From Bifidobacterium breve (GTDB taxonomy: Bacteria > Actinomycetota > Actinomycetes > Nanopelagicales > Nanopelagicaceae): 49,996 nt of DNA. How positions within the stretch are numbered: the stretch's first letter is position 1; every line of letters begins with the position of its first letter. Below are positions 1 to 49,996 of the stretch, piece by piece. The notes beneath the pieces are model-generated. The model was not told where the DNA came from. It did no database searches and was given only the letters and a program-made list of their open reading frames with translations. Made by a program: the position numbers and the translations under genes. The stretch lies in the NCBI GenBank assembly GCA_945860275.1, contig CAMAPN010000007.1, positions 1-49,996 on the forward strand, read 5' to 3'.

Positions 1-14
1 GAAGGGGTGAGGGA

Positions 15-704
15 ATGTCTGAAAGTACGCATCGCCCCTCGAACGAAGAAAAGGCTCAAGCAGATCTCGAATACTTTGCGAAGCTTTATAGCGCTCAGGA
101 TGAATCTGGAGAACCGCAACAAACAAAGATAGATAAGTTGCGCGATGGATTATTGGTCAAGCTTTATAAGAAGTACGGCAAAGTTTCATTAAACAAATCG
201 AAAGTTTTGGATGTGGGCTGTGGATACGGGTGGCTTCTCGATTATTTCGAGGGCGCCGAGAAGTTAGCTGGCGTCGACATAGCGCACCACGCTGTTGAGG
301 TTGCTGCAAAGCGGAAACCTTCTAGGTATTTCAAACAGGGAAATCTTGAACAACCTATTCCATTTAATGAGACATTTGATTTAGTGCTCGCGATTAACAT
401 CGTTGAGCATTTAGAGAAACCTGAGGCGGGAATTCAATCGATTGCCGGCGCTTGTCATGCTGGATCGATAGTGCTGGTCCATATGCCAACAATTGCTAAT
501 GCGCTTACAAAATGGGAGTACTCAAAGCTTTACGACTCTGACCCAACGCACATCTATCGTCCAAGTGGTAAGACGGTTCGGAAGATGTTCGAGGCGAATG
601 GGTTTAAAACTCTGCGCGATAGCTACCTACCCCACTATCCAGCATGGGCCACAAAAATCTATCCTTTACATCCAGCGTATTTAGCTGTCTTTGAAAAGAA
701 GTAG
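15..704 (+). CDS. class I SAM-dependent methyltransferase
   Basis: The 229-residue protein has a class I methyltransferase core. The SAM-binding loop VLDVGCGYGW lies near residues 65-74, an acidic residue follows in the next strand (AGVDIAHH), and a motif IV-like DLVLAINIVEHLE follows later. These fit the Methyltransf_11/23 type that methylates small molecules, quinones or glycans; the substrate cannot be read from the sequence. An AAGGGG six bases before the ATG supports the start. The gene looks more AT-rich than the genes after position 1000, and only tRNA genes separate it from the core genome, so it may be the end of a variable region lying to the left. Confidence 0.8.
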   Translation: MSESTHRPSNEEKAQADLEYFAKLYSAQDESGEPQQTKIDKLRDGLLVKLYKKYGKVSLNKSKVLDVGCGYGWLLDYFEGAEKLAGVDIAHHAVEVAAKRKPSRYFKQGNLEQPIPFNETFDLVLAINIVEHLEKPEAGIQSIAGACHAGSIVLVHMPTIANALTKWEYSKLYDSDPTHIYRPSGKTVRKMFEANGFKTLRDSYLPHYPAWATKIYPLHPAYLAVFEKK

Positions 705-762
705 CTCTCGCTTTTATTAGTTATCAGAATGGAGCGTTCCTGCTGGTCCATTAGGGCTTTAC

Positions 763-836
763 TGGAGCGGGTGACCGGGATCGAACCGGCACAGCTAGCT
801 TGGAAGGCTAGAACTCTACCATTGAGCTACACCCGC
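763..836 (-). tRNA. tRNA-Gly (anticodon UCC)
   Basis: On the minus strand a full cloverleaf is visible. The acceptor arm GCGGGTG pairs with CACCCGC. The anticodon stem CTAGC/GCTAG encloses the loop CTTCCAA, giving anticodon UCC (reads GGA). A T-loop GTTCGATCC is present. A 3' CCA is encoded (763-765 read as CCA on the minus strand). Total length is 74 nt including CCA. Confidence 0.95.
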
Positions 837-848
837 GTTTTTGGCGCG

Positions 849-878
849 TTATTGCTTTGCGACTTCAGGCCCTAGACT
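849..878 (+). promoter_or_regulatory. possible promoter of tRNA-Pro
   Basis: A TTATTG hexamer (849-854) and a TAGACT hexamer (873-878) are separated by 18 bases and end 14 bases before the tRNA. The -10 fits the actinobacterial TAnnnT form, but the -35 is weak. This is inference from spacing only. Confidence 0.3.
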
Positions 879-892
879 ACTGCCTTCGTCAA

Positions 893-965
893 CGGGGCGT
901 AGCGTAGTGGCTAGCGCGCCTGGTTTGGGACCAGGAGACCGGAGGTTCGAATCCTCTCGCCCCGA
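893..965 (+). tRNA. tRNA-Pro (anticodon UGG)
   Basis: The acceptor arm CGGGGCG pairs with CGCCCCG. The anticodon stem CCTGG/CCAGG encloses the loop TTTGGGA, giving anticodon UGG (reads CCA). The T-loop GTTCGAATC is present and the discriminator base is A. No 3' CCA is encoded (CAA follows), unlike the neighbouring tRNA-Gly, so the CCA must be added after transcription. Confidence 0.95.
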
Positions 966-1020
966 CAAGTCAAGCAAGTGCAAGTGCTGATAATAAACTG
1001 AAATAAAAGGGAGCCCGTTC

Positions 1021-2304
1021 GTGAAGAGCGCTGTAGAGATTCTTAGCCCCACCCGCGTTCGTCTCACCGTCGATGCTCCATTTGCCGATTTAGAGCCACA
1101 CTTCGCAAAGGCCTACAAAGAAATCGCAACCAAAGTTTCCATTCCGGGTTTTCGCAAAGGAAAGATTCCTGCAGCGTTAATAGATCAACGCGTGGGTCGT
1201 GCAGTTGTTCTTGATGAAGCCATCAACATCGCGCTGCCACAACTCTACGTAGCTGCGGCGCAGGAGCATGATGTACGAGTCCTTGGCCGTCCAGAAGTAG
1301 ATATCAAGGAGCTCGTTGACAATGAGAAGCTCTCATTCACTGTCGAAGTTGATGTTCGCCCGAAGTTAGATCTCCCGAATCTCGATGGAGTAGAGCTCAC
1401 CGTCGATGCAGTTGAGATCAGTGACGCGGAAATTGACGAGCAGGTTGAATCACTTCGTATTCGTTTTGGCACCTTAACCACCGTAGAGAAAAAGGCTGAG
1501 AACGGTGATTTCGTCTCACTCAACCTCGTGGCACGCGTAAATGGTGAAGTCGTCGATGGCGGCACCGCGAATAACATTTCATACGAGGTAGGTAGCGACA
1601 AGATGCTGCCTGGTCTTGACGAAGCGCTTCAAGGCATGTCTGCAAATGAGACAAAGACTTTCCAAACTGAATTGTTTGGTGGCGAACCGGGATCTGGTGG
1701 AGAAGTTGGCGATGTTGACGTCACACTCAATGCAGTAAAGAAGCGTGAGCTCCCAGCCCTCGATGATTCCTTCGCCGCTCTCGCAAGTGAGTTTGAAACT
1801 CTTGTTGAACTTCGCGCAGATTTCAAAACTCGACTTGAGCGCGTTAAGTCGCTAGAACAAGGCGCACAAGCTCGCGATTTCCTCGTAGAACAGCTCTTAG
1901 AGAAGGTAGAGATTCCAATCCCGGAAAGCTACGTCTTAGCTGAGACTGAGGAGCACCTCAAGGGCGAGGGGCGCGAGGCCGATGATGCGCACCGTGCAGA
2001 GGTTGATTCCGACCTTCGAAAATCATTGAAGAACAACTTTCTCCTCGATGCAATCGTTGATCAGGAAAAAGTCGAAGTGAGCGAAGAAGAGCTCAGCGAA
2101 TTCATCGTCCGCACTTCGATGCGTTATGGCATGCCCCCTGAGCAATTCGCAAACGAAGTCGCCAAGGCTGGTCAACTTTCCTCACTCGTTGCTGACGTCG
2201 CACGGAGCAAAGCCCTAGCGGTGGTCCTTGGTCGAGCCAAAATTGTCGACAAGAAGGGAAAGAGCGTCGATATCGAAGCGCTCCGTCCTCAACTCACGCA
2301 GTAA
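1021..2304 (+). CDS. tig: trigger factor, ribosome-associated chaperone and prolyl isomerase
   Basis: Trigger factor docks at the ribosomal exit tunnel and shields nascent chains. The 427-residue protein has the expected order. An N-terminal ribosome-binding domain carries the signature GFRKGKIP near residues 43-50. A FKBP-like isomerase domain spans about 150-240, and a helical C-terminal chaperone domain follows. The start is GTG, preceded by AAGGGAG with a short spacer. It lies directly upstream of clpP1-clpP2-clpX, the usual bacterial order linking folding and degradation. It ends in a short polar tail (about residues 405-427), as is common in actinobacterial versions. Confidence 0.95.
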   Translation: MKSAVEILSPTRVRLTVDAPFADLEPHFAKAYKEIATKVSIPGFRKGKIPAALIDQRVGRAVVLDEAINIALPQLYVAAAQEHDVRVLGRPEVDIKELVDNEKLSFTVEVDVRPKLDLPNLDGVELTVDAVEISDAEIDEQVESLRIRFGTLTTVEKKAENGDFVSLNLVARVNGEVVDGGTANNISYEVGSDKMLPGLDEALQGMSANETKTFQTELFGGEPGSGGEVGDVDVTLNAVKKRELPALDDSFAALASEFETLVELRADFKTRLERVKSLEQGAQARDFLVEQLLEKVEIPIPESYVLAETEEHLKGEGREADDAHRAEVDSDLRKSLKNNFLLDAIVDQEKVEVSEEELSEFIVRTSMRYGMPPEQFANEVAKAGQLSSLVADVARSKALAVVLGRAKIVDKKGKSVDIEALRPQLTQ

Positions 2305-2315
2305 ATCCACTCCTG

Positions 2316-2333
2316 AATATGCCCAGAGCGAAC
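2316..2333 (+). promoter_or_regulatory. ClgR-like operator upstream of clpP1
   Basis: The 18-mer AATATGCCCAGAGCGAAC matches 13 of the 14 informative positions of the Corynebacterium ClgR consensus WNNWCGCYNANRGCGWWS (consensus recalled from the literature). The only mismatch is T for C at position 5. It lies about 40 bp upstream of a TAGGGT -10 candidate, a suitable place for an activator. ClgR activates clpP1P2 in related actinobacteria. No clgR gene is in this window, so regulation here is inferred. Confidence 0.5.
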
Positions 2334-2372
2334 AAGGGCCATTTTCCGGAAGTAAAACCACTCTCTCGTTGT

Positions 2373-2378
2373 TAGGGT
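2373..2378 (+). promoter_or_regulatory. candidate -10 box of clpP1-clpP2
   Basis: TAGGGT fits the TAnnnT pattern and lies 31 bases before the GTG start of clpP1. No good -35 is visible, which would suit a promoter that needs an activator. Confidence 0.3.
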
Positions 2379-2409
2379 AATTACATCACTAGCGAGAAAG
2401 CAGGGAACC

Positions 2410-3036
2410 GTGGGACTGATTACCCCAGATAGCCCAGTAGCGCGAGGAGCGCGATCGGGTGGTCAACTCGATGACGAGGTGTACCACCGACTACTTCAAG
2501 AGCGAATTATTTTCCTCGGATCAGTAGTGGAAGATTCCATGGCGAATGCAATTGCAGCACAGCTGCTACTTCTTGCCGCAGAAGATTCTGAGAAAGACAT
2601 TTACCTTTACGTCAACTCTCCTGGTGGTTCCATTAGTGCTGGTATGGCCATTTACGACACGATGCAATACATCAAGAACGATGTTGCAACTGTCGCCATG
2701 GGACTTGCTGCATCAATGGGCCAGTTCTTGCTCTGCGCAGGCGCACCCGGAAAGCGATACGCGCTGCCACATGCGCGCATCATGATGCACCAACCATCTG
2801 GTGGCATCGGAGGAACTGCAAGCGACATCAAGATTCAAGCAGAACAGATGGCAGCTACGAAGAAGTCGATGGCTGAACTCATCGCATTCCATACCGGTCA
2901 AACAATCGACACAATTCAAGAAGATTCAGATCGGGATCGCTGGTTTACAGCAGATCAAGCAAAAGAGTATGGCTTTGTCGATCACGTCGTGCGATCTGCC
3001 CGACAAGTATCCGGAAGCGGAGGAACGCAACGATGA
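2410..3036 (+). CDS. clpP1: ATP-dependent Clp protease proteolytic subunit 1
   Basis: Serine peptidase of family S14 that forms the barrel of the Clp protease with ClpP2 and receives substrates from ClpX or ClpC. The 208-residue protein shows the full triad: Ser102 in GLAASMGQ, His127 in IMMHQPSGG and Asp176 in DRDRWFTA. The start is GTG with AGGGA upstream. The stop overlaps the clpP2 start by 4 nt (ATGA), so the two are co-translated. Actinobacteria characteristically carry paired clpP genes whose products form mixed complexes. Confidence 0.95.
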   Translation: MGLITPDSPVARGARSGGQLDDEVYHRLLQERIIFLGSVVEDSMANAIAAQLLLLAAEDSEKDIYLYVNSPGGSISAGMAIYDTMQYIKNDVATVAMGLAASMGQFLLCAGAPGKRYALPHARIMMHQPSGGIGGTASDIKIQAEQMAATKKSMAELIAFHTGQTIDTIQEDSDRDRWFTADQAKEYGFVDHVVRSARQVSGSGGTQR

Positions 3037-3671
3037 AAGACGCGATGAGTAATCACTTTGAGATTTCTAACCGTTATGTCCTGCCTGTCATCGAGGAGAA
3101 GACCTCTTACGGCTTCAAACGGATGGATCCGTACACCAAACTTTTCGAAGAGCGCATTATCTTCCTCGGCACGCCGATTGATGACACGGTCGCTAACGAT
3201 GTCATGGCACAGTTGTTGACGTTGGAATCAATGGATCCAGATCGCGACATCATGCTCTACATCAATTCGCCCGGTGGTTCTTTCACAGCGCTCACCGCAA
3301 TTTATGACACGATGCAATTTGTTCGCCCTGACATCATGACCATCTGTCTTGGCCAGGCCGCATCTGCTGCCGCGATCATCTTGACCGGCGGCACGAAGGG
3401 CAAGCGCTATGCGCTCGAGAATTCGCGCATCTTGCTCCACCAACCTTCTAGCGAAGGTGGCGGACAGGGATCCGATATTGAGATTCAAGCGAAAGAGATT
3501 ATGCGAATGCGTGATTTGCTCGTGGACATGCTCGCAAAACATTCCAATCGCAGCCCTGAGCAGATCACCAAAGATATCGACCGTGACAAGATTCTGACCG
3601 CACAAGAGGCGGTTGAGTGGGGATTAATTGATCAGGTTCTCTCCACCCGAAAGGCAAACAGCGGAAAGTAA
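3033..3671 (+). CDS. clpP2: ATP-dependent Clp protease proteolytic subunit 2
   Basis: Second ClpP paralogue, 212 residues, with triad Ser111 (GQAASAAAI), His136 (ILLHQPSS) and Asp185 (DIDRDKILTA). It has a longer N-terminal extension than ClpP1 (about 35 residues before the conserved FEERIIFLG), as in other actinobacterial ClpP2 proteins, where this stretch is processed. The chosen ATG overlaps the clpP1 stop by 4 nt; a second ATG at 3045 is possible. A rho-independent terminator follows, separating the pair from clpX. Confidence 0.95.
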   Translation: MKDAMSNHFEISNRYVLPVIEEKTSYGFKRMDPYTKLFEERIIFLGTPIDDTVANDVMAQLLTLESMDPDRDIMLYINSPGGSFTALTAIYDTMQFVRPDIMTICLGQAASAAAIILTGGTKGKRYALENSRILLHQPSSEGGGQGSDIEIQAKEIMRMRDLLVDMLAKHSNRSPEQITKDIDRDKILTAQEAVEWGLIDQVLSTRKANSGK

Positions 3672-3685
3672 TCGCAGTTCGGGGT

Positions 3686-3703
3686 AGTCCTCTAATAGCG
3701 AAC
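3686..3703 (+). promoter_or_regulatory. second ClgR-like site, between clpP2 and clpX
   Basis: This 18-mer matches 12 of 14 informative positions of the same ClgR consensus, with mismatches at positions 4 and 6. It lies before the clpP2 terminator and about 125 bp upstream of clpX. It is weaker than the 2316-2333 site and could be chance; the right half AGCGAAC is identical in both. Confidence 0.3.
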
Positions 3704-3717
3704 AGAAATTAATCGGT

Positions 3718-3743
3718 AAAACCCGGCGCACGTCGGGTTTTTT
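3718..3743 (+). terminator. rho-independent terminator after clpP2
   Basis: The stem AAACCCG/CGGGTTT encloses a short GC-containing loop and is followed directly by a run of T. It lies 47 bases after the clpP2 stop. Confidence 0.8.
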
Positions 3744-3775
3744 CCGTAGCCTTTACTCCTGGAACAAAGTAGAAG

Positions 3776-3799
3776 CCCTGAATTCAGGTGAGTTCAGGG
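3776..3799 (+). promoter_or_regulatory. palindromic element upstream of clpX
   Basis: A perfect 12-bp palindrome CCTGAATTCAGG (3777-3788) is followed by a second TTCAGGG (3793-3799). TTCAGG therefore recurs with 10-bp spacing, and CCCTGAA at 3776-3782 can pair with either copy. It lies about 30 bp before the clpX start. It could be an operator or a hairpin in the clpX leader; no regulator is recognised. Confidence 0.35.
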
Positions 3800-3828
3800 G
3801 ACTTGAGTAAGAAGGAAGGGAGCGCACC

Positions 3829-5103
3829 ATGCCACGTATCGGTGAGAGCAGCGAACTTCTCAAGTGCTCCTTCTGCGGCAAGTCACAGAAACAAGTGAAG
3901 AAGTTAATCGCCGGTCCTGGCGTCTATATCTGTGACGAGTGCATCGAGCTTTGTACTGAAATCATCGTCGAAGAGCTCTCCACCGCAACTGCCGTCTCTC
4001 TACAAGAGCTACCAAAACCCCACGAGATCTTCGAATTTCTCAATCAATATGTAATTGGCCAAGATCGCGCTAAGAAGTCACTCTCGGTTGCTGTGTACAA
4101 CCATTACAAGCGAATTCAAGGCGGCGAGAACGCTCGCGAAGGCGCAGTGGAATTAACAAAGAGCAACATTCTCCTACTTGGACCAACCGGTTGCGGAAAG
4201 ACACTTCTCGCACAAACGCTTGCTCGAATGCTCAACGTGCCGTTTGCGATAGCCGATGCGACTGCGCTCACCGAAGCAGGTTACGTTGGCGAAGATGTCG
4301 AGAACATTCTCCTTAAACTAATTCAAGCAGCTGACTTTGACGTAAAACGTGCAGAGCGCGGAATCATCTACATCGATGAGATCGACAAGGTTGCGCGAAA
4401 GAGTGAGAATCCCTCCATTACTCGAGATGTATCTGGAGAGGGAGTACAGCAAGCGCTACTTAAGATCATCGAGGGAACGACAGCTTCCGTACCGCCACAA
4501 GGCGGCCGTAAACATCCGCATCAAGAATTCATCCAAATCGACACCACAAATGTTCTCTTCATTGTTGGTGGTGCATTCGCAGGTCTAGACAAAATTATTG
4601 AAGGTCGAATGGGCGGCAAAGGACTCGGCTTCAACGCAACGTTACAAAGCGCCGCCGAGCGAAATGCCAGTGACATCTTCAGCAATGTATTGCCAGAGGA
4701 TCTCTTGAAGTTCGGCATGATTCCCGAATTCATCGGACGACTTCCCGTAATCACAAACGTTGACGCGCTCGATCATGAGGCGCTGATGCAAATTCTCACT
4801 GAGCCAAAAAATGCCCTCACTCGCCAATACCAAAAGCTTTTCGAACTCGATGGCGTCGAACTTGAATTCACGCCCGAAGCGCTGACCGCGGTTGCCGAAC
4901 AGGCCATCAAGCGTGGCACGGGCGCTCGAGGGTTGCGCGCCATCATGGAAGAGGTTCTGCTTACCGTGATGTTCGATACCCCAAGTCGCAAGGACATCGC
5001 CCGCGTGATTATCACTGCCGAATCAGTCACTGAGGCGGCCCCACCGACATTGGTACTACGGGCTGAAGGCGACCAACAGAAGGACGCAGAAAAAAGCGCC
5101 TGA
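3829..5103 (+). CDS. clpX: ATP-dependent Clp protease ATP-binding subunit ClpX
   Basis: AAA+ unfoldase that feeds tagged substrates to ClpP1P2. The 424-residue protein has the zinc-binding domain (Cys13, Cys16, Cys35, Cys38), Walker A GPTGCGKT (118-125), pore loop GYVG (151-154), Walker B IIYIDEID (179-186) and a sensor-2 segment [11 protein letters not shown] near residue 370. A strong AAGGAAGGG ribosome site precedes the ATG. It has its own upstream region after the clpP2 terminator, so it can be expressed separately from the protease subunits. Confidence 0.97.
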
Positions 5104-5125
5104 GGAACGCCTAAGATTGCGCCTT

Positions 5126-7735
5126 ATGGCAGCCGAACGCGAATTACCCACACACTTCTCGCCTGCCGAATTAGAGGCGCCGCTCTACCAAAGTTGGATT
5201 GAACGTAATTATTTCTCCGCCGATGCCAATTCGCAGAAGGCTCCATTTTGTATTGTCATTCCGCCACCGAACGTCACGGGAAGTCTCCATATTGGGCACG
5301 CGCTCGACCACACACTTCAGGACACATTAACTAGACGTCGCCGAATGCAAGGCTATGAAGCGCTCTGGCTTCCAGGCATGGATCACGCGGGTATCGCAAC
5401 GCAAAATGTCGTCGAAAAACAATTAACGCAACAACAGCCACCAAAATCCCGACATGACTTAGGTCGCGAAGAGTTCGTGAAGAAAGTTTGGGAGTGGAAG
5501 GCCGAATCTGGTGGAGCAATCCTTGGTCAGATGAAGCGATTAGGCGATAGTGTCGATTGGAGTCGCGAGCGTTTCACTATGGATGAAGGCCTCTCGCGGG
5601 CAGTACTCACGATTTTCAAGCGACTCTACGAGAAAGAGCTTATCTATCGCGCAGAGCGAATTATCAATTGGTGCCCGCGGTGCCTTACCGCGCTGAGTGA
5701 TATTGAAGTTGAACATAGCGATGATGCAGGAGAGTTCGTCCAGGTTCGCTACGGTGATGATCAACTGAATATCACTGTTGCAACAACGCGACCAGAAACA
5801 ATGCTGGGCGATGGTGCGGTTGCTGTCCACCCTGATGACGAGCGCTACAAGCACATGATTGGCAAGGAAGTTTTGCTACCACTGGTCAATCGCATGATTC
5901 CAATCATCGCTGACGAATTGGTAGAGCCGGAGTTTGGTACTGGAGCCGTGAAAGTCACTGCCGCGCACGATCCGAATGATTTTGAAATGGGACGCCGCCA
6001 TAACGTGCCGATGATCGTGATTATGAATGAGCACGGCATTATGGAAGGAACGGGGACTGAATTTGATGGCATGGATCGTTTCGATGCACGTAAAGCTGTT
6101 GTCGAACGGCTGCGCGAGATGGGTCGAGTTGTTTCGGAGAAACGTCCTTATGTACACGCAGTCGGGCATTGCTCCCGATGCGATACCACCGTTGAACCCC
6201 GGCTTTCGATGCAATGGTTCGTCAAGGTCGCTCCGCTTGCAAAAGCCGCTGGCGATGCAGTTCGTAATGGGTTAGTGAAAATCGAACCAGCTGAATTAGC
6301 TCCACGTTATTTCGAGTGGGTCGATAACATGCATGACTGGTGTATTTCGCGCCAATTGTGGTGGGGACATCGCATTCCTGTTTGGTATGGCCCCAATGGA
6401 GAAGTTCTAGTCGTTGGCCCTGATGAGAAAGCCCCGACAGGTGCTGGCTGGGAGCAAGATCCGGACGTTCTTGATACTTGGTTCTCCTCGGCGCTCTGGC
6501 CGTTTTCAACTCTGGGTTGGCCAGACGAGAGTGGAGATCTTGCTAAGTTCTATCCAACGAGCGTCCTTGTCACTGGATACGACATTCTCTTTTTCTGGGT
6601 CGCACGAATGATGATTTTTGGTTTATTCGCGATGGACGGTACGCCGCCATTTCACACCATTGCTTTACATGGTTTAGTCCGCGACAAATTCGGCAAGAAA
6701 ATGAGCAAGTCTCGCGGCAACACCATCGATCCACTGGAGTTCATGGATAAATATGGCGCTGATGCGCTGCGATTTTCGCTCGCGCGGGGCGCAAACCCTG
6801 GGACTGACCAAGCCCTCGCCGAAGAGTGGGTAGCAGGATCTCGCAACTTCGCCACAAAACTCTGGAACGCATCGAGGTTTGCGCTGTTAAATGGTGCAAC
6901 GAGCGCGCGACCGCTTCCTGAAAAAAGTGCGCTAACTGCAATTGACAATTGGATTCTCTCGAGACTTCACCAAACTATAAAAGAAGCAGATAACTATTTT
7001 GAGGGCTTCGAGTTCGCAAAAGCGTGCGATGCGATTTATCACTTTGCATGGGATGACTTCTGCGATTGGTATCTCGAACTCGCGAAGTCTTCGTTCGCGC
7101 AGGGAGGCGCTCAAGCCGAGAACGCGCAAGCTGTCATTGGTCACGTTCTCGACAATCTGCTCCGAATTCTTCATCCAGTGATGCCATTCATTACCGAAGC
7201 GCTTTGGACTCGACTCACTGGCGGAGAGAGCCTCGTTATCGCTGCGTGGCCAGAGGCTGACGAAAGTCGTATCGATGAACGAACCAACGCGGCGATGGAA
7301 GAAGTGAAATCCCTAATCACTGAAGTACGAAGGTTCCGCAATGATCAGGGAGTGAAGAGTTCTGCCCCGATTCCAGGACGATTCAATGGAATCGACAAGA
7401 GCGCCTTGGCCCCATATGAAAAGGCTATTCGTTCAGTCTTGCGCATCACCGATCCTGCTGAGAACTTCACAGTATCTGGCTCGATTGTTGCCGGATCAAT
7501 CAATTGCGAATTCGATCTTTCGGGCACTGTGGATGTTGCCGCAGAGCGGGCGCGACTTGAGAAGGACCTCGCCACTGCAGAGAAAGATCGTGAAACAGCG
7601 CGAGTAAAACTTGATAACGCCGACTTCATGGCCAAAGCTCCCGAAAAAGTTGTCACAACCATCAAGGCGCGCCTCGAAGAGACTGATCGCGACATTGCGC
7701 GGATTACTGAGCAACTCAAAAAGTTACCTGGCTAG
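5126..7735 (+). CDS. valS: valyl-tRNA synthetase
   Basis: Class I aminoacyl-tRNA synthetase charging tRNA-Val. The 869-residue protein has HIGH at residues 55-58, KMSKS at 525-529, a cysteine pair WCPRC in the connecting region, a CP1 editing domain ([10 protein letters not shown]), an anticodon-binding helical domain and a C-terminal coiled coil (about 800-869) typical of ValRS. I chose ATG 5126 over TTG 5117. There is no clear SD, but a TAAGAT box ends 8 bases before the ATG. The gene starts 22 bases after the clpX stop and is followed closely by folC. Confidence 0.96.
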
Positions 7736-7740
7736 TTGAT

Positions 7741-9081
7741 ATGTCAGGAAACTTTGATTCGAAGTTAGCGGAAATTATCCAGGAGCTCAATTCGCGCTGG
7801 CCTGAGAATAAGATAGAACCCTCGCTCGATCGAATTGCCAAGCTTCTGGATTTTTTGGGGAACCCACAAGAGACATTTCGCTCCATTCATCTTGCTGGAA
7901 CAAATGGCAAAACTTCTACTTCACGGATGATTGATTCGCTCCTGCGCTCCTTTGGTATCCGCACTGGCAGGTATACAAGTCCACATCTAGAAGATATTCG
8001 TGAACGGATATCAGTCGATGGTGAGTTGATCACGCCGGAATTTTTCATTTATGCCTACGAGGACATCAAGCCCTATATTGAACTAGTTGATGCGCGTTCT
8101 GAACATCCGCTTTCATACTTTGAGGTGCTCACAGCCATGGCATATGCCGCTTTCGCTGATGCGCCAATCGATGTAGGTGTCATCGAATGTGGCGTGGGAG
8201 GCGCATGGGATGCCACAAACGTCATCAACTCTGATGTTGCCGTCATGACCCCAATTGGCTTAGACCATCAAGAGTATTTGGGGGGAACTATCGCTGAAAT
8301 TGCGCACACAAAAGCGGGAATCTTTAGGAACGGAAAGCCATCGGTGTTAGCTCATCAAACGCGGGAGGCAGCAGAAGTTCTGATACGTGAGAGTGCAACG
8401 ATTGAATCGATTCCACTTCGCGAGGGGCTCGATTTCGCTCTGATTCGACGCGATGTCGCAGTAGGTGGCCAACTCTTAACAATTCAAGGTTTGGGTGGCA
8501 CGTACGAAGATATTTTCTTGCCGCTTTATGGTCGCCACCAAGCATCTAACGCCGCCCTCGCCCTGGTAGCTGTAGAGGCATTTCTTGGTGGTGGCGCACA
8601 ACAACTTGATATCAATGCAGTTCGTGATGGGTTTGCGCAAGCAACCTCTCCAGGTCGTCTCGAAGTGATGCGTCGTAATCCGACGGTGATTATTGATGCG
8701 GCGCATAACCACCATGGTGCACTTGCACTCCGTGAGGCGCTTAGCGAAGAATTTGCATTCGATCGCATCATTGCCATCGTGGCAATTTTGGGTGATAAAG
8801 ATGTGACAGGTTTCTTGAGTGAGCTAGTTAATGTTGTTGATGAAATCATCGTCACAGAGAATTCCTCTCCGCGCGCAATGCCCACTGAGGAGTTATACAA
8901 GATTGCAATGAGTATCTTCGAAGATGAGCAAGTGAGCTCGGCAGGTTCGATTGCGCGCGCAATTGAAATGGCAATCGATAAAGCAAGTCATCCAACGCAA
9001 TCGGTTGGAATCCTTGTCACTGGATCAGTAATCACAGTCGGACAAGCTCGTGCGCTACTCAAGCGAGGGGAGCAATCGTGA
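7741..9081 (+). CDS. folC: bifunctional folylpolyglutamate synthase / dihydrofolate synthase
   Basis: Mur-ligase-family enzyme that adds glutamate to dihydropteroate and folates. The 446-residue protein has the ATP loop LAGTNGKTSTS near residues 51-61, the SPHLEDIRERI motif downstream, and the C-terminal ligase domain with IIDAAHNHHG. It begins 5 nt after the valS stop without a clear SD, so translation is probably coupled. Its stop overlaps the next gene's GTG start by 4 nt. The order valS-folC-DUF4233-ndk is common in actinobacteria. Confidence 0.95.
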   Translation: MSGNFDSKLAEIIQELNSRWPENKIEPSLDRIAKLLDFLGNPQETFRSIHLAGTNGKTSTSRMIDSLLRSFGIRTGRYTSPHLEDIRERISVDGELITPEFFIYAYEDIKPYIELVDARSEHPLSYFEVLTAMAYAAFADAPIDVGVIECGVGGAWDATNVINSDVAVMTPIGLDHQEYLGGTIAEIAHTKAGIFRNGKPSVLAHQTREAAEVLIRESATIESIPLREGLDFALIRRDVAVGGQLLTIQGLGGTYEDIFLPLYGRHQASNAALALVAVEAFLGGGAQQLDINAVRDGFAQATSPGRLEVMRRNPTVIIDAAHNHHGALALREALSEEFAFDRIIAIVAILGDKDVTGFLSELVNVVDEIIVTENSSPRAMPTEELYKIAMSIFEDEQVSSAGSIARAIEMAIDKASHPTQSVGILVTGSVITVGQARALLKRGEQS

Positions 9082-9398
9082 GAATGCTTGGTTCCAGCGT
9101 TCTCGTGATGGAAGCGTTCACGATGGGATTTGCGCTGCTGATTGCCATGAATTCATCGGACACATGGCAGCTGGTTCTTGGTGGCGTGCTCGCCGTCGTA
9201 CTGCTACTTACCCCCGGTTTACTGAAGCGAAAATCAGGTTGGATTATTGGATCGATTCTGCAAGTTCCCCTGGTTGGCTACGGCGCCGTTGTCACCTCAA
9301 TGTATGTGCTTGGCGGGATTTTTGCCGCGCTCTGGATTGCCGCGATTATCGTCGGGCGGGCCGGCGAGGCAGCCCGCGCTCGTCTGACCCCTCCGTAA
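9078..9398 (+). CDS. DUF4233 small membrane protein
   Basis: A 106-residue protein made almost wholly of hydrophobic segments (about 7-27, 31-47, 52-74 and 76-93), so about four membrane helices. Sequence and position between folC and ndk match the actinobacterial DUF4233 family, whose function is unknown. The GTG at 9078 (preceded by AGGGGAG) overlaps the folC stop by 4 nt; an ATG two codons later is the alternative. Confidence 0.8.
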   Translation: MRMLGSSVLVMEAFTMGFALLIAMNSSDTWQLVLGGVLAVVLLLTPGLLKRKSGWIIGSILQVPLVGYGAVVTSMYVLGGIFAALWIAAIIVGRAGEAARARLTPP

Positions 9399-9403
9399 GC
9401 CAT

Positions 9404-9409
9404 TAGGCT
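9404..9409 (+). promoter_or_regulatory. TAGGCT -10 box placed for a leaderless ndk transcript
   Basis: TAGGCT ends 6 bases before the ndk ATG, so transcription would begin at or next to the start codon. No good -35 and no strong SD are present, although the AGG within the box could act as a weak SD. Confidence 0.4.
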
Positions 9410-9415
9410 ATCCCC

Positions 9416-9832
9416 ATGGAACGGACGCTCGTATTAGTAAAGCCTGACGGGGTTCGTCGTAACCTCATTGGTGAGGTAATTGCTCGGATTGAGCGCAAGG
9501 GATATTCCATCTCTAACATCCGTTTTCTCAACGCAGACCGCGCTTTACTCGAGAAACATTATGCCGAGCATGTCGGCAAACCCTTCTACGAGCCACTTGT
9601 CGAATTTATGCTCTCCGGTCCAATCGTGGCGCTGATCGCCGAAGGAAATCGAGTGATTGAGGGATTCCGTTCACTAGCTGGCGCAACAGATCCAACCGTT
9701 GCAGCGCCGGGAACAATTCGTGGCGACCTAGCGCGCGATCAAGGAACAAAAGTTGTTCAGAACATTGTGCATGGATCAGATTCAGTTGAATCCGCTGAAC
9801 GTGAGATAGCGCTTTTCTTCGGAGGTAAGTAA
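9416..9832 (+). CDS. ndk: nucleoside diphosphate kinase
   Basis: Transfers the gamma phosphate between nucleoside triphosphates and diphosphates through a phosphohistidine. The 138-residue length is typical. The N-terminal [12 protein letters not shown] and the active-site NIVHGSDS with His119 are both present. Its stop shares bases with the mreB start (TAATG). It has its own likely promoter immediately upstream, so it may head the run into the mre genes. Confidence 0.97.
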
Positions 9833-10863
9833 TGGCACGGACAATGTCTTTCATTGGTCGCGATATGGCGATTGATTTAGGAACGGCAAATACTTTGGTT
9901 TATGTCCGCGGCCGGGGAATTGTGCTCAATGAGCCAAGTGTTGTTGCAATTAACCAAGACACTGGTGGAATTCTTGCTGTAGGGCTAGAGGCGAAGAAGA
10001 TGATTGGCCGCACTCCTGGCAATATCGTGGCAATCAGGCCCCTAAAAGATGGGGTTATTTCAGACTTTGATACCACCGAGCGAATGCTTCGTTACTTCAT
10101 CCAAAAAGTGCATAAGCGTCGCCACTTTGCCAAGCCCCGCTTAGTAGTGTGCGTGCCATCAGGCATTACCGGTGTGGAACAGCGCGCAGTAAAAGATGCT
10201 GGGTATGCCGCAGGTGCACGCAAGGTCTACATCATTGAAGAACCAATGGCTGCTGCTATTGGTGCTGGACTTCCAATCCACGAACCAACGGGAAACATGG
10301 TCGTCGACATCGGAGGCGGTACAACGGAAATCGCGGTCATCTCCCTTGGTGGAATCGTGACCGTGCAATCCATCCGTGTTGGTGGCGATGAGCTTGATCA
10401 AGCAATCATTGCGTGGATTAAGCGTGAGTACTCATTGCTTCTTGGAGAGCGAACTGCTGAAGAGATCAAGATGGCAATCGGATCTGCTTTCCCTGCGGTG
10501 GGGGAGCCAGATGCAGAAATTCGAGGTCGCGACCTGGTGACTGGCCTACCAAAAACAATCTTGGTAACAGCAGAAGAGATTCGCAAAGCCATTGATGAGC
10601 CGGTTTCTCGAATTGTCGAAGCGGTAAAAACTACCCTTGATAGCTGTCCGCCAGAGCTTTCCGGCGACATTATGGATCGAGGCATCGTGCTCACCGGCGG
10701 TGGAGCGCTCTTGCATGGCCTCGATGAGCGACTTCGCCACGAAACTGGAATTGCGGTGCACATTGCAGAGAATCCATTGAATGCAGTTGTTATGGGAACT
10801 GGTCGATGCATTGAAGAGTTCGAAGCTCTAGAGAAAGTGCTTATCTCCGAGCCTCGCAGATAG
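9832..10863 (+). CDS. mreB: rod shape-determining protein MreB
   Basis: Bacterial actin that forms membrane-associated filaments guiding lateral wall synthesis. The 343-residue protein has actin-fold ATP motifs: phosphate-1 [11 protein letters not shown] near residues 16-26, phosphate-2 [13 protein letters not shown] near 160, and adenosine-binding [13 protein letters not shown] near 284. A strong GGAGG precedes the ATG, which overlaps the ndk stop by 1 nt. It is the first gene of a complete mreB-mreC-mreD-mrdA-rodA set, which implies a rod-shaped or MreB-dependent growth mode rather than purely polar growth. Confidence 0.96.
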
Positions 10864-10901
10864 CAGCCGTATCGCGTTTGGGCTGAGAGTGGGGTGACGA
10901 A

Positions 10902-11849
10902 TTGGCAGTACCAGATAAATCTCGCTCACGATTTTTTCTAATCGCACTTTTAGTCACTGCGCTGATTATCGTCACCTTAGATCTTCGAGGCAGTGTGCCT
11001 GGCCAGACATTCCGAGGAGTTACTAAATCTGTACTTGCTCCTATTCAATCGTTCTTCCGATTTTTCTATGACCCAGTGAGCAATTTCGTCTCTGATGCAG
11101 CGAACTTGGGAAGAACTTCGCAAAAAATCGAGGAGTTAGAGGCAAAGAATGCTCAGCTAGAGGAGAGGCTCAGTAGATTCAATGTCCTCTCTCGTGAAGT
11201 AAAGCAACTAAAGGAAGTCCTCGACCTTGCAGGCGCCGGCAGATATAAAAGTGTGCCAGCTCGAGTTATTTCAGCAGGATCGGCGGCAGGTTTCTCTCGC
11301 ACAGTAGAGCTAGATATTGGCGCTCGCGATGGAGTGAGCACCGATATGACAGTGATTGCAGGCGCTGGCCTAGTTGGTCGGGTGATCTCTGTGAGTGCGG
11401 ACACCTGTATTGCGCTCCTGCTTGATGATGAGACCTTCAAGGCTGGAATCCGGATGGAAGGAAGCGGCATTCTGGGAGTAGTCACCGGAACGGGAAATGA
11501 CGAGCTTTCACTGACGCTTTTCGATTCAGCTTCGACTTTAAAAGTTGGCGATCGATTAGTGGCTCGAGGTAGCAGCGAGAGTCGACCATTCGTGCCCGGC
11601 GTTCCCGTGGGGACGGTTGTCGCAGTTGATCAAAATTCCGGAACGTTAACTAAGACAGCATTGGTAAAACCTTTTGTCCGATTGAATTCATTAGAGGTTG
11701 TTGCAGTCGTAACCGGGAAGGTGCGTGTGAACCCGCGAGATGCACTTTTACCACCAGCTCCACGACCAACTCCTACCCCTACCGTGACTGTCTACATCAC
11801 GCCATCACCTGAGCCTTCACCGACCAAGAGCAAGAAAGTGAATCAGTAG
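10902..11849 (+). CDS. mreC: rod shape-determining protein MreC
   Basis: Bitopic membrane scaffold linking MreB to the penicillin-binding proteins. The 315-residue protein has a short basic N-terminus, one membrane helix (about 11-27), a coiled coil around residues 70-105 and the two beta domains of MreC with the GLVGRV motif. A Pro/Thr/Ser-rich tail (about 285-315) extends past the conserved core. The start is a TTG; no better in-frame start exists before the membrane helix. The stop overlaps the mreD GTG by 1 nt. Confidence 0.9.
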   Translation: MAVPDKSRSRFFLIALLVTALIIVTLDLRGSVPGQTFRGVTKSVLAPIQSFFRFFYDPVSNFVSDAANLGRTSQKIEELEAKNAQLEERLSRFNVLSREVKQLKEVLDLAGAGRYKSVPARVISAGSAAGFSRTVELDIGARDGVSTDMTVIAGAGLVGRVISVSADTCIALLLDDETFKAGIRMEGSGILGVVTGTGNDELSLTLFDSASTLKVGDRLVARGSSESRPFVPGVPVGTVVAVDQNSGTLTKTALVKPFVRLNSLEVVAVVTGKVRVNPRDALLPPAPRPTPTPTVTVYITPSPEPSPTKSKKVNQ

Positions 11850-12379
11850 TGCGAAAGACTTTGTTCTTCCTCCCGATTGCCATCATCGCACTTGCGCTGC
11901 AAAATGCAGTGATATCGAGGATTTCGTTTCCCTTTGCAGATCCCTCTATTTTTCTCATTGTCGTTTTGGCGTGGGCTTTTCTGGAAGATCCAGAGTTTGC
12001 AGCGCTACAGGGATTCATCGCTGGATTGCTCCTTGATTTCAACCCCTTGTCGGTAGGTTTTATCGGACATTGGGCCTTTGTACTCGCAGCAGTGTGTTAC
12101 GGAACTTCTGAAATGGGTGTGCAGTTACGGTCAAGTCGCCAATCTCCAGTGACGTTGACGGTCACCGTGACGGGAGCGCTCCTACTCACCCTCATCCTTT
12201 TTGCGGTAACAAGTTGGGTGATTAGCGCAGAACAAGGACTCTCTTTCTCTCGAACTGCTCCGGGAGTTCTGTTCTGGTCAGCGCTTGTTACACCTTTACT
12301 TTCGCCTCTGATTATCCGCCTTGCACGATTCGCGCAAGGTGCACCAGGCGCACGCGGAATAGGCGCACTTAATGGGTGA
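11849..12379 (+). CDS. mreD: rod shape-determining protein MreD
   Basis: A 176-residue integral membrane protein with about five hydrophobic helices, including segments at about 5-20, 28-45, 50-65, 70-88 and 105-128. MreD-type features are visible around FIAGLLLDFNPLSVGFIG. The start is GTG overlapping the mreC stop, and the end overlaps mrdA by 8 nt. MreD proteins are poorly conserved, so the call rests on length, topology and position between mreC and the PBP2 gene. Confidence 0.88.
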   Translation: MRKTLFFLPIAIIALALQNAVISRISFPFADPSIFLIVVLAWAFLEDPEFAALQGFIAGLLLDFNPLSVGFIGHWAFVLAAVCYGTSEMGVQLRSSRQSPVTLTVTVTGALLLTLILFAVTSWVISAEQGLSFSRTAPGVLFWSALVTPLLSPLIIRLARFAQGAPGARGIGALNG

Positions 12380-14474
12380 GCGCTCCAGGTACGCGACGAT
12401 TTTCGTGCAGATCCTACTTTTCTCATTAATGGCCGCACTCTTTGGTCGACTTTTCTATCTGCAAGTTGCTGCAACAGATAAGTATCAAGATGCAGCGCTT
12501 GAGATTCAAAGTCGAAATGTCATCACACCCGCAACAAGAGGGATGATTCTCGATAGCAGTGGTAAACCACTTGCAATTAACCGAGTCGGTTTAGTGATTG
12601 CTGTTGATCGATCTATTCTGGATAAAGAATCCGATCGGGGAGTGGCTTCACTGCAGGCAACTGCCAAAGTATTAAAAATGCCTTACGAGGAAGTGTTTGG
12701 AAAAACTCGATTGTGCGGGGAGAAAGTTGACCCTGCATTGACTGGAGGGGCTCGTTGTTGGAATGGCTCGCGCTACCAACCGATTCCAATCTCTGTTGAT
12801 GCCAGCGAAGAGGTTGCGCTTTCGATCGTAGAACATGCTGAGCGATATCCAGGCATTCTTGCTTCACCGCAGGGTTTTCGTTATTACCCTGGAACCGAAG
12901 GAGTCAACGGTGCTCACGTTCTTGGATATGTTGGGCCAATTAGCGAGAAAGAATTAGCAAGTGAATCAACGGCTAAGTTTTACCGTAATGAATCTATTGG
13001 AAAAGCTGGACTTGAGAAGACTTACGATTATGCGCTTCGTGGGGAACCTGGCGTAAAAACAATTGTTGTAGATAGGAAAGAGTCTGCCACTAGTGTGCTC
13101 AAAGATAACAAGGCAATTCCTGGCAATCACTTAGTTACAAGTATCGATGCAAAACTCCAGGCGGTTGTAGAGCGCGAATTGCTCGCGGCAATTATTCGCG
13201 CCCGCTCGGGCACCGTGGATAAAAAGGGTGCACGTAAAGCCGACGCTGGCGCAGCAGTAGTAATGGATGTAAAGAATGGGCGGATTCTTGCTATTGCCTC
13301 TTATCCAACCTACGACCCCAATATTTGGGAGCAAGGAATCACTGCCAAGCAAGCCAGCGACTTGTATAGCGCGAAGTCAGGGGTGCCAGCTCTCTCTCGC
13401 GCGCTACAGGGAACTTTCGCTCCCGCATCGGCGTTCAAAGTCGTCTCAGTAGCGGCGGCAGCTAAGGCTGGTTATGACTTAAATGGAAAGTACGACTGTC
13501 CAGCGCAGTTCAAAGTAGGTAATCGCTTCTTCCGCAATTACGAAAGCAAAGGCGCTGGTCGCATCACCATGGAGGAAGGAATCGCGATCTCTTGCGACAC
13601 GCTTTGGTACCAAATTGCATATAACGAGTGGTTGAAAGATGGCGGGTTGCGCCCGAAGAAAAATCTCAATGATTATTTCTACAAAGCAGCAGCAGGATTT
13701 CAGCTGGGTAAGCGCACTGGAATTGATCTTCCTTCAGAATCGGCAGGTAGATTGGCTGATCGTACGTGGCGAACGAATTGGTACGAGCGGAATAAAGATT
13801 TCTTCTGTGATTATGAAAAGCGCGCAAAGAAATCGCAATTGACCCCATTTTTAATTGCAATTGCGAAAGAGAATTGTGTTGATGGCGGGAAGATTCGTGC
13901 GGGAGATGCCGTGAACTTCGCGATTGGTCAAGGTGATACCAGCATGACTCCTTTGCAAATGGCACAAATCTATGCGGCGCTTGCAAATGGTGGAACACTT
14001 TGGAAACCGTCGGTCGGCAGAGCCGTGATTACTCCCTCCGGAGATCTGGTCGAGGAATTTAAGCCTCAGAAAGTAGGAAAGCTTCCGCTTACGAAAAAGA
14101 CGCTCTCATTCCTACAGAAATCTCTGCGAGCAGTTGTGACATCGGGTACCGCCAAGTGGCGGTTTGACGGTATGCCAATTCCTGTCAGCGGTAAAACAGG
14201 AACCGGTGAGGTGTATGGAAAGAATCTCGATGGTTCGAGTAAGGACACCACATCATGGTTTGCAAGTTATGCACCATCGAATGCGCCTCAATATGCTGTT
14301 GTGATGATGGTGAGCCAAGGAGGAACTGGCTCTGGAACATCTGGCCCATCGGTGCGGCGAATTTACGAGGCAATTTTTGGTGTTCAAGGGTCAAAAATCG
14401 TTAAAGAGCAAGCGATATTTCCATCGGTACCACCAGCGCAAATTCCGCGTCGACCGGTGGTGAGTACTTCATGA
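12372..14474 (+). CDS. mrdA: penicillin-binding protein 2, elongasome transpeptidase
   Basis: Class B PBP that cross-links peptidoglycan during elongation together with RodA. The 700-residue protein has an N-terminal membrane anchor (about 8-28), a PBP dimerisation domain and a transpeptidase domain. The active-site motifs are Ser353-x-x-Lys356 (SAFK), Ser407-Cys-Asp (SxD in place of the usual SxN, as in other PBP2 proteins) and Lys608-Thr-Gly (KTGTGE). It overlaps mreD by 8 nt and rodA by 4 nt, so the operon is translationally coupled. Confidence 0.95.
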   Translation: MGERSRYATIFVQILLFSLMAALFGRLFYLQVAATDKYQDAALEIQSRNVITPATRGMILDSSGKPLAINRVGLVIAVDRSILDKESDRGVASLQATAKVLKMPYEEVFGKTRLCGEKVDPALTGGARCWNGSRYQPIPISVDASEEVALSIVEHAERYPGILASPQGFRYYPGTEGVNGAHVLGYVGPISEKELASESTAKFYRNESIGKAGLEKTYDYALRGEPGVKTIVVDRKESATSVLKDNKAIPGNHLVTSIDAKLQAVVERELLAAIIRARSGTVDKKGARKADAGAAVVMDVKNGRILAIASYPTYDPNIWEQGITAKQASDLYSAKSGVPALSRALQGTFAPASAFKVVSVAAAAKAGYDLNGKYDCPAQFKVGNRFFRNYESKGAGRITMEEGIAISCDTLWYQIAYNEWLKDGGLRPKKNLNDYFYKAAAGFQLGKRTGIDLPSESAGRLADRTWRTNWYERNKDFFCDYEKRAKKSQLTPFLIAIAKENCVDGGKIRAGDAVNFAIGQGDTSMTPLQMAQIYAALANGGTLWKPSVGRAVITPSGDLVEEFKPQKVGKLPLTKKTLSFLQKSLRAVVTSGTAKWRFDGMPIPVSGKTGTGEVYGKNLDGSSKDTTSWFASYAPSNAPQYAVVMMVSQGGTGSGTSGPSVRRIYEAIFGVQGSKIVKEQAIFPSVPPAQIPRRPVVSTS

Positions 14475-15625
14475 CAAATATCCGAGCAAACTCCCGACGA
14501 TCTCGATTTGAACGCGTGGCGATAGTTGATCGATTTGATATCCCACTGCTCGTTGCGGTCGCTGCACTTTTGGGTATTGGAATTCTTCTAGTTTATGCAG
14601 CAACACGTGAGTGGTTTGCTTCCTTTGGTGGAGATCCTGAGTATTACCTCAAGCGACACGCTTTAAACATCGTTATTGGGTTGCTCTTGGCGTTTGGAAC
14701 CACGCTGATTGACTATCGATTACTACGCGCGTACACCCCGTTTCTGTGGGGGATCACGGTTCTTGGACTCATCGCCGTTCTCATTCCTGGGATTGGTGCC
14801 ACAGTGAACGGTGCACGCGCATGGATTGCACTTCCGGGCGGTTTACAGATTCAACCGGCAGAGCTGGCGAAGATTGCCATCATCGTAGGTATGGCGATGA
14901 TTCTTGCCGAGAAGAATGATGCGCACCAGGAACCACAGGCTATCGATGTACTTCAAGCTCTCGCCGTTGCTGCGATCCCAATTCTGCTTATTGTGTTGCA
15001 GCCTGACTTAGGAACTACAGCGATTATTGGTGCATCCGTTGTCACCATGATTGCCGTCTCAGGTGCGCAATTGAGATGGAGCGTGGGCTTACTCGCCTTA
15101 GCAGCTACTGGCGCTTTTGTGGCGATAAAACTTGGCATCATCGCGCAATATCAACTCAACCGATTGCAATCTTTTGTGGATCCATCTGCAGATCCACAGA
15201 GCACTGGTTATCAACTACGTCAGGCGCGAATCACCATTGGTTCTGGCGGATTATTTGGTAAAGGATTATTTAATGGTCCGCAAACAAATGGACGTTTTGT
15301 GCCGGAACAACAAACCGACTTCATCTTCACTGTGGCAGGAGAGGAATTAGGTTTTGTCGGATGCGCAATTATCGTCTCGCTGTACATAGTTATTTTGTGG
15401 CGAGCTTTCGTGATTGCCCGTCGAGCAAATGATCTTTTTGGAAGGTTAGTGTGCCTTGGAGTGACCGCATGGTTTGGCTTCCAGATTTTTGAAAATATCG
15501 GGATGACGTTGGGCCTTGCTCCGATGACAGGGGTTCCGCTTCCCTTCCTCTCCTATGGCGGCTCAAGTATGTTCGCCACGCTGATAGGCGTAGGGCTATT
15601 ACTCAATATTCGCGCTCGGAGCTAG
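14471..15625 (+). CDS. rodA: RodA, SEDS-family peptidoglycan glycosyltransferase
   Basis: Polytopic SEDS protein that polymerises lipid II with PBP2. The 384-residue protein has about ten membrane helices. Family signatures are ARAWIALPGGLQIQPAELAK near residues 115-134, QPDLGTT near 177 and the C-terminal PLPFLSYGGSS. The ATGA overlap with mrdA and the position after mreBCD favour RodA over the division paralogue FtsW. It is the last gene of the elongasome operon. Confidence 0.95.
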   Translation: MTNIRANSRRSRFERVAIVDRFDIPLLVAVAALLGIGILLVYAATREWFASFGGDPEYYLKRHALNIVIGLLLAFGTTLIDYRLLRAYTPFLWGITVLGLIAVLIPGIGATVNGARAWIALPGGLQIQPAELAKIAIIVGMAMILAEKNDAHQEPQAIDVLQALAVAAIPILLIVLQPDLGTTAIIGASVVTMIAVSGAQLRWSVGLLALAATGAFVAIKLGIIAQYQLNRLQSFVDPSADPQSTGYQLRQARITIGSGGLFGKGLFNGPQTNGRFVPEQQTDFIFTVAGEELGFVGCAIIVSLYIVILWRAFVIARRANDLFGRLVCLGVTAWFGFQIFENIGMTLGLAPMTGVPLPFLSYGGSSMFATLIGVGLLLNIRARS

Positions 15626-15722
15626 TTCTCTGCCATACTTATGCCAGCGCAGCCTCGAGGGCTCGACCCGTTCGAACTCGGTGGCGCGGACGAAGATTTT
15701 TTGCACTGCACGAAAAGAAAGA

Positions 15723-15750
15723 TAGAAGCTTCGTTCTACTCCGGTAGAAC
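15723..15750 (+). promoter_or_regulatory. mutually exclusive hairpins in the leader of rne
   Basis: GTTCTAC (15733-15739) pairs perfectly with GTAGAAC (15744-15750) around a TCCG loop. An upstream TAGAA (15723-15727) can instead pair with the TTCTA inside the first arm (15734-15738). No T run follows, so this is not a terminator. It lies about 90 bases before the rne start. RNase E controls its own leader in enterobacteria; a similar role here is inference. The remaining non-coding DNA between rodA and rne shows nothing recognisable. Confidence 0.4.
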
Positions 15751-15836
15751 ACGAGATTAGTACCAGGTTTTTAGAATTTGTTTACGTAAATCTTCGCGTA
15801 GATGATTGAAATTCCAGGTACGTGAGAGATGACAGC

Positions 15837-18128
15837 ATGGCTGCACCAGCACGTAAGCGAGTATTAAAGAAAGTCACTGCCAAAAAAGGCAGCGCAAGTG
15901 AGGCAGAGACTAAACCTGCTAAAGCGGCGAAACCGGAGAAGGTTGCCAAATCCGAGAAGCCCGCAAAGGTGAGTAAAAAGAAAGTTGCGGATGCTCCGGT
16001 TGTGGAGAGCCCAGCTGCTCCAGTAAAAGCGAAGAAGGGCATAATTCCCGTCCCGATCTTTCAAGCGCCGGCGCGCTCCAAGGATTCGGTCAAGAAAAGC
16101 GCCTCAGCATCAGTAGATAAGAAGTCTGAAAAATCAGCAAAGGTTTCCGAGGCGGCAACTTCTGCAAATACGAGCTCTTCTGATGGCGACGGAGCGGGTG
16201 AGACAAGCGAAGGTCGATCACGACATCGCAATCGACGCCGTGGCGGTAGAGGGCGCGGTCGAAATCGCCAAGGCGATGGCAACGCTAATAATGAATTAGG
16301 TGACGAATCGTCGGAAGCGTCAGACGTTGATAACTCAGATTCATCTGACGATAGTTCGGCTACGCATCGTCGACGTCGCCGACGCGTAGCTGGAGGAGCC
16401 AGTGACGCAGAAGCGCAGACCGTTGTAGAAGATGGAATCGTCACGACAATCAAAGTGCGCGAACCACGATCTCGCCAAGAAGATTCTGGCTCTACACGCT
16501 TGGATAAGCGCGGGCGTCGCAGAGACCGAGACAGAGACAGAGACAGAGATAGAGAGCACCCACGCTCGTTCCATAACAATCGTCGTCCTGCAGTGATCAC
16601 CGAGTCTGAATTTCTTGCTCGCAGAGAGAATGTCGACCGTACGATGTTGGTTCGACAAACTGGCGATCGAACGCAGATTGCTGTTTTAGAAGACAAGATT
16701 CTTGTTGAGCACTACGTAAATCGTGCTTCAAGCTCCTCCTATGTTGGAAACGTCTACCTCGGTCGGGTACAAAATGTGCTCCCGAGCATGGAGGCAGCAT
16801 TCGTTGATATCGGCAAAGGGCGTAACGCAGTTCTCTACGCAGGCGAAGTAAATTGGGATGCAGCAGGCTTAGCTGAGGGAACGCCACGAAAAATCGAATT
16901 TGCGCTAAAGACTGGCCAACCAGTTCTCGTTCAGGTGACCAAAGATCCAATCGGACAGAAGGGTGCACGGTTAACAAGCCAAATATCCCTTCCCGGTCGT
17001 TATCTTGTCTATGTTCCTGGCGGTGGCATGAGCGGTATCAGTCGACGTCTTCCAGATGTCGAGCGCACTCGCCTTAAATCGATCTTGAAAGGTCTAGTTC
17101 CAGACGAGGCTGGAGTCATCGTTCGAACAGCTGCTGAAGGTGCTAGTGAAGATGAATTAACTCGTGATGTTGCTCGCTTGAAGGCGCAGTGGGAAGTTAT
17201 CGAACAGAAGGCGAAAGATCCAAGCGCTTCTGCACCATCACTTCTTTATGCTGAGCCTGATCTCAACATTCGAGTTGTGCGCGACATCTTCAACGAAGAT
17301 TTCCGTTCGATGCATGTTCAAGGTGAAGATGCATGGGATGAAATCAATAGTTATTTGAGTTTTGTTGCACCTGATTTGGTCCAGAAGATTTCAAAGTGGC
17401 ATAAGCCGAAAGAAATCTTCGCCGAGCATCGAGTCGAAGAGCAGTTAGCTAAAGCGCTAGATCGAAAGGTTTACTTACCTTCTGGAGGCTCACTTGTCAT
17501 CGATCGCACGGAAGCGATGGTCGTAATCGATGTGAACACGGGTAAATTCATTGGTAAGGGTGGAAATCTCGAGGAAACTGTGACGAAGAATAACCTTGAA
17601 GCAGCACAGGAAATTGCTCGCCAACTTCGCTTACGCGATTTAGGTGGCATTATCGTCGTCGACTTCATTGACATGGTTCTTGAATCAAATCGTGATTTAG
17701 TTCTTCGACGTTTAACGGAATGCCTTGGCCGAGATCGCACCAAACATCAAGTTGCAGAAGTAACTTCATTGGGCTTAGTCCAAATGACGCGCAAGCGCGT
17801 TGGCCAAGGGCTGATCGAAGCATTCTCGACAACGTGTGAGAGCTGCCATGGGCGAGGAATTCACATTCACATGGATCCAGTGCCAATGGCGCCAAATTCA
17901 TACGCACGGGACGACAGTGCAGATCACGCAGATCATGCAGATTCTGCAGATCACGCAGATCACGCGGATGACACAGGGGAGTCTGCCGATACTGCCGATA
18001 CTGGAGGCTCTGACAGCAGCGAGCAGGATGTCGTGGAGAGCGAGCCGGCTGCCTCAGCTAGCGCTCCAGCGGGCCGTCGCGGACGTCGGCGAGTGAGCAG
18101 CGGAGGCGTCATCACGCCTGAAGGCTGA
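15837..18128 (+). CDS. rne: ribonuclease E/G
   Basis: Endoribonuclease for mRNA decay and rRNA/tRNA processing. With the ATG at 15837 (GAGAG eight bases upstream; GTG 15822 is the alternative) it has 763 residues. A long Lys/Ala- then Arg/Ser/Asp-rich N-terminal extension of about 265 residues, including an RDRDRD stretch, precedes the S1 domain (YVGNVYLGRVQNVLPSMEAA). The metal-binding DFIDM has Asp609 and Asp612, and the zinc-link CESC has Cys667 and Cys670. A His-Ala-Asp repeat and an Arg-rich end follow. An N-terminal disordered extension instead of the long C-terminal scaffold is the known actinobacterial arrangement. Confidence 0.93.
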   Translation: MAAPARKRVLKKVTAKKGSASEAETKPAKAAKPEKVAKSEKPAKVSKKKVADAPVVESPAAPVKAKKGIIPVPIFQAPARSKDSVKKSASASVDKKSEKSAKVSEAATSANTSSSDGDGAGETSEGRSRHRNRRRGGRGRGRNRQGDGNANNELGDESSEASDVDNSDSSDDSSATHRRRRRRVAGGASDAEAQTVVEDGIVTTIKVREPRSRQEDSGSTRLDKRGRRRDRDRDRDRDREHPRSFHNNRRPAVITESEFLARRENVDRTMLVRQTGDRTQIAVLEDKILVEHYVNRASSSSYVGNVYLGRVQNVLPSMEAAFVDIGKGRNAVLYAGEVNWDAAGLAEGTPRKIEFALKTGQPVLVQVTKDPIGQKGARLTSQISLPGRYLVYVPGGGMSGISRRLPDVERTRLKSILKGLVPDEAGVIVRTAAEGASEDELTRDVARLKAQWEVIEQKAKDPSASAPSLLYAEPDLNIRVVRDIFNEDFRSMHVQGEDAWDEINSYLSFVAPDLVQKISKWHKPKEIFAEHRVEEQLAKALDRKVYLPSGGSLVIDRTEAMVVIDVNTGKFIGKGGNLEETVTKNNLEAAQEIARQLRLRDLGGIIVVDFIDMVLESNRDLVLRRLTECLGRDRTKHQVAEVTSLGLVQMTRKRVGQGLIEAFSTTCESCHGRGIHIHMDPVPMAPNSYARDDSADHADHADSADHADHADDTGESADTADTGGSDSSEQDVVESEPAASASAPAGRRGRRRVSSGGVITPEG
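16520..16551 (+). repeat. GAGACA-type microrepeat in rne
   Basis: Consecutive GAGACA/GAGATA hexamers encode an Arg-Asp dipeptide run in the disordered N-terminal part of RNase E. The low-complexity DNA may vary in copy number between strains. Confidence 0.6.
17919..17972 (+). repeat. six 9-nt repeats encoding Ala-Asp-His near the C-terminus of RNase E
   Basis: Six consecutive 9-nt units of the form GCAGATCAC (units 3 and 6 most diverged) keep the reading frame and encode alternating Ala-Asp-His/Ser triplets. They lie just after the catalytic core and the zinc-link. Confidence 0.8.
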
Positions 18129-18161
18129 TCGCTGCACCGCCACCCGATATGGCTGGCCAGT

Positions 18162-18191
18162 TTGACCGGCAGGGGAGCCAATCCGTACCCT
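18162..18191 (+). promoter_or_regulatory. promoter of rplU-rpmA
   Basis: TTGACC (18162-18167) and TACCCT (18186-18191) are separated by 18 bases, a good match to an actinobacterial housekeeping promoter. Predicted transcription start is near 18198, giving a leader of about 55 nt with AAGGAG before the rplU GTG. Confidence 0.5.
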
Positions 18192-18252
18192 TAGCGGGCT
18201 GGAGTGAAGGACATTTGCTCACCGGCAACTAGAGATGTAATCAAGGAGAATC

Positions 18253-18555
18253 GTGTACGCAATCGTTAAGGCTGGCGCACGCCAGGAGCGGGTATCCGTT
18301 GGCGAAGTTCTCGATATCGATCGAGTAGAGGCCAGCGTTGGTGCGACCGTGTCGTTGCCGCTACTTCTTCTTGTTGAAGGCGGAAAGATTTCTACCCCAG
18401 GCTCCGGATCCACCGTGAGCGCCGAAGTTCTCGAAGAGGTAAAGGGTCCAAAGATCGACATCCTCCGCTACAAGAGCAAGACCGGCTATCGCCGACGTCA
18501 AGGTTTCCGTGCGAAGAAGACTCGGATCAAAGTCACTGCAATTAACAGTAAGTAA
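18253..18555 (+). CDS. rplU: 50S ribosomal protein L21
   Basis: The 100-residue protein starts MYAIVKAGARQ and ends with the L21 signature region KTGYRRRQGFRAKKTRIKV, which contacts 23S rRNA. The GTG start has AAGGAG at the right spacing. It is paired with rpmA (L27) and followed by the ribosome-assembly GTPase obg, the usual bacterial order. Confidence 0.97.
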   Translation: MYAIVKAGARQERVSVGEVLDIDRVEASVGATVSLPLLLLVEGGKISTPGSGSTVSAEVLEEVKGPKIDILRYKSKTGYRRRQGFRAKKTRIKVTAINSK

Positions 18556-18563
18556 TCTAGAAC

Positions 18564-18599
18564 TAACCAGGAAATAAACCAGGGAATAAACCAGGGAAT
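18564..18599 (+). repeat. three 12-nt tandem repeats between rplU and rpmA
   Basis: Three consecutive units, two of them identical (AAACCAGGGAAT) and the first differing at two positions, fill most of the spacer. Each carries an SD-like AGG, and the true AAGGAG of rpmA follows directly. Confidence 0.85.
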
Positions 18600-18613
18600 A
18601 AAGGAGTAGCGAG

Positions 18614-18865
18614 ATGGCAAGTAAAAAAGGTGTCTCCTCGACACGAAACGGTCGCGACTCCAATCCACAGTTTCTTGGTGTGAAGCGCTTTGCAGGTCAA
18701 GTAGTTCGCACAGGTGAGATTCTCGTTCGCCAACGTGGCACACACTTTCACCCAGGAGCAAATGTTGGTCGTGGCAAAGACGACACTCTCTTTGCGCTCG
18801 CCGCAGGATTAGTCTCTTTCGGAAATGCACGTGGCCGTCGCGTTGTGAACGTTCTCCCTCAATAA
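18614..18865 (+). CDS. rpmA: 50S ribosomal protein L27
   Basis: The 83-residue protein has the L27 N-terminus [19 protein letters not shown] and the body signature [22 protein letters not shown]27 lies near the peptidyl-transferase centre. It begins with MASKKG directly, so no N-terminal cleavage sequence of the Firmicutes type is present. Start supported by AAGGAG. A strong terminator follows. Confidence 0.97.
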
Positions 18866-18882
18866 TCAACGGACTTATCTTT

Positions 18883-18911
18883 AGCGGGTCCGCATACGGG
18901 CCCGCTTTTTT
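18883..18911 (+). terminator. rho-independent terminator after rpmA
   Basis: AGCGGGTCC pairs with GGGCCCGCT (one G-U pair) around a six-base loop, followed by six T. It lies 17 bases after the rpmA stop and separates it from obg. Confidence 0.9.
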
Positions 18912-18935
18912 ATTTAGGAAAGAGGTGAACAGAAT

Positions 18936-20375
18936 ATGTCAGCAGTCTCATTCGTCGACCAAGCTCGGTTACTCGCACAAGCTGGAAGCGGAGGCAATGG
19001 TTGCGTCTCTGTGCACCGCGAGAAGTTCAAACCATTGGGTGGACCAGATGGTGGCAATGGTGGTCGAGGTGGCGATGTAATTCTCGTCGTTGATCCGAGT
19101 GCAACAACGCTTCTAGATTTCCATTACAGCCCACATCGATCTGCAACATCAGGTCGACATGGCCAAGGTGGACATAAAGATGGTCCACAAGGTGATGACT
19201 TAATTTTGCCTATTCCAGAGGGAACAGTGTTGCGCGATAAGCATGGGAATGTCATCGCGGATCTTCTGGGTGTAGGAACACGTTTTGTTGTAGCTCGAGG
19301 CGGCGCAGGTGGATTGGGAAATTCCGCGCTCGCTTCATCGAAACGACGTGCGCCAGGATTTGCGCTACTTGGCGAGCCAGGCGAGAAGGTCGAGTTAACG
19401 CTTGAACTCAAGAGCGTTGCTGATATCGCGTTGGTGGGTTATCCATCTGCGGGAAAGTCCTCACTGATCGCCACTATCTCTGCAGCGCGTCCGAAGATTG
19501 CTGAATATCCATTCACAACATTGGTACCAAATCTTGGCGTCGTCGAAGTTGGCGAGCATCGATTTACTGTTGCCGATGTTCCGGGGTTGATTCCTGGCGC
19601 AAGTGAAGGTAAAGGTCTTGGACTTGAGTTCCTGCGCCATGTCGAAAGATGCTCCGCGCTCGTGCATGTCCTTGATTGCGGAACGCTAGAGAGCGATCGA
19701 GATCCAATTCGTGATTTCGAGGTAATCGAGAACGAGCTTGCCGCCTACGGTGGACTACAAGATCGACCACGAATCGTTGCGCTAAACAAGATTGACCTGC
19801 CGGATGGTCGTGCGATGGCTGAGATGGTGACTGAGAATTTACGTGCCCGCGGGCTCGAGGTGTATTCAATCTCCGCCGCAACACGTGAGGGCATTACTGA
19901 ATTGCTTTATGCGATGGCAGCGCTGATTAATCGCAAGCCAAAAGAGAGCGTTGAAGCGCCACGTATCGTTTTGCGACCAAAGGCTGTCGATGATGTTGGC
20001 TTTGAGGTGACCAAAGATAAGCATGGTCGTTTCGTTGTCATCGGCGACAAACCAGAGCGTTGGGTCCGACAGACCAATTTCAGTAATGAAGAGGCAGTTG
20101 GGTATCTCGCAGACCGACTTGCCCGCTTAGGCGTGGAGAAAGCGCTCTTTAAGTTGGGCGCTGAACCAGGCTGTGAGGTCATGATTGGTTCGGGTGAAGA
20201 TGCCACCCGATTTGAATGGGAGCCAACAATCGAGGCTGGCGTCGAGCACTTCCATACCCGACGTGGCCACGACAATCGAGTTGAAGCGGTACAGCTTGGA
20301 ATCCACAAACTTGATGTCGAAGATGAAAGCATTGGCACGCAAGATGAAGATTGGAGTGAGGACGATGCGCAATGA
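18936..20375 (+). CDS. obgE: Obg GTPase (ribosome assembly and stress response)
   Basis: Large-subunit-associated GTPase. The 479-residue protein has the glycine-rich Obg fold (about 1-158), a G domain with G1 GYPSAGKSS (about 168-176), G3 DVPGLIPGA and G4 NKID, and an OCT domain near 345-425. An acidic tail rich in Asp and Glu ends the protein. AAAGAGGTG precedes the ATG. The 3' end overlaps proB by 11 nt. Confidence 0.96.
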
Positions 20376-21477
20376 AGTTACGCGCGCTAAACGTATCGTC
20401 GTCAAAGTTGGCTCGTCTTCATTAACGGGTAGCGCAGGTGCAGGCTTAGATAGTAAGGCTGTGGATCTCTTGGTCGACGCCGTAGCGAGCGCGAAGGCAC
20501 GTGGCATCGATGTTTTGGTGGTCACTTCAGGTGCGATTGCAGCAGGTCTTGCTCCATTGGGATTGAAGTCCAGGCCAAAAGAACTTGAACTACAGCAGGC
20601 AGCAGCATCAGTTGGTCAAGGCTTGTTAATGCATCGCTACACCGAATCTTTCGCTCGCCATTCCATCACTGCATCGCAAGTTCTTCTCACGAGCGAAGAT
20701 ATTGTCCGACGTAGCCATTATCGAAATGCACAACGCACTCTCGATCGTTTACTTGCACTCGGTGTAGTTCCAGTTGTCAATGAAAATGACACGGTCGGCA
20801 CCTCTGAAATTCGCTTTGGCGACAACGATCGATTGGCTGCACTTGTTTCGCATCTGGTGCAAGCGGATTTACTCATCCTGCTATCTGATATCGATGCGCT
20901 CTACGATGCGCCGCCTTCCGCGCCTGACGCGAACAAGATCACCGAAGTGTCAGATTTTGCGGAGTTGGTAAGCGCCGACATTGGGGGAGCAGGCAACTCA
21001 GGAGTGGGCAGTGGCGGAATGGCAACAAAGGTTGAAGCAGCACGAATTGCAACGACGGCAGGCATTGCAGTTGTGCTCACCTCACTTGCCAATGTTCGCG
21101 GCGCCGTTGATGGCGATGAAGTTGGAACCATTTTTCATGCTGGAAGCCATCGCGCACCATCGCGTGCGTTGTGGATTGCGCATGCCTCAACCCCGAAAGG
21201 ATCGCTCACTCTTGATGCAGGAGCGACTAAGGCGATACTTGAGCGTGGCACATCCTTGCTTCCTGCAGGTGTTTCTGCTGTGACTGGAGATTTCGCTGCG
21301 GGCGATGTCGTTGATTTAGTTGATTCACAGGGACTTGTCATTGCGCGAGGTTTAGTCGCTTTTGATAGCGATGAAATCCCACAGTTACTTGGTAAGAGCA
21401 CTAAAGAACTAGCGGTAACTTTCGGCGCAGAGTATGAGCGTGAACTTGTCCATAGAGATGATCTGACGCTTATCTAA
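20365..21477 (+). CDS. proB: glutamate 5-kinase
   Basis: First step of proline synthesis: ATP-dependent phosphorylation of glutamate. The 370-residue protein has the amino-acid-kinase fold ([28 protein letters not shown]) and a C-terminal PUA domain. The open frame extends further upstream inside obg, but ATG 20365 gives the normal family length and has GAGG at SD spacing. The 3' end overlaps the convergent hydrolase by 4 nt. proA follows only after that minus-strand gene, so proB and proA are not one simple operon. Confidence 0.95.
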
Positions 21478-22625
21478 GAGCGCGTCGCGAGGTTGTACAT
21501 CACATCGGTAACAGGTCCTTCATTATCTTCAGTGAGATCATCACTGAGTTTTATAATGACGCTCTTTGTCTCCGGGACAATCAATACATGCTGACCATGT
21601 AAACCAAGGAGCATCGATGTGTTGGGGTAGGGGTGCCACATTTGGGCGCCATAACCCCAATCCCGATCAAGTTTTACTATTGGTGTAGCCAGGCGCTTGT
21701 TCCACACGGGAGGAATGATTTGCTTGCCTTGTGCAAGCCCGTTATCGAGGATGAGCTGACCGACGAGAGCGTAGTCGCGCGCTGTTGCATTGAAGCAGCA
21801 GAAGGTCTTCTCTAGACCATCGAGGCGATCGACATTCCATGTAGCGCCAGAGCTAGCGCCAATTGGTTGCCATACCTCTCGACCAAAGTAATCTGCCACT
21901 CGTTCGCCAGTTACTTTTTTGATGACCATACCAAGCATCATTGAGTCAACGCTTCGGTACTCTCCTTTAGCGCCCGGCTCAAACGCCATCTTCCGATTGT
22001 TACCTAGGAACCAATTGAGGTCTGTGCTCGCATACATTTGGGCAATCGCAACGCCCCAGCCGCTCGGTCCCGATGGATAATTGTCTGAGACGCCAATGCC
22101 ACCGCGCATATCAAGTAATTGATTGATCGTTACCTTGTCGAATGAGGTGCCATTCTTCAAGTTTGGAAAGAAATCGACGAACTTATCGCTCTCGCGCAAC
22201 TTTCCGTCCTCGATTAACTGACCAATCATGATTGACGTCAACGTCTTTGCTACTGAATATGAGGGGAAACGGAAGGTTTTGTCGAAACCAGCTTTGTACC
22301 ACTCATACGTGATTACGCCATTACGAAGCACGATGAATGCATTGGTTGACGTGGAATCGAGAAAATCGTCGAACGTGCCGAGCGCTCCGCCGAACACGAC
22401 CGTTTGTGGCATCTCTTCGGAACCCTGGCTCCATGGCTTGGGCGAGCTGGATGGGGGAATGTAATGCGATGGCATCAATTTCGGCGTCGCATGTGCCGGC
22501 GCCAGTCCAAGGCGAATAGCAGCAACCGGCTCTGGGTAATGGACGAGGCGAGTGAAGCTAAAAAGGAGTAAGTAAAACGCCAGAACGAAGAAGAAAGCGC
22601 GACGCAACCACCGAAGTAAGAACAT
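21474..22625 (-). CDS. membrane-anchored serine hydrolase of the beta-lactamase / NylB-like family
   Basis: With ATG 22625 the protein has 383 residues. An N-terminal membrane segment (about 10-24) after Arg residues suggests a single anchor with the enzyme outside. The class C beta-lactamase-type motif Ser124-Val-Ala-Lys127 (SVAK) is clear, and Tyr223-Arg-Ser225 in EYRSVDSMMLG takes the place of YxN, as in 6-aminohexanoate-dimer hydrolase (NylB)-like proteins. Substrate is unknown; esterase, amidase or peptidase are all possible. It sits between proB and proA on the opposite strand. An upstream start at 22670 would overlap proA. Confidence 0.8.
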   Translation of the reverse strand: MFLLRWLRRAFFFVLAFYLLLFSFTRLVHYPEPVAAIRLGLAPAHATPKLMPSHYIPPSSSPKPWSQGSEEMPQTVVFGGALGTFDDFLDSTSTNAFIVLRNGVITYEWYKAGFDKTFRFPSYSVAKTLTSIMIGQLIEDGKLRESDKFVDFFPNLKNGTSFDKVTINQLLDMRGGIGVSDNYPSGPSGWGVAIAQMYASTDLNWFLGNNRKMAFEPGAKGEYRSVDSMMLGMVIKKVTGERVADYFGREVWQPIGASSGATWNVDRLDGLEKTFCCFNATARDYALVGQLILDNGLAQGKQIIPPVWNKRLATPIVKLDRDWGYGAQMWHPYPNTSMLLGLHGQHVLIVPETKSVIIKLSDDLTEDNEGPVTDVMYNLATRS

Positions 22626-22655
22626 AATGCCAAGCCTAGTGCTCCTCTCATTGGT

Positions 22656-22661
22656 TAGGCT
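22656..22661 (+). promoter_or_regulatory. TAGGCT -10 box placed for a leaderless proA transcript
   Basis: TAGGCT ends 7 bases before ATG 22669. This supports that start over the in-frame ATG at 22627 and gives proA its own promoter in the 43-bp divergent gap. Confidence 0.4.
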
Positions 22662-22668
22662 GTTGCTC

Positions 22669-23922
22669 ATGATTAAGGCGCTCTCTGAGTCGGCTCGAAA
22701 AGCAGGAGCGGTATTGGCACATGCCACGCGCGCTCAAAAAGATGCTGCAATCGAAGCGATTGCTGTGGCACTGCAGGAGCGCGAAAGTGAGATTCTCGCT
22801 GCTAATGATGAGGATGTACGTCGCTCTCGTACTGAGGGAATTTCCGAGTCCCTGATCGATCGCCTCACATTGAATGGAACACGAATTGCGGGAATCGCCG
22901 GTGGCGCGCGAAAGATTAAAGCGTTACCAGATCCGATTGGGATTGTTAAGCGCGAACGGACTTTGCCAAACGGGCTCCATTTGAAACAAGTCACTGTTCC
23001 CTTTGGGATTGTTGGCATGGTGTATGAAGCACGACCTAATGTCACCGTTGATGCGGCTGTGATTCTGCTCAAATCTGGAAACTGTGCGTTACTTCGCGGT
23101 TCGTCAAGCGCTGCGAAGAGCAACGAGATCCTCGTAAATATCATGCGCGATGCAGTAGTAAGCGTTGGCATCCCTGCCGATGTAATTCAACTTGTGCCAT
23201 CGAGTGATCGTTCGACCGTAACAGAACTTTTGCATGCGCGCGGTTTAGTAGATCTTGTCATCCCGCGTGGAAGCGCTGCGCTGATTCGAACAGTTGTTGA
23301 TGAGGCGAAGGTGCCAACGATTGAGACAGGAGCAGGCGTCTGTCATGTCTACGTTGACAAGGATGGCGATCTAGCGAAGGCCTTGCCAATCCTTATCAAT
23401 TCAAAATGTCAACGGCCGAGCGTATGCAATGCCGCGGAGACGCTTTTGATACATAGCGAGATTGCTGGCTCATTCTTACCAATGGCGCTCAAAGCCCTTA
23501 ATGATGCGAAGGTCATCATTCACGGTGATCAACAGAGCGTGGCAGCGGCTAAGGATCTCGGTATCAATGCTTCGCTTGCAACGGAAGAGAATTGGTCAAC
23601 TGAATATGGCGTGTTAGAGATAAATGTTCGCGTGGTTGATGACATCGACCAAGCAGCAGCGCATATTCGCACGTATGGAACGAACCACACCGAAGCAATC
23701 ATCTCTGAGAACCCTAAATCCATTGAAAGCTTCATCAATCAAATGGACGCCGCTGCAATCATGATTAATGCATCAACGCGATTCACTGATGGCGAAGAGA
23801 TGGGTTTTGGCGCTGAGATTGGAATCTCGAATCAGAAAACGCATGCACGCGGGCCGATGGGGCTTGAAGAGATGACCACGACCACCTGGATCGTGACCGG
23901 AACCGGTCAAATTCGCGGGTAG
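22669..23922 (+). CDS. proA: glutamate-5-semialdehyde dehydrogenase (gamma-glutamyl phosphate reductase)
   Basis: Second step of proline synthesis, reducing the ProB product with NADPH. The 417-residue length fits the family. The catalytic Cys253 lies in QRPSVCNAAETLL, and the nucleotide-binding region is around GSSSAAKSN. The ATG at 22669 was chosen because it gives normal length and follows a TAGGCT box; an in-frame ATG at 22627 would add 14 hydrophobic residues. The TAG stop codon forms the first three bases of a TAGGCT box for gatC. Confidence 0.95.
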   Translation: MIKALSESARKAGAVLAHATRAQKDAAIEAIAVALQERESEILAANDEDVRRSRTEGISESLIDRLTLNGTRIAGIAGGARKIKALPDPIGIVKRERTLPNGLHLKQVTVPFGIVGMVYEARPNVTVDAAVILLKSGNCALLRGSSSAAKSNEILVNIMRDAVVSVGIPADVIQLVPSSDRSTVTELLHARGLVDLVIPRGSAALIRTVVDEAKVPTIETGAGVCHVYVDKDGDLAKALPILINSKCQRPSVCNAAETLLIHSEIAGSFLPMALKALNDAKVIIHGDQQSVAAAKDLGINASLATEENWSTEYGVLEINVRVVDDIDQAAAHIRTYGTNHTEAIISENPKSIESFINQMDAAAIMINASTRFTDGEEMGFGAEIGISNQKTHARGPMGLEEMTTTTWIVTGTGQIRG

Positions 23923-23925
23923 GCT
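23920..23925 (+). promoter_or_regulatory. TAGGCT -10 box overlapping the proA stop, upstream of gatC
   Basis: TAGGCT ends 6 bases before the gatC ATG and contains the proA stop codon TAG. AGG within it could also serve as a weak SD. Confidence 0.4.
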
Positions 23926-23931
23926 TACCGC

Positions 23932-24240
23932 ATGGCCGCTAACTCTCGAATCTCTCGCGAAGAAGTTGCTCGGATTGCAGCGCTCGCTCGAATCACCTTA
24001 GGCGAGGATGAGCTAACACATTTGGCTAGCCAGATTGATGGCATTCTCGATGCAGTTGCCGTTGTCCAAGAGGCGGCTGGCGCGGATGTGCCCCCGATGT
24101 CGCATCCGATCGAAGTGAATAACGTCTCTCGACCCGATGTGATTGTTCCAAGCCTTAGCCCGGAAGCTGCCCTTAGCGGCGCACCCGCAAGCGAGGACTC
24201 TCGATTTAGAGTGCCACAGATTTTGGGTGAAGAGGCATGA
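23932..24240 (+). CDS. gatC: aspartyl/glutamyl-tRNA amidotransferase subunit C
   Basis: Small stabilising subunit of GatCAB. The 102-residue protein has the family start [14 protein letters not shown] and the LxxILDAVxxxQE helix, with the typical C-terminal region ([10 protein letters not shown]). It overlaps gatA by 4 nt. The N-terminal coding sequence follows a promoter-like box directly, so gatCAB may have its own transcript. Confidence 0.93.
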
Positions 24241-25730
24241 GCGACTTAATTAAGAAGGGCGCTGCCGAACTTGCAACTCTCATCGCCTCCGGCGAGGTGT
24301 CATCTCGAGAGGTGACTCAAGCGCATCTTGATCAAATTGAGCGCGTTGATGGAGCGATCAATGCTTTCTTATACGTGGATGCAGAAGGTGCGCTCGCGCA
24401 AGCAGAGTTAGCAGATAAAGCGCGCGGGAATGGTTCGTCTTCCGCTCTCAACGGCGTGCCACTGGCATTGAAAGATGTACTAACGCAAAAGGGGATTCCC
24501 ACTACTTGCGGTTCAAAGATTCTCGAAGGATGGCGGCCACCATACGATGCAACTGTTGTTACGAAGTTAAAGAACGCTGGCGTGGTAATTCTTGGCAAAA
24601 CAAATATGGATGAATTTGCGATGGGTTCATCAACTGAGAATTCTGCATATGGACCAACGCGTAACCCATGGGATGTGCAACGTATCCCTGGCGGTTCCGG
24701 TGGTGGTTCCGCTGCAGCGCTCGCCGCGTTTGAAGCGCCTCTGGCAATCGGAACAGATACCGGTGGATCCATCAGGCAACCAGCAGCAGTGACTGGAACG
24801 GTGGGTGTTAAGCCAACTTATGGTGGCGTCTCTCGCTATGGCCTTGTTGCTTTCTCATCCAGTTTGGATCAAGCAGGACCATGCGCTCGCACGGTGCTTG
24901 ATACTGCGCTCTTGCACCAAATAATTGCTGGACACGACCCAAAGGATGCAACGAGCATCAACGCGCCAGTTCCCGATGTTGTTGCAGCCGCTAAAAGCGC
25001 AGATGTAAAGGGAATGAAGATTGGCGTTGTGCAAGAGCTCTCCGGTGATGGGTATGAAAAGGGCGTTGCTGATCGCTTCGCGGAATCGTTGGCAATTCTG
25101 GAATCACTTGGCGCAGAGATTGTTGAAGTTTCGTGCCCGAATTTCAAATTCGCACTTGGCGCTTACTATTTGATTGCTCCAAGTGAGGCATCATCGAATC
25201 TCGCTCGTTTCGATGCGATGCGCTATGGCCTACGCGTTGGTGACGATGGGGCCAGAAGTGCTGAAGAGGTCATGAGCATGACCCGCGAAGTGGGCTTTGG
25301 CAGTGAAGTAAAGCGCCGAATCATCCTTGGTACTTATGCGTTATCGGCAGGTTATTACGATGCCTTCTACGGAAGCGCGCAGAAAGTTCGCACCTTGATT
25401 ACTCAAGATTTTTCCCAGGCGTATCAGAAAGTCGATGTCTTAGTTTCACCTACGACACCAACAGTTGCATTCAAAATTGGTGAGAAGAGTGATGACCCAA
25501 TTGCAATGTACCTTAACGACGTTGCAACTATCCCAGTCAATCTTGCTGGAGTCGCATCGATGAGCTTGCCAGCAGGGTTATCAGAAGGATTGCCGGTAGG
25601 GTTCCAAATCATCGCGCCAGCGATGAAAGATGATCGCTTGTATCGCGTTGGTGGGGCGCTCGAACGTGAGCTGCATAAACAGTGGAATGGCCCGTTGACT
25701 AATCAAGCACCAAATTTGGTCGGTCAATGA
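24237..25730 (+). CDS. gatA: aspartyl/glutamyl-tRNA amidotransferase subunit A
   Basis: Amidase-signature glutaminase that supplies ammonia for converting Glu-tRNA-Gln or Asp-tRNA-Asn. The 497-residue protein shows the Ser-cisSer-Lys framework: the lysine in PLALKDVLT, the glycine-serine loop [15 protein letters not shown] and [12 protein letters not shown] carrying the nucleophile. Both junctions (with gatC and gatB) are 4-nt overlaps. A complete GatCAB implies that Gln-tRNA and/or Asn-tRNA is made by transamidation. Confidence 0.96.
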
Positions 25731-27232
25731 TGGCGCTGACATACGAAGAGGTAATCTCCAAATACGAGCCATCACTTGGTCTTGAGGTGCACGTAGAGCT
25801 CAATACTCAAACCAAGATGTTCTGTGGGTGTGCAACAGTTTTCGGGGCTGCACCAAATACGCAAACCTGCCCAGTCTGCCTCGGCATGCCAGGCGCACTT
25901 CCAGTAGTTAACGAGAAAGCAATCGAGAGCACCATTCGAATTGGACTTGCTCTCAATTGTTCCATTACGCCAAAGAGTAGGTTCGCTCGAAAGAATTACT
26001 TCTATCCAGACATGCCAAAGAATTTCCAGATTTCACAATATGACGAGCCAATCTGCACCAACGGTTACCTCGATGTAGATGTGGAAACTGATGAAGGAAT
26101 GCAAACATTCCGAATTGAGATCGAACGAGTCCATATGGAAGAAGACACTGGTAAGTCTCTGCATGTTGGTGGAGCGACAGGGCGCATCCATGGTGCGGAG
26201 TACTCGCTCCTTGATTACAACCGCGCCGGCATTCCGCTTGTTGAGATTGTGACGAAAGTTGTATCCGGAACGGGCAAATATGCACCCGAAGTAGCGAAGG
26301 CATATGTCAAAGAGTTGCGGGATATCTTGCGCTCACTTGGCGTTAGCGATGTCAAAATGGAACAGGGCTCACTTCGTTGTGACGCAAACGTTTCGCTTGC
26401 GCCGATTGGATCAGGGAAGCTTGGTACGCGTAGTGAGACAAAAAATGTGAACTCGCTCAGGTCGGTAGAGCGCGCAGTTCGCGGCGAGATGATCCGTCAC
26501 GCGAGACTTCTCGATAAGGGTGAGCGGGTCATTCAAGAGACCCGACATTTCCAAGAGGATTCGGGCGGCACTCGTTCTGGGCGCTCAAAAGAACAGGCAG
26601 AGGATTATCGCTATTTTCCTGAACCCGATCTCACGCCCGTTGCGCCAGCAGCAGAATGGGTTGAGCAACTACGTAGTGAACTGCCAGAGAAGCCATCGCT
26701 TCGTCGCGCACGTTTGCAATCGCAATGGCAAGTTCCGGATAAAGAGATGGCAGCGCTTGTAAATGCAGGAGCAGTTGATCTCGTCGAGGAAACGGTTGCG
26801 TTAGGCGCTGATCCCACTCGTGCGCGCGGTTGGTGGTTGGGTGAGATCTCTCGATTGGCAAATGAAGCAGAGATCGAACTGACTAGCATCAGCATCACAC
26901 CAAAAGATGTTGCCCGGATTATTGAATTGATTAGCGCAGGGGAGCTAACAGATAAATTAGCGCGCCAAGTTGTGGCCGCGGTTATTGCAGGAGAAGGCGA
27001 TCCTGATTCTGTAATTGCAACTCAAGGAATCAAAGTAGTTTCTGACGAGAGCGCATTGATCGCTGCAATTGAAAAAGCTATCGCGGCGCAACCTGAGACC
27101 GCAGAGAAGGTTCGCAATGGACACGTTCCCGCTGCAGGAGCGCTAATTGGTGCGGTCATGAAAGAGACTAAAGGCCAAGCAGATGCAGCGCGAGTACGCG
27201 AGCTTCTCCTTGGCCTATTAGGTCAGGGCTAA
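25727..27232 (+). CDS. gatB: aspartyl/glutamyl-tRNA amidotransferase subunit B
   Basis: tRNA-binding and transamidase subunit. The 501-residue protein has the zinc-type cysteine cluster (CGC followed by CPVC near residues 33-49), the [13 protein letters not shown] motif, and a C-terminal YqeY-like helical domain. Two ATG codons are in tandem; the first overlaps the gatA stop. It ends only 7 nt from the convergent transporter gene. Confidence 0.96.
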
Positions 27233-27239
27233 TTTAGTT

Positions 27240-28697
27240 TTAGTGGACTACTGCGCCACCTTCATTTTCAACGACTGCTTCTTTGCCGATGTTGATGAAA
27301 AGTGCGAGCACAATTGCACCAACAACTAAGAGCGCAGCGCTAACTGTGAATGCCACCGTAAATCCATGAGTCAAACCATACGTAGGAAGTTTTCCTGGAT
27401 TGCTCGTCATATAGGAAGTAGCAGCAGTTGCAGCAACCGTATTAAGAAGTGCAGTTCCAAGCGAACCACCAACTTGTTGGCTGGTATTGATGAGCGCGCT
27501 GGCAACACCAGCATCACGATTGCCTACGCCATGAAGTGCAGTACTCGAGAGCGGAATGAAGACCAGGGCCATGCCGCTACTCATAATGAGCAGCGCAGGC
27601 AGTACATGTGTCACGTACGAAGTTTCTGGAGTGATTTGTGTGAGCAATAAGAGCCCGACTGCGGCGGCGATCAATCCAGGAACCATCAACGGACGCGGTC
27701 CAACTCTAGGAAGTAGCTGTGAGGCAACTCCAGCGAAGACGATGATGCCAGCGGTAAATGGCAAGAAAGCAAAACCAGCTTTTAGCGGGGTGTACCCCAA
27801 GACTGACTGCAAATAAATTCCGAGGAAGAGGAACATCGAGAAGAGTCCTGCTCCAACAACGAGTGAGCCGAGATAAGAACCACCGCGGTTACGTTCGCTC
27901 AATACGCGAAGTGGCATCAACGGGTTCTTGACCTTCTTCTCAATGACAAAGAATGCGATGAGGAGAATTGCAGAAATGACCAGGAACGCGATGGTGATAT
28001 CTGCAGACCACCCTTTTGTTGCTGCCTCATTGAAGCCATAGACGAGTGCAAAGAGTCCTGCACATGCCGTTAACGTTCCCGGCAAGTCGTAACTGTGGTC
28101 GCCACCAGCTTTTGATTCATGGACATATTTGAACGCTAACAACCCTGCGATCAAAGCAATTGGCGTATTAACGCCAAGACACCAACGCCAGGAGAAATAC
28201 TCAGTAAGTGCGCCACCAAGAATGAGGCCAATGGCGGCACCACCACCGGAAATTGCACCATAGACACCAAATGCTCGGGCGCGCTCCTTGGGATCGGTGA
28301 AAGTCACACTCACAATCGAGAGCGCAGCAGGTGCTAGGAGGGCTCCAAAGACTCCTTGTAGCGCTCGTGATGCAAAGAGCAACTCTTGTGTCGAAGCTAT
28401 GCCGCCGAGTGCAGATGCAGCAGCAAAGCCGAGTAGGCCGATGATGAAGATTTTCTTGCGACCAACAAAATCTGCAATTCGACCACCAAGGAGAAGGAGC
28501 GATCCAAAGGCGAGCGTGTATGCAGTGACCACCCACTGTTGGTTGGCGTCAGTGATTCCCAAATCAGCTTTCGCGCTAGGTATCGCGATATTGACGATTG
28601 ATGCATCGAGCACCACCATCAGTTGGGCGATAGCGATGACAAATAGGGTGCGCCATCTGTCGGGAGGAAGGACTGGTGCAGAATTATTGGTTGTCAT
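27240..28697 (-). CDS. MFS drug-efflux transporter, DHA2 (EmrB/QacA) family
   Basis: A 485-residue polytopic protein with about 14 membrane helices. The DHA2 features VLDASIVNIAIPS in helix 1 and motif A GGRIADFVGRKK between helices 2 and 3 are visible, as is the long loop region around helix 7. Such proteins export drugs, dyes or metabolites by proton antiport. GGAGAG precedes the ATG on the minus strand. It is divergent from ilvD; a role in exporting amino acids is possible but not shown. No adjacent TetR- or MarR-type regulator is present. Confidence 0.9.
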   Translation of the reverse strand: MTTNNSAPVLPPDRWRTLFVIAIAQLMVVLDASIVNIAIPSAKADLGITDANQQWVVTAYTLAFGSLLLLGGRIADFVGRKKIFIIGLLGFAAASALGGIASTQELLFASRALQGVFGALLAPAALSIVSVTFTDPKERARAFGVYGAISGGGAAIGLILGGALTEYFSWRWCLGVNTPIALIAGLLAFKYVHESKAGGDHSYDLPGTLTACAGLFALVYGFNEAATKGWSADITIAFLVISAILLIAFFVIEKKVKNPLMPLRVLSERNRGGSYLGSLVVGAGLFSMFLFLGIYLQSVLGYTPLKAGFAFLPFTAGIIVFAGVASQLLPRVGPRPLMVPGLIAAAVGLLLLTQITPETSYVTHVLPALLIMSSGMALVFIPLSSTALHGVGNRDAGVASALINTSQQVGGSLGTALLNTVAATAATSYMTSNPGKLPTYGLTHGFTVAFTVSAALLVVGAIVLALFINIGKEAVVENEGGAVVH

Positions 28698-28789
28698 TGA
28701 AACTCTCCAGGTTATTGGTCTAGCGAACGCGAATGCGTAGAGGGTTAAGGTAACAGCCAGGACATTGGCTTTCTTGCAGCCCTTGCCTT

Positions 28790-28795
28790 TACTAT
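28790..28795 (+). promoter_or_regulatory. TACTAT -10 box placed for a leaderless ilvD transcript
   Basis: TACTAT ends 6 bases before the ilvD ATG, and no SD is present upstream of that ATG. Confidence 0.45.
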
Positions 28796-28801
28796 CTGCT
28801 T

Positions 28802-30502
28802 ATGACCAAGAACACAGGTGATAGCCCCCTAAATCCTATGAAACCGCGCTCCGGCACGGTGACCGATGGCATTGAGCGCGCACCAGCGCGCGGCATGCTT
28901 CGCGCAGTTGGCATGGGCGATGATGATTGGGTCAAACCTCAAATTGGTATTGCGTCATCGTGGAATGAGATTACTCCGTGCAATCTCTCACTCGATCGCC
29001 TCGCTAAAGCATCAAAAGATGGCGTGCATGAAGCAGGCGGCTTTCCTCTTCAATTCGGAACCATCTCAGTTTCTGATGGAATCTCGATGGGACATGAAGG
29101 AATGCACTTCTCGCTAGTTTCGCGTGAAGTTATTGCAGATTCAGTTGAAACCGTTATGCAAGCCGAACGTCTTGATGGCATGGTGATGTTCGCTGGATGC
29201 GACAAGTCGCTTCCGGGCATGATGATGGCTGCTGCGCGATTAGATGTTGCATCTGTATTTGTTTACGCTGGGTCAACGCTGCCTGGCAATGTAGACGGTA
29301 AAGATGTGACGATTATCGATGCATTCGAAGCGGTTGGTGCATGTGCACGTGGATTGATTTCAAAGGATCAGGTCGATCGCATCGAACGCGCTATCTGTCC
29401 TGGTGAAGGCGCATGTGGCGGTATGTACACAGCAAACACCATGGCATCTATCGGTGAAGCAATCGGTCTATCACTTCCAGGTTCAGCAGCGCCACCAGCG
29501 GTAGATCGTCGTCGTGATGATTATGCGAAAAAATCAGGCGTTGCCGTTGTCGAATTGATTCGTCAGGGAATTACCGCTCGCGACATTTTAACGAAGCAAG
29601 CCTTTGAGAATGCCATCACAATTTTGATGGCTCTTGGTGGTTCAACAAATGCAGTGCTGCACTTGATGGCACTTGCTCATGAGGCAGAAGTTCCACTTGA
29701 ACTCGAAGATTTCCATCGCATCGGTTCAAAAGTTCCACTCCTTGGCGATCTCAAACCATTCGGTCGCTATGTGATGAGCGATGTCGATAAAGTTGGTGGC
29801 GTTCCCGTAGTGCTTCGCTCGCTCCTTGATGCGAAGTTATTACATGGCGACACACTTACTGTTACCGGTAAAACGATGGCCGAGAATTTGGCGCACATCG
29901 CCCCACCAGATCCAGATGGTGAAATTCTTCGTGCAACGAAGAGCCCGATGGATACCACCGGTGGCATCACCATCTTGCATGGTTCGCTTGCACCTGAAGG
30001 TGCAGTAACAAAGACTGCGGGAATCGGAATCGAAACTTTCGAGGGACCTGCGCGCGTATTTGAACGAGAGCGCGAGGCGATGGATGCGCTCGAGAACGGC
30101 ACGATTCAAGCCGGAGATGTTCTTGTCATTCGCTACGAAGGGCCAAAGGGCGGTCCAGGTATGCGTGAGATGTTGATGATCACTGGCGCCATCAAAGGTG
30201 CAGGTTTAGGTAAAACGACGATGCTCCTTACTGATGGACGATTCTCCGGCGGGTCTACTGGACTATGCGTTGGCCATATTGCGCCAGAGGCAGTCGATGG
30301 TGGTCCCATTGCATTTGTGAAAAATGGCGACATCATTCGCATCAACACCAAGACTCGAGAGTTGGATTTGCTGGTCTCTGACGCAGAGCTTGCCGAGCGG
30401 AAGAAGGGGTGGCGGCCGCTCTCGCACCGATATACCCGGGGCGTCTTGGCCAAGTACAGCAAGTTGGTCGGATCGGCCTCCAAGGGTGCGGTCTGCGACT
30501 GA
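28802..30502 (+). CDS. ilvD: dihydroxy-acid dehydratase
   Basis: Fe-S enzyme that dehydrates the IlvC products to the 2-keto acids of valine and isoleucine. The 566-residue protein has cysteines in [11 protein letters not shown] and [14 protein letters not shown] that ligate the cluster, and the C-terminal ILVD_EDD signature [19 protein letters not shown]. It is transcribed separately from ilvBNC, with an attenuator-like leader between the two. Confidence 0.97.
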
Positions 30503-30540
30503 TCTCACTCGCCTGGGCGCCACCAGGGGTCAAGTAGGGG

Positions 30541-30570
30541 TTGACGCTTTGGCCTAGCTCCAGGGAGAAT
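30541..30570 (+). promoter_or_regulatory. promoter of the ilvB operon leader
   Basis: TTGACG (30541-30546) and GAGAAT (30565-30570) are 18 bases apart. The second hexamer ends 6 bases before the leader-peptide ATG, so the leader mRNA may begin at or close to that ATG. Confidence 0.45.
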
Positions 30571-30576
30571 AGGGGC

Positions 30577-30621
30577 ATGGCAACCGCCTCAATTATTGTG
30601 GTTATGGAGCGCGCGATCTAG
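30577..30621 (+). CDS. leader peptide of the ilvB operon attenuator
   Basis: A 14-codon frame encodes MATASIIVVMERAI then TAG. Four consecutive regulatory codons, Ile-Ile-Val-Val, sit in the middle and a further Ile ends the peptide. SD-like AGGGAG and GGGG precede it. The frame ends inside the left arm of the following hairpin, as expected for ribosome-mediated attenuation, which is known upstream of ilvB in other actinobacteria such as Corynebacterium. Confidence 0.75.
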   Translation: MATASIIVVMERAI

Positions 30622-30670
30622 CGTTAACACAGATCGTGCGCCATCCCTCAGTGGAATCACTGGGGGATTT
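30609..30670 (+). promoter_or_regulatory. attenuator hairpins upstream of ilvB
   Basis: Hairpin 1: 30609-30619 pairs with 30631-30641 over 11 bp with one G-U. Hairpin 2: ATCCCTCAGTG (30643-30653) pairs with CACTGGGGGAT (30658-30668) around GAAT, followed by only a short TTT run. The stop codon of the leader peptide lies at the end of the first arm (30619-30621). Ribosome stalling at the Ile/Val codons would be expected to change hairpin 1. The weak T run leaves open whether hairpin 2 terminates transcription or hides the ilvB ribosome site. Confidence 0.65.
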
Positions 30671-30705
30671 CGCATTAGTGGGGCCTCAACTAGGGAGTGA
30701 GAAAT

Positions 30706-32444
30706 ATGGGCGAGGAGATGACTGGCGCGCAGAGCTTGATCCGTTCTTTGGAGAACGCTGGCGTCGATGTCATGTTCGGAATCCCTGGCGGGGCGATCCT
30801 GCCTGCATACGACCCGATCTACGACAGCAAGATTCGCCACATCCTTGTTCGCCATGAACAGGGTGCAGGCCATGCTGCAACCGGTTACGCGCAAGCAACT
30901 GGTCGCGTGGGCACGTGTATTGCCACTTCTGGTCCAGGTGCAACGAACCTCGTCACGCCAATTGCCGACGCACAGATGGATTCAGTTCCGATGGTTGCGA
31001 TCACCGGTCAAGTTCCTTCGAGCGCGATCGGAACCGATGCATTCCAAGAGGCAGATATCCGCGGCATCACGATGCCCATTACCAAACATAATTACTTAGT
31101 TACGCGTGCAGTAGATATCCCACGTGCAATCGCAGAGGCGTATCACATTGCTGCAAGTGGTCGACCTGGAGCAGTTCTTGTTGATGTTGCTAAAGATGCG
31201 TTGCAGGAGAAGGTTAATTACGAATGGCCGAAGAATATCGATCTACCCGGCTATCGAGATCATTCACAGCCAGTTCCACAATCAATTCGAGATGCAGCAG
31301 CGCTCATCGCACAATCGGTGCGACCAGTCTTGTATGTCGGTGGCGGAGTTATCAAAGCCAATGCTCACAAGGAGCTTCGTGCGCTCGCCGAATTAGTTGG
31401 CGCACCAGTTGTGACAACTCTTATGGCGCGCGGCGCGTTCCCGGATAGCCATCAACTCCACGTTGGAATGCCAGGAATGCATGGCAGCGTTGCCGCGGTT
31501 ACCTCGTTGCAAAAAGCTGATTTGCTCATCACTCTTGGCGCGCGTTTTGATGATCGAGTTACTGGAAAGCTTTCAACATTCGCCCCTGGCGCAAAAGTTA
31601 TTCATGCAGATATCGATCCCGCTGAAATCGGAAAGAATCGTCATGCAGATGTTCCAGTAATCGGTGATGTTCGATTGACGATGGCGCAATTACTTCCTGC
31701 AGTAAAGGCAGAATTCGCAAAAAGTCAGCCCGATCTCACGCCTTGGTGGAAGCAGGTTGAGGGATGGCGCACCACCTATCCCGTTGGCTATGACGTGCCC
31801 TCAGATGGTTCGCTCTCACCGCAATATGTCATCGAGCGACTTGGCAAAATTTCCGATCCCGACACGATCTACACCGCAGGTGTAGGTCAACATCAGATGT
31901 GGGCGTCGCAATTCATCAGCTACGAGAAGCCACGCACATGGCTCAACTCAGGCGGCCTTGGCACGATGGGCTATGCAGTTCCTGCAGCGATGGGCGCAAA
32001 AGTTGGCGCTCCTGATACAACCGTTTGGGCTATTGATGGCGATGGGTGTTTCCAGATGACCAATCAAGAGCTCGTTACCTGCGCGATTAACAACATCCCC
32101 ATCAAAGTTGCACTAATTAACAATGAGAGTTTGGGAATGGTCCGCCAATGGCAGACCCTTTTCTACAACCAACGGTATTCAAATACCGACTTGCACTCAA
32201 AGCGCGTACCAGATTTCGCAAAGCTTGCCGATGCGATGGGTTGCATCGGACTTCGCTGCGAGCGACCAGAAGATGTTGACAAGACAATCGAAGCAGCGAT
32301 GGCAATTACTGATCAGCCAGTAGTGGTTGACTTCAATGTCTTCCGCGATGCGATGGTCTGGCCGATGGTTGCTGCTGGCACATCAAATGATGACATCATG
32401 ATTGCGCGTGAATTAGCGCCTGACTGGGATTCACAGGAGCTCTA

Positions 32445-32445
<1 letters not shown>
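30706..32445 (+). CDS. ilvB: acetolactate synthase large subunit
   Basis: Thiamine-diphosphate enzyme making 2-acetolactate or 2-aceto-2-hydroxybutyrate. With ATG 30706 (GGGAG eight bases upstream) it has 579 residues. The activating Glu lies in [15 protein letters not shown]. The ThDP/Mg motif GDG is in [16 protein letters not shown] and is completed by the NN of ALINN. The FAD-type middle domain has [11 protein letters not shown]. It shares bases with ilvN (TAATG) and is the first structural gene after the attenuator. Confidence 0.96.
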
Positions 32446-34007
<1,562 letters not shown>

Positions 34008-34008
<1 letters not shown>

Positions 34009-35594
34009 TGAGCAAACCAGTAGTTCTAATCGCTGAAGAGTTAAGCCCAGCGACCCTTGAAGCGCTCGGACCTGATTTCGAAGTGCGCAATTGCAACGGC
34101 GCTGATCGCGCTGAACTCTTGACTGAATTGGGTAAGGGAGTCTCTGCTGTTCTTATTCGTTCAGCTACCAAGATGGATAGCGAAGCGATTGGAGCCGCCA
34201 AGGGTTTGAAGGTTATTGCTCGCGCTGGAGTTGGACTCGACAACGTCGATGTTCCTGCTGCTACTGCCGCTGGCGTAATGGTCGTCAACGCTCCAACATC
34301 AAATATCGTCAGCGCTGCAGAGTTGGCAATTGCCCTAATTCTTGCCAGCGCTCGCTTTATTTCTCCGGCGCATGCCGCGCTTCGGATTGGTAAATGGGCA
34401 CGCTCGAAGTACACCGGTGCAGAGCTGTTCGAGAAGACGCTCGGCATTGTTGGGTTTGGTCGCATTGGTCAACTTGTTGCTCATCGAATGCAAGCCTTTG
34501 GTATGAAGGTGATTGCATATGATCCATATCTGCAACCTGCTCGTGCTGCACAACTCGATGTGCGCCTAGTTGATCTCGATACGTTGTTGGCTGAAAGTGA
34601 TTTCATCACAATCCATCTTCCTAAGACCAAAGAGACCGCAAATCTCATCGGCACCGAAGCGCTAAAGAAAGTGAAACCAACAGTTCGAATCATTAACGCA
34701 GCTCGTGGTGGCGTTCTTGATGAGGAGGCGCTATATGAAGCGCTCAAGTCGGGGAAAGTCGCTGGCGCTGGTCTTGATGTTTTTGCGACCGAACCTTGCA
34801 CCGATTCACCGCTATTCACTCTCGATAATGTCGTTGCGACTCCACACCTGGGCGCATCAACAGATGAGGCGCAAGAGCGCGCTGGCATCGCAGTTGCGAT
34901 TTCAGTTCGTAAAGCACTCGCAGGCGAACTTGTTCCTGATGCAGTGAACGTCAAAGGTGGCGCCATTGCAGAAGATGTTCGCCCGGCTTTGCCTCTTGTG
35001 GAGAAATTGGCACAAGTTCTCTTTGCAATCGCGGGGGAGTCGCCAGTCTCAGTTGATGTAGAAGTTCGTGGCGAAATTGCTGGTGAAGATTGTTCAGTCC
35101 TTGCGACAAGTGCACTTCGCGGCATTTTGAGCGCCTCTGGCGTCAACGATGTCACCTACGTCAATGCACCATCGCTCTCGCAAGAGCGCGGTTTGGTTGC
35201 CTCTGTCACAACTACTGGTGATAGCCCAGATCATCGAAACATGGTCTTTCTCTCGGGTGCGCTCTCTAATGGAGAGCGCGTCTCAGTCTCTGGCACGCTC
35301 ATGGGAATTAAGCGCGTCGAGAAGATTGTTGAGATCGATGGCCTCGATGTCGATGTCGCTTTCTCAGATCACCTACTTTTCCTTCGCTATACCGATCGTC
35401 CTGGCGTCGTCGGGGCAGTTGGTAATGCGTTAGGAGCGCTCGGAATCAATATCGCAGGTATGCAAGTTGCCCGTAACCAACGTGGAGGAGAAGCACTCAT
35501 GGTCCTTACTGTCGATTCGGCTATTCCAGCCGATGTTCTTGCCAAGGTTGCGAAGGAAACTTCCGCAACTGCTCGATTTGTGACGTTGGTGTAA
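34008..35594 (+). CDS. serA: D-3-phosphoglycerate dehydrogenase, long ACT-domain form
   Basis: First enzyme of serine synthesis. The 528-residue protein has an NAD-binding GFGRIG near residues 149-154, a catalytic Arg in [10 protein letters not shown], and His in [14 protein letters not shown]-terminal extension contains an intervening domain and an ACT domain (about 450-528), the long form seen in Mycobacterium. It is fused into the branched-chain operon with 1-nt overlap to ilvC and 2 nt before leuB. Confidence 0.95.
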
Positions 35595-35596
35595 CT

Positions 35597-36631
35597 ATGG
35601 CGAACGTACAGAAGATTGCAGTTGTCGGTGGCGATGGAATTGGTCCAGATGTCATTAATGAAGGCCTCAAGGTTCTTGATGTTGTTTCCAAGAAGCACGA
35701 CCTCAAGTTCGAAACAACTGATTTCAAATTAGGTGCTGCCCATTTCCATAAGACCGGTGAGGTTTTGCACGATTCCACAATGGCCGAAATCGCAAAGCAC
35801 GACGCGATTTTCCTTGGCGCCGTTGGCGACCCAACAGTGCAAAGCGGTGTTCTCGAGCGCGGTTTATTGCTCAAGATGCGTTTTGCATTCGATCAATACG
35901 TCAACCTTCGTCCAGCGAAGTTGTACCCGGGAGTCACTTCACCATTGGCGACTAAGGATCCAATTGATTTTCTGGTAGTTCGTGAAGGTACCGAGGGTCC
36001 ATACTCAGGTGCAGGCGGCTCACTGGCAGTGACTACGCCACGCGAGGTCGCAACAGAGGTAAGCATCAATACGCGCTCAGGTGTTGAGCGGGTAATTCGC
36101 TATGCATTTGAATTATGCATTGCCCGCGGCCGTAAAAAAGTCACAATGGTTCATAAAGACAACATCATGTTGCACTCAGGTGCGCTCTGGAAGCGTACTT
36201 TCGACGAGGTCAAGAAAGATTATCCAAATATCCCAACTGATTATTTCCACGTCGATGCTGCAGCAATGTTCTTTGTCACTGACCCTGCACGATTTGATGT
36301 TGTAGTCACCGACAACTTGTTCGGCGATATCCTCACCGATATCTCGGCTGCAATTACTGGTGGAATCGGCCTAGCCTGCTCAGGCAACATCAGCCCAAAT
36401 CCAAATTTCCCATCGATGTTTGAGCCAGTTCATGGTTCTGCTCCTGATATCGCAGGAAAGAACATCGCTGATCCAACAGCGACTGTCCTCTCACTTGCGA
36501 TGATGCTCGATCACCTCGGTCATCCGAAGGCAGCAGCTGATGTCAACGCGGCAGTTGCACAAGATCTAGCCACACGTAAACCAGGACGCTCGACTACCGA
36601 TATCGGCTCTGCAATAGCAGCTCTTATCTAA
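35597..36631 (+). CDS. leuB: 3-isopropylmalate dehydrogenase
   Basis: NAD-dependent oxidative decarboxylase for leucine synthesis that also acts on 3-methylmalate in the citramalate route. The 344-residue protein starts with the beta-decarboxylating signature GGDGIGPDV and has the dehydrogenase motif around [22 protein letters not shown]. It starts 2 nt after serA. With cimA in the same operon, it can serve both leucine and isoleucine synthesis. leuA, leuC and leuD are not in the window. Confidence 0.93.
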
Positions 36632-36647
36632 TCCAAAAGGAAAGACC

Positions 36648-37733
36648 ATGAAGATCGAACTAAAGCCAAGCACAACGCCAGTTCCTGATGCGCTACGCAC
36701 GGAGCGAGTTGCTGTGCCTGGCTTTGGTAAGTACTACACCGACAACATGGTCGTTGCGAATTGGAGTGAAGCGACTGGATGGAGCGATGCGCAACTAGTG
36801 CCATACGCGCCGATAACCCTTGATCCTGCAACGGCAGTCTTTCACTACGGACAAGAGATCTTCGAAGGTTTAAAGGCGTACCGCCAAGCAGATGGCGGAG
36901 TATCTCTCTTCCGTCCCGAAGAAAATGGTGCGCGTTTTGCGCGAAGTGCAAAACGAATGGCTCTTCCTGAACTCGCCGTTGGAGATTTCGTTGCATCAGT
37001 AGAGGCGCTAGTTAAACAAGATGCTGGCTGGGTACCAAACAATCCAGGCGAGTCGCTCTACATTCGTCCGTTCATGATTGCCTCAGAAGTTGGGCTAGGC
37101 GTGCGGCCAAGTAACGCAGCAATGTACTTACTCATAGCCACGCCTGCTGCTGCATATTTCAATGCGGCAAAACCTGTCTCAGTCTGGATTTCAACGGAGT
37201 ATGTTCGCGCCGCACCAGGTGGTACTGGCGAGGCAAAATGTGGCGGCAACTACGCGGCATCTCTTGTTGCACAAAAAGCAGCTGCACAAGAAGGTTGCGA
37301 TCAAGTGGTCTGGCTCGATGCTGTCGAGCGTAAGTGGGTAGAAGAGATGGGTGGCATGAATCTCTTCTTCGTTAAAGGCACTGGAGATAAGGCGACGGTC
37401 TTTACTCCTTCGCTCACCGGCACATTGCTTCCGGGAATCACTCGCTCTTCACTGCTCACCGTGGCGAAAGATCTCGGCTTTAGCGTCGAAGAGGGAATGA
37501 TTTCGGTCGATCAGTGGCGCCAAGGTGTAGCAAGTGGTGAAATCACTGAAGTCTTCGCCTGCGGAACTGCAGCTGTTATTTCAGGAATCGGCGAAGCAAA
37601 GAGCGCGCAAGGGAATTTCACAATTGGCGATGGGAAGCCTGGTCCAATCACGATGAAGTTGCGCGAACATCTTCTTGGTATTCAACATGGAACTGTTGCT
37701 GATAAGCACGGTTGGATGAAGCGCGTTCTCTAA
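36648..37733 (+). CDS. ilvE: branched-chain amino acid aminotransferase
   Basis: PLP fold-type IV enzyme performing the last step for Val, Leu and Ile. The 361-residue protein has the catalytic Lys in EAKCGGNYAASL and the class IV signature EEMGGMNLFFV. AAAGGAAAG precedes the ATG. The stop overlaps the cimA start (TAATG). Length is typical of the larger actinobacterial IlvE form. Confidence 0.96.
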   Translation: MKIELKPSTTPVPDALRTERVAVPGFGKYYTDNMVVANWSEATGWSDAQLVPYAPITLDPATAVFHYGQEIFEGLKAYRQADGGVSLFRPEENGARFARSAKRMALPELAVGDFVASVEALVKQDAGWVPNNPGESLYIRPFMIASEVGLGVRPSNAAMYLLIATPAAAYFNAAKPVSVWISTEYVRAAPGGTGEAKCGGNYAASLVAQKAAAQEGCDQVVWLDAVERKWVEEMGGMNLFFVKGTGDKATVFTPSLTGTLLPGITRSSLLTVAKDLGFSVEEGMISVDQWRQGVASGEITEVFACGTAAVISGIGEAKSAQGNFTIGDGKPGPITMKLREHLLGIQHGTVADKHGWMKRVL

Positions 37734-39331
37734 TGGCTACTCAGCCTCAGGGCGATGCCTTTCACATCTACGACACCACTCTGCGCGATGGCGCGCAACA
37801 AGAGGGTCTAAATCTCTCTGTACACGACAAGATGGTGATCGCTCGCCACTTAGATGATCTCGGCGTTGGCTTCATCGAAGGTGGCTGGCCAGGAGCCAAT
37901 CCACGCGATACTGTGTTTTTTGCTCGCGTCGCTAAAGAGATTCAATTTAAGAATGCGCAATTTGTTGCCTTTGGCGCCACGCGCCGTCCTAATGTGAAGG
38001 CAGCTGATGATGAGCAAGTTCGTGCACTCATCGATTCCAAGGCGCCGATTATTACCGTCGTTGCTAAGTCGCACGACCTGCATGTCGATCTTGCACTCAA
38101 GACCTCACTCGATGAGAACCTTGCGATGGTGCGCGACACGATTTCATTCATGGTTAGAGAGGGGCGTCGAGTCTTCCTTGATGCTGAGCATTTCTTCGAT
38201 GGCTACCGCGCGAATAAAGCTTATGCACTTGAGGTAGTGCGCGTTGCGATGGAGGCAGGTGCAGACCTTGCTGCGCTCTGTGACACCAATGGTGGAATGC
38301 TCCCGACGGAAATTGCCGACGTTGTTGCAGATGCACTTGCTGTCACCGGAGCTCGAGTTGGCATCCATTGCCATAACGACACGGGTTGCGCGATTGCCAA
38401 CTCGCTTGCTGCTATCGATGCGGGTGCAACTCACGTGCAGGGAACGCTTAATGGCTATGGCGAACGTACGGGTAACGCTGACCTTGTCTCGATCATCGCG
38501 AACTTGGAATTGAAATATAAGAAGCCGGTCCTTCCAGAGGGAAGTTTGCGTGAGGCGTTCCGTATTTCGCACGCGGTTGCCGAAGTCACCAACATCGCAC
38601 CAAGCCCGCGCCAACCGTATGTAGGTATCTCGGCCTTCGCCCATAAAGCGGGCTTACATGCATCAGCAATCAAAGTCGATCCTGCGCTCTATCAACATAC
38701 TGAACCAGAGTTTGTTGGTAATGACCGTCGAATGCTCGTCTCTGATATGGCAGGTCGTGCATCTATTGAGCTCAAGAGCCAAGAGATGGGTATCGATGTC
38801 AGCGCTGATCGCGAGCTTGTTGGAAAAGTAGTCGAGAGAGTCAAAGAGCTCGAGATGCGTGGTTATACCTTCGAGGCGGCGGATGCATCCTTTGAATTGC
38901 TTCTTCGTGAAGCTAAGGCGGGGGAGAAGGTCCGCTACTTCACTGTGCTCGAATGGTCGACCAATGTTGAGCGCCGACCAGATGCTTCAGTGATCTCTCG
39001 CGCTACTGTGAAAATCAAGGCGCGCGATAAAGAGTTCATTACTGCTGGAGAAGGAAATGGTCCGGTTAACGCAATTGATAATGCGCTTCGCAAAGGTTTA
39101 GAGAGTATTTATCCCGAGTTAGCTGCACTTGAATTAACTGACTACAAAGTTCGAATCCTCGAAGGACGCCAGGGCACCAGCGCGGTGACGCGTGTGCTTG
39201 TAGAAACTAGCGATGGCGAAGGGGAGTGGACCACCGTTGGCGTCCACGAGAATGTGATTGCCGCCTCTGAATTGGCGCTCGAAGAAGCCGTTACCTACGG
39301 TTTGCTCAGAAAAGGAATAAAACCTGAGTAG
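37733..39331 (+). CDS. cimA: (R)-citramalate synthase
   Basis: Condenses pyruvate and acetyl-CoA into citramalate, giving 2-ketobutyrate without threonine deaminase. The 532-residue protein (start ATG 37733) carries the HMGL-like catalytic start YDTTLRDGAQQEGLNLS, the metal-binding HCHND region (GIHCHNDTGCAIANS) and a C-terminal LeuA-type regulatory domain. The DGAQQEG pattern and length fit the TIGR00977 citramalate type better than 2-isopropylmalate synthase; that distinction is from family knowledge. It ends the operon. Confidence 0.9.
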   Translation: MATQPQGDAFHIYDTTLRDGAQQEGLNLSVHDKMVIARHLDDLGVGFIEGGWPGANPRDTVFFARVAKEIQFKNAQFVAFGATRRPNVKAADDEQVRALIDSKAPIITVVAKSHDLHVDLALKTSLDENLAMVRDTISFMVREGRRVFLDAEHFFDGYRANKAYALEVVRVAMEAGADLAALCDTNGGMLPTEIADVVADALAVTGARVGIHCHNDTGCAIANSLAAIDAGATHVQGTLNGYGERTGNADLVSIIANLELKYKKPVLPEGSLREAFRISHAVAEVTNIAPSPRQPYVGISAFAHKAGLHASAIKVDPALYQHTEPEFVGNDRRMLVSDMAGRASIELKSQEMGIDVSADRELVGKVVERVKELEMRGYTFEAADASFELLLREAKAGEKVRYFTVLEWSTNVERRPDASVISRATVKIKARDKEFITAGEGNGPVNAIDNALRKGLESIYPELAALELTDYKVRILEGRQGTSAVTRVLVETSDGEGEWTTVGVHENVIAASELALEEAVTYGLLRKGIKPE

Positions 39332-39334
39332 TCT
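39329..39334 (+). promoter_or_regulatory. TAGTCT -10 box overlapping the cimA stop
   Basis: TAGTCT contains the cimA stop codon TAG and ends 6 bases before the ATG of the secreted protein gene. No SD is visible. Confidence 0.4.
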
Positions 39335-39340
39335 TCTCTG

Positions 39341-41272
39341 ATGTTGCGGAGCTTTCGATCATATGCACCAATAATTCTCGCCTTGGCTGTACTGGCCTGG
39401 GGGACACCAATGGCTGCTGCGGCGGTACCTACTGCGACCTTTGCACCAGCGACTGGCGCCGTGAACATCGCGCTCAATGCGAACATCACCATCACATTTA
39501 GTGAAGCAGTGCGGAAAATCGATGGCACTGCACTATTTGCTGATGATCTTGAAACCCTTGTCACTCTTAAGGTGACAAACGCTGCGGGCGCTGATGTGGG
39601 CTTCCAACCATTTATCAACGCCGGCAAGACAATCATCACCATCAATCCGTCGGCGGATTTGAATCCATCACAGGCATATTACGTAGCGATTGGTGCAACG
39701 GTTGAAAATGCAACCGATGAAGCAATCGCTCCGACTGCAATCACATTCACCACAGGCCCGCTCACCGAGATTACTGGCACAAGTGATGGATTCGGAGACT
39801 TTAGTGTGACCGCAAATGAGAATGTCGCTATCGGGGCGACGGTCACAACGATCACTACACAGGGCGCGGGTACTCCCAGCTTCTCTCTCGGTGCAACTCT
39901 GGACTTCGCTAAATTTTCCATAGTTGCAGCAACAGGTGCGTTGAGTTTTACAGAGTCGCCTAATTTCGAAATTCCGACAGACAGCTCTGCAAGCGGGTTC
40001 AACACCTACAGGACGAATGTGAGAGTCCGATATGACAGCAATACCCCTGCAGACGCCACGGATGACACGCAAGAAGTTGAGCTCATACAAGTCACAGTGG
40101 TAAATGTTGATGAATTTGACCCAGCCATAACCAGCAACGGGGGCCAGGCAACGGCGGCAATTACGATCAATGAGGGAGCAACTGAAGTCACCACGGTTAC
40201 CGCTACCGGTGATGGGACACCAGTTTTCTCGTTGAATGGCGGTGCGGATGTCGCACTTTTTGCAGTTACAGGGGCAGGTGCGCTCACCGTCACTGCGCGC
40301 GACTTTGAAACACCTCAGGACTTAGGCGCGACCGCTGGTAACAACACATATGTAGTCGTAGTTCGAGCTACGGATGCTGATAATGAGACTGTCGATCAGA
40401 CCTTGACTATCTCTATTGCCGACGTCGATGAAGTTGCGCCAACACTTTCTGCATCAGGAATTTCTGGCGCGACATCTTCAGGTGGCACCCTTACGTTCAC
40501 TTCGAGCGAGGTGGGGACTTACTACTACTTAATCCAAAATTCAACGGGTGCTGATCCTGCAGATGCTGCTGCTGTAGAAGCAGGCGCTACCGCATCTGCT
40601 GCTGCCTTGGCAGCTGCTAATACGATCCCGGTCGGCGGTTTAACTGCGAGTACGAACTATGAAGTATTCGTCATTGTTAAGGATGGTGCAAATAATCGTT
40701 CTGCAGTTGTTACCTTGAATTTTGCGACGTTGACAGCTGTTGTAGTTGCACCGCAGCCTCCGCCGAAGACTCCCGAGCAGATCGCAGCCGAGATTGCAGA
40801 GCGCAAAGCAGCGGAAGAGCGATACGCTGCTGAAGTAGCCGCAGCTGCACGCGCGGCAGCGGAGAAGGTTGTCGCAGAAGAGAAAGCCCGAGTCGATGCA
40901 GCAATCAAGTTAAATGTGGAGTTAGCGGAAGCTAAGGTCACTGCCGTAGCCCAGACTAAAAATCAGCTGGCACCTCTTAAGAGCGCGAACGCATCCTTAA
41001 ATAAAGCCCTTGCTGACTTGGATGCCCTACTTAAACCTTCAGCAGCTTTCGTCGCGCCTCGGATTGATCTTGCAGAGAGATTTGCGGGTAAGCGGATAAC
41101 TATTCAACGAGAAGTCATTCGAAATGGAAAGACGACCTTGGTCAACGTTGGCACTTTTCTCCTGGATTCACGAGGCAACGTTGTGCTCTCAAAATCCCTG
41201 AAAATTACCAGAGGTACGAAGTTGCGTGTATCAGCGCCGGGTGAAAGCGTCACCCGAATTACCGCAAAGTAA
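39341..41272 (+). CDS. secreted Ig-like / cadherin-like repeat protein with coiled coil
   Basis: A 643-residue protein with a signal peptide (basic start, hydrophobic 9-22, AAAA-VP near 25-30). An SbsA-type Ig-like domain (about 30-137) contains ITFSEAV. Two cadherin-like domains (about 155-257 and 268-365) end in VNVDE and IADVDE. A FN3-like domain (about 368-465) follows, then a Pro linker, an Ala/Glu-rich coiled coil (about 478-565) and a small basic C-terminal domain. No LPXTG, membrane helix or S-layer-homology repeat is seen, so attachment is unclear. Function is unknown; adhesion or envelope structure is plausible. Confidence 0.8.
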   Translation: MLRSFRSYAPIILALAVLAWGTPMAAAAVPTATFAPATGAVNIALNANITITFSEAVRKIDGTALFADDLETLVTLKVTNAAGADVGFQPFINAGKTIITINPSADLNPSQAYYVAIGATVENATDEAIAPTAITFTTGPLTEITGTSDGFGDFSVTANENVAIGATVTTITTQGAGTPSFSLGATLDFAKFSIVAATGALSFTESPNFEIPTDSSASGFNTYRTNVRVRYDSNTPADATDDTQEVELIQVTVVNVDEFDPAITSNGGQATAAITINEGATEVTTVTATGDGTPVFSLNGGADVALFAVTGAGALTVTARDFETPQDLGATAGNNTYVVVVRATDADNETVDQTLTISIADVDEVAPTLSASGISGATSSGGTLTFTSSEVGTYYYLIQNSTGADPADAAAVEAGATASAAALAAANTIPVGGLTASTNYEVFVIVKDGANNRSAVVTLNFATLTAVVVAPQPPPKTPEQIAAEIAERKAAEERYAAEVAAAARAAAEKVVAEEKARVDAAIKLNVELAEAKVTAVAQTKNQLAPLKSANASLNKALADLDALLKPSAAFVAPRIDLAERFAGKRITIQREVIRNGKTTLVNVGTFLLDSRGNVVLSKSLKITRGTKLRVSAPGESVTRITAK

Positions 41273-41328
41273 ACCGCACTCCCAGGTGATTGCTACCGTG
41301 TTTGTGGGGTAATCCGCGTTCGCCCGGG

Positions 41329-41334
41329 TAACCT
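41329..41334 (+). promoter_or_regulatory. TAACCT -10 box placed for a leaderless xerC transcript
   Basis: TAACCT ends 6 bases before the ATG at 41341, with no SD between them. The rest of the gap after the secreted-protein gene shows no terminator. Confidence 0.4.
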
Positions 41335-41340
41335 TTAAAC

Positions 41341-42246
41341 ATGCTCGCAGAATGCTTACCGCACTATGAGGAGCATCTTCGCCTGCAGCGCAATCTCTCT
41401 GAGCACACCATCCGCGCCTACCTCGGCGATCTCACCGCACTTTTCTCCCATAGCGCAACACTGGGCATTACCTCTGTCGATCAACTGACCCTCGCTGCGA
41501 TCCGCTCATGGCTAGCAACACAACAGAGCAAAGGCGGTGCACGCACGACGATTGCTCGAAGAGCGGTAGCTGTGCGCACCTTCACTGCCTGGGCAACTAA
41601 AAATGAATTGATGAAGGAAGATGTTGGTGAGCGGCTGGCGACTCCTAAATCACAACGAACGCTGCCAACCGTGCTTACCGTCTCTGAAACTGAGGAAGTT
41701 TTCAACGCGCTCGAGAGCGCACTTGGCGAGGAAGCAGAGCCCCATGCGACGCGCAATATCGCCATCATCGAACTGCTCTACAGCACTGGAATCCGAGTCT
41801 CTGAGTTATGCGGGTTGGATTTAGAGGATATTGATCGAGCGCGAAATACCATTCGAGTATTTGGTAAGGGGAGAAAAGAGCGGACTGTGCCACTGGGCGC
41901 ACCAGCGCTTAAGGCAATTGATCGCTGGATATCCGATGCTCGTGCCTCATATGTAAGCGGCACATCCGGCTTGGCGCTATTTCTCGGTGCACGTGGTAAA
42001 CGAATCGATCCACGAACAGTTCGGGAAGTCGTTTACTCTGCGTTGCAAGCGTTGCCCAATGCACCAAAATTTGGGCCCCATGGATTGCGCCATAGCGCGG
42101 CAACACATTTACTCGAACGTGGCGCAGATTTACGAACGGTGCAAGAGATCTTGGGTCACGCCTCATTAGCCACGACCCAGATCTATACCCATGTGTCAGA
42201 GGAGCGATTAAAAGCTGCATACATGCAAGCCCATCCGCGTGCGTGA
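41341..42246 (+). CDS. xerC: tyrosine recombinase XerC-type
   Basis: Site-specific recombinase resolving chromosome dimers at dif. The 301-residue protein has an N-terminal SAM-like DNA-binding domain and the catalytic set: Arg in STGIRVSEL, Lys in GKGRKERTVPL, HxxR in HGLRHSAATHLL, His in LGHASLATTQ, and Tyr282 in QIYTHVSEERL. Its place before the M23-family gene and rpsB is the conserved actinobacterial position of XerC. No phage or integron genes are nearby, so a housekeeping role is favoured. Confidence 0.92.
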   Translation: MLAECLPHYEEHLRLQRNLSEHTIRAYLGDLTALFSHSATLGITSVDQLTLAAIRSWLATQQSKGGARTTIARRAVAVRTFTAWATKNELMKEDVGERLATPKSQRTLPTVLTVSETEEVFNALESALGEEAEPHATRNIAIIELLYSTGIRVSELCGLDLEDIDRARNTIRVFGKGRKERTVPLGAPALKAIDRWISDARASYVSGTSGLALFLGARGKRIDPRTVREVVYSALQALPNAPKFGPHGLRHSAATHLLERGADLRTVQEILGHASLATTQIYTHVSEERLKAAYMQAHPRA

Positions 42247-42256
42247 AATTATTCTC

Positions 42257-42805
42257 TTACGAGAATCGGGGAAGTAACACAGCCCGTCCAAGGTGCTTCA
42301 TCGGATTGGAATAGCGAGTACCAATTCTTTCACCCCAATGCAGACACGGGCGTGCACAATGAAAGAGCGGTGCAACGCGAGCAAAATTCACACCTTGCAT
42401 GACGGAATAACCAATCGGAAAATCTGTTGTCGCAGGAAGATATGTAGTTCGTCGCAACACCAATTGATCATGATGGGCGAGCACCACTATTGGAATCTCA
42501 TTGACGGTTCCAGCAAATGAGATTACGCCGTCAATTGGCGCACGAATCGCTTCGCCAAATGTGGCCAGTAGGTCGACCCCCATGTGGCGTGCTGGACTTG
42601 TGCCGGCGCCGCGCTTTCCCTGTGGGTGGTAGGCGGTCAGAAGTGGACGTTCCCCGGGAAGGGGTGCAATCCAGACAGAGGAGCGCCCTTCACTCGTAGC
42701 GGTGGTGGGAAGCGCAATGCCAGTGAGGAAGGTAGTTGTGGCGAGGGTGGCGATAACCGCCCATTTCAATGGTGATCTCATAGCAGGCGATAGTGGGTGG
42801 CCCAT
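42257..42805 (-). CDS. secreted M23-family peptidase-like protein
   Basis: With ATG 42805 (AGGG just upstream on the minus strand; ATG 42781 is also possible) the protein has 182 residues. A signal peptide follows the second Met (RSPLKWAVIATLATTTFLTG). The M23 HxxxD is present in HMGVDLLATFGEAIRAP, followed by GVISFAG. The usual HLH is replaced by CLHWGER, as in a group of actinobacterial M23-like proteins encoded beside rpsB. It may cut peptidoglycan or act as a degenerate regulator. It converges on xerC and diverges from rpsB. Confidence 0.85.
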   Translation of the reverse strand: MGHPLSPAMRSPLKWAVIATLATTTFLTGIALPTTATSEGRSSVWIAPLPGERPLLTAYHPQGKRGAGTSPARHMGVDLLATFGEAIRAPIDGVISFAGTVNEIPIVVLAHHDQLVLRRTTYLPATTDFPIGYSVMQGVNFARVAPLFHCARPCLHWGERIGTRYSNPMKHLGRAVLLPRFS

Positions 42806-42862
42806 GTGAGCCCTGGCTCGCTCCGAGCAAAAGCTGGGGAATTTCGCGCCCTGTGGGTCAGG

Positions 42863-43061
42863 TAGGCTTATCCCTAGCACCGCGTAAAACCGGTGACTTC
42901 ACGCAATCCGAGCCCCTTCACTACCTCGGTCCGCGCGCGAAATGCTCGTGGTCCATCAGAAGGGCGCCGGCTCAGATTGCTAGGGGTACGAACCAAATTG
43001 GTACGTACCAACAACCGAGTGCGCAAGGTTCTACCTTGTGCAGAATTAGGAGCGCGCAACC
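42863..43061 (+). promoter_or_regulatory. promoter box and structured leader of rpsB
   Basis: TAGGCT (42863-42868) is a -10 candidate that would give a leader of about 185 nt. Near the gene are nested inverted repeats: ACCAAATTGGT (42992-43002), the perfect palindrome TTGGTACGTACCAA (42998-43011), which overlaps it, and a 9-bp stem 43021-43029/43033-43041 with a TCT loop and one G-U pair. AGGAG (43049-43053) precedes the ATG. Autoregulation by S2 is known for rpsB in enterobacteria; here it is inference. Confidence 0.5.
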
Positions 43062-43847
43062 ATGGCGGTTGTCACCATGCGAGAACTCCTCGACAGCGGC
43101 GTCCACTTCGGACATCAAACGCGTCGATGGAATCCAAAGATGAAGCGTTACATCTTCACCGAACGTAACGGCATCTACATCATCGATATCCAACAATCAC
43201 TTGCGCTGATCGATCAAGCGTATGCATTCGTGAAGGACACTGTCGCACGCGGCGGAAATATCCTTTTCGTTGGAACGAAGAAGCAAGCGCAAGAGCCCAT
43301 CATCGAACAGGCTAAGCGCGTTGGTATGCCTTATGTGACTGAGCGTTGGCTCGGCGGCATGCTCACCAACTTCAACACCGTGGCAAAGCGAATCGATCGC
43401 CTCAAAGAGCTCGAAGCGCTCGAAGCGAACCAAGATCAGATTCGCACGAAGAAGGAGCTCCTTGTCCTCCGTCGCGAAAAAGATAAGTTGAAGAAGAACC
43501 TCGATGGAATTCGAAACATGACTAAGACCCCTTCAGCTATCTGGGTTGTCGACACCAAGAAAGAGCACCTTGCCGTACAAGAGGCGCACAAGCTTGGTAT
43601 TCCAGTCATCGCGATTCTCGATACCAACTGCGATCCAGATGAGGTCGAATACAAGATTCCAGGAAACGACGATGCAATTCGCTCCGTCGCGCTCCTTACC
43701 CGCGTCATCGCTGATGCTGTTATTGCAGGTATGCAAGCACGCCAGGCACAAAATAAGCCTGAGCCTGCAGCAGCTGCTGTTGCCGATGTTGCAGCAGAGT
43801 TAGAAGCGGCAGTCGCACCTGCAGCACCAGAAACTCCCGCAAACTAA
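43062..43847 (+). CDS. rpsB: 30S ribosomal protein S2
   Basis: The 261-residue protein begins [27 protein letters not shown] in the S2 pattern (quoted motif core: [15 protein letters not shown]). It has the second signature around [19 protein letters not shown] and an Ala/Glu/Pro-rich C-terminal tail typical of actinobacteria. It heads the translation cluster rpsB-tsf-pyrH-frr. Confidence 0.97.
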
Positions 43848-43869
43848 AGCCAACTAAAGCCAACTAAAG
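43841..43869 (+). repeat. three 10-nt tandem repeats across the rpsB stop
   Basis: The unit MAACTAAAGC (M = A or C in the first base) occurs three times in a row, the last ending in A instead of C. The first copy contains the rpsB stop codon TAA, and the array fills the gap before tsf. Confidence 0.85.
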
Positions 43870-43882
43870 AAAGCGCAGATAC

Positions 43883-44710
43883 ATGTCATACACAGCAGAA
43901 GATGTTAAGCGCCTGCGCGAACAGACCGCCGCAGGTATGTTGGATTGCAAGAAGGCGCTCGATGAGGCTGGCGGCGATTTCAACAAGGCAGTAGAGATCA
44001 TCCGTGTCAAAGGGCTTAAGGGCGTTACCAAGCGCGAAGGTCGCACGACCTCAAACGGTCTGGTCGCAGCAAAGGTCGACGGAGATGCAGGAGTAATCCT
44101 CGAGCTCAACTGCGAAACTGACTTCGTTGCCAAAGGTGAACGTTTCCAAGCGCTCGCCGAAGAATTGGTCGGGAAACTTGCTGCATCAAATGTCAGCGAT
44201 ACCGAAGGCTTCCTCGCTTCAGATTTCGGTGGCGGTAAGACGGTGCAAGCGCATATCGATGAGGCAAATGCAACCCTCGGTGAGCGCATCGCACTTCGTC
44301 GCGTTGGTGTTCTCAAAGGTTCACCAGTTGTCGCATACCTGCACAAGACCAGCCCTGATCTTCCGCCACAAGTTGGTGTGCTCCTCCAACTCGCTAGCGC
44401 AGCAGGAGATATCGGTAAGGATGTCGCACAACACATCGCAGCATTTGCACCGCAATATGTCACCCGCGAGCAGGTGCCGGCAGATGTCATTGAGAACGAG
44501 CGCCGCATCGCAGAAGAGACTGCCCGCAACGAAGGCAAGCCAGAAGCTGCCCTCGCTAAGGTCGTCGAAGGGCGCGTTACTGGCTTCGTGAAAGAGGTCA
44601 GCCTGGTCGAGCAAGCATTTGCTAAGGACCAGAAGAAGACCGTGGCGCAGGTGCTGAGCGAGGCTGGGACATCAGCTACAGCCTTCTTCCGTTTCCGCGT
44701 CGGACAGTAA
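43883..44710 (+). CDS. tsf: translation elongation factor Ts
   Basis: Guanine-nucleotide exchange factor for EF-Tu. The 275-residue protein has the N-terminal signature [16 protein letters not shown] (residues about 11-26) and the second signature [13 protein letters not shown] near residue 75. The ribosome site is weak (GAAAG), so re-initiation after rpsB may contribute. A 399-codon open frame on the opposite strand spanning tsf and pyrH is a shadow of codon bias. Confidence 0.97.
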
Positions 44711-44723
44711 GACAATAGTGACC

Positions 44724-45431
44724 ATGACCTACTCGAGAGTCCTCCTGAAACTCTCGGGTGAGGTCTTTGGTGGCGGCACTGGCATCGGTGTTGATCCCGA
44801 TGTTGTGCAAGGAATCGCAAAACAAATCGCTGACGTTGCACGTTCTGGCGTTGAAGTTGCGATTGTCGTTGGAGGAGGAAATTACTTCCGCGGCGCAGAG
44901 TTGCAACAACGCGGAATGGATCGCGCGCGCGCTGACTACATGGGAATGCTCGGCACTGTGATGAACTGTCTTGCGCTCCAAGATTTCTTGGAGAAAGAGG
45001 GCGTGCCAACCCGAGTTCAAACTGCCATTCACATGGGGCAAGTTGCAGAGCCTTACATCCCACTTCGTGCCATTCGCCACCTCAATAAAGGTCGCGTCGT
45101 GATTTTCGGCGCTGGCGCTGGAATGCCTTTCTTTACCACCGACACTGTCGCGGCACAACGTGCGCTCGAGATCAAGGCTGAAGCGCTCTTGCTCGCTAAG
45201 AGTGGCGTTGATGGCGTGTACTCGGCAGACCCACGGAAAGATAAGAACGCAACCAAGTACGAGAAGATCTCTTTTGATGAAGTCTTGAGCAAATCACTCG
45301 CTGTTGCAGATGCCGCAGCCTTTAGTCTTTGTCGTGAGAACAACCTTCCCATCATTGTCTTTGACTTGATGAAAATAGGAAATATCGCCCGAGCAGTTCG
45401 CGGTGAATCAATCGGGACTCTCGTCTCTTAA
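44724..45431 (+). CDS. pyrH: uridylate kinase
   Basis: Bacterial UMP kinase of the amino-acid-kinase fold, 235 residues. Motifs are [12 protein letters not shown] at the start, the [10 protein letters not shown] loop, and [15 protein letters not shown] near residues 170-185. GTG 44718 is an alternative start two codons upstream. A GACAAT hexamer ends 7 bases before ATG 44724, so a second leaderless start is possible. It links nucleotide supply to the translation genes around it. Confidence 0.95.
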
Positions 45432-45442
45432 GGAGAAGCACA

Positions 45443-46009
45443 ATGTCAGAGTTAGTGAATGAGGTCCTGAAGGATTCTGATTCGAAGATGGATAAGGCAG
45501 TCGAAGTTGCACGAGATGACTTCGGCGCTATTCGTACCGGTCGTGCGCATCCTTCGATGTTCGCGAAAATCATGGTCGACTACTACGGCACCTTCACACC
45601 ATTGGCACAGCTTGCTTCGGTGCAAGTTCCAGAGGCGCGCATCGCTGTTGTTACCCCGTACGACAAGGGCGCAATGGCGATTATCGAAAAAGCCATTCGC
45701 GAATCCGATCTTGGGGTCAATCCTGCATCCGATGGTGGCGTGATTCGCGTCAACTTCCCACAATTAACCGAAGATCGCCGTAAAGAATTCATCAAAGTCG
45801 CACGTAATAAAGCGGAAGAGTCACGCGTCTCGGTGCGAAATATCCGTCGCCATGCCAAAGAAGCGCTCGAGAAACTCGAAAAAGATGGCAAGGTTGGCAA
45901 GGATGATGTTGCACGCGCGGAGAAAGAGCTCGACAAGCACACTAGCGCGCATGTAGCGAAGATTGACGATCTACTCAAGCATAAGGAGACCGAACTTCTC
46001 GAAGTTTGA
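45443..46009 (+). CDS. frr: ribosome recycling factor
   Basis: Splits post-termination ribosomes with EF-G. The 188-residue length is typical. The conserved core FGAIRTGRAHPSMFAKIMVDYYG and the C-terminal helical bundle (VSVRNIRRHAKEALEKLEKDG) are clear. AAGGAGAA precedes the ATG 11 bases after the pyrH stop. Confidence 0.97.
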   Translation: MSELVNEVLKDSDSKMDKAVEVARDDFGAIRTGRAHPSMFAKIMVDYYGTFTPLAQLASVQVPEARIAVVTPYDKGAMAIIEKAIRESDLGVNPASDGGVIRVNFPQLTEDRRKEFIKVARNKAEESRVSVRNIRRHAKEALEKLEKDGKVGKDDVARAEKELDKHTSAHVAKIDDLLKHKETELLEV

Positions 46010-46026
46010 GAGTTCGCGCCGCTGGC

Positions 46027-46863
46027 ATGTCTGACCTCCACTCGCTCAATGAGGCGATTAATAAGAGGGCTGGGCGAAAGCTCATCCCATCAATCGGTGT
46101 TGGCATTCTCATTCTTGCGCTTGTCATTGGGTCATTAAGTTTTATTGATCGAGTTCTCTTCGTCGCACTAGCACTTGCCTTTGTCTATCGCGGCATTTGG
46201 GAAATGGATCGCGCGCTCACTCGAGCAAACATTTCCATCTGTAGCTCACTCTATCTTTCAGCAACTGCGATATTTCTCGCTGCTTGGTTTGAAGGAATTG
46301 CAGGAATCGCTGTGGCAACAGCGCTCACGGTTCCCTTCACATTAGTTGCGATACTAACTCGTGGTCCCAAGGATTTCGTGAAAAATGCTTTTGCCAGCAT
46401 CTTCACTCTTGTATATATCCCATTTCTCGCATCGTTCTTGCTCGCGATGGCTAACGAAGATGATGGCCTGCGACGGATTATGACTTTGGTAGTTCTGGTC
46501 GCATGCAATGACACTTTTGGTTACATCTTCGGGGTATTGCTGGGTAAACATAAAATTGCACCGACGATTAGCCCGAAGAAGAGCTGGGAAGGGCTAGCTG
46601 GTTCAGTAATTTTCACTGCTCTTGGTGGTTCGTTCATGCTCAGCACTTATTTTGATCAGCCATGGTGGGTTGGCGTGCTGGTCGGATTAGGCGCAGTTAT
46701 TACCGCCACATCAGGCGATCTCATCGAAAGCGCAATCAAGCGCGATCTTGACCTGAAAGATATGGGCGCACTTTTACCCGGACATGGTGGTGTGCTCGAT
46801 CGACTCGATTCAGTGCTGCTAACCTCCCCATTTGTTTGGGCTATTTTGAATTTGGTGAGTTGA
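46027..46863 (+). CDS. cdsA: phosphatidate cytidylyltransferase
   Basis: Makes CDP-diacylglycerol for phospholipid synthesis. The 278-residue membrane protein has about seven helices. The CdsA signature is in the C-terminal part: DTFGYIFGVLLGKHKIAPTISPKKSWEG, then SAIKRDLDLKDMGALLPGHGGVLDRLDS (key residues S-x8-D near the end). I chose ATG 46027; a TTG at 46006 overlapping the frr stop is the alternative. No SD is clear at either. Confidence 0.92.
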   Translation: MSDLHSLNEAINKRAGRKLIPSIGVGILILALVIGSLSFIDRVLFVALALAFVYRGIWEMDRALTRANISICSSLYLSATAIFLAAWFEGIAGIAVATALTVPFTLVAILTRGPKDFVKNAFASIFTLVYIPFLASFLLAMANEDDGLRRIMTLVVLVACNDTFGYIFGVLLGKHKIAPTISPKKSWEGLAGSVIFTALGGSFMLSTYFDQPWWVGVLVGLGAVITATSGDLIESAIKRDLDLKDMGALLPGHGGVLDRLDSVLLTSPFVWAILNLVS

Positions 46864-46869
46864 TGACCC

Positions 46870-47976
46870 ATGGATAAACCCCTAATAATTGATGTTGCAC
46901 CTGTCACCAAGCGCGCACCGAAACATTTTGCAGATCTCGCACCTGAAGAGCGTGCACAAGCGGTTTCGGAATTAGGGGAGCAAGGCTTTCGCGCGAAACA
47001 ATTAGCGAACCATTACTTTGCCCGCCATAACGACGATCCTGAATCGTGGACTGATATTTCGCCTGCTATCGCTAAGAAATTAGCCGAGGGGCTCTTTCCG
47101 AAACTTCTTACAGCTGTGCGTACCATCGAATGTGATGGCGGGAAGACTCGCAAGGATCTCTGGAAGTTACATGACGGAGTTCTCGTAGAGAGCGTGCTCA
47201 TGCGTTATCCAGATCGTGCAACGCTTTGCATTTCATCGCAGGCGGGGTGCGGCATGAACTGTCCGTTCTGTGCGACCGGACAAGCAGGGCTCACACGGAA
47301 CTTAAGTGCAGGCGAGATCACCGCTCAAGTATTTGAAGCATCAAAGATTCTCGAAGCAGGGCTGATGGGTGACCCGATTCGCCTCTCCAACATCGTTTTC
47401 ATGGGGATGGGCGAACCAATGGCGAACTACAACGCTGTGCTCCGCTCTATTGGAAATATCACCGCTCCTGCTCCAGATGGTTTTGGTATCGGCGCACGAT
47501 CAGTGACGCTATCAACAGTAGGTGTCGTCAGCGGAATCGAGAAGTTAATCCAAGAGAAGATTCCTGTAACACTTGCAGTGTCGCTCCATACTCCCGATGA
47601 CGAATTGCGTGACACGCTCGTTCCGATTAACACTCGTTGGAAGGTGCGCGAAGTTCTTGCCGCCGCTGATGAATACGCGCGTATAACTGGGCGTCGATAT
47701 TCGATCGAATATGCGCTCATTCGCGACGTTAATGATCAGGCTTGGCGCGCAGACTTGTTAGGTCGAATGCTCAAAAATAAGAATGCGCACGTCAATCTCA
47801 TTCCGCTTAATCCAACTCCAGGTTCGAAGTGGACCGCATCACGCCCTGAAGATGAGAAAGCGTTTGTTGCCAAACTCGAGAGTTATGGCGTACCAGTTAC
47901 GGTACGAGATACCCGTGGCCGAGAAATTGATGGCGCCTGTGGTCAACTTGCCGCAAGTGAATCAGGAAAGAATTAG
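46870..47976 (+). CDS. rlmN: dual-specificity RNA methyltransferase RlmN
   Basis: Radical-SAM enzyme making 2-methyladenosine in 23S rRNA and some tRNAs. The 368-residue protein has the cluster ligands Cys127, Cys131 and Cys134 (CGMNCPFC), the SAM motif GMGEP, and the C-terminal catalytic Cys357 in DGACGQLA, which forms the methyl adduct with a Cys in the partner site. It follows cdsA closely and its stop overlaps the convergent oxidoreductase gene by 4 nt. Confidence 0.95.
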
Positions 47977-49262
47977 ACCCGAATAAAGGAATCAAGCGCT
48001 TTTGCAATAAGAGATGGTCGGCGCGTTACTGACTCTTCGCGATCTGCTATATCGGTCGCCAACACACTGCCATTTACCCCAATCCAACGCAAAGGTTCTG
48101 GTTCCCACATCGGGTTCTGCCAGTTCACGTGCGGAAGCGTCGTGATCGGATGTTCGCGCTCGAGAATCAGATGCGCGAGCGTCTTTCCAGCAAGATGGGA
48201 GAGCGTGACGCCATCACCTGAGTACCCACCCGCCCTTCCAATCCCAGAGGTTTTATCCCACGAAATGTAAGGATGCCAATCTCGCGGAATCGAGACTGCA
48301 CCACCCCAACGATGGGTGAACTTCACTCTTTTTAAAACAGGGAACCACGATCGAGTTAATTCAATGATTTCCATATGGGTGCGATGATCCATCTCGTGCT
48401 TCTTGTTCAGTCGTGAACCAAGGAGGTAACGCGCACCGCGCCCACCAACAGCTAATCGATTATCAATAGTGCGTTGGCCGTAATTCACCAAATGGAGCGC
48501 TTCGGCAAATGTCTCTCGCTGCTGCAAGCCGATCTCGCTCCAGATCTCCTCAGAGAGTGGTTCGGTTGCAACCATCAATGAGTAGATCGGTGCATGGTGG
48601 CGGGAATTCTGCGAGAAGACCTCCGTTGCTTTGATGATCGAGGTCGCGCGCACGCTTGCGCGCTCGGTAGTAATAAGCGTCGGTTCGATAGTTATGGCAC
48701 GACTCTTCTCGTAGATTCGCACACCTAACTTTTCTACCTCTCTAGCGAGGGCGCGCACTAATCGTCCCGGATGAATGACGGCGCAATCCGGAGTAAAAGT
48801 GCCGCCAATCGAATTTCGCATATGTATCCGTGAGCGAATTTGATCTTTAGAGAGTAATTCCGATTCGCTGGTAAGCGTAGATTTCAACCGGGCAAGCTGC
48901 GCACCGCTACGCGCGATAGTTAACGTGCCGCTCTTGACGAAGCCCACCTCTGGCGCATGTTGATGAGCAAAGGCGCCAATCTCATCGATAGATGTCACAA
49001 GGTGTGGTCGGACAACGGTGTAGTCAGCCGTAGTGGGGTAGAGCGCCGAACACCAGCCACCATTACGACCGCTTGCGCCGAAACCGATTCGCTCCGCTTC
49101 GAGAATGACAATTCGCAACGAGGGGTCGAGCTCTTTCAAGTAATAGGCGGACCAAAGGCCGGTAAATCCACCGCCGACTATTGCGATATCCGCATCGATT
49201 GCACCATCAAGTGCGCTTCGCTGCTCTTCAACATAGAGCAGCGTGTCGCTCCAGAGGTTCAT
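47973..49262 (-). CDS. FAD-dependent oxidoreductase, DAO / PuuB-like family
   Basis: With ATG 49262 the protein has 429 residues. The N-terminal FAD-binding Rossmann motif is [17 protein letters not shown], followed by the second FAD motif with GASGRNGGW, typical of glycine/D-amino-acid oxidase-like and gamma-glutamylputrescine oxidase-like enzymes. The C-terminal [19 protein letters not shown] is also family-like. Substrate is not shown; an amine or amino-acid derivative is likely. The start overlaps the stop of the upstream flavoprotein by 4 nt (ATGA). Confidence 0.88.
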
Positions 49263-49927
49263 GTTCGTCCTTCTGACCACTCCTTGAGGTAGACAGGAAG
49301 TGGATGGTCAACTGTCATGCGCGGATCGGGAATTGGAACGCCGTAGCGATGCTCAATCGGAATATTCCCGGCCCACACTGGCCAAGCGAGATCTTCCTCA
49401 TCATCAGCAGGGAATTTCGACGATATTTTGACGCTCGCTTCGTCGAGTGGCAACGCCAGAATCGTTGTTTGTTTAACCTCTTGCGCATTAGTTGGGCGAA
49501 GTGACTCACGTCGACCTGGGAGTAGGTGATCAGTTAACATCTCGAAAGCACGTTCCTTGGCATCTCCATCAAGCTCTTCCGGTCGGCCAAGAATCATTGC
49601 GCTCCGATAGTTCATAGATGATTCGAACGCAGAGCGCGCAAGCACTAACGCATCAAGAATCGTCACCGAAACAGCGCATGAAACACCGCCCGAAAGTATC
49701 TTGAAAAGACGTGATGCCTTTGACCCATGAAGCAAGAGCGAATCACCATCGCGCGCGATCGCTACCGGAATGACAAAGGGTTGCTCGTCCTGGACGAATC
49801 CCACATGGCCGACCAGCGCAGTATCGAGAATTGCGTAGAGCGCTGCACGATCTTTCACCTCTTTATGCGGCACCCGATGGAGCGTGGTCCGTTTGGTATC
49901 ACCAAGGGGTGTGCCAGATTGCGTCAT
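49259..49927 (-). CDS. pyridoxamine 5'-phosphate oxidase-like FMN protein
   Basis: A 222-residue protein of the split-barrel flavin-binding family (Pyridox_ox_2 / NimA-like). Features are VPHKEVKDRAALYAILD, then HVGFVQDEQPFVIPVAIARDGDSLLLHGSKASRL, which match the FMN-barrel strands. It is not PdxH. It is translationally coupled with both neighbours: its ATG shares bases with the previous stop, and its stop lies in the next gene's ATGA. A reducing partner for the DAO-type enzyme is possible. Confidence 0.85.
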   Translation of the reverse strand: MTQSGTPLGDTKRTTLHRVPHKEVKDRAALYAILDTALVGHVGFVQDEQPFVIPVAIARDGDSLLLHGSKASRLFKILSGGVSCAVSVTILDALVLARSAFESSMNYRSAMILGRPEELDGDAKERAFEMLTDHLLPGRRESLRPTNAQEVKQTTILALPLDEASVKISSKFPADDEEDLAWPVWAGNIPIEHRYGVPIPDPRMTVDHPLPVYLKEWSEGRT

Positions 49928-49996
49928 TAAAAGATCAACTCACATGCTTCAGTCAGTACTGAGCGCAGGATGCCCTCAATCTCATCGAAATGACTC
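49927..49996 (-). CDS. 3' end of an unidentified gene (truncated by the window)
   Basis: Only the last 22 codons are inside the window, reading SHFDEIEGILRSVLTEAC then ELIF and TAA. The stop shares bases with the next gene's ATG (TAATG). The amphipathic end resembles the C-termini of class III aminotransferases, and such a gene would suit an amine-degradation cluster, but 22 residues are too few to decide. Confidence 0.6.
   Translation of the reverse strand, partial: SHFDEIEGILRSVLTEACELIF

Follow-up and report, generated by a model that had tools for sequence, protein, structure and literature searches.

A probable ribosome-mediated attenuator on a leaderless leader mRNA upstream of ilvB in the Nanopelagicaceae

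The DNA directly upstream of ilvB in an ilvBN(C) gene cluster very likely carries a ribosome-mediated transcription attenuator on a leaderless leader mRNA, in which the start of transcription, the stalling of the ribosome, and termination with its direction are predicted steps. The leader is a further example of the long-known actinobacterial ilvB leader-peptide attenuator. It extends the known leaderless branched-chain attenuator to what are probably Nanopelagicaceae, streamlined freshwater bacteria, and suggests that ribosome-coupled attenuation survived genome reduction in this family. Through the attenuator, the cell probably turns on its branched-chain amino acid genes in response to a shortage of those amino acids. 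No study of attenuation in the Nanopelagicaceae was found in the open-access literature searched. The window, which is the whole stretch of 49,996 nucleotides that was analysed, comes from a genome of 1.30 Mb in 61 contigs that is 92% complete, and the nearest named ilvB loci include Candidatus Nanopelagicaceae at 79-81% protein identity, which makes Nanopelagicaceae the probable family. A promoter, a 14-codon peptide with Ile-Ile-Val-Val, an 11-bp hairpin, and a second hairpin had been proposed from the sequence alone, and all of them were read directly in the window, as follows.

30541..30546, plus strand: -35-like box TTGACG, read directly; TTGAC is kept in the family
30565..30570, plus strand: -10-like box GAGAAT, an identical hexamer in 30 of 52 family loci
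30577, plus strand: predicted transcription start at the A of the leader ATG (leaderless), deduced from the position of the -10 box, the conserved geometry, and published orthologous starts
30577..30621, plus strand: leader peptide ORF MATASIIVVMERAI with stop codon TAG, from direct reading, conservation, and shuffles
30592..30603, plus strand: presumed control codons Ile-Ile-Val-Val, read directly; a branched-chain run is conserved in the family
30609..30641, plus strand: hairpin 1, candidate antiterminator, arms 30609-30619 (GCGCGCGATCT) and 30631-30641 (AGATCGTGCGC), 11 pairs including one G-U
30643..30668, plus strand: hairpin 2, candidate terminator, arms 30643-30653 (ATCCCTCAGTG) and 30658-30668 (CACTGGGGGAT), 11 bp, followed by TTCGCATTAG
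30669..30676, plus strand: terminator tail TTCGCATT, a weak U-tract, of which 30671-30675 pairs with 30636-30640 if hairpin 1 is blocked
30692..30697, plus strand: Shine-Dalgarno-like AGGGAG of ilvB, found by eye

The two promoter boxes are separated by an 18-nt spacer, and six bases lie between the second box and the leader ATG, which starts 36 nt from the first base of the TTGACG box. The leader ORF has 14 codons (M A T A S I I V V M E R A I, then the stop) and no Leu codon. Its stop codon (30619-30621) begins in the 5' arm of hairpin 1. The ATG of ilvB is located at 30706, which gives a leader RNA of 129 nt. The RNA from 30577 to 30720 (144 nt) folds with -53.7 kcal/mol (z = -3.06 against its shuffles). 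A search of 30500-30760 with 4227 Rfam covariance models gave no match up to E = 5, neither a riboswitch nor a T-box, and at gathering scores the whole window contained two tRNAs only.

The arrangement was compared in a family group made up of genomes of the window's GTDB family together with loci L032-L054 and L086, which were placed by IlvB identity (78-85%); among the latter, L050 is titled Bifidobacterium breve and L086 Streptomycetaceae. The group comprised 60 loci, and removal of five that were identical in the last 200 nt (L034, L036, L037, L041, and L046) left 55 distinct loci. Three of these were not counted: L004 has no leader, L035 has 112 nt of upstream sequence at a contig edge, and the terminator of L113 was mis-called, despite which its leader, MARRIIVVMERAD, is present. 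In the 52 counted loci, the first base of TTGAC lies 35 nt (23 loci) or 36 nt (29 loci) before an ATG or GTG, which opens a short ORF that ends at the first hairpin. At a spacing of 35-37 nt there is no space for a Shine-Dalgarno sequence, and translation of the leader therefore most likely begins at the RNA's 5' end. The family spacing also agrees with the starts reported for C. diphtheriae, S. lividans, and C. glutamicum, which fall at the leader start codon or one base before it. The suggestion from the sequence alone that the leader mRNA may be leaderless has thereby become very probable.

A stricter automatic test required TTGAC, a distance of 35-38 nt, and a run of at least three Ile, Leu, or Val codons. 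It was passed by 50 of the 54 family loci with enough upstream sequence (shuffles 0/270), by 16 of 19 genomes that each represent another family of the class (shuffles 0/95), and by 36 of 54 further actinobacterial loci (shuffles 0/270). Four of the 23 class-level genomes (G042, G050, G051, and G057) had no full ilvB match and were left out. A terminator test based on perfect stems undercounts outside the family and was not used for these counts. In L011, L014, and L015, the branched-chain codons are scattered and not consecutive (MLSRISVRLERAS). L004, from an assembly of the same genus in 270 contigs (G001:C191), shows the end of ilvD fused to the 3' arm of hairpin 1, and the promoter, the leader, and the 5' arm of hairpin 1 are missing. 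Either the deletion is genuine, in which case ilvB would escape attenuation, or the contig is misassembled.

Co-variation of the stems was assessed in 36 of the 52 sequences, after equal-length sequences differing at three bases or fewer were removed. For each hairpin, the arms of one sequence pair better with each other than arms swapped between species (0/20000 permutations). RNAalifold on a MAFFT alignment gave a weak consensus of 10 pairs, 3 of them with both sides changed, because the terminator arms shift by one column between groups; the comparison of own and swapped arms was therefore used instead. In 43 of 52 loci (counted locus by locus), 3-5 nt separate the end of the codon run from hairpin 1, so that a ribosome at the start of the run leaves hairpin 1 free, while a ribosome at the stop codon covers it. 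The gap between the two hairpins is at most 1 nt in 49 of 52 loci, a count partly imposed by the search range, and the hairpins overlap in 24 of 52. The sequence-only reading had proposed an alignment across relatives as a check, and both the Ile/Val codons and the co-varying stems proved to be conserved.

The tail behind hairpin 2 is less uniform. Across the 36 sequences, the 8 nt after the last G of hairpin 2 hold 3 to 7 T, with 5-7 in 28 of them, and the sequences of the window's own genus (L001, L003, and L117) have 3, the lowest of all. Hairpin 2 itself is intact and conserved in this genus, with a T-A pair where others have C-G. The concern that the TTT tail is short was a fair one for the window's genus: with so degenerate a U-tract, termination there is probably weak or aided by factors, for example NusG or Rho. 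TTTCGCATT was considered as a general terminator tail and rejected: a single copy of GGGRTTTCGCATT is present in each of 7 of 21 genomes, at ilvB in six of them, and the assembly of the seventh genome (G006) has no full ilvB match.

Transcription would begin at or beside the A of the leader ATG, and ribosomes would load at the very 5' end. When charged Ile- and Val-tRNA are scarce, the ribosome is expected to stall on the Ile/Val codons, just before it reaches hairpin 1. This hairpin would then form first, and its base would spread into the 5' arm of hairpin 2 through pairing of GGA (30606-30608) with UCC (30644-30646). Hairpin 2 would thereby be delayed, and the polymerase would read on into ilvB. 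When both amino acids are plentiful, the ribosome would reach the stop codon inside hairpin 1 and cover its 5' arm; hairpin 2 would form at once, and transcription would stop before ilvB.

Folding models show how the two hairpins could compete. In modelled RNA that ends at the 5' arm of hairpin 2, hairpin 1 forms together with the three GGA/UCC pairs, which take bases that hairpin 2 needs. With a ribosome modelled on the stop codon, hairpin 1 is blocked and hairpin 2 forms, with its base extended by pairing of GUGCG (30636-30640) with CGCAU (30671-30675). In the full RNA at equilibrium, both hairpins coexist, with pair probabilities of 1.0 for hairpin 2 and at least 0.97 for hairpin 1, which means that the switch can only work kinetically. 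In models with hairpin 2 still incomplete, 32 of 52 loci show an invasion of its 5' arm by hairpin 1 over at least 2 nt, three of them by purely local pairing. There is no invasion in 13 of 52 loci, and the boundary switch is therefore not universal.

Another possible, though rather unlikely, reading accepts the attenuation as real and places the difference in the mode of termination. In the window's genus, termination would be Rho-dependent or NusG-assisted and not intrinsic, and the ribosome would control access to the RNA between the leader and ilvB. It would fit the 3 U in 8 nt after hairpin 2, found in every own-genus sequence counted, and a terminator scan covering 28000-39500, which did not call hairpin 2. 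PMC1262725 also proposes Rho for actinobacterial cys leaders that have no terminators. Against it stands the intact and conserved hairpin 2 of the genus.

A more doubtful proposal is that the attenuator has been remodelled in the window's genus. Leu sensing would have been left to leuA, a palindromic operator would have been lost, and the U-tract would have become the genus-fixed UUUCGCAUU, whose CGCAU would pair with the 3' arm of hairpin 1 while a ribosome occupies the stop codon. The extended terminator would then be truly exclusive with the antiterminator and would act through factor-assisted termination or RNA stability, not through classical U-tract release.

The sequence-only reading had also suggested that control could act on translation of ilvB. 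Hairpin 2 or an alternative fold would hide the ribosome-binding site, and the stalled ribosome would open it. The weak U-tract of the window's genus speaks for this, as does a possible pairing, seen by eye, of AGGGAG with UCCCU in the 5' arm of hairpin 2; actinobacterial ileS T-boxes are likewise predicted in PMC1262725 to act on translation. However, among relatives the hairpin with five to seven U after it stays in the corresponding position (28 of 36), and the distance from hairpin 2 to ilvB varies from 26 to 117 nt. The modelled opening of the Shine-Dalgarno sequence in the window is similar with and without hairpin 2 (0.57 vs 0.49, where a crude picker chose ACTAGG and not AGGGAG), and the mean opening over 52 loci with the hairpin is 0.58. 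Translational control is thus very improbable, and this suggestion was abandoned.

A chance small ORF beside two structural hairpins with no regulatory role is refuted in practice by the conserved geometry, codons, and co-varying stems together with the shuffles, even though promoter-like matches in 28000-39500 are no commoner than in shuffled sequence (3 found vs 9.1 expected). The promoter match alone is little evidence, and it is the conserved position that counts. Among 5000 dinucleotide shuffles of 30541-30705, an ORF with four Ile/Val codons in succession arose in 3, two hairpins of 10 bp or more in 7, and the ORF with both hairpins in none. Apart from the leader, no plus-strand ORF of 8-30 codons anywhere in the window has four Ile/Val codons in a row. 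The shuffles, the conservation in the family, and the co-varying stems bear out the original identification of an Ile/Val leader-peptide attenuator.

Most relatives carry an additional element upstream of the promoter. In 42 of 52 family loci there is a match to the palindrome TGAGATnnnnATCTCA at no fewer than 10 of its 12 positions, a score reached by 2 of 1040 shuffles, and 37 of the 42 palindromes end exactly 4 nt before TTGAC by a count of the individual loci (for example, G010:C50:31963-31978 and G007:C2:155458-155473). Exact sites number 13, spread over 12 of 37 genomes, and 10 of these sites lie at ilvB. The palindrome is probably the operator of an ilvB regulator. NdgR/LtbR was considered as its owner and rejected, as the published NdgR/LtbR motifs do not resemble it. 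A literature search with the palindrome halves and ilv gave no related paper, judged by title. The palindrome is absent from 30480-30541 of the window, and no exact site occurs in the five genomes of the window's genus. At the place where the family relatives have TGAGATnnnnATCTCA, own-genus loci L001, L003, L005, and L117 have GTCAAGTAGGGGTTGAC in common (window 30529-30545), which forms an inverted repeat GTCAA-N7-TTGAC across the -35 box.

The gene order downstream of the leader is ilvB, ilvN, ilvC, serA, leuB, ilvE, and cimA, and all seven genes score above the cut-offs of their best NCBIfam models.

30706..32445, plus strand: ilvB, acetolactate synthase large subunit (NF005860, 1082 bits; TIGR00118, 757 bits)
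32445..32936, plus strand: ilvN, acetolactate synthase small subunit (TIGR00119, 149.5 bits)
32983..34008, plus strand: ilvC (TIGR00465, 418 bits)
34008..35594, plus strand: serA, phosphoglycerate dehydrogenase (TIGR01327, 590.6 bits)
35597..36631, plus strand: leuB-type 3-isopropylmalate dehydrogenase (NF002898, 543.5 bits)
36648..37733, plus strand: ilvE (NF009897, 491.4 bits)
37712..39331, plus strand: cimA, citramalate synthase (TIGR00977, 654.3 bits against a cut-off of 450)

The family models agree with the earlier placement of leuB and ilvE in the ilvB gene series. The lack of a Leu codon in the leader despite leuB, which had been raised as a puzzle, is true, but it has a plausible answer. 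LeuB can serve isoleucine synthesis via the citramalate route. No ilvA was found; the threonine deaminase model gave three weak matches in the genome, which, judged by their own sequences and their neighbours, were taken for threonine synthase, a cysteine synthase-like protein, and TrpB. The leuA gene is on a different contig (L140, G000:C22) behind its own leader, MFIALGSLLLSCREGAN, and runs of three or more Leu codons are present in the leaders of 20 of the 22 leuA loci examined. The presence of cimA, the failure to find ilvA, and the separate leucine leader at leuA together provide a plausible explanation for the absence of Leu codons. The leuA leader shows a -10-like stretch close before its ATG and may be leaderless too.

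Leu occurs in the ilvB control run of 7 of 50 family loci, 14 of 16 genomes from other families of the class, and 36 of 36 further loci, many of them from Streptomyces. This suggests that the narrowing of sensing from Ile/Val/Leu to Val/Ile is a trait of the family, in which the related genomes are not independent of each other. A further caution is that citramalate synthase also occurs outside the family. After cimA, the window contains a 643-aa ORF (39341-41272) that has a signal-like start and cadherin-like repeat text and whose C-terminal part is alanine-rich and coiled; by eye, it looks like a secreted surface protein.

Leader peptides and terminators upstream of ilvB were predicted in 2005 in Corynebacterium, Mycobacterium, and Streptomyces (PMC1262725). 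The ilvL leaders of S. lividans and S. coelicolor resemble the present one in a leaderless start (a predicted one in the window), hairpins, a U-rich stretch (weak in the window), ilvB downstream, and a separate leucine leader at leuA, whereas MRTRILVLGKRVG contains Leu and a long spacer precedes ilvB (PMC8079986, PMC1262725). In S. coelicolor, according to PMC1262725, ilvB regulation stayed the same when the candidate control codons were changed, and this result counts against the attenuation reading. The ilvB-OMG motif and other ilvB uORF motifs are alike in predicted uORF attenuation upstream of ilvB and differ in the motif itself, according to PMC10272879.

In C. diphtheriae, the start site of the ilvB leader is reported as mapped at the first leader codon, which makes it leaderless, as is predicted for the window; it belongs to another lineage, and its peptide, MNIIRLVVITTRRLP, includes Leu (PMC5784534). 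The M. tuberculosis ilvB1NC attenuator was tested by mutation, as reported in PMC13236596. It has, like the window, a uORF with control codons (LVVI) and a terminator/antiterminator switch, which in the window is a predicted one, and its terminated leader RNA has been seen. It differs in the Leu among the control codons, in a U-tract terminator that works in reporters, and in a leader of 166 nt (PMC13236596).

The C. glutamicum ilvBNC leader starts one nucleotide from the leader start codon (PMC11857589), and PMC10272879 calls this element the ilvB-II motif. Its attenuator was likewise tested by mutation: the antiterminator and the terminator share the boundary GCC, where mutations are reported to change expression (PMC11857589, PMC10272879). 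Both systems have a branched-chain-rich leader peptide, an antiterminator hairpin (a candidate one in the window) that abuts the terminator and would compete for boundary bases, and the order ilvBNC. The C. glutamicum leader has the peptide MTIIRLVVVTARRLP with Leu codons, an extra first hairpin, a length of 292 nt, and a terminator tested by mutation, whereas the window has no Leu, a leader of 129 nt, and a degenerate U-tract.
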